DNA from: Pegea sp. RAD2-039
Lineage: Eukaryota > Chordata > Thaliacea > Salpida > Salpidae
Direction: 5' to 3'
Length of the DNA stretch: 64,000 nt
Assembly: GCA_034620365.1 (NCBI GenBank)
Contig: JAQGEQ010000084.1
Span: 620,001 to 684,000 of the forward strand
Shown here: piece by piece, positions 1-64,000 of the stretch
Layout of the letters: the number at the start of each line of letters is the position of its first letter
Numbering within the stretch: position 1 is the stretch's first letter
Notes under the pieces: model-generated
Seen by the model: the letters and a program-made list of their open reading frames with translations, nothing else
Databases searched by the model: none
What the model was told of the DNA's origin: nothing
Program-made: the position numbers and the translations under genes

Positions 1-162
1 GTTTTATAATTTCTGGATTTATCGAAACTCTATTGATTACCTTTTAATCTTAATAAATAAGTTTATGACGATCCAATTGGCAAGTAAAGCAGTCAATAAC
101 GTCTGTAAGTCTAAATAGATTTTCTAAATTAGTTTAAAAAATCACTCTTGAAATTTACAATA

Positions 163-255
163 TTGGCGCATAGAAAACAGGTTGCCCGTAAATTAACTTG
201 TGGCAAGCAACTAGTTACTACTAAAAAACAATCCAGTAACTTACCGAATAGATTC
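163..255 (+). pseudogene. Relic of a histone H3 N-terminus
   Basis: The reading frame from 166 to about 255 follows the histone H3 tail: A-x-x-KQ-x-ARK-x-T-x-GK, a gap of about four residues, then QL-x-T-K. The codon where the initiator ATG should be is TTG (163-165), directly before the GCG alanine codon, as if ATG had mutated. No globular H3 sequence follows; the frame runs into unrelated sequence and stops near 340. I read this as a truncated, start-less H3 copy next to the H2A gene, a remnant of a histone cluster. The match rests on about a dozen identities, so chance similarity is possible but unlikely given their order and the alanine following the lost start. Confidence 0.55.
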
Positions 256-562
256 AATAATATTTGGCCAAGTTACAAGTTCTTTTCCTATATACAAGTA
301 GCATCTATTAAAAAAATTGTTATAACACTTTTAAGTTTATAAAATTATTAATTCGTGTAAGCGAAAAACATACATAAGAATTAAAAGAATAATTATTTTT
401 AATATTAATTTATTATTTAATATTTTAATATATTAATACTTTTAAGAAAAAGGCAAAAATCAGAAAGCCATTTTGGAGATTTTAAGTTAAAAAGTTATAA
501 ATTATGCAAACTAAAACATCGATAATATTAACTTAATTAATTTTATGTAAAGCCTGCTTTGG

Positions 563-567
563 CCAAT
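563..567 (+). promoter_or_regulatory. CCAAT box upstream of H2A
   Basis: A CCAAT pentamer within GGCCAATAAC lies about 110 nt upstream of the H2A start codon. CCAAT boxes are common in histone promoters. No convincing TATA box is visible between it and the ATG. Confidence 0.35.
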
Positions 568-676
568 AACAGCCATGCTGGTTATGCTCAAGAGTTATTG
601 CTCAAAACAGAGCAAAATACTTTTATTACATTTATAATTAGATAATTTACAGTATAGTATAGTTCCAACAAATAAA

Positions 677-1045
677 ATGTCATCCAAAGGTAAAGGTGCT
701 ATTACCAAGACCAAATCAAAGACTCGATCTTCTCGAGCTGGACTTCAATTTCCAGTTGGTCGTGTTCATCGACTATTAAGAAATGGCAATTATGCCAGTC
801 GAGTTGGTGCTGGAGCACCTGTGTATTTGGCTGCAGTGTTGGAATATCTTAGTGCTGAAGTATTAGAATTAGCTGGCAATGCTGCTCGTGACAACATTAA
901 GAGTATAATCATTCCTCGTCACTTACAATTGGCTATTCGTAATGATGAGGAATTGAACAAGTTATTCGGTGGTGTTACTATTGCTCAAGGTGGTGTTCTA
1001 CCAAATATCCAATCTGTTCTCTTACTGGAAAAACAGAGAGCATAA
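677..1045 (+). CDS. Divergent histone H2A, intronless
   Basis: This is a core nucleosomal histone of 122 residues. The N-terminal basic tail, [14 protein letters not shown], the histone fold with [14 protein letters not shown], and the docking stretch NDEELN are all present, so the acidic-patch glutamates and aspartate are kept. It departs from ordinary H2A in several places. The stretch normally N-K-K-T-R-IIP is N-I-K-S-I-IIP, losing two basic residues near the L2 loop. The L1 loop has asparagine and serine where lysine and glutamate are usual. The C-tail stops about nine residues after PNIQ, ending EKQRA, so most of the lysine-rich tail is absent. It has no introns and is followed by a histone-type 3' stem-loop, which indicates replication-dependent expression. 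It could be a specialised (for example germline) variant or a drifting copy of canonical H2A. Confidence 0.95.
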
Positions 1046-1061
1046 ATAAGACTCAATCTTA

Positions 1062-1077
1062 GGTCCTTTTTAGAACC
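1062..1077 (+). terminator. Histone mRNA 3' stem-loop
   Basis: Starting 17 nt after the H2A stop is a 16-nt element with a 6-bp stem and TTTT loop (GGTCCT-TTTT-AGAACC). It matches the metazoan histone stem-loop consensus, with a single C/A mismatch in the stem. A purine-rich AAAGA at 1081-1085 sits where the U7 snRNP downstream element is expected. This is the processing signal for non-polyadenylated replication-dependent histone mRNA. Confidence 0.75.
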
Positions 1078-1092
1078 ACTAAAGATTGATAA

Positions 1093-2292
1093 CTAAAATT
1101 TGAATGTATTTTTATAAGCTAATAGAAGATTTTTAACTGATGATTTGTGAAAAAACTGATCTTAATTCCGAGATAATTACAGAATCATGTTATAATATTT
1201 GAATTAAATACTTATTAATAAATTCTTATTTGAAAAATTTTGTAGCTTATTTTTACTCGTAGATGATCTGCTAGTGATTAAAGAATTTCTGAATGTATCA
1301 ACCACACATTTTCTTTTATTGACTAAGATAGGGTTCTATAGGCACTTAAGCTGATTTTAATTTTAAAAAATCGTTACAAACTTAGCATTTAATGTTATGC
1401 CTTTAAATAATGATTGATTTTATATTTTCAACTTTTGTTTAACGATGCTCATAACTACTTTATTTCTTATATTTTTGTAATAATAATAATATTCACAATT
1501 TTTTTTAGTTCACCCACGATTTTGCATTAAATTTGACTTAACATTTTGTTTTTAATTATTTAAGACATTCTAATTTTTTCTTTTATTTTTTTCTAGAGAG
1601 TTTTTGTTTACAATTAAACTTTTACCCTCCTATCTTTAGTGTTCGAATGTAAAATTCTCTATATAAGTACATTTTATTTTTAATTGTTTAAATAATAGAT
1701 TGAATATATAACAAACTGCTTTATACAATTCATACTATTTGTAATATCTATTTAATGTTGTTGACGCGGTTAGAACTTCAGTTTAATGACAAGTTTCGTC
1801 TTAAGCGTAAAATACAAATCATTTAAATTAGTAAATATTTTATAAATTATTTACATTTTTTAATCTTTATATGATTTTATTAATAAAAGCTCACCTATTA
1901 TTAATTGATTTTAATTTATTAAACTTACCATAACTCAAATAACTAAAATATTTTTATAATGTATGAATTCATTTAATTCGAGAATTTATATTTAATTTTG
2001 TCGATAAGTTATTTGTTAAACACTTTTGATGTAATTTGAAATTTGTTACTGTTAATTACATAATTATTTTTATGATAGTTTGAATTTTATCATTATTTAA
2101 TTTTATTTATAGCTTATTTTTATTCAAGCTTTGTATAATTATATATATATATCTGATGTTAATATAATGTTATATTTATTTTGTAATATATAATTATTTC
2201 ATAAGAATCAGTTTTATAATTTTCTTCTTCAAATTCTTTAAATATTTTTCTTTAGATTTTATGCCAAAATTGTTGTTATTTGTATAAATATC
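1093..2292. other. Intergenic, no gene seen
   Basis: A/T-rich spacer between H2A and the LRR receptor, with homopolymer and TA runs (for example around 2141-2153). I see no exon, RNA gene or recognisable repeat. Confidence 0.6.
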
Positions 2293-5200
2293 ATGCTTAC
2301 AAAAGTTTTACTTTTATTATTATGTTTTTATACTTCTATAACTACTGGATTGGACTGTATGTAAGTTTTATTGTTTTGAATTATTTCTATTTAAACTATA
2401 GCTCTTTTATTTTTGATTATTACTTATTCGTGTAATGTTTGCCAGCTGTGAAGTGGAAACTCCTTCATGTGATTGTTCAAAAAAATCTCTCCTTCAAATA
2501 CCTACAAAAATTGCTCATAGCGTTGAAAGTTGGAATCTCGCTGAAAATAAAATTGCTAATTTGAAAATGGTGAAACAATTTTCAATCAATATTTTTGTTT
2601 AAATCTTTCATTTGCTTTTCATACTTGGTATGAAATATTATGATAAAAATGGTTTTTGACATCGATGGTTTCAGGAAGTTATTAATTAGTTTTTGCTTTT
2701 TAGATTCCTGAATCTGGGGCTTTAAAAAAGTTAAATTTGAGCAATAATCAAATTACTGAAATGAGTTATGATGCATTTGATAATTTAGACTTTTTAGAAG
2801 TACTTATATTGAGTCATAACAGAATCAGTAAAATCGGTGATGATATCTTTGAATGGAATCCTTTAGAGTTAAAAGCAAGTTTTATTAAATTATTATTTGA
2901 AGTAAAATTAAAGTATACTAAATAAGATCTAAGCTAATAGAAAATATTTTTATATTATAAAGGTTATTCATCTTGACCACAACAATTTGGAGTTTGTTCA
3001 ACATTTTCTTTTTTATGACTTGGACAAACTGATAGAGATTAATCTTTCATTTAACCAAATCTCATTTATTCATCCTCATGCTTTTGGACAGCTAAAAAAC
3101 CTTGTAACTTTATTACTTGGACATAATCAGCTACATACTCTTGATAATAGATGGTTCAATTCATTATCTCCTGACTACTTTGATGTTTGTTGAAACTTAT
3201 TTAGTTTTTTTACTCTTACTAATAATTATTTTAAACAGAAAACTTTCTTCAAAAAGCTTCAAATTTATTACTTTTTAAACAATCATTAATCTTTCCAAGA
3301 CAAATTTTATTCACCATCTCTATGTAAATTTATAATTGTTATTTATCATTCAGACGTTAGATTTTTCAAATAATAAATGGTCCTGTGACTGTGCAATGGA
3401 ATCACATATAGCAGATATCAAAAAGTTAAATTGGCTGAAAGACCAGTTTGAAAAACTATATTGTTTTGAGTAAGAAAAATATTTTTCAGTTCTTATGTAA
3501 CACATAATTGAATTCATTAAAATCTTATTTTTGGATTTGATATTTTGTAACAACAACAATTCAGATTAACTAAATAATTTTCTGATTTTGAATAATATTG
3601 TTATTTTTAATTATTAAAATCATTTGAACTTTTTTAAATCATTAAATCTATTTGCTTAATTTTTTTAGTAACGAACAAAATGTTATTACTTCTATAAAAA
3701 TAATGGATGTAACTGTGGCTGATATGAAAGCCAAATGTGAATTCCCAAAAATAACTGGAATCTCCCAAAACACATCAGTTCATACTTCTCAAGAAATTAG
3801 ATTAAACTGCCAAGTATCACGTGAGTTTGTTGTATTTTTATCAAGTAAATTATTGTAAATGAAAAAAGGAAATAAATTGTTCTTTGTGACACTGAAAGAT
3901 CTCTGTCGTCTTTAGACACTTCTCCACAAGCCACTATAGTGTGGAAAGCTCCCAACGGAGACAGTTACAATTTTCATAATGCTGATAAGTTTGATGGGAT
4001 TGAAGCCCATCCGGGTGGAGCTCTTTCCATCAAAGACTTTCGTGAAAACGATGCAGGCAAATATATTTGCACAGCTACAAATAAGGCCGGAACCGCATCC
4101 GCAGAAACTATCATCTCAATTTCTAAAGATTCTGATATAATACCTGAAGACTCTTATGATCCCATCATCAATAAGAAGGTAGAAAGAGCTTAGTGATTCG
4201 TAAAATTGTTTGAATTTATTCTGTTTGAAGGTGAAAACAACTGTAGAGGAAGCTAAAATAATTTGTCATGAAAAATGCAATTGTTTATCTGGTGGTATGG
4301 ATTGTGGAACAAAAAACTTACATGGTACTTAAATAATTTCTAACTTCTCAGATAACTTCATAGAATTGACTAAAAACTGACTAAGTTTCGTACCTGAAAT
4401 ATCAATTAAGAAAACCCAACAAATTACATAAAAAAAATTATCTAAAATGATTACTAAGTCATTTTTGCTTCGGGCGTTTTAAAGCTGCTTCTTTCATTCT
4501 TCCGTTTCAATATTTTATCTTTTCTAATCTCATCAGAAACTCTTATATCTGCTGCTGCTGCAAGTTTTCTCATACTACTACTTATTTTCCACATTCTTTT
4601 TGTTTATCATCAATAATTTAGCTTCCAAGTAATCTGTCAATACAAGCTTGAAGACAAGAATGATTTTCACTTCTAGTATAACAAACAAATAAACTTTTTA
4701 TGACAATTTTCTAGAGATTCCAACTGGAATCAAAGACACTTTTGTGTCATTAAACCTCCAGAACAATTATCTTACAACAGTTAGAGCTGGACGCTTGAAT
4801 CTATCAAAACTACTCGAGTTGAGATTCGATGATAACTTGATCGCAAGTATCCATGATGAAGTAACTTTTTATTCATTTCTTCATTAAAAGAACTTGAAAC
4901 ATAAATTTACAATTTCTACATCCACTTGCTGCGTGTTGTTTATTTCTCTTTGAAATATATTTTAGGCTTTCATCAATTTGACCTCTTTGAAGACCTTGTC
5001 ACTGCGTAATAACGAATTAGTTACGTTGAGCGCGGGTGTTTTCAAGAACTTAAACAAACTCGATAAGTTAGTACTTGATGGTAACAAGTTAACATCAATA
5101 ACATCTGCTGCCTTTCAAGTTAGTTGTTTTGCATTCTATCTATTACAATGACAAAACTTGGTTATATATTAGGGTTTAGCATCGTTGGTGTGGCTTTATG

Positions 5201-7092
5201 CTCGGAATAACAAAATCACAGAGATTGAAGACTTGGCATTCGCTTCTACAAACCAACTTCAGTAAATTTGTTTCATTTTGCGACTGATTTTGTTGCTACA
5301 TCAAATGGATATTTTCTTTAACACTTAGAAGCTACTTGTTCTATTTGCAAATCATATAAAATACAATATTGAATGAATATTTAAATATTAATTCCCTCTG
5401 ACTTCGTCGTCTTGAGCTTTCTATAAATATTTCTTCAACTATCATTTATTGCTTTCTAGATTTTTGCATATTGAAGGCAATAGACTACACTATCTGTCAG
5501 TTACTACAATTAAGAATCTAGTCGAGGTTGGTTTTACTTGATGACATATTCAGTCAATTATCGATTTCTTTTATTATTTTCAAATAATTTATCAAAAATC
5601 TTTATTTACAAACAGAATGGATATAATGAAGTGAATACTGGAATCAAACGAATATTCGTTTTTGATAATGACTTTTACTGTGACTGTAGAATGAAGAAAT
5701 TTCACAGATATCTCGTATCAGGTCTTCAAGGTTCTCGGTACAAATATTTGTTTGGAGATGGAATCATGTGAGTCTACTTTACTGATAGCTAATCTGCTGT
5801 GCTTTGAACATGTGACTTCCAATCTCACTTCTGTATTACGGCACAAGCTAACGAGCGCGGGTATTACTTTTCCTTAATATGAGTAACACTACCTTTTGGT
5901 TGCTTCGAGAGGATGTCACTGTTCCGGGTCACTGGGCCGTGTCACTAAACATCGTATTCACAGAGTGGGGGTAGTTCTGCCCGCTACTTTTCACTGTAAT
6001 TCAACTCATGCGCATAAGAAGGATGTGCCCCGATAAAAGCTACACAAAGATAACGTTAAACTACAATATTATTTATCAAATATTTGTTAAGTGTTGCTTC
6101 AGATGTAGTAGAAATATTTTATTAAATTTAATAATTCCAGAAGTTAGTTAAAACACTGCAACTTGAAGCATTTCTCACAAATAATATTATTGATCATTTT
6201 CTAGTTGTCAATATCCTGCCAAGGTTCAAAGCCAGTCATTAGCCATGTTGGATGAAGACCAACTTGTTTGCGATAACTGTAAGTTCTCTATATAAACTTA
6301 TTCTTATTTTCACTTACCTACTGCACCAAACCATCGAATAAAATTGATTTGTCAATTGAAACTGACTTATTCAACAGTTTTCGATGTAGTCCAGCTTATG
6401 TACGCTTTTTTTTAAACTAAACTTTCAAAGGATCAGATCAGGTCAAATTTCTACTCAGGAAAGTTATTCGAGAATTTTGTTATTTTGTAGCTACTATTTC
6501 TGTCGAATATGAAAATAACAATTCGAGTTCTCTTATGACTGGCCTTTGGTTTGGTGGAATGATACTGGGCATAGCTTTTTGTATTGGCTTCATCTTTGCA
6601 GTTAGAAGTCGTCGTGGAAAGTCGTGGTATGTATTTGAAAATTACATTTACATATTTCCAATATTGTTTGAAACCGTTATATTTAACAACGCTTTCTTCG
6701 ATTATACTTTGCAGTATTTGATAAACATTTGTTGATATTTTACTCAGACATTTTCACTCTGTTCTTTTAAATGACTTTTTCAACACATTTGATCACTTCA
6801 GGTTTAATTATAAAATTAGTTAATAATTAAAGAAATTTCAGCAAGCTTTGACACACAACTTGACAATTTAAGTGAAATATTTGTCTATATTAGTTCAAAT
6901 ACAACAAAACTTCATTTTTTCTACAAATTTCCATCAATAATTGTCATACTTTTTTGTGAAATTTCATTTCTATGTTTTATTTTTAGCTTTGGTCGCAACA
7001 GAACCAACTACGATAGTTTAGGAGCTCAAGATGCTGACTACTCCTCTCTTGTTGGTTCAAATACTGGAGGTGGTTCAGAAGCTTTTGTATGA
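2293..7092 (+). CDS. LRR-Ig-LRR type I transmembrane receptor
   Basis: Sixteen exons: 2293-2360, 2446-2569, 2704-2874, 2963-3184, 3354-3469, 3669-3820, 3916-4178, 4231-4324, 4715-4860, 4966-5118, 5173-5261, 5460-5526, 5616-5767, 6205-6278, 6491-6626, 6987-7092. All phases agree and give 710 residues. Order: signal peptide (1-22); cysteine-rich LRR cap; leucine-rich repeats; LRR C-cap (WSCDC, about 206); one I-set Ig domain ending in DAGKYICTA (before 372); a second N-cap (CHEKCNC); a second LRR block; a second C-cap (FYCDC); one membrane span (about 648-668); and a 42-residue tail with NYDSL and DYSSL. This suggests a cell-surface adhesion or neural-type LRR/Ig receptor. Most LRR-Ig receptors have one LRR block before the Ig, so the second block after the Ig is unusual. 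I do not recognise a specific orthologue. Intron 3 appears to use a GC donor at 2875. Confidence 0.88.
5800..6030. repeat. Dispersed repeat copy in receptor intron 13
   Basis: This GC-richer block inside an A/T-rich intron shares CTGTATTACG followed by AACGAGCGCG-like sequence (5831-5860) and TGCGCAT-AAGAAGGA (6009-6023) with a block at 9190-9460. The two anchors are about 178 nt apart here and about 190 nt apart there. It looks like an old, non-coding interspersed element of about 230-270 bp; the type is undetermined. Confidence 0.45.
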
Positions 7093-10000
7093 ATCCTTCT
7101 CAACTACCAGTTTTTAAACTTAGAGATTTTGCAAATTGGCAATATGGCTTAGCATATTCAAATTATGTATATTTCCATTATATCGACTCAATCAAGTGTT
7201 TATCTTTTTTAATTTTATCTTATTATTGATTGCCCGGTTTTTATCACACTCACAAAATTGCTTTTCACCAAACATGTAAATAAAAGTTTCTAGATCTTAA
7301 ATAACAAACTTAAAGTCCAGCACGTAAAGTTTCGTTTTCTACGCTTTTGCTCGTTCATCTCACGCAGTTTTAAACTTTTCCATTTGAACAAAATGAATTG
7401 AAACATATATTTCTCTATTCTCTGCCTAGAACGATAAACTTTCAATTTGTCCACATATGCAAATTTAATCTGCTTAAGAAGGGTGCTAGTATAATCGAAC
7501 TTTGACATTTTCGTGTTCAGTTATTTAATTTTATGATATTTTGTTGCAAATTTTCAGTAATCATCGTTTCACTTGTATATAAACTTCAGCATACTTGCTT
7601 CATCAATACCAACATTATTTCCATGTATTCCAAATCTTTGTGCGTTTAGATTACTGTAGATAAATTGAAAATAATTCCAGTTCTAACGGTTCTATCGTAT
7701 TTTGTTAGAAGTAACTTTTTGCACTAACTTTCTTCGTGGTCAACGTGGCTGTTTAAATCAGTCTACATCACCAATCTGTGTCAGTTTTTCTCCAAGATTT
7801 TTTATCCTTCAACAAGTTGCTGATATTTTAGGTGCTTTTTTAATATTCTTCTTGTTAGTAAATAATTTCAAAAAATAATTGAATAAAACACAAACTATCT
7901 TACGATAAGTATAATTATTATTGTAGATCAAAAGAATATTCAATAAAAAGATTACTAAACTGCCAATTACTTTAAACGGAAAACAACTTTTTCAACAATT
8001 TTGTATGTATCCCGAAATGTCACTTTTTTTACTCATTAAAGCAATTGCATCAAGAACAAAGTTTTATGAAAGTGTAGTATGGACTATATTTATCGCATTT
8101 TTTTGACGGTATCCATTTGTTTGCCTTATTAATCCCAAATAAACTGTAGAAAATATCCTTAACTGATTCATTTTAAGTCAATTGAAATTGTAAATAAAAC
8201 CCTTTTATCTTCTATCACCATCAAACTTATATTCGTCAGAAGCAGTAATGAGAATGTGATTTAGATGAAATATTGTTATTTACTTCATCGGAATTTGCTT
8301 CTAATTTTCATTTGAGCGTGATTTTATAAAGATGTTTGTTTAGTAAAATAATAAAATGTTGTTTTAGCGATTTCCAACAAGCTAATTAAATGAGATAGAA
8401 AATGTATTTACTTTAAAAACGTATTTTATAAAATACATTTAACAAAATAATCAGCAGATGATATAAGATTTAAGCTTGTAAAATAATGCTTCTTTGTTAA
8501 GTGATTTGGTGGTTTTTCGGGTATTTTCTCATCACATCAGCAGTTATTTTTTATTTCTTAATTAATTCGTTTTATAGTTGATAAACTAAAAGCAATTTTT
8601 TTTTACAAGTTTATATTTTATTAGCTGTCACTTTTTAACTGTTTAATAAGTAACTTTGAAATATTATTTTGTAAATAATAAATATTTAATAGAAACTGTA
8701 GTTGTCATCTAAATAGTTATTCCAGTTTCTCTGATTTCGATAATTTGTTTTCAAGCTTATTTCGAATGTTTTTTTAATTACAGCAATACAATGTTGGTCG
8801 TTTTGCTTAATTTGCAGGAAGTCTTTAGTGAATAGCTTTTATTAGGATATTTCTTTAAATACAGAAGTAACCCTTTAGATCATTGACTAGAAAGCATAAA
8901 AGTTGTTTAAATATAAAAAGTCTTTATTGAGTAAGGTACAAAATCATCTCAAGTAACAACCTCTAGATTTCTACAAATCGATTATTGACTAAACGGCCCA
9001 AAGATATTGTATAAGTTAGAAGCATATACATCTGTCTTCTTTTATAAAGAAGTTGTTATCATGTCATAGTTACTTAATTATAAACTTTGAATTATTCTAA
9101 ATATTCTGTAGATATAAAAGGGACTTTTATTTTTATATTATTTATAAACTCTAGCAACAAAGTGAGTGGTAATGTCAATTGGCAGCTAATTTATTGGGCT
9201 TCGAACGCGTGCTGTGCTTCCAACTCAACTTCAAAGCTATTCCACTCTGTATTACGAAACGAGCGCGTAAAGTATATTTTCAAACTATGAATGAATATTG
9301 CATGGTACTTCGGGATAAGTAAATACTTTCGTGAGTAAGGCCAGATAATCTGTTGACTTCCATGTTGCTGTCTCCAACCACCAAACTTCAGAAGAGTGAA
9401 TAAGCCCACGCTGCTCTCTACTATAATCAAAACCCTTGCGCATGCAAGAAGGAAGGCTGACGAATTCCTTCCATATTTTGCTTCAATCTACGAAATTTAG
9501 CCAAAAAATAAATATTACTAAATTGTTTTATATGTTTTAAAATAAGAAAAATCTTTCATGTTGCGTTTAATTTACATAATAATACTTTTAAATAGTTAAG
9601 TAAGTAAAGTTAGGTTAATCAACTTGGCTCAACCATTGCAAAAAAGCTTGTGTTTTCTGCTGAAGGTCCTGATTACTCATTTGTCCAGAAACTACTTACT
9701 AAATGTTGACAACATCAAACTAACACAATTTGTACACAAAAGTATTCGATATTAAAAGTTGGCAGATTTTAAATGTGTAGTGATTACTTGATTTTTGAGA
9801 TTATTCGAAATTAAATTTATAATAATTTATTTAGGAAAAATAATAATATTATATATGCATGGTTTTTGATATCGAACTAATGTCAAAAAGCTTATACAGA
9901 ATTTATTAATTTTAGAGCAAATATTAAAAGTACCACTTAAATCAAATTGTGTGCTGATAAATTTAAATATTATGATAATTCTCGTGTCGTTTATTCATAG

Positions 10001-10715
10001 ACTATTTTGCCAAAAATTCAATCCAAACTTTTATTTTTTTGATAGACTAAAATAACTTTTTTACAACTTATTCAGGCGTAGCATCGTTATAGCAACTTCC
10101 CTTGTTGCTTAAAAGGTACTTGAAAATTTGAACCAACTAATATCGTATTGAAACTTGAATATTATTCAATAATCTAAATTTTTAGTTGAAGCATTATAAA
10201 CTGTTTCTAAGTCTTTATATTTTAGTAATATTAATTTTGGTTTGATCTATTTTTTGTATATACCTTATCAATAACCTGACTTTTATATTTTCATAAACTA
10301 ATCACTAACTTAAAAATTATTAGAAATTATTTTCAATTAAAAAAGTTTTTCCTCTTCCAATACTTATTCATTAAAAATTAACTAATAGTAATTATTCTAA
10401 TGTGTGATTATCTTTGCATTTTATAAACTTCAAATGATAAAATTCAATTTTAATTAATGAAAATTTATATTACATATAAATATATTATACATATTTTATT
10501 TTAAACTAAATATTTAACTTACTAATGCAAAGTATATAAGTTGAATAAGTAAACCATTAGTGTTTAAAAAATAATTAGTTATTATTTAGCAATGTATTAT
10601 AGCAAAACATATTATAAATTTAAGTTTATTTCAGCTTTTATTTACTTTAACTAAATTATTTCTTATTTTAATCAGTTTTTCTGAAAATGATTTAAAAAGC
10701 TTAGTGATTGTGGCC
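7093..10715. other. Intergenic, one repeat copy, no gene seen
   Basis: Long A/T-rich spacer. Apart from the repeat at 9190-9460 I find only short open frames without family motifs (for example 7290-7508 minus and about 7689-7880 plus). Confidence 0.5.
9190..9460. repeat. Second copy of dispersed repeat
   Basis: Shares the CTGTATTACG/GAGCGCG block (9247-9267) and the TGCGCAT...AAGAAGGA block (9437-9453) with the copy at 5800-6030, in the same order and similar spacing. It is clearly richer in G+C than its surroundings. A TTCGAA-containing stretch at 9199-9206 resembles an inverted tRNA B-box, so a tRNA-derived SINE is possible but unproven. Confidence 0.45.
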
Positions 10716-11146
10716 ATGGATTCCAGTGAAACAAAATTAACAAACTCGGGAAAAATATATGAAGATCCATATCAAAAAGCTATCGTATACATGGAAAAAC
10801 ATCATATACTACAATTGTTTCAAGTACTTCTTTTAATATTTGCTGTTTAATTGTGACACATCATTTGAATAATATCACGTCTTTTAACTATAGTTTGATT
10901 AATTGTATCTAAAACCTTTTACTAAAATATATCTTGAATAGATTCTATTGTAATATTTTCGATATAATTACCTGTTAAATATACTTTTCTTATAAAACGA
11001 TGGGTTGATTATTAGAATATTAAAATTAAGATTTAAGAAAGCATTATTTTTTATTGCAGGATTTAACTGTAAATATTGTAAATGAAAGACCAGAAAATGT
11101 TGTAGCCCATTTACGTGAAGAAATAAATAAAAGAATTCAAAAATAA
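10716..11146 (+). CDS. Small RIIa (dimerization/docking) domain protein
   Basis: Two exons (10716-10823 and 11060-11146) encode 64 residues. After a short polar start the protein reads YEDPYQKAIVYMEKHHIL, then LFQ, DLTVNIVNERPEN, and a charged helix to the end. This Y-x-E-K-H-x-I...LFQ...L...RPE-x-(P/V) pattern is that of the RIIa-like fold, the helical dimerization/docking domain of protein kinase A regulatory subunits, also found in small sperm and ciliary proteins such as EFCAB10, TEX55 and CABYR. Such domains bind AKAP-type amphipathic helices in axonemes. Here the domain stands almost alone, with no EF-hand or kinase region. The 236-nt intron has a GTACTT donor and TTGCAG acceptor. Exact orthology cannot be settled by eye. 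Confidence 0.75.
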
Positions 11147-12997
11147 AACAGTAAATGCTGTTTTTATCATTTATTTTTTCTGTAGCTTGATGGTTTTATG
11201 TTTAACTGACACATTTGTCACAAATATTCTTCACATTTATTATTTCTATTCTAAAAGTTCTTTTTACAATCATTAAATTGTATATATTAATATATACGAG
11301 GCATTATGAATAATTATTTTTTCTAATTCTTTGAATCATGCATGATAGTGGTCTAGTTGGACTATAACAAAAGTTTAAATAAACATAATTTTGATTTTTC
11401 TTGATTTTGATTAAAAAAATTAGAACAATTGTTGAAAAGTTTTTATTACGTGAAGGAAGGCCAATTTTTTAAGTAAGATTCTAAAATTAGTATAAATCAT
11501 AGATCAAATATAGATTCTAAAATTTATACTAGGTAATTAATTAACGAGTATTTGCTGATACTAAAGTGTTCAAAACCTTTAAACAACATTAAATTTTTAC
11601 TTAAAAAAACGCTTTTCAATGGATTTGTTAATGATGAAAAACTACTAGCCAAAAATATATAGCAAATATTACACAGAATAAATTCATTCTAACTATTGAT
11701 TATCCCGAAAATTAACAATTAAAACATTTTTACAAGCAGTACTAGTATTTTAGAGAAGTCATTTTTCATTTAGCTATTTAGTAAATTGAAATGGAATATT
11801 TAAGTAGTTTAATATACAAATAATATCAACACTTTTTTAACAAAATTTACATATTTTGACATTTAAATCAACAACATTGAGCAAACGAAGAAATATATTT
11901 GGTATTTTTAAGTTTTTTCAACTTTAGAAATCTGATGAGACTATCTAAATATATGTTGTTACTATTGTAGAGTATTCAGATAATATTTTATTTATGGTAT
12001 TCAAGTTATTGATATTAGAGTTATAAATCTAATCAAATACTCTATTAAACTAATTACAAAAAATCTATAAATTAAAGTTATTTCTGAATTTTAAGAGTTT
12101 TTAATATTTTTTGTATGAAGTTATAAATTCAAAAGTTCTTATGTTTCTTTCATGTTTACAATAGGTATTGGTCGACAAAATAACATGTTTAGAAGTCAAT
12201 CTGCTTAATCAATGTTATTCACAAATCCACGTCGTTGGCAATTTTTAATAATTCAATTTTAGCAACTTTTTAACTGCTACTTTTAATTCGATGAACTTTT
12301 GTGAACAAGGCAAAGCTTGGACTAATTTGCAAAAGCTTTTTTTGAAAGCATCAATATAATATTCAACAACGACCTGAGATCAATTATTATATAATCGTGT
12401 TTTGTCTAAATTATCGAGATGACAAAGTTCATTGTGAAACAAGTGAGTCTTGAACTCCCTTGAAAACTGGAAAATGACTTTAACTGAGAAAGTATTACAA
12501 GTTTAATAGCCAATTAAAACTTATTAAAACGTTTTTTTTCTCACTTTTACTTTATACTCAAGTTTTATTCACTTACCTTTATACCTAAGCTTGGCGGATC
12601 TATACTACTTAGTTGATTTCTAAAAGAATTTGATACTTAACAATAATTTTGAAATTATGACAAACTTTAATATTAAAGTAAATAAACTTTGATAGATGAC
12701 ATAAAAAAGTTAATCTAAACGTTAAATTCTAAAGTATACTTTTAATCCAATTTCGATTTGTAAATTCAGAGGTAATTGGGCTTATAAAAAACATTTATAA
12801 TTTCTAATACATTATAGTAATTGATATTTATGTTATCCATTATACAACAAAGTTTAAATAAATAGTAATATTACTATCGTTACAGGGTAATTCCCTGTAA
12901 TTATTGAACTTTTATTTATTAAGTTTTTAGGTAAGTAGAAGTTTACTTTTTCAAACATTTGCACCGGTAATTTGTTACATACATATAAAAGCTAAAA
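11147..12997. other. Intergenic, no gene seen
   Basis: A/T-rich spacer between the RIIa gene and MEMO1. No coding exon, RNA gene or clear repeat could be supported. Confidence 0.55.
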
Positions 12998-15900
12998 ATG
13001 AATAGACGGGCAACTCACGCTGGTAGCTGGTATTCTAGTTCAAGTATATATTATTTATAATATTTTATGCGTGATTATTTTTGTTCTTGAAACCGGTATA
13101 TTTAGTTTTATTTACTTTTGTTAGGTTTTAAAATTTTCTATTTTCATATGATTTTTATCAAAACATAAAAAAGTTTTCTTGATAAGATCATGTTAAAAGT
13201 TTTTTTTTAGTAATGTATTTCTAGCTACTCATAATCTAAAAACAACACAAATAACAAAATGTATCTATTGTTTGATTCTATAAGTTACTAGGAATTAGAA
13301 TAAAATATTTTGTTCTCTTCAACTAACAACTTTAATTTTTGATACACAATTTTTATGGTGATGGGTGAGAAATAGATTTAATCATAAAATAATATTTTTA
13401 TCTAATAAATATCATATAAGTTTTTAAACTTTTTAAGTCAAATAGTAATAGATGGAAAAATAGTCAATCTTTTTTTCCTTTAAATTTATTTTGGTCTTTA
13501 GGGAATATTCTTGATGGGAATTTAGATAAATGGATCGAAGAAGCAAATATAGATAAAGAGCCACTTTTGAAAGCAGTGATATCTCCCCATGCAGGATATT
13601 CATATTGTGGTTCTTGTGCTGCATATGCGTATAAAAGAATTTCACCTCAAAATGTGTATGTTTATATTTCTTATAATCTCTTTTATCAACTTTGTACTTT
13701 AAGTTCTATTTTCTCCACCATAATGTTATATTTCAAAGATTAACATGATGTAAAGACCATTTTAGTCATTTATGGTGATGATTTTTGAATTTAAAAATAA
13801 TTTTTTAAGTAGTTGCCTTAGAATTTTGTTTTTATAACTTCTATATAAAAAATGTATTTTTAAAAATTCAAAAGTTTAAAATAAGTTTAGTCATCCTGTG
13901 TATTATAAGAATAGTATAATTTTCTTTTTCTAATTATTATTTATTTTAGAAAGAGAATTTTTATTCTTGGCCCATCTCATCATGCTTATCTAAGGGGTTG
14001 TGCTTTATCTGCAGCGAATTTTTATGAAACACCCTTGTATCATTTAAAGATTGACAAGGAAAGTAAGTATACAACAAACTGCATGTACAATAAGTATGCT
14101 TACATTTAATGAATTTTTTTCAAATGAAGTTTAGATTAAGTAGAAATTTATTAACTGAAGCATAAAGGTTGACTTTGCAATCTTGTAATCTTAAATTATA
14201 TTTCTTTGAAGTTTCGAACTTAATATAAAGTTCAAGAAGATATTCAGAATTAAAAGACTCCAATTTCTTTTTTTCTGAAGTTTAGTTTCTTAATTCTTTT
14301 CAATAATGAACTAAGCTTTAGTTAATACATTAATCATTGAATATCTAACTTAAAACTATGAATTATTTAATAGTTGACTAAATACGAAATTTTATCTTTT
14401 AAAGTTAATGAGGAATTGATGCAAACTGGGCAATTCCAGTTGATGTCTCGAAGTGTAGATGAAAATGAGCACAGCATCGAGATGCAGCTTCCTTATATCG
14501 CTAAAGTGATGGAGAGGTAATTTTTGATGAGAATTTTTTTTATTTGATTGATTTAGTAAAAATATGACTTAACTACCTTTCCTTATAAATAGATACTTCA
14601 AAATTGTTCAGTAATTTTTATTTATTTGTTTTATTCAACGAATAAAAACGAAAAAGCTTAAATGACAAATTACACAGCTCTTATAGCGAATACAGAACAA
14701 TATGACTGCAGAGAAATAATGAAAAGATAACAAGTACCATAGTTTACCACAAGTCATTTAACAGATAGGAACAATGAGAAGACGCAATAAATTATGGATC
14801 AAAACAAAATAGCCTTATAAGCGAAGTAAATGAAGAAACATTATAATTTACTTGTTCAGAAAATTAATTAAATTTTTTTAAACAAAATTTAAAAAAAAAT
14901 CAATTCAAGGTTGTTGGTTTTGACGTAGTGACAAAATCAGGAAGACAATTTCAAACGTTAGTAACCCTATTGGGAAGTTGTTAGTCCACTGGGTGTTATT
15001 AAAGTTGTTGAACGGTTTAATCATGAATGGCCAACCTCTAAGGACTTATGAAAGATCGCGATCTTTAAAGAAGTCATTAAACTTAAGATGGAAAACAATT
15101 GATAGTAGTACGAGGTCTAGAAGATTAACGATTTAATATTGAGCTCATAGAGACGGTTTTTGTATGAAGAATAGGGAATGCCACATCTAAGAAAAGCTTT
15201 ATAATATCTTTTCAAGGTGAGGGACTTTATAGGAGGAGTTGAACTGTAATCTGAGAGGGATGAATATGGGGAAAAGTTTTAAAACTGTTCAAATACTTTT
15301 AGTTTCAAAGCTTTTGATAATTTGGTATGAAGTAGATGAAGCTATTCTGGATAAATAACTCACGTGATGAAAAAGGATTAAGTTTTAATGACTGGACGTT
15401 AGGAAATGTTATTTTTGTTTAGATAGAAATCGGATGATGTTGAGTTAGAGTTTGAAGGTTTATTTATTGACAGGTGGAAATATTTATCAGTAGGTAGTTT
15501 GAGTTGTCTAGGTTGAAGGCAGCAGACACCAAAGGAGATTGAAAAGTAACTGATTTATTACTAAAATGTTTGGCATCATCGGTAAAAAGCATTAAGTTTC
15601 CAGAACCGTTTAGTGATTAACAACATTCTGTAATATCATTGATATAAATAATCGAATTTTCACTACTGAGCATTTTAACAGAACTTTAAATAATTACTCA
15701 AGTATGTTCGCCAAACAACATCTTGAACCGGTTTCAAAATTGTTGCTAATTTTTCTCATTTAAGATAAAACCTTAAATTTTCTCGCTTAAAATACAAAGT
15801 TGGAATGCTTTTAATATATGTTTTAACTATAGTGTCAAAGACGAATTCACTATAGTACCTATACTAGTTGGGAATTTGGACAGAACTAATGAAAAACTGT

Positions 15901-16819
15901 ATGGGAATATTTTAAGCAATTATTTCACAGACGCAAGCAATCTTTTTGTGATTTCTTCTGATTTTTGTCATTGGGGTAAGTGAAGATTTTCATGTCATAA
16001 AAATCTATGTAAGCAGCAATTGTATACTAGAAAAATGTTAAACATTGAAGAAAAAAACTTTTTATAAAATTCGGTGTTATTTATGTAAATTAGAAGTAAG
16101 AAATAACTCCAATTTGATATAAAAAATAATTGCTACAAGTAGAATGTTCAGTTTTTTATATAAAATGTTGGTGTATGTTTTCAAATGAGATTTTTTCATC
16201 AATTTAATCAATATATGATTTATCTTCCAGGAGATAGATTTAATTATATGCATTATGATCCAAAGCATGGAGAAATTTACAAATCCATAGAGGCTCTTGA
16301 CAAAGAAGTTTAGTTTTTAATTTTTTGCTAGTTTTAATTAACAAAATGTAACTTTTCACTTTATAGGGAATGAGGTTTATAGAAAATGTTGATTCAAATG
16401 GCTTTTATAATTACTTGGCTTCTTATAAAAATACTATCTGCGGTCGGCATCCTATATCAGTTATGCTGAATGTAAGTTTTCTATTTTTGATAATTTAGTT
16501 TTTTGTTTAAATTAAGACGTTTGGTGGCGAGACAAGAAGTTTATTACTTTTAAGGTGATACAATTTAATTATAAATAATAAGATTATGAATAATATGAAT
16601 TAAAATATTTATTATAATATTATTTATTAATATTAGAAATATTGAAACATATCTAAGTGGTAAATTTAAATTATTTTTTAGGCTGCAGAAACCGCTCAGA
16701 AGAATTATAGAGTCAACTACAACTTTAGATTTCATGATTATAAGCAATCGAACCGATGTGTGGATGAACATGACAGCTCAGTGAGCTATGCAGCGGGTTC
16801 ACTTGTACTACGTTCATAG
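12998..16819 (+). CDS. MEMO1: MEMO1 family protein
   Basis: Eight exons: 12998-13043, 13502-13655, 13950-14062, 14405-14516, 15833-15975, 16231-16307, 16367-16471, 16682-16819. They join in phase to give 295 residues, the usual length of animal MEMO1 (human 297). MEMO1 is a cytosolic, copper-binding, dioxygenase-like protein linked to ErbB2 signalling, cytoskeletal control and redox balance. Seen here are the N-terminal [18 protein letters not shown], the LGPSHH histidines, [18 protein letters not shown], and ICGRHP with the conserved cysteine; the C-terminus has SVSYAAGSL. All metal or active-site positions known in the family appear present. Intron 4 (14517-15832) is much longer than the rest because it holds an antisense retroelement relic. 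The start codon gives the HAGSWY motif at residue 7, slightly nearer the N-terminus than in human. Confidence 0.96.
14890..15655 (-). mobile_element. Decayed LINE reverse transcriptase fragment in MEMO1 intron 4
   Basis: Read on the minus strand, the sequence shows pieces of a non-LTR retrotransposon reverse transcriptase in the right order but in shifting frames with stops. These are an INDI-type motif (15641-15652), LMLFTDDAK corresponding to the catalytic F/Y-x-DD box (about 15568-15592), a stretch resembling the thumb (YKNRLYELN, about 15120-15160), and NRV...CLPDFV, the near-C-terminal N-R-V-x-x-x-W-N-x-L-P motif with the W codon changed to a stop (about 14920-14960). The catalytic aspartates remain but the frame is broken repeatedly. 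Only the 3' half of the ORF is present, consistent with a 5'-truncated insertion. It is antisense to MEMO1. The clade (CR1, Jockey or related) is not determined. Confidence 0.75.
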
Positions 16820-17815
16820 TTATTTCCAATTCTACATCACTAAATAGTTTAACCAAGTTCTAGATGTTTTCATTCGCGTAACTTTATCAAGTTACTTCAA
16901 ACTTATCAAAAAGTAGTGAAGCGATGAATTTTTCAGTTTGTGATGTTTACTAAAGCATGTTATCTTCACAACCAATATTTTTTGGCTGATTTTTTTTCTT
17001 CTCATGTATATTCAATATAAACGCGTTTGGGTATTAAGTTTGGTTGAATCAATGTTTTCAAATCAAAAATTAAATGTGTTAAGCACGAAAGATTAAGTAT
17101 AAAAGTTCATCAAATTATCTATTATGTTTTTTTAATCAATTTTTTATCACAAAGTTTTCCAAGTTTTTATAATTTTTGATAAAAATGTACAAAAGTAATT
17201 TTAGACTATAGAGGTGTAAAATTTCTAAATTAATTAATTAAACTTACTGTTACTGGCATAAAATCACTTGCAAGAATCAATAATATTTCAAAACAACCAA
17301 TAGGATTGAGGCCTTACTTTTAATCAATATGCTATTTAAACTCTATCTCTTAAATTGATTTCCAGAAGGTAATGAGCCAGCAACTCAGTTAGGTGATTGT
17401 GTTCCTCATGTACATAACATTTGCCGATTGGATTATGATCCTCAAATTATGTTGACATCAAAAGATATTAAATCAACAAAAAGTTTACATCAGAAACCAG
17501 ATTTTCTTCATGGCTTTGTGGTGACAAACCATCTCCATTAAAGTTCTTTCCTCGAGTTTATTTCTTTATCAATCATACTATGAAAGAGGCTTCTGCCGTC
17601 TAATGCTTAAAAATTCCCGTGGAATAGAAGATGTGAACATATCCTTATCGATCGAGTCTAATCAGTTTGGCGCTTTTCTTTTACGTGCTGCTTATTTCAG
17701 CAACCGACGTAAACACAGCAAAGTAATCAGCAGGATGGTTGTGCTATCTTTGACTCATAATTTTTTCAGGCAATTTTGAGTTGCAATGAAGCTTTGGGGT
17801 TACAACCGAACAGTA
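16820..17815. other. Intergenic, possible orphan exon
   Basis: Mostly A/T-rich. From 17365 to 17541 a plus-strand frame of 58 codons follows a TTTCCAG acceptor-like site and ends at TAA; it is richer in G+C than its flanks and has a coding look, with mixed codons and no low complexity. I recognise no family and see no matching upstream exon. It may be a terminal exon of a degraded gene or part of the adjacent retroelement debris. Confidence 0.25.
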
Positions 17816-18700
17816 TTAGAGCTTTATTATTAAAGAGAAAAATATAAAAGGTTTAGAAACGACGATTGTTGCAATATTAAAACGGTTCCACTTCTGCTCG
17901 AACAACACCAGTGATTCTGAAATGACAATGTCTGATGGCAGCTGGTTCCATGTACTAATTGTGCGGCATGAGAAACAATTCACTTTGATTAATGTACCAG
18001 GTGATATAGGCTTATTAAGATGCAATGTGTGTCGTCTGAGCTGATATAACTTGAGAGAAGGACTAATAGAAAAGAAAGCATCAAATTGAAGGTCAATTAA
18101 ATTGTGGATAATTTTAAAAATAAGAATTAAGTCGTATTTAATCCGTCGAATTTCCAAAGCATCTAAATTTAAGAAGCTGAGATGATGTTTATAACTATCA
18201 TATTTAATATTAAGTTTCCTGCATACTAATCTCGTAAATGTGACCTGAACAGATTTAATTTTTTGATATCACTAACTTGATATGGCATCCATGCACTGAC
18301 ATTGAATATTAAGAACTGGACGTAAATACAATTTGAAGAGATTGATAAGGAAGTATGGATCCTTATAATTAAAGGTCTTTATAATAAGGAAGACAAGGTT
18401 GATTGATTTTGCAAAGATTTTAGGAATATAATTGTGCCATTTAAAGTCAGATGATAGGGTAATGCTAAGGTCTAGGACCGAAGATATTTGTTGAATAATA
18501 AATCTATTGATCGAATATTTGTTCAAGGAGTTTGCAGCTGGTTGACGTGGAAAAATTATAATTTCAGACTTTGTGGGCTAAAATCTGAGCTGCCAGTTCA
18601 TACACCAGTTTTCTACAACGTGTCGAGCTGTTCGAATTTAAGTGACATATACTCATTAGTAGAGATATTTTTAATAATGAGTGCAGATGAAAAACCTACA
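17816..18700 (-). mobile_element. Decayed LINE reverse transcriptase, C-terminal part
   Basis: The minus strand reads through the last third of a non-LTR retrotransposon RT. From 5' to 3' of the element: a degenerate site where F-x-DD should lie (aspartates lost, about 18685), W-C-x-NWQL...PTKSE, SSVLDLSITLSSDFKW (the V-K-D-L-G-V-x-x-S-x-D-L block), RDP-like and YLRPVLN, then RRIKYDLI, RRHTLHLNKP, WNQLPSDIV and a terminal F-x-x-K-W. At least one in-frame stop and two frame changes break it. The last frame (17816-18157) ends at a normal stop. The 5' part is missing, so it is a dead, 5'-truncated copy. It differs enough from the copy at 14.9-15.7 kb that the two look like independent insertions. 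Confidence 0.82.
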
Positions 18701-20251
18701 AAATATTCACCAACAACCACTACCCAAGACTACAAAAGACCAAAATCGGATCACTGGATACTTGTAGAAATTCGAGATAAAATGCTTTGTACTCTATACT
18801 TAGTGATACTCGTTGTAATCGAAGTTACATTAAAAAAACAAAATAGTTATAAGAATTTCTTGATTCTTATGTGTTTTTTATCAAAAACTAAATAAAAGAT
18901 CTTTTTGTTTTTTTTAGTTAAAGTTTCTTAATACTTTTATTTTATAGATTAGAAATCCCACAATGATAGGTATGATATCTCACTTGTAATTGCCGGCCAA
19001 AACTACAAATTTGTATAAACGATGTAATTTTTACTATCTTATACTTCAGTTTTAATAAATTAATTTTTCAATCATAGAATTGAGTTTAAAACTCAGAAAT
19101 ACTATTGAAAGCAGTTATTTAAAAGTGGAGTTAGGGATGTGTAGTGAAGATTTTTATCGGCAGGCTGCTAATTGAATATAAAACTTTATCATGTAAACTT
19201 TTTCAGCTAACTAAACTTTGCCTATAAAACTTACCACACAGACAAAAATGAAAAGATGACTGAATGTTTAATTTCTGCTAGCAGGTGCAGTTAAAATATT
19301 TTTTAGATTGTATTGTGTTTGCTGTTCGACTAAACCGTAGCCGCTAATAATTTTTTAAGATATTACACTAATTGATATTTCTTACAAAAAATGCGGTTTA
19401 CCGATAAAACACTAAATTGCTAATATTTTATCTTTTTAAGCCAACTTGTAAACATTTTCGATAATTATTCAAACGTAAATATATAATGGATTTTTAGTAC
19501 TAAAAGTGTTTTGTTTAGTAACCTATAGTTACAATACATTTTAATGCTCTAGTTTTTATTAGTAACTTTGTTGTACATATTAAGTGCACTTAGTTATAGG
19601 TCCTTAGTTTTATAATATCTTAATTCTTTTTAGAATAATTGACGTTTACAACAATCAAATATTATAAAATGTTTGCGTAAATTTTTCTGTCGGTCATTAC
19701 ATAAAATATCAGCTAAAAGTTTATTTGGAATATTTTTAATTTTGTAAATAATTACAAATACTTAAGTTTTTGAAAATTGTATGAATTAAATGACATTTAA
19801 CTATATATACCAATCAGTTTAAGAAAATTAATTCACAAAATTTTAGTCCAATTTTACTTATAGCTAATAATATCTATAAAGCTTAATTGAAAAGAAAATA
19901 GCAGCAGAAATCTATAGTTGTAAATTAAACAAATATTTTTTTAAATAGTAGGTTGTGTAAACACTAACTTATAGCTTCTCTTACATATGAACCATTTAGA
20001 TTTAAACTATACAATAATGAATTTAAAACTTACTGTATCAATCTATTGTACATCTTTTAATTAGAATATAATTTAATACATTACTATTTAGAAAATTTTA
20101 ACAGTACAAGTTTAAAAACCAAACTTTTTGAAGTAATAATCAGAGCTTATAAATATTTCTGTTTTTTTATTTGCTTTCTACTGTATATTTTGTTTAATAG
20201 TATTATAGTTTATAATCTGCTTTTAACTTTATTGTCTAGGTAAAACTACAA
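18701..20251. other. Intergenic, no gene seen
   Basis: A/T-rich spacer between the LINE fragment and PGAM5. A TCTAG at 20236-20240, 12 nt before the PGAM5 start, could be a 3' splice site for a non-coding first exon or a trans-spliced leader. Confidence 0.5.
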
Positions 20252-21001
20252 ATGAAATCAGTACTTCAAGGACTAGCTGTTACTTCTGCGTGGTCATATT
20301 TTTATAATCAACCATTTAGAAAGTTTTTTTCATCTGTCTATGCCGATGATGATTGTCGAAATACCATTCAACGAGATTGCAAATGGATCGACAATTGGGA
20401 CTTCAACTCAAATAAGCATACACGACAAATTTACCTAATAAGACATGGTAATTACGTTCACGGAACTGGAAAGTTGAATTCAGTAGGTCGATCGCAAGCT
20501 ACGTTAGTAGGTGAACGATTTGTAGAATTGAATATTATACCTACTCATATATTTGTATCTCCTGTAACAAGAGCACAAGAAACAAATGCAAAAATGAGGG
20601 AAGCTGGTTTTATGCCAAACATGGATAGAATAACAGATAATCTTTTAGCTGAAAGAACAGTATATACAACAGATCCTAACAACTTAAATTCTTTTGATCC
20701 GCGATCTGAAACTAGTGGCATGAAACAAGTAGAAGCTGCATTTAGAAAACATTTTGTTGGTGTTGAAGACACCAAAATGAACACCACTGAAGTTTATGTT
20801 TGCCATGCTAATATAATACGTTATTTAGTTTGCCGTCTCTTGCGGCTACCATTACAATCCTGGATGCGAATGTCAATTAATAACGGTAGCTCAACCTGGA
20901 TCACCATTTACCCCGGAGGTAGAGTAATGTTGAATGGTTTTTCGGATACTGGAAACTTGACTTCAGACATGTTAGAAACTTCATATACTAAGAAAGATTA
21001 G
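20252..21001 (+). CDS. PGAM5: PGAM5-type mitochondrial Ser/Thr phosphatase
   Basis: A single exon encodes 249 residues. PGAM5 is a phosphoglycerate-mutase-fold enzyme that acts as a protein serine/threonine/histidine phosphatase on the mitochondrial membrane, in mitophagy and cell-death control. Seen here: a short hydrophobic N-terminal segment (about 5-18) that can serve as the mitochondrial anchor; a WIDNWD motif (45-50) equivalent to the WDxNWD multimerization motif; RHGNY (64-68) with catalytic His65; the SPVTRAQET block (103-111); and CHANIIRY with the second histidine at 185. Length is close to the family's usual. All catalytic residues seem intact. The gene lacks introns in its coding region, unlike most neighbours, and a TCTAG acceptor-like site lies just upstream of the ATG. 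Confidence 0.93.
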   Translation: MKSVLQGLAVTSAWSYFYNQPFRKFFSSVYADDDCRNTIQRDCKWIDNWDFNSNKHTRQIYLIRHGNYVHGTGKLNSVGRSQATLVGERFVELNIIPTHIFVSPVTRAQETNAKMREAGFMPNMDRITDNLLAERTVYTTDPNNLNSFDPRSETSGMKQVEAAFRKHFVGVEDTKMNTTEVYVCHANIIRYLVCRLLRLPLQSWMRMSINNGSSTWITIYPGGRVMLNGFSDTGNLTSDMLETSYTKKD

Positions 21002-22469
21002 TAAAATTCGGTACAAAATACTATTTTGTTAAATTAAATTCATTAAGTGTTTTGATACTGCAGAAGTAAGATGTACTTTAATTTATTTGTCCCTTTAGAC
21101 TTGAATGTGAATCAGAATAAATATATCAGTAAATTTGTAGTTTATTTCAGATTTTTTTCTTTTCTTTTAATAAAGGGTTTCATCAATTTATAACCTTAGC
21201 TTAGTGTTTTCTGACCATTTAAAATATATTGGATTGTTATGTAAGCAACTATTTCTTAATAAACAAAATTATATGAATTTCAAATGAATTTTAACGGATA
21301 TTTTAATAAAATTTAACTAATTTGATTTTGATTTATGGCAGATTTTAAAATTTGTTTTCATAAAACAAACAAAACAATTTAAACTGTTAGCACTTAAAAA
21401 AAGTATACTAAGTTTTATTAAAGTATTATATAACTTTCAAATATTTACAAATCAGAGAAAAATCTTAAATGTTTGTAAGTCGTAATGTATAAAATTTACC
21501 AAAGATTTTGATAACAGAAGGCAAACATTTTGTTATTTTACCAAAAATCTCTTATTTTATCGTTTGTCAGTATTCGGTTTTCAGGTTTTTGAATAAACTT
21601 GTATTTACTCAATGGGCGTTTATACTTACAACACTAAGATTTGAAGAAATAAATTTACACATGCGCAAGCACAGTTAAAAATTTTATATTTAGTGATACT
21701 TAGACAGATTATTTCTCTATCAGTTTAGAGGCACATATAATTCAGAAAGATTTTTTTTAACTTAAACCTAAACAGATTGTATATTTTATAAGAATTTAAA
21801 TTATGTCGGAACTAAACTTATGTAATTGATAGTTTTGTGTTTAATGTTGTCAAACAAACTATTTCTTTAAAACGTTCAAGTTTTACTTAATGTTCACTTT
21901 TTGTACTATTAAACCTACATTTTTTATAAAAAAGCAATATCATTTTTGCATTGTCAAGACATTGTTGTTGAAATGTATAGTCAGTCACAGCAAACTACAA
22001 ACTTTTGTTCTAGTTCTGATCATCTTTAAGAACTTAGAATCTAGTTTTTGCAAGTAAACATTTTTGATGTAATTTTTAATATTGATTAATCAAACACCAA
22101 AAGTGGTTAATGGCCAGTACAAGTTGGTTTTACCTAAATATTAAAATCATGGATTGACTGTATGCAGATTAACCTGCAATTCATGAGTTGAAATAAACTT
22201 TCTAGTTGTTTCAATTCATGATTATAGTTTTCAAAATAAAATAGATTATATATTTTGCTTACATAACCTTGACAAAATACACTTATTAAGTTATTTGCGT
22301 TAGAAAACTCGTAAAAATTCTATTTAATTTTTGATGTTTTTACTTAATGAAATGTAGTTATTTAGTAATGAATTTTTAACTTCTACATATTACACAGTTT
22401 CTATTATATAATTAAATGTATTAAAGATGCTTCACGAATCAAAGGTTTACGTGGAAAATATTTACAAAA
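21002..22469. other. Intergenic, no gene seen
   Basis: A/T-rich spacer between PGAM5 and the sulfotransferase; nothing beyond short runs of T and A. Confidence 0.55.
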
Positions 22470-24268
22470 ATGTGGAATAAAAGTATTTTTAAATTGAGTA
22501 CTTATATTTTTATTACTGTCATCTTACTTGGGGTTTTGTATTTTAAACTTGCAACAATTTCATTATCAAACTACAGCCGTTTTAAACCTATTTATAAGTT
22601 ATCCAGCTATAATATTAGTGATGAAGATGACTGGATTCAAACTATCGATGGAGTAATGAAAAAACGAAGAAATCACTTAGCAAAAACTTGTAAACTAATA
22701 AGTAAGCTTTGCAAGAAATAAAAATCGTTTATAACAATTCTTCAATGAATTACTTGTCTGAAGTTATTGTCTGAAAGTATAGCTTTCAGCTAAGTATGGT
22801 AGTCGGCATACTCAGCTTTATAAATCGTTTTAAAATGCTGCATTAAACTTCTTGATTACTGAGAATAGATCCGTAATTTATTAGTTAATAATTAAGATCT
22901 GTCTAAACTATTAAAAGGTTCTGAAAGGTGGTTATAAGGTTTGCTTCAAAAGCTGTTGGCGGAAATTTGTTTAATAACAAACAAAAATTAATTTTAAATA
23001 GGCTTAATCATATAAGTAATCTGTAACTCATTTATAATATAAAAATTTAACAAGTTATAAAACATTTCCGTTTTTACTTCCTTTAGATGTAAGATTTATC
23101 AAATACTTTTTATTTTCTAGAACGAAATTTTGAAAAAGAAGGACCCACAAAAATGTTTTTTGCAGAAAAATATCATTTAGGATATTGCAGCGTACCAAAA
23201 ACCGGTTGTTCAAATTTCAAGAAAATCTTATGGTTACTAAATGAAAGAGTCAGCAACATCAATGATATTAGCAAATATGTAAGCTTGATGAAAAATTATA
23301 TTTTATCTAAATAAATTCAGATGCTTATTTATTTAAAAATTCTAGATAACAATAGAAGTAAAAAGTTTAAGCTATTTCAAATATTTAGGCAAATAGTACA
23401 ACGTTTCATGAAATAACTAGGAAATTCTTTCAAAAACCCAATTGGCAAGGACTACCAGAGTTTGCCAGAAACTACACAAAATTTATAATTGTAAGACACC
23501 CTTTCGAAAGGTTAGTTTCAGCCTACTACAACAAGCTGGTACCTAAATATCCCAAAAAAGTTCCTCAATTTGCCGAGCTAGCCAAGTTGATAAAATCTAC
23601 TTATGGTTCTACGAACGAAAAAGAAGGTTTGCAACAAACGTGTATTATATTTATATAAATAAAAATACTTAATTGTAAGCTGCTATTTACTTTTGAAGAT
23701 TTAGCAAACAGTTATCCTTCATTTGAAGAATTTGTTGATTATGTGACAAACGAGATTTTCCAAAATAACAGAATAGACGACCATTTTCGGAACTTTGTTC
23801 CATTATGCTGGCCGTGTGCAATTGATTATGAAATAATTGCTCACACAGAGACACTTAATAACGACATCAAGTAAGCAGAAAACAAAACAAAAAATGTCAA
23901 TTTAACAGCTTGTAATGGTTTTATTGCATTTAAAACCGAAAACCATTTTTTGTTGAAAAGTTACTTATTTATAATAAAGATATTTAAAGCTTTGTAAATA
24001 GTCGGAAGCAAAATTTAGTAACATCCAGTAAATTAAGTTTTTGTTTTATAGATACTTATTAAAAAAGCTAAAAGCGCCAGATGAATATAATCAACTACAA
24101 AAAGGATATTCCAAAGACGGAAATCGCCTCACCACTTCTGAAAAATCTCTTAAAGAGTTTTGGAAAATTCCTCGGCATAAAATTTATCGTTTATACATGG
24201 CTTATCGAAACGATTTTTTACTCTTTAATTATGATGCCTCGCCCTATTTCATGTATAAACCTACATAA
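22470..24268 (+). CDS. Golgi carbohydrate sulfotransferase (CHST8-14 type)
   Basis: Five exons (22470-22701, 23121-23278, 23389-23626, 23699-23870, 24052-24268) give 338 residues. This is a type II Golgi membrane enzyme that moves sulfate from PAPS to a glycan. It has a short cytosolic start, one signal-anchor helix (about 10-28), a stem, then the catalytic domain. The 5'-phosphosulfate-binding loop is VPKTGCSN (102-109) and the 3'-phosphate site is RHPFERLVSAY (166-176). The pair LCWPC...IDYEIIAHTETL and the C-terminal DFLLFNYD are typical of the HNK-1/CHST10, CHST8/9, chondroitin and dermatan 4-O-sulfotransferase branch (Sulfotransfer_2). The acceptor sugar cannot be told from sequence alone. 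All exon phases agree. A coding ATG at the first exon gives a normal signal-anchor. Confidence 0.92.
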
Positions 24269-26088
24269 ACTTTTAAAATAAACAGTTTTATAAAATATGT
24301 TTTGCTAATTGGTGTTTAGTATATTCATGCTGTATATATTTACTTACTTTGAATACTACCACATTGCAACTGTTTTCACTACTATAACTAAGTAAGTCTA
24401 TTTACACAGATGATCAAATCTTTTCAATTAAACATTTAACTTCAATTTTATTATAAAATATTGCTTAAAATAAATTTTTGAGCTGAGTATTTTTATAAAA
24501 ATTAATATTGAATTCTCAAATTTTGTATAAAGCAAAAGACACAACCCATAAAAATTTTAACTTTTAGATTTTGACTTCAAAAAAATTTTACAAAAAGCCT
24601 GTTTTTACTGTTACTTCAAAAATATATTTTCTATTTCATATAGAAATACTTACTCTTACAAAGTGAGCTTAATAAATTTATGGTATTTTTGTTACGTAGC
24701 ATGATAAAAACTTAAACTTTTTTTCCATTGACTTCGTACACAGGGTTCAAACATCTAATAAAAATGTTAACCCGATCGATTTAACATCTGGATCAGTTAA
24801 ATATTTTTGGCAAACAAACTAAGCCAACAAAAATTAGTTTCAATTTAAAAAAATTGTTTTTCTAATAAATTTGTTTGCTAATATTTAGTATATACATTTA
24901 GTATATACATAAGTTATTCACCGATAAGATAAACTACATCATATATACAAAAATTGATAGGATTATTTACTCAAATGAAATATATAATTGAAATTTATTG
25001 ATAACTTTGCCATTAATTTATTTATTTCGGTTTTTACAAGTCTTAAACATCAAAATTATTGCAGTTGTTTGTGCTTGCAAAATGTATTTCTATCATTTTC
25101 GTCTGGAGACATAATCCTAGGTTTAAAGTTTTCTTTTTTTGCTTAACATATCAAATTGTTCTTCAAAATTACAATTAATTAAAATAATAAAGATCTATTA
25201 GTCGTATCTAAAATAAAGATAGGCATCAACCATTTTGACTCTTTAAATAAACTCTTATATCAAAAGCCATATTTGAGTTTATACAAATATTGAATATTTT
25301 ATATATGAAAAAATTGTGAAGCAAGATTTAAAAAGAATATCAGTTTGTAAACCAATTTTTAGTTTTATCTTTCTTGTCTTGTAAACATAATAAATTTAAA
25401 ATGTTTGTTTAAATGCTTCTAATTTAAATTATGATTTGATTAACTGTTTTTTTTGGATTTAAGATTCAAGTTTAAAGGAGATGTAATTTCATTTAGTTTA
25501 CTAAACTATTTTTTACGCTAGGTTATTTTATTTCAGAAGGCTTATGATAGTAAAATTGTTAAAAAGATCACATAGCATGTTTTACTGAAAACTATATATT
25601 TTTTCATCCATATAATAAATTTAGTTTTGTAGTATTAATTTTTAAACATATATATTTTTACCAAAAATTTAGTAACTTAGTTTTTAATATATTAATTTTT
25701 TGAATAAGTATAAACTCAGCAAAATAATGTTGTTAATATTTTAAGAATGTCTTAACTAAAGCATATAGATTTTTTATTGTTTTCTATCTACAATTTTTAT
25801 TAGAAACATAAACTTTCACAAACTGTTTATTTGGCATAATAACAGTAATAGTAAACTAATAACTTAAGTTGGTTCTAATAATTTATTTATTATAGATTCT
25901 ATTTTTTTTAAATCTTAATTGTGTACATTAGTTATTAACATTTTTTCAACATTAATTGAAGTAAATTATGATTTTTAGTTAAAAAAAAACTTGTTAATAC
26001 TAAATAAAATTTAAGTTCATGATTATTAAATAAATTTATGTTTTTATAGAGATTGTGCTTCATATATTTTTGGGTAATCTTTAAGGTT
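24269..26088. other. Intergenic, no gene seen
   Basis: A/T-rich spacer upstream of SMG9. The tandem ATTTAGTATATACAT at 24887-24912 is a short direct duplication. Acceptor-like AG sites at 26049 and 26085 precede the SMG9 start. Confidence 0.5.
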
Positions 26089-27468
26089 ATGTCATATATA
26101 AAAAAACTAAAAGAACCTGATAATTGGAAAATGAATAAAACTTCTTCAAACTCACAAGATGAAAAAGTATCTTCACTTCAGGGCACATCACTTAAACCTA
26201 CAATTTTAAGTAAACCACAATCAACAAAAGTAGAAACAACTTCTAAATTAGACGGATCTAGTGCTTGGCAAGAGGTTTCATCTAATCCTAGTACTCCAAT
26301 TGCTCCTAAATTTTCTTTATGTATAAACCCTCAGAATAATTCAGCTGATAAAAAGAGTTTATCAAAAGGCTCTTTAGAAGCTAAGTTAAAAAGTCTGCCT
26401 TATAACAACAATGAAGGCCAAGTAGTTCACAAAACTGTTATAAAATCAGTAGCAAAAATGATTGATTCAACTAATCATTGGGTTGAAAGTGGAATTGATA
26501 TGTTGCAAGATCAGAATGACTTTTTAGTTGTTGGTGTGCTTGGAGCACAAGGTGTAGGTAAATCAACAATTATGTCTATACTTGCGGGTGGTAAGTTTGA
26601 TGATAACCCGAAAAACACAGTTTTCCGTAAACAGACTAATGAATTGAAAGAAAGAGCCACTCATATGACAACAGGTATTGAATTCACTGTCACTTCTGAA
26701 CGAGTTATTTTATTGGATACTCAACCAATTTTAAGTGCTTCTGTCTTGGAGCAGTTGATTCAAGATAGAAAAAATTCTGATTATTCTGGAAATCCTTCTA
26801 TTCAAACACAGTCTTTGCAATTAGCAACTTTTATTTTGACTGTTTGTCATATAGTCATTGTTGTGCAAGACTATTTTACAGATTTAAATATTTATAACTT
26901 TTTAAATAAAGCTGAAATGATGAAACCACCTGCACCATCTGCACCTCATGATTCTTCTGCAAGTGTTGAGAGAAATCCTTCTGAAATTCAACCAGTTTTA
27001 GTTTATATTCATAATAAATTAGAATCTAACTTTTTTAGTAATCGAGAGATTTATAGGATGAACTCTGTAATAAATGCTTGTACAAAGTTTTCAACAACAT
27101 TTTGTAAAAATCATTTTTCATTATCAAAATCTGGTTTATACCCTGGATTGTCAAAGATGCTTAGTCTTGAAGACGAGGCAAACCATTTCATCTTTCCAAA
27201 TATTGCTGATATTGAAGAATCAGACTCTAAAAAAGTTACTTATGATGAATCTGATAATTTCTTTTTAGAGTTACAACCTTTCAGTAATGTACCAAATTTG
27301 GATTTATTAACTCAAACATTTGTTGAAATGTTATTATCAACACGTAGGCACTCTATAACACAACAATCACTTACTGAAAAAAATTGGTTTCATTATGCTG
27401 CTAGAACCTGGGAAGCAATAAAGAAACCTTCAACACTCATGGAGTTTTCAAGACTTTTTAGCAGTTAG
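26089..27468 (+). CDS. SMG9: SMG9, nonsense-mediated decay factor
   Basis: A single exon of 459 residues. SMG9 is a GTPase-fold regulator that, with SMG8, binds and restrains the kinase SMG1 during nonsense-mediated mRNA decay. The first 120 residues are polar and disordered. The P-loop GAQGVGKST lies near 152-160, followed by HMTTGIEF (switch region), LLDTQPILS, the buried strand FILTVCHIVIVVQDYFTDLN, and the C-terminal block LTEKNWFHYAARTWE, all signature stretches of the family. I chose the ATG at 26089; the frame is open upstream to 26053 but without an ATG. The coding region is intronless. It heads a tight same-strand series with TMEM167B and POFUT1. Confidence 0.95.
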   Translation: MSYIKKLKEPDNWKMNKTSSNSQDEKVSSLQGTSLKPTILSKPQSTKVETTSKLDGSSAWQEVSSNPSTPIAPKFSLCINPQNNSADKKSLSKGSLEAKLKSLPYNNNEGQVVHKTVIKSVAKMIDSTNHWVESGIDMLQDQNDFLVVGVLGAQGVGKSTIMSILAGGKFDDNPKNTVFRKQTNELKERATHMTTGIEFTVTSERVILLDTQPILSASVLEQLIQDRKNSDYSGNPSIQTQSLQLATFILTVCHIVIVVQDYFTDLNIYNFLNKAEMMKPPAPSAPHDSSASVERNPSEIQPVLVYIHNKLESNFFSNREIYRMNSVINACTKFSTTFCKNHFSLSKSGLYPGLSKMLSLEDEANHFIFPNIADIEESDSKKVTYDESDNFFLELQPFSNVPNLDLLTQTFVEMLLSTRRHSITQQSLTEKNWFHYAARTWEAIKKPSTLMEFSRLFSS

Positions 27469-27503
27469 ATAATTAAGTTAAAATTATGAAGTATTTTGTT
27501 ATG

Positions 27504-27596
27504 AATAAAAAAGTTTTATTTAAACTTGTCTTATCAAAAGTGTTTTTTATGAAGGTTGACATCTATCTAATCAAATTTTTTATGGTTAATTTTCAG
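27504..27596 (+). promoter_or_regulatory. Poly(A) signal and 3' splice site between SMG9 and TMEM167B
   Basis: AATAAA at 27504-27509, 36 nt after the SMG9 stop, is followed by T-rich sequence and TTTTCAG ending at 27596, 55 nt before the TMEM167B start. A poly(A) signal, U-rich stretch, then an acceptor with no room for a donor or promoter is the layout of operon junctions resolved by spliced-leader trans-splicing. An ordinary cis intron with a non-coding first exon is the alternative. Confidence 0.4.
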
Positions 27597-27651
27597 ACTT
27601 GTTTGGTATAAGTCTTAATGGTAATGTTGCTGTAGAGTGAGAGAATACAAC

Positions 27652-28356
27652 ATGGTCAATGGTATGATATTTTGCTTTAACTTATAGAAAGAAGTTTTGT
27701 TGCTACAATTTTTATTTGTGTTAGTTTTCATATTTCAATTTTAAATTGAACAATAAATTATAATTTTTTATTGTGATTGTGACAAATTTCACTTATGTAT
27801 CACATTTTTTAGTGAATGAAAAATAAAGTCAGGAAAATATTGTCAGTTAGAATTTTTTTAAATTTAAGTACCATTATCTAGTTTATCAATTTGGTAATAT
27901 TTAATTACTGTGTTAAGCTCATTTAGCAATATATTTTAAAAACAAGATTTTTGTATCTTTGCTGATATACTAGGTGTTTTAATAGTAAGTTTATCTAATT
28001 AGCAAATGAAAGACTAACTTTTTCAGTTTACTCTTTCGATGGAATACTTATCTTCAGTCTTCTACTAATTTGTACATGTGCTTATCTGAAAAGAATTCCA
28101 AAATTAAAACGGTGGATGTTCTCTGAGAAAAAAGGTTTTCTTGGAATCTTTTATAAAGGTCAGATATTTTGCTACTGATTCAATTTCAACTTCTTTTTCC
28201 ATCAACATCATTGATTAAATTCCTGGTTTTTGATTTTTCTACCATTCAATAATAAATTTGATTCTTTTTATAGCTGCTGTGATTGGAACTCGTCTTCACA
28301 TTCCGGTTTGTCTCACCTGCGTCGCGACTTCTCTATATCTCATCCTTTTGAAGTGA
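27652..28356 (+). CDS. TMEM167B: TMEM167B / protein Kish-B
   Basis: Three exons (27652-27661, 28027-28158, 28274-28356) give 74 residues, exactly the length of the vertebrate protein. Kish proteins are small double-span membrane proteins needed for Golgi function and constitutive secretion. The product shows YSFDGILIFSLLLICTCAY (first span), KRIPKLKRW, SEKKGFLGIFYKAAVIGTR, and a second hydrophobic span ending LLK; these match Kish-B better than Kish-A. Exon 1 carries only three codons plus one base. The stop codon ends at 28356 and the POFUT1 ATG is at 28363. The terminal exon contains no ATG in any frame, which would let it act as a leader for POFUT1. Confidence 0.93.
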
Positions 28357-28362
28357 TTTAAT

Positions 28363-29487
28363 ATGATTCGAGCGATCTTCTTAACCTCTCTTCTCTTTCT
28401 ATTCTCACTTCCAACCACCTCTCTTGATGTCAATGGATATCTTCTTTATTGCCCGTGCATGGGCAGATTTGGTAACCAAGCTGACCATCTTCTTGGCTCG
28501 ATTGCTTTTGCCAAAAAACTCAACAAAACTCTGATTGTACCACCTTTTATTTACTATCATTTTGGGAATGCAAATTCTTACATATCTTTTGATGATTGGT
28601 TTAATTTAACTTCCTTAAACCAATATCATCGTGTTCTTACAATGAAACATTTCATGAAGGAATTGGCTCCTAAGATTTGGAAGGAAGATCAAAGAGTAGT
28701 TACCTGCCATGAAGTAGCTTCTCGTCGTAGTAAGGACCGGTCGTGTCCAGCTAAAAATGGCAATCCTTTTGGACCGTTTTGGGACCATTTTAATGTCACC
28801 TTTGTGGGATCTAAATTATTCCAGTTAAGTTTCCACTCATCAGCAGAAGAGTGGACACGAGCTTTCCCCACAAGAAACAATTTTGTTTTGACTTTTATGG
28901 GTGCGATGGCCGCTTATCCAGTCCTAGAAGAACATCGGCATATCCAGAAATATATTGACTGGTCAGACGAGGTCTCTACAAAACGAGATAACTTTATGAG
29001 AAGTAAATTGAACAAACCTTATCTTGCTATACACCTAAGAAATGGGATGGATTGGAAACGAGCATGCGATCATATTGATGAGAAGGGAATTGATTATCAC
29101 TTTATGTCTTCTCCTCAATGTGTCGGCTACAATTCTCGTCGACTGTTCACCCGACAAATGTGTTTGCCAAGTAAAGAAGTGGTTTTGAAACAAGTTTTAG
29201 ATTTATTGATTAAATATCATCTGAAAGCCTTGTTTATAGCGACGGATAGTGATTCCATGCTGTCTGATTTTCAACATTTATTTGCTATAAATAAACTTGA
29301 AGTAGAAATAGTTGTATATCCTGAAAAGAGCTTGCAAATGGACCTTGCAATTATGATTGAAGCGGATTATTTTATAGGAACATGTGCTTCTTCTGTATCA
29401 GCATTTTCTGTACGGAAAAGAGAATGTTTGAAAAAATCTTATGAGTTTTTTGCCGTCGCTAACCAAGCGCGTCACACAGAACTTTAG
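28363..29487 (+). CDS. POFUT1: GDP-fucose protein O-fucosyltransferase 1
   Basis: A single exon of 374 residues. POFUT1 adds O-fucose to serine or threonine in EGF repeats, notably of Notch, inside the endoplasmic reticulum. It begins with a clear signal peptide (1-20), then the donor-binding motif GRFGNQADH (34-42), the catalytic-region HLRNGMDW (224-231) with nearby cysteines, ATDSD, and DLAIMIEADYFIGTC near the end, all characteristic of the GT65 family. The C-terminus HTEL resembles an ER-retrieval tetrapeptide, fitting the known ER location. Likely N-glycosylation sites are NLT (81) and NVT (144). The start codon is only 6 nt after the TMEM167B stop, so it has no private promoter or leader of normal size, suggesting shared transcription. 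Confidence 0.95.
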   Translation: MIRAIFLTSLLFLFSLPTTSLDVNGYLLYCPCMGRFGNQADHLLGSIAFAKKLNKTLIVPPFIYYHFGNANSYISFDDWFNLTSLNQYHRVLTMKHFMKELAPKIWKEDQRVVTCHEVASRRSKDRSCPAKNGNPFGPFWDHFNVTFVGSKLFQLSFHSSAEEWTRAFPTRNNFVLTFMGAMAAYPVLEEHRHIQKYIDWSDEVSTKRDNFMRSKLNKPYLAIHLRNGMDWKRACDHIDEKGIDYHFMSSPQCVGYNSRRLFTRQMCLPSKEVVLKQVLDLLIKYHLKALFIATDSDSMLSDFQHLFAINKLEVEIVVYPEKSLQMDLAIMIEADYFIGTCASSVSAFSVRKRECLKKSYEFFAVANQARHTEL

Positions 29488-30322
29488 TGGATTTGTATTA
29501 TCCGAATATATTGATATATCTCTAAATATTTATAACATCAGTTGGCAAGCATATCAACTTTACCTGAACTACGATAGAGGGTTGTATAAGTTTGTATTTT
29601 TCTGTTTATTTACATCGATATCTTATAAATTTTTCTTTGCTTATTCAAGTTCATTTTGTAGCAATGCATACATTTAGTGAGTTTATTTCAGCTCAATATT
29701 AAAATAATCAAATCAAAACCAGTTAGTTATTTGATGTATTCAAAGGTTGTATTGTTTAATCTTTACATAATTATTAAAAATCATTATTGGTAAGTTAAAA
29801 TTGTTTCAAGTTGTACAGTATTGCTTCTATTTCTTTAGTAAAATAATTTTAGTAATTCTTTTGCAAAACTTATTAAAAAGTATAAATAAAAGCTTTGCAA
29901 TAAGTTTTCGGATCAGTTAGTTTCCTTTTTGCTGGTCACAAAAGTTACCTCATGACAAACACAAATAAGCATTTTTAAATAAAAAGCTTCCTGGCTAACA
30001 AATCAGCAAACCACCATAAGCATCTATTTTGATTTTATTTCAATAAATAGAAATAGTTTGGCTACAATTTGTTAACTTGGAGACTATTTACAAATTATTG
30101 AGAGAAGAATTAATTGAATAAACAGCAAAGTCTACTCACAAATGCAAAAGACATCTCGAGAAAGAAGTTTTTTAGTAGTATAAGCACTAAAGAAAGTAGA
30201 TACAATTGTTTAAGGAGACACTTATAAATTTGCAGACATAAATAAAGATGTATTTTGCTTTAATATGTTAGTTAGTGCTTTTAAATAGCTTATAAGATAA
30301 AAAATTAAATCGTTCAAAACGA
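29488..30322. other. Convergent intergenic spacer
   Basis: Spacer between the 3' ends of POFUT1 (plus) and ARFRP1 (minus). A/T-rich; no gene seen. Confidence 0.55.
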
Positions 30323-31987
30323 TCACGTGACTGCATTTTGCCGGGGAGGTCTGTACGGATTCCTCTCCACGCATTTAACCATCCATTCAATCCCTTCGTT
30401 CACACCTTGTCTAAAAAATCATCGAAAGTTGATGAGCTGCTTCAGATTGTTTATCTGCAAACTTATCCAACATCGCTTCCCGGCTTTTTTATTATTGTTA
30501 AAGTTTTTGTTAAATAATACAGAAATGAGTTTGTATTTACCCTGTGAGGGCAGAAACGGGTCGAATCATGCAATCACGACTCCCGATCTTCATAGAGGCG
30601 TCATGGAAGACTTTTTTGACATCTAGGACTGATAAACAACCTTCTATATCTTGCTTGTTGACAAGGATCAGCAGAGGGACAGTTTTTAAATGTTCACTTT
30701 CCAACATTTTATCTTTAAAATTGATTTTTATTTTGTAAATATAAACAAACTCTAAAAAGTAATTTCTAAAAACATCAAAGAAACTAAATGAATAATTTGT
30801 GAATAACTTCAACCAGTAGTAACCTACCTGTTGACATGAAAGTGAATTAAGGACAAATAAAAAGAATCTTTTTCAACTAACCATATGCCAGCTTTGATTC
30901 GTTTAATCGCTCTTTATCTGCTGAATCAATGATGTAAATGATCCCATGTGATTCAGCATAATACTTGTCCCATAAGCTTTGCAGTTCATTCTGCCCTCCC
31001 AAATCCCAAAAAGTTAGTCTTGAGCCTCCAATATCGATTTTTCCAACTAAATATCAAAAAATAAATAATCAGAAATACAAATAAAAGTGGAGTTATATGA
31101 AAAGTATTAAAACTGATCATCTAATTATATTTTTCATCAATAAAAAAGTAATTAATTATCATAAAGTTGTAAAAATAATTTTTTAAAAGATAAGTTAAAT
31201 AATCAAAATTGGAAATAGTTTAAACAAAGTAAAAAAATAATCATACAAGCTAAATAGAAATATTGAGACTTACTATTTAAGCCAACAGTTGCTGTTATCT
31301 TATTAAGATTTAGGCCTTTGTGGTTTTTAGTAAACTTTGTTTTGGTTTGTTCCAAAAAAGTCTGATCATAATAAATAATAATCATTTATTTCATAAATGT
31401 TTATTCAGTTATGTTAAGATACATAGTTATTAAAACAAATTACAGAGAAAGAAAAGTTTACATCAAATTGTTTTTTTATATATCACTTTCAATCATTTAT
31501 CACAAAGTTCTTTTTTAATATCAGCTAAGACATGTTGATAGATTAAGGTTGTAAATAGACCTTGACGTTTTATTTCTCAAATTATAAGTCTCATTTATAA
31601 AACTAGGACCACTGAAATATCAGTCATAGACACTAATGTGTCTACTTAACTTATATAAGAAAGTAGTTGAAATCTTTGCTATAGATATTATTTTAAATTA
31701 CATGAAAAATATGTTTATAAAAACAAAACATATATTTTTCATGAAACCTTGTGATATCTAATAAGGTTATATATTAAAAATATAGACAATAAAGTGAGAA
31801 TGAGTTTTCACATAATTAATTATTTAAAGCAAGAATCAAATCAGATTCAATAGAAAATATTTTTAGAAGATACTGGCATATTTATAGTTCTTACAGTTTT
31901 TCCAGCATTGTCTAAACCAAGAATTAAAATATAATATTCATCTTTTTGAAAGGTATACTTCCATAAGCCAGAAAGCAATGTAAACAT
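30323..31987 (-). CDS. ARFRP1: ARFRP1, ARF-related GTPase of the trans-Golgi
   Basis: Five exons on the minus strand, in order 31987-31895, 31361-31274, 31046-30882, 30712-30541, 30410-30323, give 201 residues, the same as human. ARFRP1 recruits golgins and adaptors at the trans-Golgi by activating ARL1. The P-loop GLDNAGKT (24-31), switch region TVGLN, WDLGGQ (74-79), NKQD (134-137) and SALTG are all present. The N-terminus MFTLLSGLWKY lacks glycine at position 2, as in known ARFRP1, which is targeted by N-terminal acetylation rather than myristoylation. Phases agree at every junction. It is distinguished from other ARF-like proteins by the N-terminus, the LNKITATVGLN stretch, and the C-terminal IEWMVKCV...RPPR. 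Confidence 0.95.
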
Positions 31988-34900
31988 AATAATATATTTT
32001 CAAAAAGTATCATAAATTATGGACAGCGTGAACCTTTATATGAAATAAATATAATACTTTTTTAATAAAATATGTTAATAAAAGTAACTGAGGAAAGTAA
32101 CAAATAACTTTAAAAAATGTAAGAAGAATTTATCATATGGCAATGCTTAATATAAAATTGTTAAACTCAAATAAAGTATAAAACAATTAACTATTTAGTA
32201 TTTTAATTAAACTATTCAATTATAATTTAGGCTAAAACATCAATCATCTTTTTTATAATAGATTTTGCCAAAAGTTTAAGTTTAAAAGTTACAAAATTAA
32301 AATTCGACATTTAAGAATTGATTAAAATTTAACAAGATAACTTAATTCTTTACAATTCTATCTAGTTCACCACGTTCACTAAAAGAGCTATTGAATAAAT
32401 ATCAATTTTTTAATCAAACTAAGGTTCTTAATACATTGAAGTAATTTTCTGATATTTTGAAGAAAAAAATTTAATTATTTTAAGATATTATTTAAGATAA
32501 GTATTTAAGATATATAAGTGCCATATAAAAAACCATAAATTTAATTTATTAAGGAAAAAGCTATTTGACAAATATATATTATTCCAATTAAATTTTAGAC
32601 TAAAACAAATTTATACTGTATAAATATAAAAAAATACATAGAGCTTGTTAAAAAAGACAAAATTATGTTTGAATAAAAAAAATAAAACTTATTGGAGTAA
32701 ATTTCAGAATTCAATAATACTATTTAATTACAGACCACAGCAGGGGAATAACCAATAGACAATTTGTCGTTTTGTGTTTCATAAACAAAGAAGAAACAAG
32801 TTCTTATAAAACAAATTAATACAAAGTTAGATTAAAGAAAATTACCGTTTATAAGATTTATCAAATATTTAAATATAACAATATTAATAAACTTTTATAC
32901 AAACTAAACTGATTTTATAAATTCAGCAGTAACACGATTACAACATATGAAATAAAAAGGAATAATAACTAAAGCCTACTAATAAAATGTAATTAAAAAC
33001 ACATTTGTATGATATAATAGGATGTGATACTACAACAATACAAAGAAAGTTTTGAAAAATTCTAAAAAACTTGAGGTACTGTGCGTAAATGCAAAACTAA
33101 AATTTATGTTTTAAAAATGACTAATAATAAAACTTATGCTTGAACCTATTTGTCTTCCTTGTTCTTAACTTACATAGTGATAACTAGCCTTTTTGATAAA
33201 AAAGCATAATTGTACTTTACAAAAGTTGTTTTTTGTATAAAATAATTTTGTCACAATAAACTTTGACTTTTGAATAAAATTTTTAGTGTTCTGAATCTTT
33301 CAAACGTATAGTATTGATGTAGTTAATGTTGAGTTAATGTTAATGTTGAGCTCAGTATTTTTATACAATTGACCTTTGTTTTCTTAAATAATTTTATTTG
33401 AGCAGCTAATAAAAATTTGCTAGGGTGTTGTTCATAATTATTGATAGTATATTCAGCAGAAATTATTTTCACAAAACCAACATGTGCATAAAATGCTGTA
33501 AGTCAAATTTTTAATTATTATTCTTTTTATTTTTTCACTCACTATAAGCTCATAATATTACTTTCTCAAAAAGTGCAATTATTAATAGCTTAATATAAAA
33601 AGTTTCAGCTTGAACTTATAAATTGTTTAATCAAAAAATAATTAGAATTAATTCAAAGCTAAATTAAGTTTTATCGTTTAACCAGAATGTTAATGCAGTT
33701 TTGATACTTAAAAAATGTAGACTGACTATTCTTAACATTTTTATCAAATGTAATCCAGTATACAACTTGGATATTTTAGTAAAAAGTCTTGAAAGCTTTA
33801 AAAGTAATCCTTTTTTATTTCAACAACTTTTAAATGATTGATATCATTTATGGCTTTTATAAGTATTGATCATTTTGCTTAATTATTATAAAAAATATGA
33901 AACAAAGGAAACTATCAAAAGATATTTTTACCTCCAATATTAGTCGATTAAAACTGATATTTGATGAACACCTGTATATACAAGCCACACCTGATTTTTG
34001 ACATATGATTTGAAATATTTCTATAAATAAGATAAATTTTTCTATTAAATTGTATTTTTAACCTATACTTTTTTCAATTAAATGAGTTACTTCATAACGA
34101 AAAGCTTATATTTTGTGTTATATAGTGCTATACAATGATGGGAATTGTAGAACTGTGGTTTATGGATTTATTCTTTAAGTTGAAGTAATATTAATACAAC
34201 CTTTTAATTTGCAAAAAATCGTTTAAAATTGTTATAGTTTGTATCTAACAATGTTACATCTATTTCATTATATTGTAATGACCGATTTATAAAAGTAAAT
34301 CATATTCTGGTTTATCAATTTCTTCAAAATGTACAAATCCTACTTCAAAGTTAAATAAAAACGTACGACTCGTAATGTCTTAAAAGTAAAAATTGAAAAA
34401 TTTGAAGTTCATCAGTTTAAGCTAAAAAACTTGATGTAGTTCAGGTTAGCTGATAAGTTTCAACTTTTAAAAAATGGATGAAAAGTATCAATCATGAAAT
34501 TTTACTAGTTTTAACAAATCTAGTTGTAAATAAACAATGAAATAATTCTGATAAATTTCTTCATTTTTACCTTAAAAGGTCAAGTTATCAATTCACATTT
34601 ATAAAAATGTTTTTATATATTTAGTTTTTATTTTGACTTGTCATTTTGTTTGTTAGTCCAGCGCCTTGTTAAAAACGTTTTTGTAATACTTGTATATGTA
34701 ACATAAATATAAAAACACGGTAGCTACCTGAACTAAGCTTTTACACTTGTGAAAATCTGCCGTTGATAAAACTAGGCAAAAGTATCTTAAAGTATCTTAA
34801 AAGTTGTAACAGCGATTATAACTATTTTTTTACATTTTTACAAAGCTTTATCTTGAGTAAGAACAAAAAGTTACAAAAATGTATTTCTGCTTATATCATT

Positions 34901-37768
34901 ATTCGAGTTTAATTTTGAACAAATTAAATCATAATATTTAAATGAAATCTTAGTAAAGCAGGCTAATAACAGATACAAATTTCAGCATTCTTCTTAAAAA
35001 CGTTATTTAGTCAAAAATGTGTTTACAAATATGAATAGTAAAATGTGAAACAAATAACAGAGTTTTAATGAATTTTTCATTTTTAAATATTATTCTATTG
35101 CTGCAAAATGACCTTTTGTAGAAGGATTTCTTTGCCAGTTAAAAGCAATCAAGCTTTAAGCATTTTAAATGATTTAGTTCAGACTGAAAAGAATACGAGA
35201 ATGTACTCATCCGATGAATCAATTGAGCAGCTGGTGTCTATCGTGAAATCTTAATTTGCTCAGATGACCGGGTTTATTATTCTCGATTAAATTTCACCAA
35301 CTGCACAGGTGTACAGCAGTAAAAGCTTTTATTTTATTCCGAAGTAAACAAATTCATTGTTAAACATTTTTCTTTTGTTCTGATTTTAATCTTATCAAGT
35401 CAACAAACCTAGAAACTATTTTCTTTTCAAGCTTATTTAAAACATTTGTATAACAAATAAGAGTAAAATTTTATCACTATATACTTGTTTAAAATTTTCC
35501 AAATATTTTGAAAAACTTTAAACAATAATAAAATAATAAAATTTTACTATTATTTTTCGATAATATATTCTATATTCATATTTAATACTTTCTTAATATA
35601 TTTTTATATTATAATCCATATTCGATATTTAAACTAACGTAAATAATTGTAAGAATTTAATTTCACTTAAATAAAAGGTTATTACTAAACATTTTATAAT
35701 AAATTTATGGATAATTATCAATCATTAAAGTAATTGGTAGCGCTCTGGACAAAGCATAAAAGCGTTTTGTATCTTCGACCACCATTAATCTATAACCACC
35801 AGTTTAAATTATATTGAGAATTCAGAACTAAAGTAAACATTGCTTAAGTAAATGGGTACTACCTGAAAATAATTAACTATGAGCTCGTTAAACAGCTTTT
35901 AAAAGTATATAGTCACTTAGAATTAAGTTTTAATGATTTTCAATTTGATGTGGACAAACCAAAAAAGACAAATATTTTGACAAAAAACTTTGAATTGTCA
36001 CAAACATTGTTGTTTAGATTTCAGAAGGTTTTAAAATCTTTAAATTAAAATTATTTGGTAAATAACAACAAAAAGTATAAATATGTATGAAGAATTATGC
36101 CGTTTACCTTAAAACAATTTCTGTAAATGTGACATAAATACAAATAAATAAAAAGCATTTCAAGCGATTAAACTTATATAAGATTTTTAAGAAGTACGTA
36201 AATGTGCTACGTGTTAAAATCACGTAACTTTTGAACTATTTGGGTCAACAGCAAGCCCCGGGTGGTCTAGAGTCTACAATATGAGACAGTTTCTAGCTAG
36301 AACTTTATATTATCTTCATATGAGCTAAAATAGTAACGTTAAAATTCAAGCTCGACATCAATTGCTACAATCGAAGCTTTTTTGTTAACTTATGACTGAC
36401 TTCCTTTCCAGGGTCAACTAACTATTGACGCAGTTTTATATTTATAAACTAATCCGAGAGAATTAATTGGAAATGAGTTGTTTAGTAGGATTCATAGATG
36501 AAAAATAGTTTAATAATCGCTGAACGATGTTTTTTATGTCAAAACAACTGCCATAAATATTATAATTTTGCTTCGAATAGATCAAAAGTATCACTATAAA
36601 TTGCCAAGCTTAAGCAAAAAATTTTCATATTTAAAAAATTTTTATTGGTTTACTTTGTACATATAAACTAAACTTTTGCCTTTTATGTAAATAGTATATT
36701 ATTGCATCATTTATCTCATATAACGATGTAATGTATACCATGTGTACTTTACATGATTTATATATAAACAAAGAAACGATTTAAAAAACATATATATAAA
36801 CTACGTGAACAGCAAGAACCAAGTAAAGGTCCTGCATGCCTTGTATCATTTTATTGAGGAGAATAAGATTTCTAGTTAAAAAAAGCTTTTGACAAAAGAG
36901 TTGACTTTGAATAGCAGTTTTTGAAGAATTAAGATTTTGAAACTAGTGTAATCTTTCTTGAGTAATTTCTAATTAATATTTAGACTCAAATGTTTATACA
37001 CTACAGATAAGATATTTGTCTTAGGGAGTTTGTAGAAGTAGCGAGTTTTTAGCACCTTAGAACTATTAAGCAAGTTACCAAATGTTAAACAATTATAAAT
37101 TGAAAAAGTTTATTTGTATTTCATTTATTTATATTATTATATAAACCTTAAGGGTGACTACCATAAGGCTTGAACGTAAAATAAATGATGATTTTCAGAA
37201 TTTATAAACAAAGCATGAAATAATTTACGCATAATTAAAAGAGTTTACATATAAAACAGTAAACCTAAACAATATTTTCGTATATAGTTTATTTTGTTAG
37301 TGATAGCTATTTGTAAATATTTATAAACAAAATTTCTTTGTTTTCAATAAAAGCTTAAAACTTTATTTTTTGTTGATAAAGATCAAAAAGAGAACTTGTT
37401 CTCTTTATAAATAAAATCTTATAAGATTTATATAGCTTTAGTTTAAATCTAAATTTAAAAAACCTAAATTTAAATTTGAATATAAACAATTTTTGCATGA
37501 ATTTTTTTCTGATTACAAATTTAGAAAATGAAAAACTTCAGTTAAAAAAGAAGTTTTAGTTGAATCGATGTTATTTAATTTGTTCAGCTTATTTCTTACC
37601 TTAAATTTCAAATCTTAGTTATAAGTTGATTATTTACGAAAAATCCATAAGTAGTTGATAATACTAAATATAAAATCTTTTATAATTTTGAGTAACAACT
37701 AGATGATTTTTTCCATAGTCTTAAACTGTTTTTATCAGTTTATCATTTTCTAATTTTTTGTTTTTCTA
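31988..37768. other. Long intergenic region, no gene seen
   Basis: About 5.8 kb of A/T-rich sequence. One 48-residue frame with mixed codons lies at 35108-35254 (plus) but has no recognisable motif. A GC-richer patch near 36245-36300 is unexplained. I saw no tRNA, snRNA or transposon ORF. Confidence 0.45.
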
Positions 37769-37875
37769 TTGACTTTCTATAATTATTTTTGCTGCATAAG
37801 TACGTGCAAAGGCTCACGTGTAGTGAACCAAGAATGCCAAAAAGACAAAGGCAATAAGCGAGAGTCACCGTTTGG

Positions 37876-37899
37876 TGACATCATTTCTTCAGTGCGTCA
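37876..37899 (+). promoter_or_regulatory. CRE/AP-1-like sites upstream of the GNAT gene
   Basis: TGACATCA (37876-37883), one base from the palindromic CRE TGACGTCA, and TGCGTCA (37893-37899) lie 40-60 nt upstream of a TATA box. A CACGTG E-box is at 37815-37820. The clustering of bZIP/bHLH-like sites in a locally GC-richer stretch suggests regulated transcription of the acetyltransferase gene. Confidence 0.4.
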
Positions 37900-37936
37900 A
37901 ACACTTATTGTTTCCGCTCATAGCATGCTTGCTCTG

Positions 37937-37944
37937 TATAAAAG
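37937..37944 (+). promoter_or_regulatory. TATA box
   Basis: TATAAAAG flanked by G/C on both sides, 76 nt upstream of the ATG at 38020. Transcription would start about 30 nt downstream, near 37965-37970, giving a leader of about 50 nt. In this A/T-rich window many TATA strings arise by chance, but the flanks and spacing are those of a real core promoter. Confidence 0.55.
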
Positions 37945-38019
37945 CAGGAGCTACCTCTGAAAAGGAATTAGTTTCTTATAGCAAAGTCAAGCTTAAGATT
38001 AAACAAACTCAAATTCAAA

Positions 38020-39005
38020 ATGTTCAATAATAATATTTTAAGAGCAGAATTAAATATGCTGAGAACAACTCTTCGGATGATTACTGTAGAAGCTCATGCT
38101 ACTGCAACCAAGACAGCTCTTCACAACAGCAAACTTGTGGATGAGTCTCTGTTGATAAATGCGAGAAAGATGAAACCGGTTACAAAGTTGAGTTCTTTGT
38201 ACGAATATCGAAAATGGGAAAGAAAAGACTTGAACGAAATCATGGATTTTGTTCTTAAGAACTTCTCACCAAATGAACCATTGGTGAGCACTCTTATGGG
38301 AAAAGCATCGAACTGTTTAAAGTACAACGAATACACTATTGAGGTAAGATTGAGTTACTTTTTAGAAGCGAGCTTAAAGCCTTAATGATGGTTTATTTTC
38401 AGCACGCCTATCGATCAGATGCATCGTTTTTAGCAAGAGATATTCATACTAACAAGATCAAAGGAGTCCGTATAAATAGTATTGGAGCACGAAATGGTAT
38501 GGAATTGTTAGAAGATTTTGGTCCTGAGATGAATGCAGTTGCAAAGGTTTGTACTAACATCATATCAAACTCTTTTGAAGATCAATTGTAGATTTCAACT
38601 TTTTAGCTTACTACTATTGAAAGCTGTTTAATGAAATAATTTTTTCTACAGTTCCTCTACTTTGCTGAATCAAATTTTCAATCTTTGAGTGATTCTGACA
38701 ACTATATGAGACACATTGTTGTGTGTGTATCACCAGAAGTATCTCGATCTGGAGTAGCCTCTAAGCTCAACACGATGTGTATCAACCATGCACTAGAAAA
38801 CAATTTGACAACTCTTACTTCATGTTGCTCTTATTCTTGGCCAGAAAAACTGGCTTTAAAAAGTGGCTTTTATTTACATTCGCTGGTGGATTACGCAGAT
38901 TTTGCTTCAAAATATCGACATCTAATGAGCAAAGAGATCTTTAACAGATTCATGAGCTTGTCTGCAGCTCATGGCTATGCTAGAATGATGGTGAAAAATA
39001 TTTGA
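38020..39005 (+). CDS. GNAT N-acetyltransferase, arylalkylamine NAT-like
   Basis: Three exons (38020-38343, 38403-38546, 38652-39005) give 273 residues. The fold is that of the GCN5-related N-acetyltransferases. The N-terminal part of the domain has FSPNEPL (82-88), the F-x-x-x-EPL motif typical of the insect-type arylalkylamine N-acetyltransferases that acetylate dopamine, serotonin and other amines. A conserved core strand HIVVCVSPEVSRSGVASKL corresponds to the acetyl-CoA motif A, although the usual R/Q-x-x-G-x-G/A loop is reduced to SRSGVA. A K-x-GF motif (ALKSGFYL) and a following Y-x-DF complete the family pattern. About 60 residues precede the domain. Substrate is not predictable. Introns are short (59 and 105 nt). 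A TATA box and CRE-like sites lie just upstream. Confidence 0.82.
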
Positions 39006-42000
39006 ACGGTACTCTCTATTGTCTCATTCTTCTTCTTCTTAAGAGTATTCAAATGTTTTATTTCTCAGTATTTATTTTATAAATTTTGAAAATTTCGGTA
39101 ATAAAAGTGTAAAAAATCAAAGGTGAAAATATTTCAAATAATCTTTGTGTAATATACAGATCTTATTTACTCTGTAACAACCAAAATTTTAGACAAAAGA
39201 TCAACATTGAAAAAACTAAAACATTAAGTCAAGATTATAAATTAATAATTAAAAAAATATTTACAGTAAAATATTAGTTTAAGAAATATATATTATTTGT
39301 TTAAACTTAAAAAGCAAACAAAAGCAAGTGGAGATTTTTTAGCGTTTAAGTAAATATTTTTATTTTATTTTGTTACTACCTTACTTTATTTATAAGCACA
39401 AATATGTATTTCTTATTTAGAGCAAGAAAAAAAAACTGATTTTACGCATACCTAACGAGCCTCCGTGCTTATTGGCGTACGAACTCAAAAGCTGTACACG
39501 TGCCAATGGGCCTTGTTTGACGCAATAGTTGTATTCCACACGCACAAACCTTGTCAAATCAATTAGTTGGTGAGATGATTGCGGCCTTGTTGATTTTTCG
39601 ATCCTACTTTTGTGGTAATCATCGAATGAGCTTAATAAGGTCATCAAGTGGGTTTGCTTGTCAAAGAAAGCTGTATGCAATACAATTGACCAATCACTTT
39701 TACTCTCTTTCGGTTATTATAGCTTACGGCCTTTTTAACCTTTTGTTTTTAACCAATGCAAATAATAGCGTTAGCTTTGTATTTTTCAGTATAGTAAAAT
39801 TTATTAGCTGAATTCTCTTGGTTTAACTGAATAATTTCGATTTCAATAAACTTCAAAACGGTTACGACTTCCATGTGGTATAAATAAAATAAGAAATCAA
39901 TTTCAAATTGTCAAACTTTTATCCCTTTTTAAAGACCATAGATAATGCTTTTGATTTTAAATCTTTCAATTTAATAATTTAAGTATAAACAGTAAATGCT
40001 TGAGGCTATTATTGTTTCTTCAATTCGAATCAACATCTTTAAAGATTAAAGCAAAAATAAACTTAATTGCTTGCTAATTGAACAAGGCAAAACGGTTTTC
40101 TTGCTTTCTCTGACGTCTTTTCTTGGATGTTGTCAAACTGATGTAGTGGTTTAGTGAATACAAAGCAATAAGATGTCAAATTTAAAATTATGCAAAGTAT
40201 AAATTATACTTTTACTTATCTTTGTTGGAACACTTAAAACAATTGAAAATACAAATAAATTTATAAGTCGATAACTTGTCATAAATTTCCTATTTTATGA
40301 AGTCAACTAAAATTAGAATGTATAAAAATGACATCAGAGTTATAGAATTATCGTATAATTAGAATTATGATAAAAAATCAAATTATTTAAAACGATTTTG
40401 ACCATATCTAATTTTTTCAATAATCTGAATAATCTACAATCTTATTTTGTGTTAATGTTTGCTTGTTTAATGTTAGTGAACTCAATAGACACTGACTTTT
40501 CGAAAAATAAAACTGTGGTATGAATAGGCAAATAGACTAACCCATAACTTTTAAAACCAAAACTTTTGTTTTTCGTAAATTCAATATTTCAAAAGTTTTC
40601 CAAACAGCTTTTCTGAAGCTTGCTTCTATCTAAAAAGTAAGTTTGTGTGAGGTATGTGAAAAGACTTAAAGAAAATTAACAATTAATAAATAGATGGTGA
40701 ACAAAGTTTTCAAGATATTTGTGAGGATGTGAGAGATGCTCTTTTCAAGCTCCCTTTACGTTTATTCATTTATTTATTACAATAAGGACGCCAGTAGGGT
40801 GCCTGCAATGAATAAACAAATGCAAAGAATGTAAACTAAAACTTAAAAGATAGTGTTGTGTACTCTAAATTTTAGAGAAAAATGTAATAAACAAACTAAT
40901 ACATTTTTGGAATTTTTTACAAAATCAACTTAATTTTTAATAAAAATAAGCTACATTATAAAGTTGATATTTTCAGACAATTTAAGCTCTTATAGACTCT
41001 TCACCCTAATGATTCTTAAGTTACTTTAATCTTAAAAAAAAAAAGTTAAGGTAAGAAAGCAAAAATTAGGTATCATTGATCAAGGTAGTTAATCATTTGC
41101 TAATAATTTTGGTAGATAATATTAAATTATTAATAGCTATTAAACTTTCATTTTCAGAAAAATCCAACAACTTTGATATATCAGATTTCCTTTCTGAAAA
41201 AATAGACAATCAGTTTTTCGTCACATTTTAATATTCAACTTTAATTATTAACCATCTTCCCGGCAACAGTAAGTAATCCGAGTAGATTTCATCGATGTTA
41301 ATGTTTAACAATAGATTTTTTGGAGATACTTAAAATGATTTAGCTTATAAGTAACTGAAGAAAGCTGAAACAAACTGAACGTCACCGAAATATCAGGTAA
41401 CTTTTTTTATAATTTACAGGCTTGATATAAGCTTATTAACAAGATCATAATTATGTCATGGAAAAAAATCAAATAGGCTTGTTTGTACTGAAATTAGAAT
41501 GAGGAAAACAATAAAAACTTAAAATTGTGTTAGCTGATGAGATTTCTTATGAGAAGCAGATACAAAGCAAGATACTTTAAAGCACGCCTAATTGTGTGAG
41601 TCTTAAACACCCTTAACAATCAAGTTTGACGATTAAAATGTAAGAAGAAGCTTTTACAAATGAAGATACCGAATCAACTGATTTTCTCTGAATGTTTTGT
41701 TTTACAATTCGAATCACTGGTTTAAAAATCAAAGTTCTTATTACACTGCAAAAAGAATAAGTTTTAATAAAGAGGAGAAAGCAAAGGCTGTGGGAGTAAA
41801 CTCAGATAGAAAACCTAGAATCCGTTGACTTTGATATCAATATGCAGATAAAACATGTTTAAGCCGGGTCTAAAACATACAAAAGTTTTTTCTTCTTTCA
41901 TATTTAACAAGTAACTTTACTTATACCTAATGCTAACTGTTTATTGGATAAACTTATTCTATACTATCTGATAGTTAGATTTGTTAAATTATTCATAGTC

Positions 42001-43083
42001 TTTAAAGTAAGTAAAGTTGCTTTGTCAAATTTATTATTATGAAGAGTTATCGGAGAACATTATAAGAGTCTTGAAGATCAAAAGTTCAAACATTTTGTCA
42101 ACTTATTCTAAAGCTTATCATAACTTGAATTTACACAACCCACTTGAGTTTTTCTTAAGTAGAATAAAAGGAAGCAGGAAGTGAAACAAAGCGTCACCTC
42201 AATTAAATGGTAAGTTCTTCAATTTAATCAGATTTTTATTTTAAACTTCTTGTTCAAATGGTTGTCAAAATGTTTTTAAAACTATTCTAACATCTCACAT
42301 TAAAAGTTTTGAATTAAAAACAAACTTTCGACGAATCACAAATCTTTTAAACATTTAACAAATGAATTACTTAAAATTGTACACTTAAAAATTAATGAGA
42401 TTATTTAAATGTTTAAAGCCTCGTAGAGTATGATACTCATTTTAAACGAATCAAACAGGCTTTGTCACAACAGTTGATTTTACTGAACGCATTTTATGAT
42501 AATCGTGCAAACACCTTAAAGTTATCGAAACAGTTCTCAAAGTTCATAACTTAAATTGTAGTTTCTCCATGTAACATAGTGATTATTAGCTGCAAATACT
42601 GGGTAGAAAGTTTACAAGCACATTCTTTACAGGCAGCACTTTTATCTATAACACCAAAAAATAAAAAATCTGCTTAAATAGCTGATTATTAGTGGTGGAT
42701 TAGATAAGCGATTGCACAGAATTAAAATTCATTTATAAATGCCTACTAGAAATTAATCTGCGAACCAACAAATTTCAAGCTAAAAAACAAAAGAATTATC
42801 TAATAAAAAATCATGAAATAAACAACATAACGTAAACAATTGTTTTAACAAAAAGCAAAAAAAAAACCGACTTAACAGCAACCTAGTTGCTTGTAATAGA
42901 ATCTTAAATACTTTGAAATGATTTAAATGACCAAGTGCACAAGGATATAAGCATCAGAAGGCTAGAAATTCATATTTTTGATCAATAAGATTCTGTCAGT
43001 TTTAGCAGTTACATAAACTACTTTATAATAATACTTTTTCTTACTCAGATGTCTTGGAGGTGTAAGAATAAACAAAGAATAAA
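39006..43083. other. Intergenic region with repeat fragments
   Basis: A/T-rich overall. It contains a GC-richer patch at 39430-39700 with an 87-codon minus-strand frame lacking family motifs (39417-39680), a repeat piece at 40721-40830, and a 22-nt repeat block at 41780-41801 shared with 51374-51395. No confident gene. Confidence 0.45.
40721..40830. repeat. Dispersed repeat copy (pair with 58363-58433)
   Basis: GTGAGGATGT...GATGCTCTTTTCA, then C-rich CTCCCTTTACGTTTATT and an ATTTATTTATT tail. The same order (GTGAGAATGT...GGTGCTCTTTTCA, CCCTCCTTTGCATTTATT, ATAAATAAAT) occurs at 58363-58433. The tail of A/T tetramers suggests the 3' end of a retroposon. Confidence 0.4.
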
Positions 43084-44641
43084 TCAAAGACGACACATAA
43101 AAAATAAAGTAGGAATAAAGATAGAAAGAGATATGATTATAGGAAGAACCATGCTAGTGTTGTCATCTTGGTATGGATCAACAGCAGGCCTCCCTGATTT
43201 AATTTCTTTTTTGTTTAATCGTGTTGATGAACTTTCTTTTTGCTTTGATTCAAAAGTATCTGAGGTTGTCATTGAATCCAAATCATCTTCTCCTTCATCT
43301 AGCAAATTTTCATCTTCATCTTCTGAACTCGAATCTAGTGCAACTGGTGGAAGTTTGTAAATGTCTGAAGTAAATTGTGTCAGCAAAAAATCAATTACAT
43401 AAACAAGTTGAATAACCTCCAAGTGTCCCCTTGATCAAATAGAAAGCACAAATTTTGGGGTTGTCAGCCTGTCCCTAAAAACCTCAAATTTGTTAAAACC
43501 ATCAAAATAAACTTGATATAAAAACTATTTTCACAAATAAAAGTTGTTTAAATTAAATAAAATAGCAAAAAAAATCAACAAATTTAAATACCTTCAAAAA
43601 TTCAATCTTTAATTGATTACCAAAAGGAGATTGTTCCCCATTTACAATCAGCTTTCCATTACGAATAGAAAATGGGATCATTTCATCATAAGCTACACTA
43701 TTTCCTACTTTGTCAAAAATGTCTAAATCTTTTACAACAACATGTTGATCATTAAGACGAACATCGAACACCTAAAAATGTTTAATTCTATGATATTTGC
43801 AGTAAAAATTAATGCAAAATTACATTAAAGGATTTGTTCAAAATATAAATTTCACATTTGCTTAAACTTAATATTAGATATTTAACTACAAAATAATAAT
43901 TAAATATACTTTCATGTTGGGACCATAGAAATAAACTTCTGCAAATTTCAAAACCAAAACGAAATCACCCGCTTCGTGAATTGGAACTAAATAATGAAAG
44001 TCAGTTTCATGCCAGCGCTCAGTCTGGTAGATGATCTGATCTTCATCTGGAATTCGTTTAATTGGTAATCTCCTACCATAATCACTTTCTGTACCAACAT
44101 CAGCAGGATCAGCTCTATAAAAGTATAAAAAACCTCCTAATAATAATAAACAGTTTATTTTCAATTCTAGCTTAACAGGTTAAGTTGATATAGATAATTT
44201 ATTTGCAGCATTAATTTATGTAAATTCTTATTAAGTCACTATAGTCATGTGACAAGTTCTGTTTTTAGTTTTGTAGGAATCTATAAAATGCAATTGAAAA
44301 GCAAATATAAAACAACATGCATACAAAATAACATTACTAAAATAAACAACAGAATATTTTTCATCTATTATACAATGGGCAAGGTTTAAAGTTAAAAATT
44401 ATACTTACTAGACTATAGGTATATATACTACATATAATTTTTTTTAATCTAATTTACAACTATCCACTTATTTAACTACTTTATTTCATAAAACTTATTT
44501 TTTAAGAAACGCTCACAAGAATTTAATTCCATTTGAATCTAAATGATATGATCCACCAGCATTTATAGCATATATCACTCTTGTATCAGTATATACAAAG
44601 TCCACCCATAATAAGAACATAAAAAATAGTTTAGAAAACAT
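43084..44641 (-). CDS. MLEC: Malectin, ER lectin
   Basis: Five exons on the minus strand, in order 44641-44517, 44114-43910, 43771-43592, 43474-43417, 43364-43084, give 282 residues. Malectin is a type I ER membrane lectin that binds diglucosylated N-glycans and works with ribophorin I in glycoprotein quality control. Seen: signal peptide (1-18); [17 protein letters not shown] and YQTERW, which carry ligand-binding tyrosines; [10 protein letters not shown] with the Tyr/Phe pair; VFDVRLN...[10 protein letters not shown]; an IEF strand; and DNPKIC with the binding aspartate. An acidic serine-rich linker leads to one C-terminal span and a short tail ending CRL. The family's glycan-binding residues appear intact. 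Exons join in phase. A Ser/Glu/Asp-rich segment replaces the poly-Glu run of vertebrate malectin. Confidence 0.95.
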
Positions 44642-47202
44642 TGCCAGGCTCTAGAAGGTTAAAAAACTATAAACAAAGCAAGTTAGTTCAAAAACTAGTA
44701 TAAATGCAAAGAATAGAAACTTATACTAATGCCCCTACAAGTGTCCCTATTTTCTCTACATTAATTATGTTAAACTGTGATACTTTTTATCATCTTTACC
44801 CTCATATTGCTTTTTGTTTGCTATAAGAGCTATAATTTGTCATCTGCAGACATGCGTTGAATAAAATAAATAAATAAGTAAGCAATTGGTGTTTAAGAAA
44901 AAATATATAATTTAAAGTTGAAGTTAAAAGAGAAATAGGAAAATATAACACAAGAAAACAGAGGAAAAAATATTTTAAATACAAATTAAATGTTTAAATC
45001 AAAATAAATGTTTAAACAAATGTTAAATCAATTTTTAAAAACAATTTAAACCACATTTTCTATCATTTAAAAAATTGCAACTCAGTAGGACTTCAATTAA
45101 TTAGAATAAAAACATCATTGAAAAAGAGTCTCATTTGTTTTAAAATTATCAAAATGTTTTTATTTACAGAGTATTTGAAAAATATATATATAATTGAACT
45201 ACGACACAAGATTAAATAAGTTTAATTTCAAACATACTTGAATTTGAAAACGACAATAGAGTTGATACGTGCGGGGGGAAGTACCTAAATTTATGGAGAA
45301 ATAAAATAATTTTTTCAATTTTATTAAAAAGCTAGGAATAATTGTTCAGTGTAATGTATATTTATACTAATTTATAATATGCGTAAAAAAACTATGGTAA
45401 ACCTATAAATTAAGGGTATGTTTATATTTGATATATATTTTTTAAAACTCTACGAAAATCTACAAATAAAATAATAGGTAAATAGTAGTCAAAACGTATT
45501 TTATTGTTACTACAAAGTTTTTATGCAAATTGAAATTACTATCAAAAATAAATAAAACTCAATCAAACTATAAAAAATAAAATACTTCAAGATTTTGCTA
45601 CTCAAGAAAACATTTTTGATAAATTTAGAAATTATACTAAACAATTTTGGAAAGCTTCTGTACTGTAAAATAATTTTTTGTCCAGTAAAATTTTGCTTTA
45701 AATACAAGGAATTTTATTGAATGAATGTTGTGAGGCCTTGCACAAACTTTTGTTTTCAAATCTGCCCTCATCATTAGCTTTTATTGTTAAGTAGATAATA
45801 TAAAGAGGTTTAAACAAATTTGTTTTGAAGTTTATATAAAAGAATCTTAAATACAATTTTTAATTATTGTAATCGATTGAATTTCTGTAATTTAAATATA
45901 AGTGTGTAATTTTTTATACTCGTTTACATTATATTTTTTTACTATTGGCTATTATCAAATTGACCTTAGTAAGATTTTTTGTTATTTGTCAGCTTTTAGC
46001 AAGAAATGGTTAAGTAGATTCTATGGGTATAGTAATCGCAGTATCAGTACGAAAACTTAATGAACAGATTACTAATGAGGCGTATTAAATTTTTGAGCGT
46101 ATTTTTGAGACTGTAAGCGCGAATAAAGAAGATTATGAAAACAGCTTACGTGCATCTGCGATTTTATCGTTCATTCATCTATTTTATTTATTTATCCAAC
46201 GCGTGGCTGTGGGTTACAAATTCAACAGCTTTACAGCGAACATTAACAACTGAATTTTAATTATAGAATTTTTACAATGACTTTATTTAATAAACGTTAC
46301 TGCTGCTCATAAAATATAGATTTTTAGTAAACAAGAAAGTATTTTAGGCTCTCATCTAAGCTGAACCATATTATTTATTTTGATAGCGCCAACGCCCTAC
46401 GCTACACCTAGCAGCAAGAAGCGATCACCGCTAGGTTATGCTGTTTAATTTTTAGTAATAACAATATTTTATGTAATTTAAGTAGAAACTGTTTGTTGAT
46501 ATTAAATTCTTAAAGTTATCACGAAGCTTTTTCAATATTATACTCAGCAGATTATGTGTTTTTATCTTTTAATATATTATTTAATTATTTCTAAATTTTC
46601 ATCTAATAGTATACGTTTTTATGATTTTTGTTGTTTACTGAGTATTTGAACATTTACTCATGTCTAAACTCTATGTTGCAGTCAGATTTTTAGAAACAAT
46701 ATAAATATATATATAAATATAAGTATATATTAAGAATTAATTAAAACAGAAGAAGTTTTTACAACTTATAATCATTTTAAAGTATTTAAATAAGATTTTA
46801 AATCATTTTTTTAAAATTTATGAAATGAGTGTATTAGTAGATATGAATTAGCATATAGATAGGAGATACTATTTATTTATTTTTTTATGTATGTAATTAT
46901 GCATCGCTAGAGATACCAAGTCATTCAGCTCTTATAGAAAACATAACATAATACCACTGTAGAAAATTAAAATTATAAAAATTTCAAACCTGGTAATCTA
47001 TTTTCTAACCTGTAATACTAGTCGTTGAACTGCTTAATTTATAAATAATCTTATTATAAATATTGTTTTATATATATACCAATTCTATGCTTGTTTCTCA
47101 TGTTTAAAACTATTATGATTTTATTTATATCAATTATTAAGTGATCTCATTTTTATATCAAAGTTCAATTGTTAGCAGCTTATAATATTACTTTTTAATT
47201 TG
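44642..47202. other. Divergent intergenic region, no gene seen
   Basis: Spacer between the malectin (minus) and SPTLC1 (plus) starts, so it must hold both promoters, though I cannot assign elements. A GC-richer patch with ...GCCAACGCCCTACGC... lies at about 46386-46440, and an A/T tetramer tail at about 44855-44875 resembles retroposon ends. Confidence 0.45.
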
Positions 47203-50200
47203 ATGTCTACCTCTAATGAAAAGCGCTTGTGGATTGTTGCTGAAGCGTTACAATCAGTTTTTCAGGTAATTTAAGATCTGATTTTGACCTTTTAATGTTA
47301 CAGCTCTTCTCAATAGTAAGGTTGTAATATTTCAGTTATGAAATTTTATTTAAAATGTTAAGACATGTCAAATTATTAAAACTGAATAGAATTTGAAATT
47401 TTTATAAGTAACTTTATATATTTTAAAGTTTAATTTAGAAGTATATTTTGAACATTGTATATAAGGTAATTAAGTCAAAAATACTTTTGTAATTAATTTT
47501 TAATTTAACATTTTTCAGGCTTATATTAAAAATACATTTTGTGATGCATTTACTTATTTACATAAATTTCGAATTATTTGCTAGCGGTGGTACTTTATTA
47601 GATATGTTTTTTTTTATTTTTATATAAAACAAATTTGTTTGTCAACTGCTAATTCTCCCATCAATTCTATTGAGTAACAAAATTTGTGATAAATGATTGT
47701 ATGATAAAAGTTACACATTTTTTACTTTCTCATAGTCATTCAAAAGTCAATTTAATTTGTTATGTTTAACTGTAAGTATTATTCATTCATGTCTCCTGAT
47801 TGTTTGAAGGCTCCAGTTTACCATCTAGCCCTTGAAGGTCTTCTTTTGCTGTGGATCATTTATTTGGTATTTTTTAAAACCTCAAAAGTTAGTTTTAAAA
47901 TTCCTTTAAGCAATAAAGAAAAAAAAGAGCTACTAGAAGAATGGAATCCTCACCCGCTGACTCCACCACTAGAAGAAACTTTAAAAAAATCTGTTGCTTA
48001 TCGGAAAGTGATTGGGTGAGTTGATACTTATCAAAAATTTAAAACTTTCATTTTTATCTTTTCTTTAGTTTCAAATTGTTTCAAATTAATGTTATTTTGA
48101 CTCATTTAAAATGATTTATTCATTTGAATATGAAGCATGATGATGATTATTTCTGTTTCTAAAAGTTTTTTATAAAATCAATTTTTTGACATTTAACATG
48201 GATTAATGAAAGATTTAATTGATTCTGCTCAACAAATAGAAGCTTGTCTGGCAGATTTTCATTTCATTTTAATTATTCAAACATTTTTTTAAATTTAATC
48301 ATGTAGATGTACAACTGAAAATTTTTCTCTTCTAACTTTTATCCACTCAATTTAGTTTCTTAATAATTTTGATACTCAGCTCAATTATAATCAGATTCTA
48401 CTTACAAAGATATGAAATTGTATTTTCGTTTTTTTTAACTTATTCATTTAACATTTTTTTGTCGTATAAACCTAATTTTCTGTCACGTTTTTTTGCTGAT
48501 ACAGGAAACTATTTAAGATGCTAACTACACTTTTTTCTAATCTTAAAATTGTTTTCTAAAAATTTAATGATTTATTTAGTGAACAAATTGTATTGTTACT
48601 CATTCATGTATTAAGCGCGTAACAAAGTATGCTTTAATTTGAGTAATGATGTATCTGATATTCAAATTAATTTCTCATGTTACAGATCTCCAAGAAAAAA
48701 AATAAATATTGATGGATATGATTGCTTAAACTTTGCTTCTACAAACTTCTTAGATCTGCTTGGTGATGAAAGGATACAGAAAAAAGTTGAGGCTTGTATA
48801 AGAAAGTATGGAGTTGGTTCTTGTGGGCCTAGAGGCTTCTACGGAACTATTGGTGAGTAGAAAGCTTTATTCATCAAATGTTTGCTAATAGCAAGATGTA
48901 TTCAGACGTTCACTTGGATTTAGAAGAGCAATTAGCTAAAATGATGAAATGTGAAAAAGCTATCATCTACTCGTATGGATTTGCAACAGTCGCAAGTGCT
49001 ATACCAGCTTATTCGAAACGTGGTGATGTACTTTTTGTGTAAGTTTATCTTCTCAAATCCCTCAAGTTTTATCAGCTCCTTGTTGTAGAGATGAAGCTGT
49101 CAGCTTCCCGATACAAAAAGGAATCGAAGCTTCGCGTAGTGACGTCATCTACTTCAAGCACAATGACATGAAAGATTTAGAAGATAAGCTAAAAGAGAAA
49201 GAACAAATTGATAAAAAAGTAAATTGAAGATTTGTTGGGAACCAAATTGATTCCAACTGCATCGATTTTAGGATCCTAAAAAAGCTGCAGTGGTCCGGAA
49301 ATTTTTAATTGTTGAAGGAATTTACGCTAATACCGGCGACCTTTGTAACCTACCTAGGCTCGTCGAGCTCAAATACAAGTACAAAGTCCGCTTGTTTGTG
49401 GAAGAGTCCTACTCTTTTGGGGTCCTGGGAAAACATGGTCGTGGCGTTACTGAACATTTTGATGTGCCGGTTAGTGGTTGTGGACCATCTATGAGTGACT
49501 GTTTTGATGGTGTTTTGTGAACAGATTGCTAAGATTGATATGATCTGTTCTACTTTGGAAAACTCGTTGGCATCAGTTGGAGGTTTTGCATGTGGATCAC
49601 GATATGTCATATCACATCAGGAGTTATCTGGACAAGGATACGTCTTCTCTGCCTCTCTTCCTCCTCTTGTGTCTCAAGCATCAATAGAGGCTTTGAACAT
49701 CGTGGAAGCGAATCCTGGTAAGTTGATTTTAAGAAGTTCTTCTTGAGGTTTTTTGTTTTCTTTTGAATTTGTAGAAATCTTTCAAAAACTTCGAAATAAA
49801 GCAGCTTACTTTCATCAGCTTTTATCCAGGTATCAAACAATTACTAGTTTCATTCAAATACATTTCCATTTTCAAATTATTTCCCTGTTAGTCATTTGTT
49901 TTATTAATTAATAATCATCAACTGTACGTGGTCTCACATACCATCATTATATTCTTTTAGTTTATGTTATAAACTAGCTTTTATCAAATCAACTTTTAAT
50001 TTATTAATCAAAATTATTTAATTTCAAAGTTTAGAAACTTTGGAAATTCATATCAACTCATTGAAGTATTTACTTTGTAATTTTTAAAACTAACTCCAAA
50101 CCTTTTGTAGCATTAAGAGTATTGTAGTTAGTGGTTACATCGAATCACCTCTGTTACATATTCGAAGAAAGAATCCTTTGTCAGATCTTGAAGAAGAAGA

Positions 50201-50464
50201 AAATGTGCTTCGTCATATTACAGATCAGGTAGTTTAGAATCGTTCAAACGTTTCTGTGCTCATCAAGTAATTTTGTGAATTATGTAATCACAGTGTGCAC
50301 AACAAGGTGTTTGTCTTACTGTGGCGAGTCGGTTAAACGTGGAGTTGTTGTCTGATTGGCCACCTAGTGTCAAAATAGCTGTTTCTGTTGCTATGACTGA
50401 CGAAGATCTGAAAGAAGCTTTCAACGTCATTCAAACGATTTTTGCTGATCATGAAAAACATTAA
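47203..50464 (+). CDS. SPTLC1: Serine palmitoyltransferase subunit 1
   Basis: Ten exons: 47203-47265, 47810-48015, 48686-48852, 48906-49038, 49089-49218, 49272-49469, 49525-49717, 49775-49829, 50111-50228, 50294-50464. They give 477 residues (human 473). SPTLC1 pairs with SPTLC2/3 in the ER membrane to condense serine with palmitoyl-CoA, the first step of sphingolipid synthesis. A membrane span ([19 protein letters not shown]) follows a short start. Then come [14 protein letters not shown], with the cysteine equivalent to human Cys133, [25 protein letters not shown], the VEGIYANTG strand, [12 protein letters not shown], and [13 protein letters not shown]. As known for this subunit, the PLP-binding lysine is not expected. 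Several introns are only 50-57 nt. All phases agree. Confidence 0.96.
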
Positions 50465-51743
50465 TTTTTCTTCCCCTACTTTCGCTATTTTGTTTCAATT
50501 CACTATTAACATCTTAGTTTGTAAATTTCTCAAAATAACTTTAATCATTTAGCTTTATTAATCATCGTTTTTTCGGTTTAACAGCTTCTATACGGTCAAC
50601 TTGCACCTGATTTTTTGAAATATCGTGAATCTTTCTAGTGTTGTATACTATTTATAATTTTCTTCACATTGTGTTAACAAACGGTTACTTTACACCCGTG
50701 TGATTTGTGCATGCTTCTTAGACGATTGCATTTGTCTTATTTTATTTCTTTTACTGGGTTTTGTACTTTTACTAGAAACTATTAGATAATGTTGATTTTA
50801 AGTCGAGACTGACTTTTTTAAGTTATTGAAGCAAAGGTCGAAGTTATTTTGTTGACTCAAGTTAAAAATCAATTCAATATTTTGTTCACTTAAATATTTT
50901 CAGTTTTGGAGTTATAAGAATCATGAAATTTGTTTGATTCGTTTATTATTTTTATTTATAAAACATCACCGAAGCAACAATAATGTGTTTACCTGGTTTT
51001 TTTAAACAACAAGAATAAATCAACATTTTATTTTATATTTTGTCTCAATTATTTACTGATATCAGCAGTTATACTTATTGATGTTTTATAACCCAACAAC
51101 ATCCTCTTATATAATTTCAACTTGTTCATCTATTAATCTATCTAGAACAGGCAATTTATCTATTTCTTTTGCCTAATTTATTCAATTTCATAAACCTGAA
51201 TTTCATATTTTTTTCGACATCTAAGTTATGCCAATCAGAAAACTACTTTAGTTCTTTTATTAGCTGAGCTTTGTAGTATATGCAAGAAAGTTGACAGTCA
51301 TGTGTGCACATGACCTTTGATTATCTTCCACCCTTCTGATGCTCAGTGCTAAGTCCCAGTGGTTTGGGACAGTGTTTACTCCCATAGCCTTTGCTTCTAC
51401 CGAAACAGCCACAAAACAATGGCGCTACTGGTGGAGTTCGAACTCACGTGATCAAAGCATAATAGTAATATATATCAAACAAACAAGTAGACAATTAAAA
51501 TTGATACAATCATCGTTTCTTACTCAATACCTAAGTATTAATAGTATAATAAATACATTAAAAAAGTTATTAAGGCACTATAACAAAGATCACAGATATT
51601 TGAAGTGTGTACGCTTTATTTGCTTTATTGTAAACAATTTTGATAATAGAGTTTGATTTATGAACAAAAAGTTGTGTATATATCGTGTCATTTTGTTAAT
51701 GATCAATTACTAAAGACCTTGTAGCATAGAAAGTACTACAGAA
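50465..51743. other. Convergent intergenic spacer with repeat
   Basis: Spacer between the 3' ends of SPTLC1 and the minus-strand ciliary gene. It holds the GC-richer repeat at 51300-51465; otherwise A/T-rich. Confidence 0.5.
51300..51465 (-). repeat. GC-richer dispersed repeat, possibly SINE-like
   Basis: A compact GC-richer block. Its minus strand contains GAGTTCGAACTCC (51435-51447), resembling a tRNA B-box, and AGCAAAGGCTATGGGAGTAAAC (51374-51395, minus), which matches 41780-41801 (plus) at 21 of 22 positions. This shows it is dispersed. I could not find an A-box, so a tRNA-derived SINE is only a possibility. Confidence 0.4.
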
Positions 51744-54700
51744 CTATGATTGACTGAAGTCCACATATCTTCCATTATATTCACTTACATAAGTTGGAAC
51801 AACTCTACCAACATGTCGTTGCTTAAACTTCATCAATTCAGTCATCAATTCTGATTCAGTTTTTGTGGGTAAGTCTTTTGAAGGTTTGTCTGCAATATTA
51901 TCAATTAACTTGGAAAGTTGTTCACTCAAATCGAACAATTATTTTACAAAAGTAATGAAACAACTGTTGCATCTACCCCGTGAAGAAGTATCAACAACTT
52001 TTAGTTTAAGAGGAACTTTAATGGTTTCGTCTTTTTCAGCATCTTTGTACTGTTTCCTGATTTCGTCGAAAGCTTCATTATTTGTAGACTTATCATCGTA
52101 TATCCAATAGCTATCAAAAGTATTTGTCAATCTATCAATTTCGAATAGTTGAATAATTCTAGCTTACGTTCCTCTGCCATAGTACTTCTTAATCAAGTTG
52201 TAGTCAGCATGATTTTTAACTTTAGCATTCCATTTAAACATATCAGCATATGTTGTTTTATAACTAAGGGTTTCATTTAAAGCAGCTCTTTTAGCCACTT
52301 GCTTCGTAGGTTTCTTCTCTTTCCTTTTTTAAAAAGTATTTTATTTTTTATGTAATCTGTTTTAAACTACTAAATTTGTAATTATTTAAGTAATAAAATA
52401 TCGATCATACCACAAATTTAATCTTAATCTTTGATTAGCTTTAATAATAATAAAAATAAACGATATCTTTCTAACTGAAATAATATCATACTCTTCGTTG
52501 TTGTACTCTTTTTCTTCATTGAGTTTTACAGATTTTTGTATTTCTTTGGTAGAGGTTATCGATCTTGTGTTCTTATTGCTTTCAATGTCTACGTTTTCTT
52601 TTGATTCTTCAAACTTTTCCTGATGACGATTTGACTTAGAACCAAAGTTGTCAGAAATGAGATGTATATCTGTTGAACGGAGATTAGAAAATTTACAGCA
52701 TCTACAAACGGTATTACTTGAAGCTTCATTTTTTTGGCTTTCTTCATCATAAAAATCACCATAAGACACTTTTTTGGTGCTCACATGTCTGTAAAATGAT
52801 AAAAATTATAATTAATTTGAAAACTATTATAGGAGATAAATAGCAAACAAGAAATACGCTGAAGTGATTAATTAATAATTAATTAAATGTAACTTCTGCA
52901 TACTATCAATAAATACTAAAATATTACATCTAGAAAAAGTAATCAGATAATTATGCCATAATTGTACTTTACAAAATATTTCATTAATATCTTACCTGGC
53001 AGCAGCATCTGTGAACTTCTGGATAAAGTCTTCTTTCGGTACATATTTACTATCTAGAATAAATAATCGTTACATAACTGTTAATATTACTAATAAAAAT
53101 AACTATGGAGAAAAAACATTATTTTTTCATCTGAAAGAAAACTGGTAATTGATCAGTCTACCACTAATCAATTTTCTAAAAAGTTTTTATTTTTTGAAAA
53201 GAAACATACAAAAATCAAAGTATGTGTTGCCTCAATAAAAGAGTCGGCACTACGCAACTTTGATCTTCAGGTATAAGGTATAAGGTAATAGTAAAAAATA
53301 TACATCAGTTACTAACTTGAGTATTTTTTCTGAATTTCTTTTCTTTCGGAACGTTTTAAAACTTTAAACAACTTTTTTAAATCTTCATCATCTTCATTGT
53401 TTTTGATAATCTTTTCATTAGGTAATGGGATGGAGTTGGGTCTTGGAGATGGATCTTTAATTTCTGTTTGAGTTACTATTTCTCTGCAAAAACAGTTTTT
53501 CACTTATTTAATTTCAAGATTTATAATAATTATTTAATATAATTAGACATCATCATGAAAATATTATAATAATAGTTTATTATACAAATTTTTATAATTA
53601 TTTTCAAATTGTTTAGTTTGAGTGAAATAAATGTAGATTTCAGAAAAACAAAACTGCTTCTGAAATGTAATCTATTACCATTAATTACTTATTGGCTTAC
53701 GTTAGCTTACAATTTCACTGTAAGCCTTCTATACAGCTCTTTAAATTACTACTTTAACAACTACGGCAATATTCAGATAATACACTAAGAGTCAAAAAAA
53801 AAATGTATTTTTATTGAAATGTTTATAATTAAATAGTAATAAATAAAATGTTTACACAATTTTCCTATCTAGTAGAAGTTTAAACAATTACAAAATATCG
53901 AGCAATGAAAAGAGAATAAACTTTAAAATCGAACTCATACTGCAACTAAAAGTTGTTACTTTATAATAATCAAAAACAATTGTCTTTCACTGTTTTATTG
54001 ATCAGATAGATTTTACACAGACAATTTAGTAAATCACAAATTTTATGAAAATATGATTAATAAATGATAAGGTCTGCTCACTGGTTGTTATTTTTAAACT
54101 GTTTTGACTTGTAGTTTTTTGAATGTGGTACATCATAACTTTGAAGTTTAGCAGTTGTCTGAATAACCCTACTTCTCAACTTCACTAAATCTTTCCACAG
54201 TTCTTGCAATTTAAGCATGTGTTGATCTCTAGGCTTGCATAAATAGGTTTGGCAGTTGCAATCTTCTTCAACTTGATTTATATCTCGTGCATACCCACCA
54301 ACTTGTGTTTCAGTAAATTTATCCTCGTTCCCTTTTAATTTCATGAGCTTTTTAGAAGCTTGTGGCTTATTAACCTTCCAAAGATGACGAGTCAACTTAT
54401 GCATTTTTCGGTAATATTCATTTTCCATTTTTACAAATGTATCATATCGGTCCGGTTCTAGATTTATGTTGGTTAGGTCACCAACTCTTTTAGGCCACAT
54501 TCTGTAGGGCATTCTAGGACCTTCACGTCTATATGTTCTAGCATCAGTAAATGAGATATTACTAGCTCCATCACTTAAAACAAATTTGTGATCATTTGTT
54601 GTACATATAGGAGCCTGATTAACCTACAACAAAGAATTGAAAGATATATCATTACCGCAATCGAAAACCTAGATTTTTTAATAAAAGTTTAGATGCTAGA

Positions 54701-56264
54701 ATTGATCATTTATGTACTAACTCAATATTGTTTTCTATATTATTTTATTTGTATCAAATATTGTTAACGTGTTAGTCATGTATTTTTAACATGTTTGCTA
54801 TCAACGAGAAAATGAAAATTAAGATTGTTAAAGGTGATTTAATACACTCACTGGCTTAAACTTTTTCTGGACCATCCATTTGTATCTTTCGGATTCTCGT
54901 GCACTGCTAGCTAGGTCTTTTTCAATTGCTAATGTTTCAGGTTTGATCAAATTTTCGAAACATTTCTTTGAATTTAGTTTTTCTTGGTAGTTCCTTAATT
55001 GTTCTTTATAAGCAGTTTGCGGTCTAGATTTAAAACTGAAAATTTTGAACAATTAGTATAAAACACCAACATACAAAATAGCTAAAAAAAAGCTTTAATT
55101 AAAGAAAGACACAAAATTATAGCTATAGCTCCCAGCTTTTTTTACCTGGGACTACTTTTGAGCTCGCAAAATGATTTGCTAACTTAATCTTTAGAATAAA
55201 GAGAATATATTATTTTAATTTAGATAAAAAGAAAGTTTTTATAAAATGGTCACTCAATTTTTTTAATCTGCTGATAAAACTGTACTTGCTACTTACCCAA
55301 GACTTTTGCTGAGTTAAGTTTAAAAACCCTGGCTAGGAAAAATAAAACACTTTAAATTACAAGACCTTGATCTAATGCCTTTAAAATGATGTCTTTTAAG
55401 CTAAGGAAATTTCCCCTTCTGATTATAAATCTAAGAATTTAAGCGAAAAGGTATCTATTTCAATAGCAGGTAAATAAATTGTTTTTTATTCAAATCAACG
55501 ATTTAATCACTTTTTAACTTTGACTATAATAGTATGAAAAATCTTTCAAAACAGAGTTTAAATTTTATCGAGGCTGATGCTTTGCTTTGTGTTAATAGTA
55601 GTTTAATTTGTATGCAAGAATAAGTTCTTATACTTGATTTTACTAAAGCTCAAATGAACTTTACACCCCCAAAATGCTTTATATTCTGGCAAGTGTTCTT
55701 AATATCTCAGACTTCTGAAACTATAGCTTAAATAATAATTACAGCTTTAATAAAAAAATAGCTGATCAATTTTAATAGCGTATTTTGTCTGCAACAATAT
55801 TATACATATAAATCCCTTAAATTGTTATAAATTTCCTTTCAGGGTTTTAGCCACTCAGTTTATATAATTTGAAAAATCAATAGAATTTAGGTAAAAAAGT
55901 AAAAATTCTAAACCTAATAAATCATGTATATCCTTATCATTAATTGTACAGTTGATTATATGAATAAATATTTGTCTTTTATTAATGTTTATTAAAAAGT
56001 AACTTAAGCAAAAAAAATTAGTAACAATTTTCATTGCTTATGTCACATATTTCAAACTTTTATGTCAAATGTGAAAATAGCTTTATAACAGAGCTAAATA
56101 CTATTCTGGAAAACAATTAAAAAAATTAACAAATTATTGATTAGTGTGCAAAAGTTAAAGAAAAATAAAAAATGCTATGAATTAATCAATATAATTTAAT
56201 TAAGATTATATACAACAAACAAAACATACTTCATTTGCTTATCTGCAAAGGCTGTTGACACCTT
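51744..56264 (-). CDS. Unrecognised multi-exon protein, probably axonemal; N-terminus missing
   Basis: Minus-strand exons: 56264-56230, 55035-54852, 54623-54082, 53483-53317, 53053-52996, 52788-52476, 52316-52168, 52131-51948 and 51908-51744. All phases agree, giving about 598 residues, but the first exon is not identified. I do not recognise the family. Recurring aromatic motifs of the type Y-x-x-x-[FY/L]-x-x-[WYF] (AYKEQLRNY, YADMFKWN, EYNGRYVDF) and the charged, Lys-rich, signal-less make-up resemble microtubule inner proteins or MDM1-type repeats, so an axonemal role is inferred only. A cysteine cluster CNCQTYLC sits in the third listed exon and CRCC in the sixth. Exons 52131- and -51744 are in one frame separated by a single TAA (51941-51939). 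A 39-nt GTAAAA...AAG intron removing it would keep phase; otherwise the protein ends at 51939. Confidence 0.62.
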
Positions 56265-57626
56265 CTAAAGTAACAAAAGATGAATAAGCTGGAAATATTT
56301 TACTCAATTTTGTTATTCTTTTGCCACAAGCTTTTGTTTAAAAGATTTCTAATTGTGACGTAATAAAAGTTAAGTAAAATTTTGATAAAAAGATAGTTTG
56401 ATTTATAGTTTTGTATAACAAAAAGATTTGTTTTTTGTCAAAAATTTATCAAGAAAAAGAAAATTTTTAATGTTAGAACAAATATTTCAATGAACTCGTT
56501 ATTAATCTTGTAGAACTATTTGAACAATCCTAAAATGATAAGTTACAGCTGATATTATAGACTTTACCTTCCAATTATTAATGGCAGCGTCTGATTATAA
56601 AGTACTGCTTTGTTTTTGATTGTTATAAAGTTAAAAAATAGAAGTCAAAATACTAAGCAGATCATGGTACACGCTTACTCCGAGTAAATCTTTGTCTTAA
56701 AAATATCAAGATGGAAAATTTAAAAACAAATAATTTTGATTTATAAAATATCAATGCGAAAACAAAAATATTTTATCAAAAAACAGTAAATTATGAAACG
56801 TTTCTATAATTTACAGTTTATAAAAAAAATTAAAAGAAAAGTTTCGCCCAATGAACTAAAAAATCCCCTTGTCATTAATTTCAAATTATCATCGCATGTT
56901 GTTTATTTTGGGTGAAAATTTATTTGAAAAGGAATTTTATAACTTAATTTGATTTTAATCATTTTAAGATCTATACCATAATATTATCACACTTTTGTCA
57001 TGTTTCTGATGCTTTAAACCTCTCTATCGAATTACAATTATTTATTTGATTGGGTTTTGAATTCAAGTTTTTGACTGACTTTTGCTATTATATGAAATTT
57101 TTTAACATTTTGAATTTTATTTAACAAATAAGGTAAAAAACAGAAATCTTTGTTAATTAACAAATGGTTTGATATAAAAAACATTTTAAACAACAATTGA
57201 AATAAATTATTCATATTACCAAAATGTTTTTGGTTTTCTAATAAACATTTTTATCTTGTATAAAATTTTATGAATTTAAAGCATATATTAAGGATCACTA
57301 ATAAAATAATAAATAATCATTTATTTTAAAAAATTTGTAATTTTTATTTAACACTTTTGGCATACAAACTATGTATAATTGGTTATTTTATTAATTAACT
57401 GATATGTATCTACTAATCATATTAAATGTTGAATTTTTGTAATGTTTTTTTCTTATTTTTATAATATTGTTTGCTTGTGTAAAATTCTAATTAATAAATT
57501 TGATTACTTTAGCTTTTACCAATTGATCTATCTTATAAAGTTCTTGTTTTTTAACTACAATTGGTTGTTATTTCTACAAGCTCTCAAATCTTGCTACTTA
57601 AGCTAAAAAATCTTTTTATTAATTCA
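56265..57626. other. Intergenic; may hold the first exon of the ciliary gene
   Basis: A/T-rich. It must contain the missing minus-strand first exon of the gene ending at 51744, plus the HTD2 leader. Small candidate exons with GT/AG edges (for example near 56575-56600) were not convincing. Confidence 0.4.
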
Positions 57627-58091
57627 ATGTTACAGTTTTGTATAAAAAACTCAAATCTTTTGGAGTGTAGATATAAAAATCTAACACAAGTGAGACTAAT
57701 CAACAAGCTTTTTATTGGTGACAAGTTCACAGAAACAAAAATTTTTACAAAAGAAGAAGTTTTACAATTTGCTAATCTTACTGGAGATAATAATCTGATC
57801 CATTGTGATAGTGAATATGTAAGATCAAAATTTAACTTTGATGGTTGTGTGGTTCATGGAGCTCTTATTAATGGCTTTATTGCTGGGCTTATTGGCAAAA
57901 AACTACCTGGAACTTTCTTGTTTTCACAAGAAACAAAGTTTCAAAAACCTTTAATTGTTAATGAGCAATTTACAGCTGATGTCACAATAGATTTGATAAA
58001 GAAAAAGTTTGCTTTTTGTACTTTAACTTGTGTCAGTTGTAAAGACAATCAGATAATTTTAAGAGGAAAAGCAGTCTTCAAGCAAACATAA
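57627..58091 (+). CDS. HTD2: Mitochondrial 3-hydroxyacyl-thioester dehydratase 2
   Basis: A single exon of 154 residues. HTD2 dehydrates 3-hydroxyacyl-ACP in mitochondrial fatty-acid synthesis, the pathway that supplies lipoic acid precursors. The hot-dog fold hydratase-2 motif is GDNNLIHCD (53-61), with catalytic Asp54 and His59, followed by VVHGALINGFIAGLIG (76-91), which matches the family closely. The first 30 residues are basic and free of acidic residues except one, suitable as a mitochondrial presequence. I chose the ATG at 57627; the frame is open further upstream but without an ATG. In vertebrates HTD2 is translated from the bicistronic RPP14 mRNA; no RPP14-like frame is visible here. 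Nothing separates it from MaoC-like enoyl hydratases except length and the VHGxLINGL block. Confidence 0.9.
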   Translation: MLQFCIKNSNLLECRYKNLTQVRLINKLFIGDKFTETKIFTKEEVLQFANLTGDNNLIHCDSEYVRSKFNFDGCVVHGALINGFIAGLIGKKLPGTFLFSQETKFQKPLIVNEQFTADVTIDLIKKKFAFCTLTCVSCKDNQIILRGKAVFKQT

Positions 58092-59327
58092 AACAAAATA
58101 TTGTATATTAAAAATTATTATCAATGTTATCATGTGTTTACTTTTTACATAGATTATTAAAATAGTTACATTTTATTTATATTTGTCTTGTAAAAGTTCC
58201 ATCTCTAGAATTACAGAGTTCAGTTTTTTGACTAATAAAAAAGTACTGATAATGAATTTTGTTTGAATTATTCCAATGAAGTTAACCAAACATTAACTTT
58301 GATGTATCTTACCATGTGTTACATCATTTACTTTCTATATTTTTGACTAAATAGATGTTATTCGTGAGAATGTGTGTTAGCAAGAGGTGCTCTTTTCAGG
58401 TACCCTCCTTTGCATTTATTGAAATGAATAAATAAATCTTAAAAGCATTTTAAAAATCAGACAATCTAACTTTGCTAATCTATTTAATTTCCTATTAAAA
58501 TATATATGATGGCTTAAATGAATTTCCTGTTTTTCAGTTATTTCCTTTTTAAATTTTAAAACATTGAAAATTTAAAACTTTTATTAAAAGTATATAATCA
58601 CCAAATATCTGGAACTGTCAGAATTGTTGGTAGAACCAAGTTGCTAACTTAATAAACCCCAGTAGAAAAATAAGGCAGGCAATACTAATAACGAGTTTTG
58701 TTAGCATTTTATTTAAATATTTTCGAAATTTCAAAACTAAATTGTCAAATTGAAAAAATATGTGGCAACTGAAATATTATTATTTAACAAAGAAAAACTT
58801 GATAACTCATTAAAAAATTATACAAACTAAGAGATGTGAGATTAAGCAAACAAGATACCGATTACAGGCTTAATCACAATACAAATAAAAACATAATTTG
58901 GCCTGTTTGATAATCAACTATAAGAGAAAAGGCTGAACAAATGATATAAGGCACTAGTATAAAGCACATAAAATTGAGATTAAATTGTTCTACAAAATCA
59001 TTAGCAAATAAATACAGCAAAAAATAAAAAGTTCATTGCATCAGTTCAATAATGTATGCTCTAATAAAATGTCACAAAAAACATACTGCAAAATATTCTG
59101 TCATCGTTATCATTCACAAACAAAATTACAGCTTCTAAATATTATATTCTAAATTTTAATTTACTAATTCAGTAAATAAACAAGGCAAATAATAAAGACT
59201 TTAAAAAAGACTAAAAACCAAAAATTAATGTACAAAATATATGAGAAAAGAATAACACTAGTTAAAATAAAACTGAAAGCATAGATGATAACATGTAATT
59301 GCTTAATTTCTAAAAGTAAATGTTTAA
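58092..59327. other. Convergent intergenic spacer with repeat
   Basis: Spacer between the 3' ends of HTD2 (plus) and LPGAT1 (minus). A repeat copy is at 58363-58433; the rest is A/T-rich without genes. Confidence 0.5.
58363..58433. repeat. Dispersed repeat copy (pair with 40721-40830)
   Basis: GTGAGAATGTGTG...GGTGCTCTTTTCA, C-rich CCCTCCTTTGCATTTATT, and the tail GAATAAATAAATC. The exact core TGCTCTTTTCA and the order of blocks match 40721-40770. The (AATA)n tail is typical of non-LTR retroposon 3' ends. Confidence 0.42.
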
Positions 59328-60383
59328 TTATGTAAAAATATTGGTAACAAAAAACATAACAATGATATAGATTGTAAAAAAAAGCCCAAGATGAATTAGT
59401 AGATAACGGGTAAAAGATAAAGTTTTATGGTTACGTATTTCTGACGATAATTCTCCAGTTTTATAGAATTTACATAAAATTTCTTCTTTCTCACGGAATC
59501 TTGCAAACAACCATTCTTTAACTTGTTCATCATCATAACATTCACCAACTTTTTGTAATTCGCTTACTTTAAAAGCTCTCAGATGAACAAACAGCTTTCT
59601 TTTTTGAGCTGTAAATCTAAACAAATGTTGAATGATCGAAATTGGCTTAGGGTAAGCAATAGTCACATCAATTATCCATTTAAACCCACAAGAAGAGTTT
59701 AAAATTGCATGAAAAGCACCAACTCTTGGTAGAGCGACATACTTCAAGATAGGGTGACCAATTTTTGATGCATACCTATCACTACCAATTTTCCGGTTGT
59801 TTAAAAAGCCACCTTCAGGAAAAACTATGATAGATTTATAGTCGCGCTCAAAAAAGTTTCTTTTTAGTTGTTCTGTGAGCAATTTTATCGAATTTTTGCA
59901 TTTTTCTTCAGCATGCTTCCCTAGCAATTTACTAAAATTTTTTGCATCATTTGGCTGTAAAATGAAAAAGTCTCCATGCCCCTTTGATACCCAACCAAAA
60001 AAAACAAATTGAAAGATCCAATCCATCACCCACATATTTCTTCTAAAGAATCCATTTCTATTTTGAAAGACTCGCATAAGGATTCCAATATCACTAGGAC
60101 ATTGATGATTTGCTATTATAAGTGTCTTTTCATCAATAATGCTTGAAATATCTTCTCCAGTTTCTACTACTTCATGACCTGCTAAATCATTCCAAGAACT
60201 TACTACAAAAATACAAGCTTCATACAAATAATTCTCAATTTTCCAAAACGTTGTTGAAGAAACTAGTTTAATCGGCTGCAGTAGGATAAAGTAAAGCAGA
60301 TAGCACAGTGGAAAAAGAATAATTTGAAGAAAAAAATTAATTAAACGAATAAAACCAGCACAAACATCTAACAGATTATACAT
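59328..60383 (-). CDS. LPGAT1: LPGAT1-type lysophospholipid acyltransferase
   Basis: A single exon of 351 residues (human 370). LPGAT1 is an ER-membrane acyltransferase of the PlsC/AGPAT superfamily that acylates lysophosphatidylglycerol and other lysophospholipids. An N-terminal hydrophobic hairpin (about 10-38) is followed by LQPIKL and FW. The catalytic H-x4-D box is NHQCPSD (92-98), then MWVMDWIF, GHGDFFI, and FPEGGFL (187-193), the acceptor-binding motif in the form specific to the LPGAT1/LCLAT1 branch. WIIDVTIAYPKP, the LFARFREKE stretch and a C-terminal membrane segment (about 328-348) complete the match to LPGAT1 rather than LCLAT1. The gene is intronless in its coding part. Confidence 0.92.
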   Translation of the reverse strand: MYNLLDVCAGFIRLINFFLQIILFPLCYLLYFILLQPIKLVSSTTFWKIENYLYEACIFVVSSWNDLAGHEVVETGEDISSIIDEKTLIIANHQCPSDIGILMRVFQNRNGFFRRNMWVMDWIFQFVFFGWVSKGHGDFFILQPNDAKNFSKLLGKHAEEKCKNSIKLLTEQLKRNFFERDYKSIIVFPEGGFLNNRKIGSDRYASKIGHPILKYVALPRVGAFHAILNSSCGFKWIIDVTIAYPKPISIIQHLFRFTAQKRKLFVHLRAFKVSELQKVGECYDDEQVKEWLFARFREKEEILCKFYKTGELSSEIRNHKTLSFTRYLLIHLGLFFTIYIIVMFFVTNIFT

Positions 60384-62936
60384 TATAGCAAAAAACAGCT
60401 ATAAAAAATTAAAACTGAAGTTTATTGATGATTAATTCTAAAAAAATTTATAATTAACTATTTACCATTTTTTAAATATATACCAATCACAAAAATATAG
60501 TTGTAAACAATTTTTACTTTTAAATAAATATAAGTAGTATTAAAATATATCTATAATTTAATATTACAATTACCTATCTTTCCAACATACAACTGTTATA
60601 ATCAATAAGACCAAAATTATTGTTTTTAATTATTATAAATATTTTTTATAAGTTGTATTTATAATATTTTCTTCATTTTTAAAACACCGATAAGTTATTG
60701 AAATGCAAATTGATATTTTTAGTTAAAAAATAAAACATGAAACACTACATAAAATTTATTCATCAAAAAAGATTTATTTCAACCAGTAAAACTAAAAAAA
60801 AATATTGAAATTCAGAACTTAAATCAATTTTTATGAACAGTTCTATCTCAAAAACAAATATTAAAAAATCAAAAAATTTCTAGATTATTCATAAAATTTT
60901 AAAAATTTCTAAAAAACATCCAGAAAATATGTTTTAAAAAGCATTAAATGAGGGTTTAAGAAATTTTAATATAAATACTAAAGTATTTAGAAATATTAAA
61001 CTAAGTTTACATAATAAGACAAGACACATTTTGCCTGTTGATACAATTAATTAAAAGTTTTTAAATGTACACCACATGCTAATAATTACACAATCCCCTT
61101 TAACAAAACAATGATGTAAAATAACATTTGGCAAGAATGTAAAATATCCACTTACATGCTTAACAGTGTATGATAAAATAAAAATTTGTTTTGAAATTAT
61201 TTTTTTAAGAAGTAAATAATAATGGCATCAGTAAATTCATTTTGAAGCTACACATTAAGTAGACTATAAAATATCCATAAAAAATATTTATATGATTCAA
61301 CACTTGAAAGATATTTGTGGATAGTAAACTTCAAATCAAAAAATGAAATTAACTTTTTTATTTGCACAGTTTTAATAGTTTCTGGAAAATGCATTCTCAT
61401 AACAAATTTTATTTCATTAATTTGCTTACACCCACAAAATGCAAGCTAGCAGAACTAGCTTGTATCTTTCATTCTAAAAAAATTTCAATCGAAAGAGCTT
61501 GAAGTACATTCATATTATTTGGCTGAGTTTCGTCTTTCGAAGCAGTAGATGCCTTCCATTCAAAAGGAACTGTTTTGCTACCTGCGCATGAGCTTTGACT
61601 ATAGTGAAGAGAAGCTTGCGTTGAAGATCTTCTGTGACCTGAGTCAGTGATATCGATGTTAACAGATTGTAAAATTTCTCTTTAGCCTTAATCAATTGCC
61701 TTTGCTTCTCCTAAAGTAATTACAAGCCAGAGACACTAGTTACTCATAGTTGAGGAATATACATCTATATTTAAGATCATGTATAATACATTGCTTTAAA
61801 ATAGTAAATATTATAATCTTTGCCCATTTAGTACATTTATCAGACAAAATTCTAAATTTACAAATAAATTTTTTAGTATGTAATTCTGCTGTTTTAAATT
61901 CTTTGAGTATATATCTATCATACAACTCCAGGCTCCTATAGATTTCATTTTTTATAAACTCTATATAAAAATAATAGTTAAAATCTCTTTCTAATAATTT
62001 TGGCCAATCAAACAATCTCGGCACATGTATATTAAGCAACATTTACGAAAGTGATATAGCTAATGTCAAGCAACATAGAAAAATACCTGTTTCAGATACA
62101 TTTATGTTTGATATATTGAATCAAATAAATAGTATAACTTAAAATAAAGGTATAACTTAAGTAAAGGTATAAGTTAAAACGTTTTGTTTGAAGGCCAGTT
62201 ATCAATGAGTCAAAATACACTGTAGAAGTTTTAACTTAAATGGAATATAAAGTGTCCTAAAATAACAAATCTGAAAGATTTGGATAAAAAAACGCGTCAG
62301 GTGAAATATGTTAATATGTTAATTTTTGATTAATCACTAAACGTTTGTGGCCATTTTAAACCTTTCAGTTTCCTTTAACCTGGGTTTTTAAATTATAATT
62401 AAGAGTGACTTCAAATCATCAAAAGTATTAAATCTTTATACAATAGAAAGATTTAAAATTGATCAGGACGATTACATGTGCTCCAGTATATAAATATAAA
62501 AATTGGAAGTAGATAGTTCTTGATATATCGTTTTAAATTTTGTATTATAAGAATGACATGTGACAGTGTAAACATAGCAAGTTGACATCAAATAGCATAG
62601 AATCGATTAAAAACCAATACACTTCTTTTTCGATCTATGTTCACAGCGCAAGTAGTTTTAGAATTTTCATTGAAATGTATTATTTGCTATATAACCTAAA
62701 AAATTAAGTATTTTAGTAGTAAGTTGAACATTTAACTTTTATTTTTATTAGCTGTTTATCTTTTTTAGCTAATATCGTTGTTTATCGTAGATGCTTTGAA
62801 AAATACTTATTTGTCTAAAAAAAAATTTGGTTCAAAACTACGCACGAGTAGTTGTGAAGTTTTTCTTAATTTTAGCTACCACCTCGGCTGTCTGTTCTTT
62901 TTGAAGTGAATCTCATAGCTGTATACACGTTTTAAA
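60384..62936. other. Intergenic with one possible orphan exon
   Basis: A/T-rich spacer. From 61469 to 61710 the minus strand is GC-richer and open in two frames; a TTACTTTAG acceptor-like site precedes it. No family recognised and no partner exon found. The RPS28 promoter must lie at the right end. Confidence 0.35.
62895..62902 (+). promoter_or_regulatory. TCT initiator / 5' TOP candidate for RPS28
   Basis: TTCTTTTT lies 35-42 nt upstream of the RPS28 start and fits the polypyrimidine YYCTTTYY initiator of animal ribosomal-protein genes. An mRNA starting at the C (62897) would begin with a pyrimidine tract, the TOP signal for growth-controlled translation. Confidence 0.4.
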
Positions 62937-64000
62937 ATGGAGCGCGCTCAAAATATTCGTTTAGCTAGAGTAAGTGTTTATTCTTGTTTTTTAATTGAAA
63001 AAGATTAAAATGTTTTTTTATTATAGGTTACTAGGATTGTAGGCCGTACTGGTTCTCAGGGACAGTGTACTCAGGTATAATATGTAGTTTTTGTGCTTTG
63101 ACTTTAATTTTTTTAATAAATTGGTTTGTTCGGTTACTAAACCTTAGTTTATCAGCAACTTTTTCATTTTTTTGTTAATTGTAGTTAGTACTAAACAAAA
63201 TATATTATATATTACATGTGTTCTTATTTATCATTGGCTTATGTTAAGTTATTGATAAAGGAATTAATATTTTAAAACCAAATTTCTTCATAATTAAATT
63301 GATTTTGTTAATTTTTGATCTGTTTTGTAGTTGGTCATGTTCTAATATATAAATATATTTTTTATAACCAAATATGTATTTAGTTGGTGATAATTATACT
63401 TTGTGTAAATAGATAATAAATAATATCAAATGTATTTATACTAGTTCTTTAGGTAAATATAATCTGTATTAATAATTTAAGCAGTTTTTATCTTATTAGT
63501 ATTCAGTAACTTTTATACAGTTTTTCTTTCAACTTGTTATGTTTTTCTTATTTTGAGGTATATCTTATATTTTATAATTATCTCTAATAGCTCATTACAT
63601 AAATATTTTTCACCATGATAAGATTTATTCAATTTTACTTATTTATTTAATACTTGGATACTAGTTTATAATTAATGAAAATATGATGCTTTTGTATATA
63701 TTTGATAATTAGTTCTTCTCCATAAACTTAAACATTTTTGATTTGACCCATCTGATATTTCTCTAATTATATGAATGGCATCTTGACTGGTTTTCGATAA
63801 ACTTTATATTAGCAATAATATATATAAATTATAAATATATATAATTAGCATTTAGGTATTACTGAAATTTCATCAATTATAAATATTAAGTTATTCTTTT
63901 ATAAAATTTGTTATATATTTGTTTAATTTTGATTTTTATCTAGGTGAGAGTTGAGTTTATTGATGAGTCAACTCGTTCAATCATTCGGAATGTAAAAGGG
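62937..64000 (+). CDS. RPS28: 40S ribosomal protein S28 (eS28), 5' part
   Basis: Three exons are visible (62937-62969, 63027-63074, 63944 to the window edge), coding 46 of about 69 residues. eS28 is a small OB-fold protein of the 40S head near the mRNA exit. The product MERAQNIRLARV, GRTGSQGQCTQ, then RVEFIDESTRSIIRNVKG follows the family almost residue for residue. The N-terminus is slightly changed. The second intron (63075-63943) is 869 nt of A/T-rich sequence, long for this window, and could host a small RNA, but none is recognisable. The remaining C-terminal exon sequence, with the usual REGD and arginine-rich end, lies beyond the window. Confidence 0.95.

Follow-up and report, generated by a model that had tools for sequence, protein, structure and literature searches.

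In the window, by which we mean the whole stretch of 64,000 nucleotides analysed here, two genes on the forward strand lie almost end to end. TMEM167B (Kish-B) consists of a very short first coding exon (27652-27661, ATG GTC AAT G), a second exon (28027-28158) with the donor AAG|GTCAGA, which carries C at +3, and a third exon (28274-28356) closed by the stop codon TGA (28354-28356), and its introns measure 365 nt (intron 1) and 115 nt (intron 2, 28159-28273). Splicing of the three exons in silico yields a complete Kish protein of 74 aa (MVNVYSFDG...LYLILLK, stop), which matches PF06842 in Pfam (4.1e-12; 71 aa were scanned, the first three residues being left off). POFUT1 follows as a single uninterrupted exon (28363-29487; 374 aa, stop TAG), which matches PF10250 (3.1e-64) as well as solved POFUT1 structures (1.9e-101); a single locus of the 105.7-Mb assembly matches it. 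Judged by eye, its N-terminus is signal-peptide-like, and its C-terminal end reads HTEL (29473-29484), which we take to be a KDEL-like ER retention motif. Kish/TMEM167 is a Golgi protein that functions in secretion, and POFUT1 is a Notch-modifying enzyme responsible for O-fucosylation of Notch-type proteins. When the assembly was searched with the Kish-B protein, two pieces of the Kish-B locus and one 45%-identical paralogue were found; the paralogue, at C6:4230595-4230762 (L036), is probably Kish-A (TMEM167A).

The Kish-B stop ends at 28356 and the POFUT1 ATG stands at 28363, and the in-silico splicing bears out the gap of 6 nt (TTTAAT, 28357-28362) that the initial annotation had reported between them. 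Its two other observations at the junction are also correct: exon 3 of Kish-B is ATG-free in any frame, and a good acceptor precedes it, reading ttctttttatag|CTGCTG. The gap itself contains neither AG nor AATAAA. Both open reading frames are in the same frame and a single TGA divides them. At the Kish-B start codon, position -3 is A and position +4 is G, and at least three further ATGs follow (28039, 28076 and 28116). The conclusion drawn in the same annotation, that a promoter or 5' UTR of POFUT1 has no room here, does not follow, because both could lie within Kish-B. It turned out that an ATG-free exon 3 is expected in 14.5% of 20,000 synonymous recodings of its peptide, so this property is weak evidence alone.

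From position 28164 of intron 2 to the POFUT1 ATG, only two AGs occur, one before 28274 and one before 28354. The latter (AG at 28352-28353, ccttttgaag|) is situated directly 5' of the Kish-B stop and is of the less likely AAG type. Over 28257-29289 there is no AATAAA, and the copy at 29290 falls within the POFUT1 coding region; when five variant poly(A) signals are listed as well, the first one past the Kish-B stop is AATATA at 28949, inside POFUT1. As AATAAA is lacking in this interval, Kish-B transcripts should continue into POFUT1 unless they end at a signal of another kind, which makes a transcript stretch common to both genes likely. This is the part that stands of the earlier proposal that the two proteins share one transcription unit, and a bicistronic RNA would be a further deduction from it. 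The AATAAA at 29885-29890, 3' of POFUT1, is the likely 3' end signal of that gene. Another AATAAA (28251-28256) is located within Kish-B intron 2, 17 nt before exon 3, and may be there by chance, because 12 of the 115 TTTYAG sites on the forward strand of the window have an AATAAA 8-45 nt upstream.

Among 1997 ATGs of the window, 8.2% have an acceptor as good as that at 28274 no more than 100 nt upstream, according to an ad hoc score. With the same kind of score applied to 11 gene starts, SMG9, POFUT1 and AGPAT5 are in the top 9% of the 1997 background ATGs for upstream acceptor strength, and the remaining eight are outside it; the acceptor upstream of the Kish-B start scored -1.0 and was not ranked. 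Donors were scored with an informal matrix, giving 12.5 for the spliced-leader (SL) donor, 6.2 for the donor of Kish-B intron 2 (AAG|GTCAGA) and 6.1 for the other Kish-B donor. The two Kish-B donors thus score alike, and that of intron 2 is not specially weak within its gene.

Upstream, SMG9 (26089-27468, forward strand) is a single coding exon of 459 aa that matches PDB SMG9 chains (best 9.2e-77), and 183 nt separate its coding region from the Kish-B ATG on the same strand. It is possible that SMG9 is the first cistron of a trio with Kish-B and POFUT1. An AATAAA (27504-27509, forward strand) begins 36 nt beyond its stop and is likely its poly(A) signal. Between this signal and Kish-B we found an acceptor-like ttaattttcag (27586-27596, forward strand), whose exon side starts at 27597, 55 nt before the ATG; its score is weak, and a leader joined there would hold two upstream ATGs. 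An ARF-family gene, read from its ORF frame with no library comparison, is located downstream of POFUT1 on the opposite strand.

The assembly was searched for the ascidian SL pattern ATTCTATTTGAATAAGGTANG (SL exon plus GTANG) with at most 2 mismatches, and 186 places were found versus 2 for the reversed control. The exact 16-nt leader followed by GTAAG occurs at 42 places, of which 33 form one array on contig C4, 6 share contig C11 with the window, and the remaining 3 are elsewhere. The C4 array is built from units of about 199 bp, with exact copies at C4:1135044-1142222, and the units read ATTCTATTTGAATAAG|GTAAGTGTCTATCAGGAGTAATCTCC... and include a small predicted hairpin. Tandem arrays of such units extend over C4:1134845-1142222, C11:115-1521 and C11:16600-16818. 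Six of the listed units carry AATAAA|GTAAG where AATAAG|GTAAG is the usual form; they are otherwise unchanged and may be inactive. The Ciona leader is identical over the 16 nt, is carried by at least 58% of expressed genes and is coded in 264-bp repeats, according to the available part of PMC7986045. The Ciona Sm motif AGCTTTGG is absent from the first 60 nt of nine SL units, so that a working SL RNA is putative; by eye, a near match (AGCTTTTG) was noticed about 90 nt into one unit. Taken as a whole, the SL genes indicate that SL trans-splicing is very probably available in this genome. Other leaders were also tried in the assembly, and a bdelloid rotifer leader and nematode SL1 gave 0 places each, as did a Brachionus plicatilis-type leader taken from Brachionus manjavacas primers (PMC2746195). 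A search for a COX1 motif likewise gave 0 places. Judged by its leader, the genome would belong to an ascidian or something closely related. The telomere repeat here is TTAGGG, and that of Ciona robusta is given as CCCCTAA in the part of PMC6836712 available, which makes Ciona robusta itself improbable. Xenoturbella was set aside because its GC content is 43% (PMC11521371).

Besides the arrays, the SL exon followed by GTTATAGG was found at 30 places with at most one mismatch, versus 0 in the control. Three loci of this SL-GTTAT type were read, namely L029 (C1:3479388), L030 (C6:247818) and L031 (C1:936452), and they have a LINE-like body in common with an open frame of 247 aa in L029 and 334 aa in L030 and L031; the two L030 pieces scanned gave only Pfam matches below the cut-off. 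In all three the SL exon is at or near the 5' end, twice in tandem in L031. The 30 nt upstream of the leader differ between L029 and L030, and the comparison with L031 is limited to 8 nt. In two other loci (L032 and L033), the SL exon stands beside unrelated sequence that contains no frame of 80 aa. The simplest reading is that the LINE-like loci represent reverse-transcribed, SL-tagged RNA, a putative fossil of trans-splicing, and the family looks like the outcome of repeated trans-splicing followed by retrotransposition. The leader at or near the 5' end of the three loci would then support real leader use.

Since TTTAAT contains no AG, POFUT1 is either not trans-spliced or accepts its leader inside Kish-B. 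We infer that the leader joins at 28274, that transcription starts upstream of Kish-B and that cis- and trans-splicing compete. In this model, the 16-nt leader and the Kish-B donor at 28158 would compete for the acceptor 28274, and exon 3 of Kish-B together with TTTAAT would become an ATG-free POFUT1 5' UTR of 105 nt including the leader; that a leader joined here brings no upstream ATG is a point in its favour. Cis-splicing from 28158 to 28274 would instead give a full-length Kish-B mRNA with the POFUT1 sequence as its 3' part, so that one RNA would yield either full-length Kish-B or SL-POFUT1, and the AATAAA at 28251 could end the leftover Kish-B fragment, which would code for a 53-aa short form. 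The initial annotation had treated the sharing of the exon as harmless, which does not hold, as leader use at 28274 would strip the Kish-B C-terminus from that RNA. Its idea of a spliced leader is compatible with the ascidian SL exon and donor arrays and with the three LINE-like loci; the joining at 28274 is a proposal that goes beyond them.

On the sequence as it stands, an operon is probable for this pair, and an acceptor at 28274 common to cis- and trans-splicing is plausible. That leader joining at 28274, where the last Kish-B exon is also accepted in cis, produces the POFUT1 mRNA within a tight pair or trio has, in our view, close to an even chance. More tentatively, one 3' splice site might pick either Kish-B (by cis-splicing) or POFUT1 (by SL trans-splicing, with Kish-B destroyed), a possible but rather doubtful zero-sum choice that would be set by the SL RNA supply and donor strength.

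The alternative that deserves most attention is that POFUT1 has a promoter inside Kish-B, in either intron or in exon 3, and may or may not receive a leader at 28274, so that the genes overlap and an operon is not needed. The 6-nt gap is too small for a promoter, but the introns of 365 nt and 115 nt are large enough, and intron 2 could hold either a promoter or an outron. A two-promoter model, with starts within the intron before the acceptor, is left open for Ciona in the available part of PMC11155486. For the Kish-B transcript 28274 is the second acceptor, and it becomes the first only if transcription begins beyond 28027, as it would with a start in intron 2; since Ciona trans-splicing favours the first functional acceptor (PMC11155486, as partly available, from which operon genes were left out), a start inside intron 2 is favoured by this rule. 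Against such a promoter, the Kish-B transcripts would still enter POFUT1 unless a signal other than AATAAA is used, and on balance we consider it somewhat unlikely. A dicistronic mRNA translated twice, through a restart 6 nt past the Kish-B TGA or through occasional in-frame read-through of that TGA, is improbable in our view. The 6-nt spacing and the common frame would suit it, and because the stretch is one open exon, no exon junction lies between the Kish-B stop and the POFUT1 stop, a layout immune to NMD and comparable with human bicistronic mRNAs (PMC3951408, in the part available). However, the SL genes of the genome offer a simpler route. For reinitiation in animals, a first ORF of 74 codons counts as long, and leaky scanning is made unlikely by A at -3 and G at +4 of the Kish-B start and by the ATGs that follow it. 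Read-through would fuse Kish-B and POFUT1 in frame, and nothing favours it.

Leader joining might also take place at 28354, directly 5' of the Kish-B stop (AAG|TGATTTAATATG), which would leave a 25-nt leader. This site has a pyrimidine-rich tatatctcatccttttgaag, but A at -3 makes a poor acceptor. It would come nearest to what is seen in Ciona, where the acceptor AG marks the end of the upstream gene (PMC6836712, as partly available), yet cutting there would deprive the upstream mRNA of its stop codon, and we regard joining at 28354 as very unlikely. An error of assembly or frame that conceals a longer gap is conceivable as the locus is known from a single assembly, but the Kish-B and POFUT1 proteins are complete and their ends agree with family members, so such an error is highly improbable.

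With the leader joining at 28274 as the preferred reading, the two genes resemble an SL operon of tunicates, which is a known kind of arrangement, with a departure from the Ciona junction rule. The Ciona SL operons (Satou et al. 2008, PMC2760879; 2019, PMC6836712), in the portions of these papers available, likewise have the leader sequence, same-strand neighbours less than 100 bp apart, many single-exon genes and hardly any intergenic DNA; here, SL genes with leader and donor are present, the same-strand genes are 6 nt apart, and the coding regions of SMG9 and POFUT1 are single exons. Single-exon genes are enriched in Ciona operons especially in the first position (PMC2760879, in part). Ciona operon genes abut, and their curation included a check that each upstream gene stops at the very AG used as leader acceptor (PMC6836712 and PMC2760879, as far as available), whereas here the gap contains no AG and the acceptor would have to be in the upstream coding sequence. 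For Ciona genes outside operons, the accessible part of PMC11155486 describes frequent leader addition at the first cis acceptor, associated with weakness of the paired donor. Such TS-1stAS genes resemble the present model in the leader being added at a cis acceptor, whose donor here scores well below the SL donor but no lower than the other Kish-B donor, and in the competition of cis- and trans-splicing; they differ in that forms of one non-operonic gene arise at its first acceptor, while two proteins would be concerned here, at an acceptor that is the second one in the upstream gene. The RFC140/flp SL operon of Hydra also has a single-exon downstream gene, which is expressed through SL addition, but between its two genes lie an acceptor, a run rich in T and a putative poly(A) signal (PMC3273482, in the part available), and the junction here has no such region.

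A different comparison concerns RNAs that hold two coding regions. The human pairs SNURF-SNRPN and LASS1-GDF1 are not known to use a spliced leader, unlike the SL model discussed here. They are similar to the present pair in having two coding regions per RNA and an NMD-immune layout, as described in the available text of PMC3951408. The literature searched, with partial coverage, contained nothing relevant on TMEM167B together with POFUT1 and no arrangement like that of this junction.

The usual view of tunicate SL operons is that they separate neighbours that are each complete. A junction without room for its own acceptor would, if true, show a limit of gene compaction, and it would also provide a natural test in which cis and trans splicing compete for one site and each outcome is reported by a different protein. 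Should the genes simply overlap, with the POFUT1 promoter inside Kish-B, the case is of modest interest for annotation, as gene finders would tend to fuse or misplace both genes.

Two wider comparisons were made in the assembly. The Ciona operon DTL-URM1-CHERP (PMC2760879, in part) served as a positive control, and URM1 was found at C83:501053, where inspection by eye of roughly 1.5 kb to each side showed no recognisable neighbour; the control thus does not confirm that this species uses operons. For tight pairs, we surveyed 264 kb (the window and 20 stretches of 10 kb), where a codon score derived from 15 long ORFs could not separate gene ends from exon ends, and no frequency of close pairs is therefore claimed. 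Acceptor-like sites were noticed 39 nt before the ATG of both SMG9 (window 26050) and URM1 (L037, about 1456), as expected of leader-accepting genes.

Regarding non-coding RNA, Rfam gave 0 matches in the window at gathering scores and 0 in L025 at E values up to 1, and the tRNA scan gave 0 matches. Further leader-like repeats were seen inside the 5' region of the LINE-like SL family. Elsewhere in the window, a fragment at 17819-18268 resembles by eye the C-terminal part of a reverse transcriptase, with no Pfam match, and a frame at about L003:5053-5475 looks similar to it.
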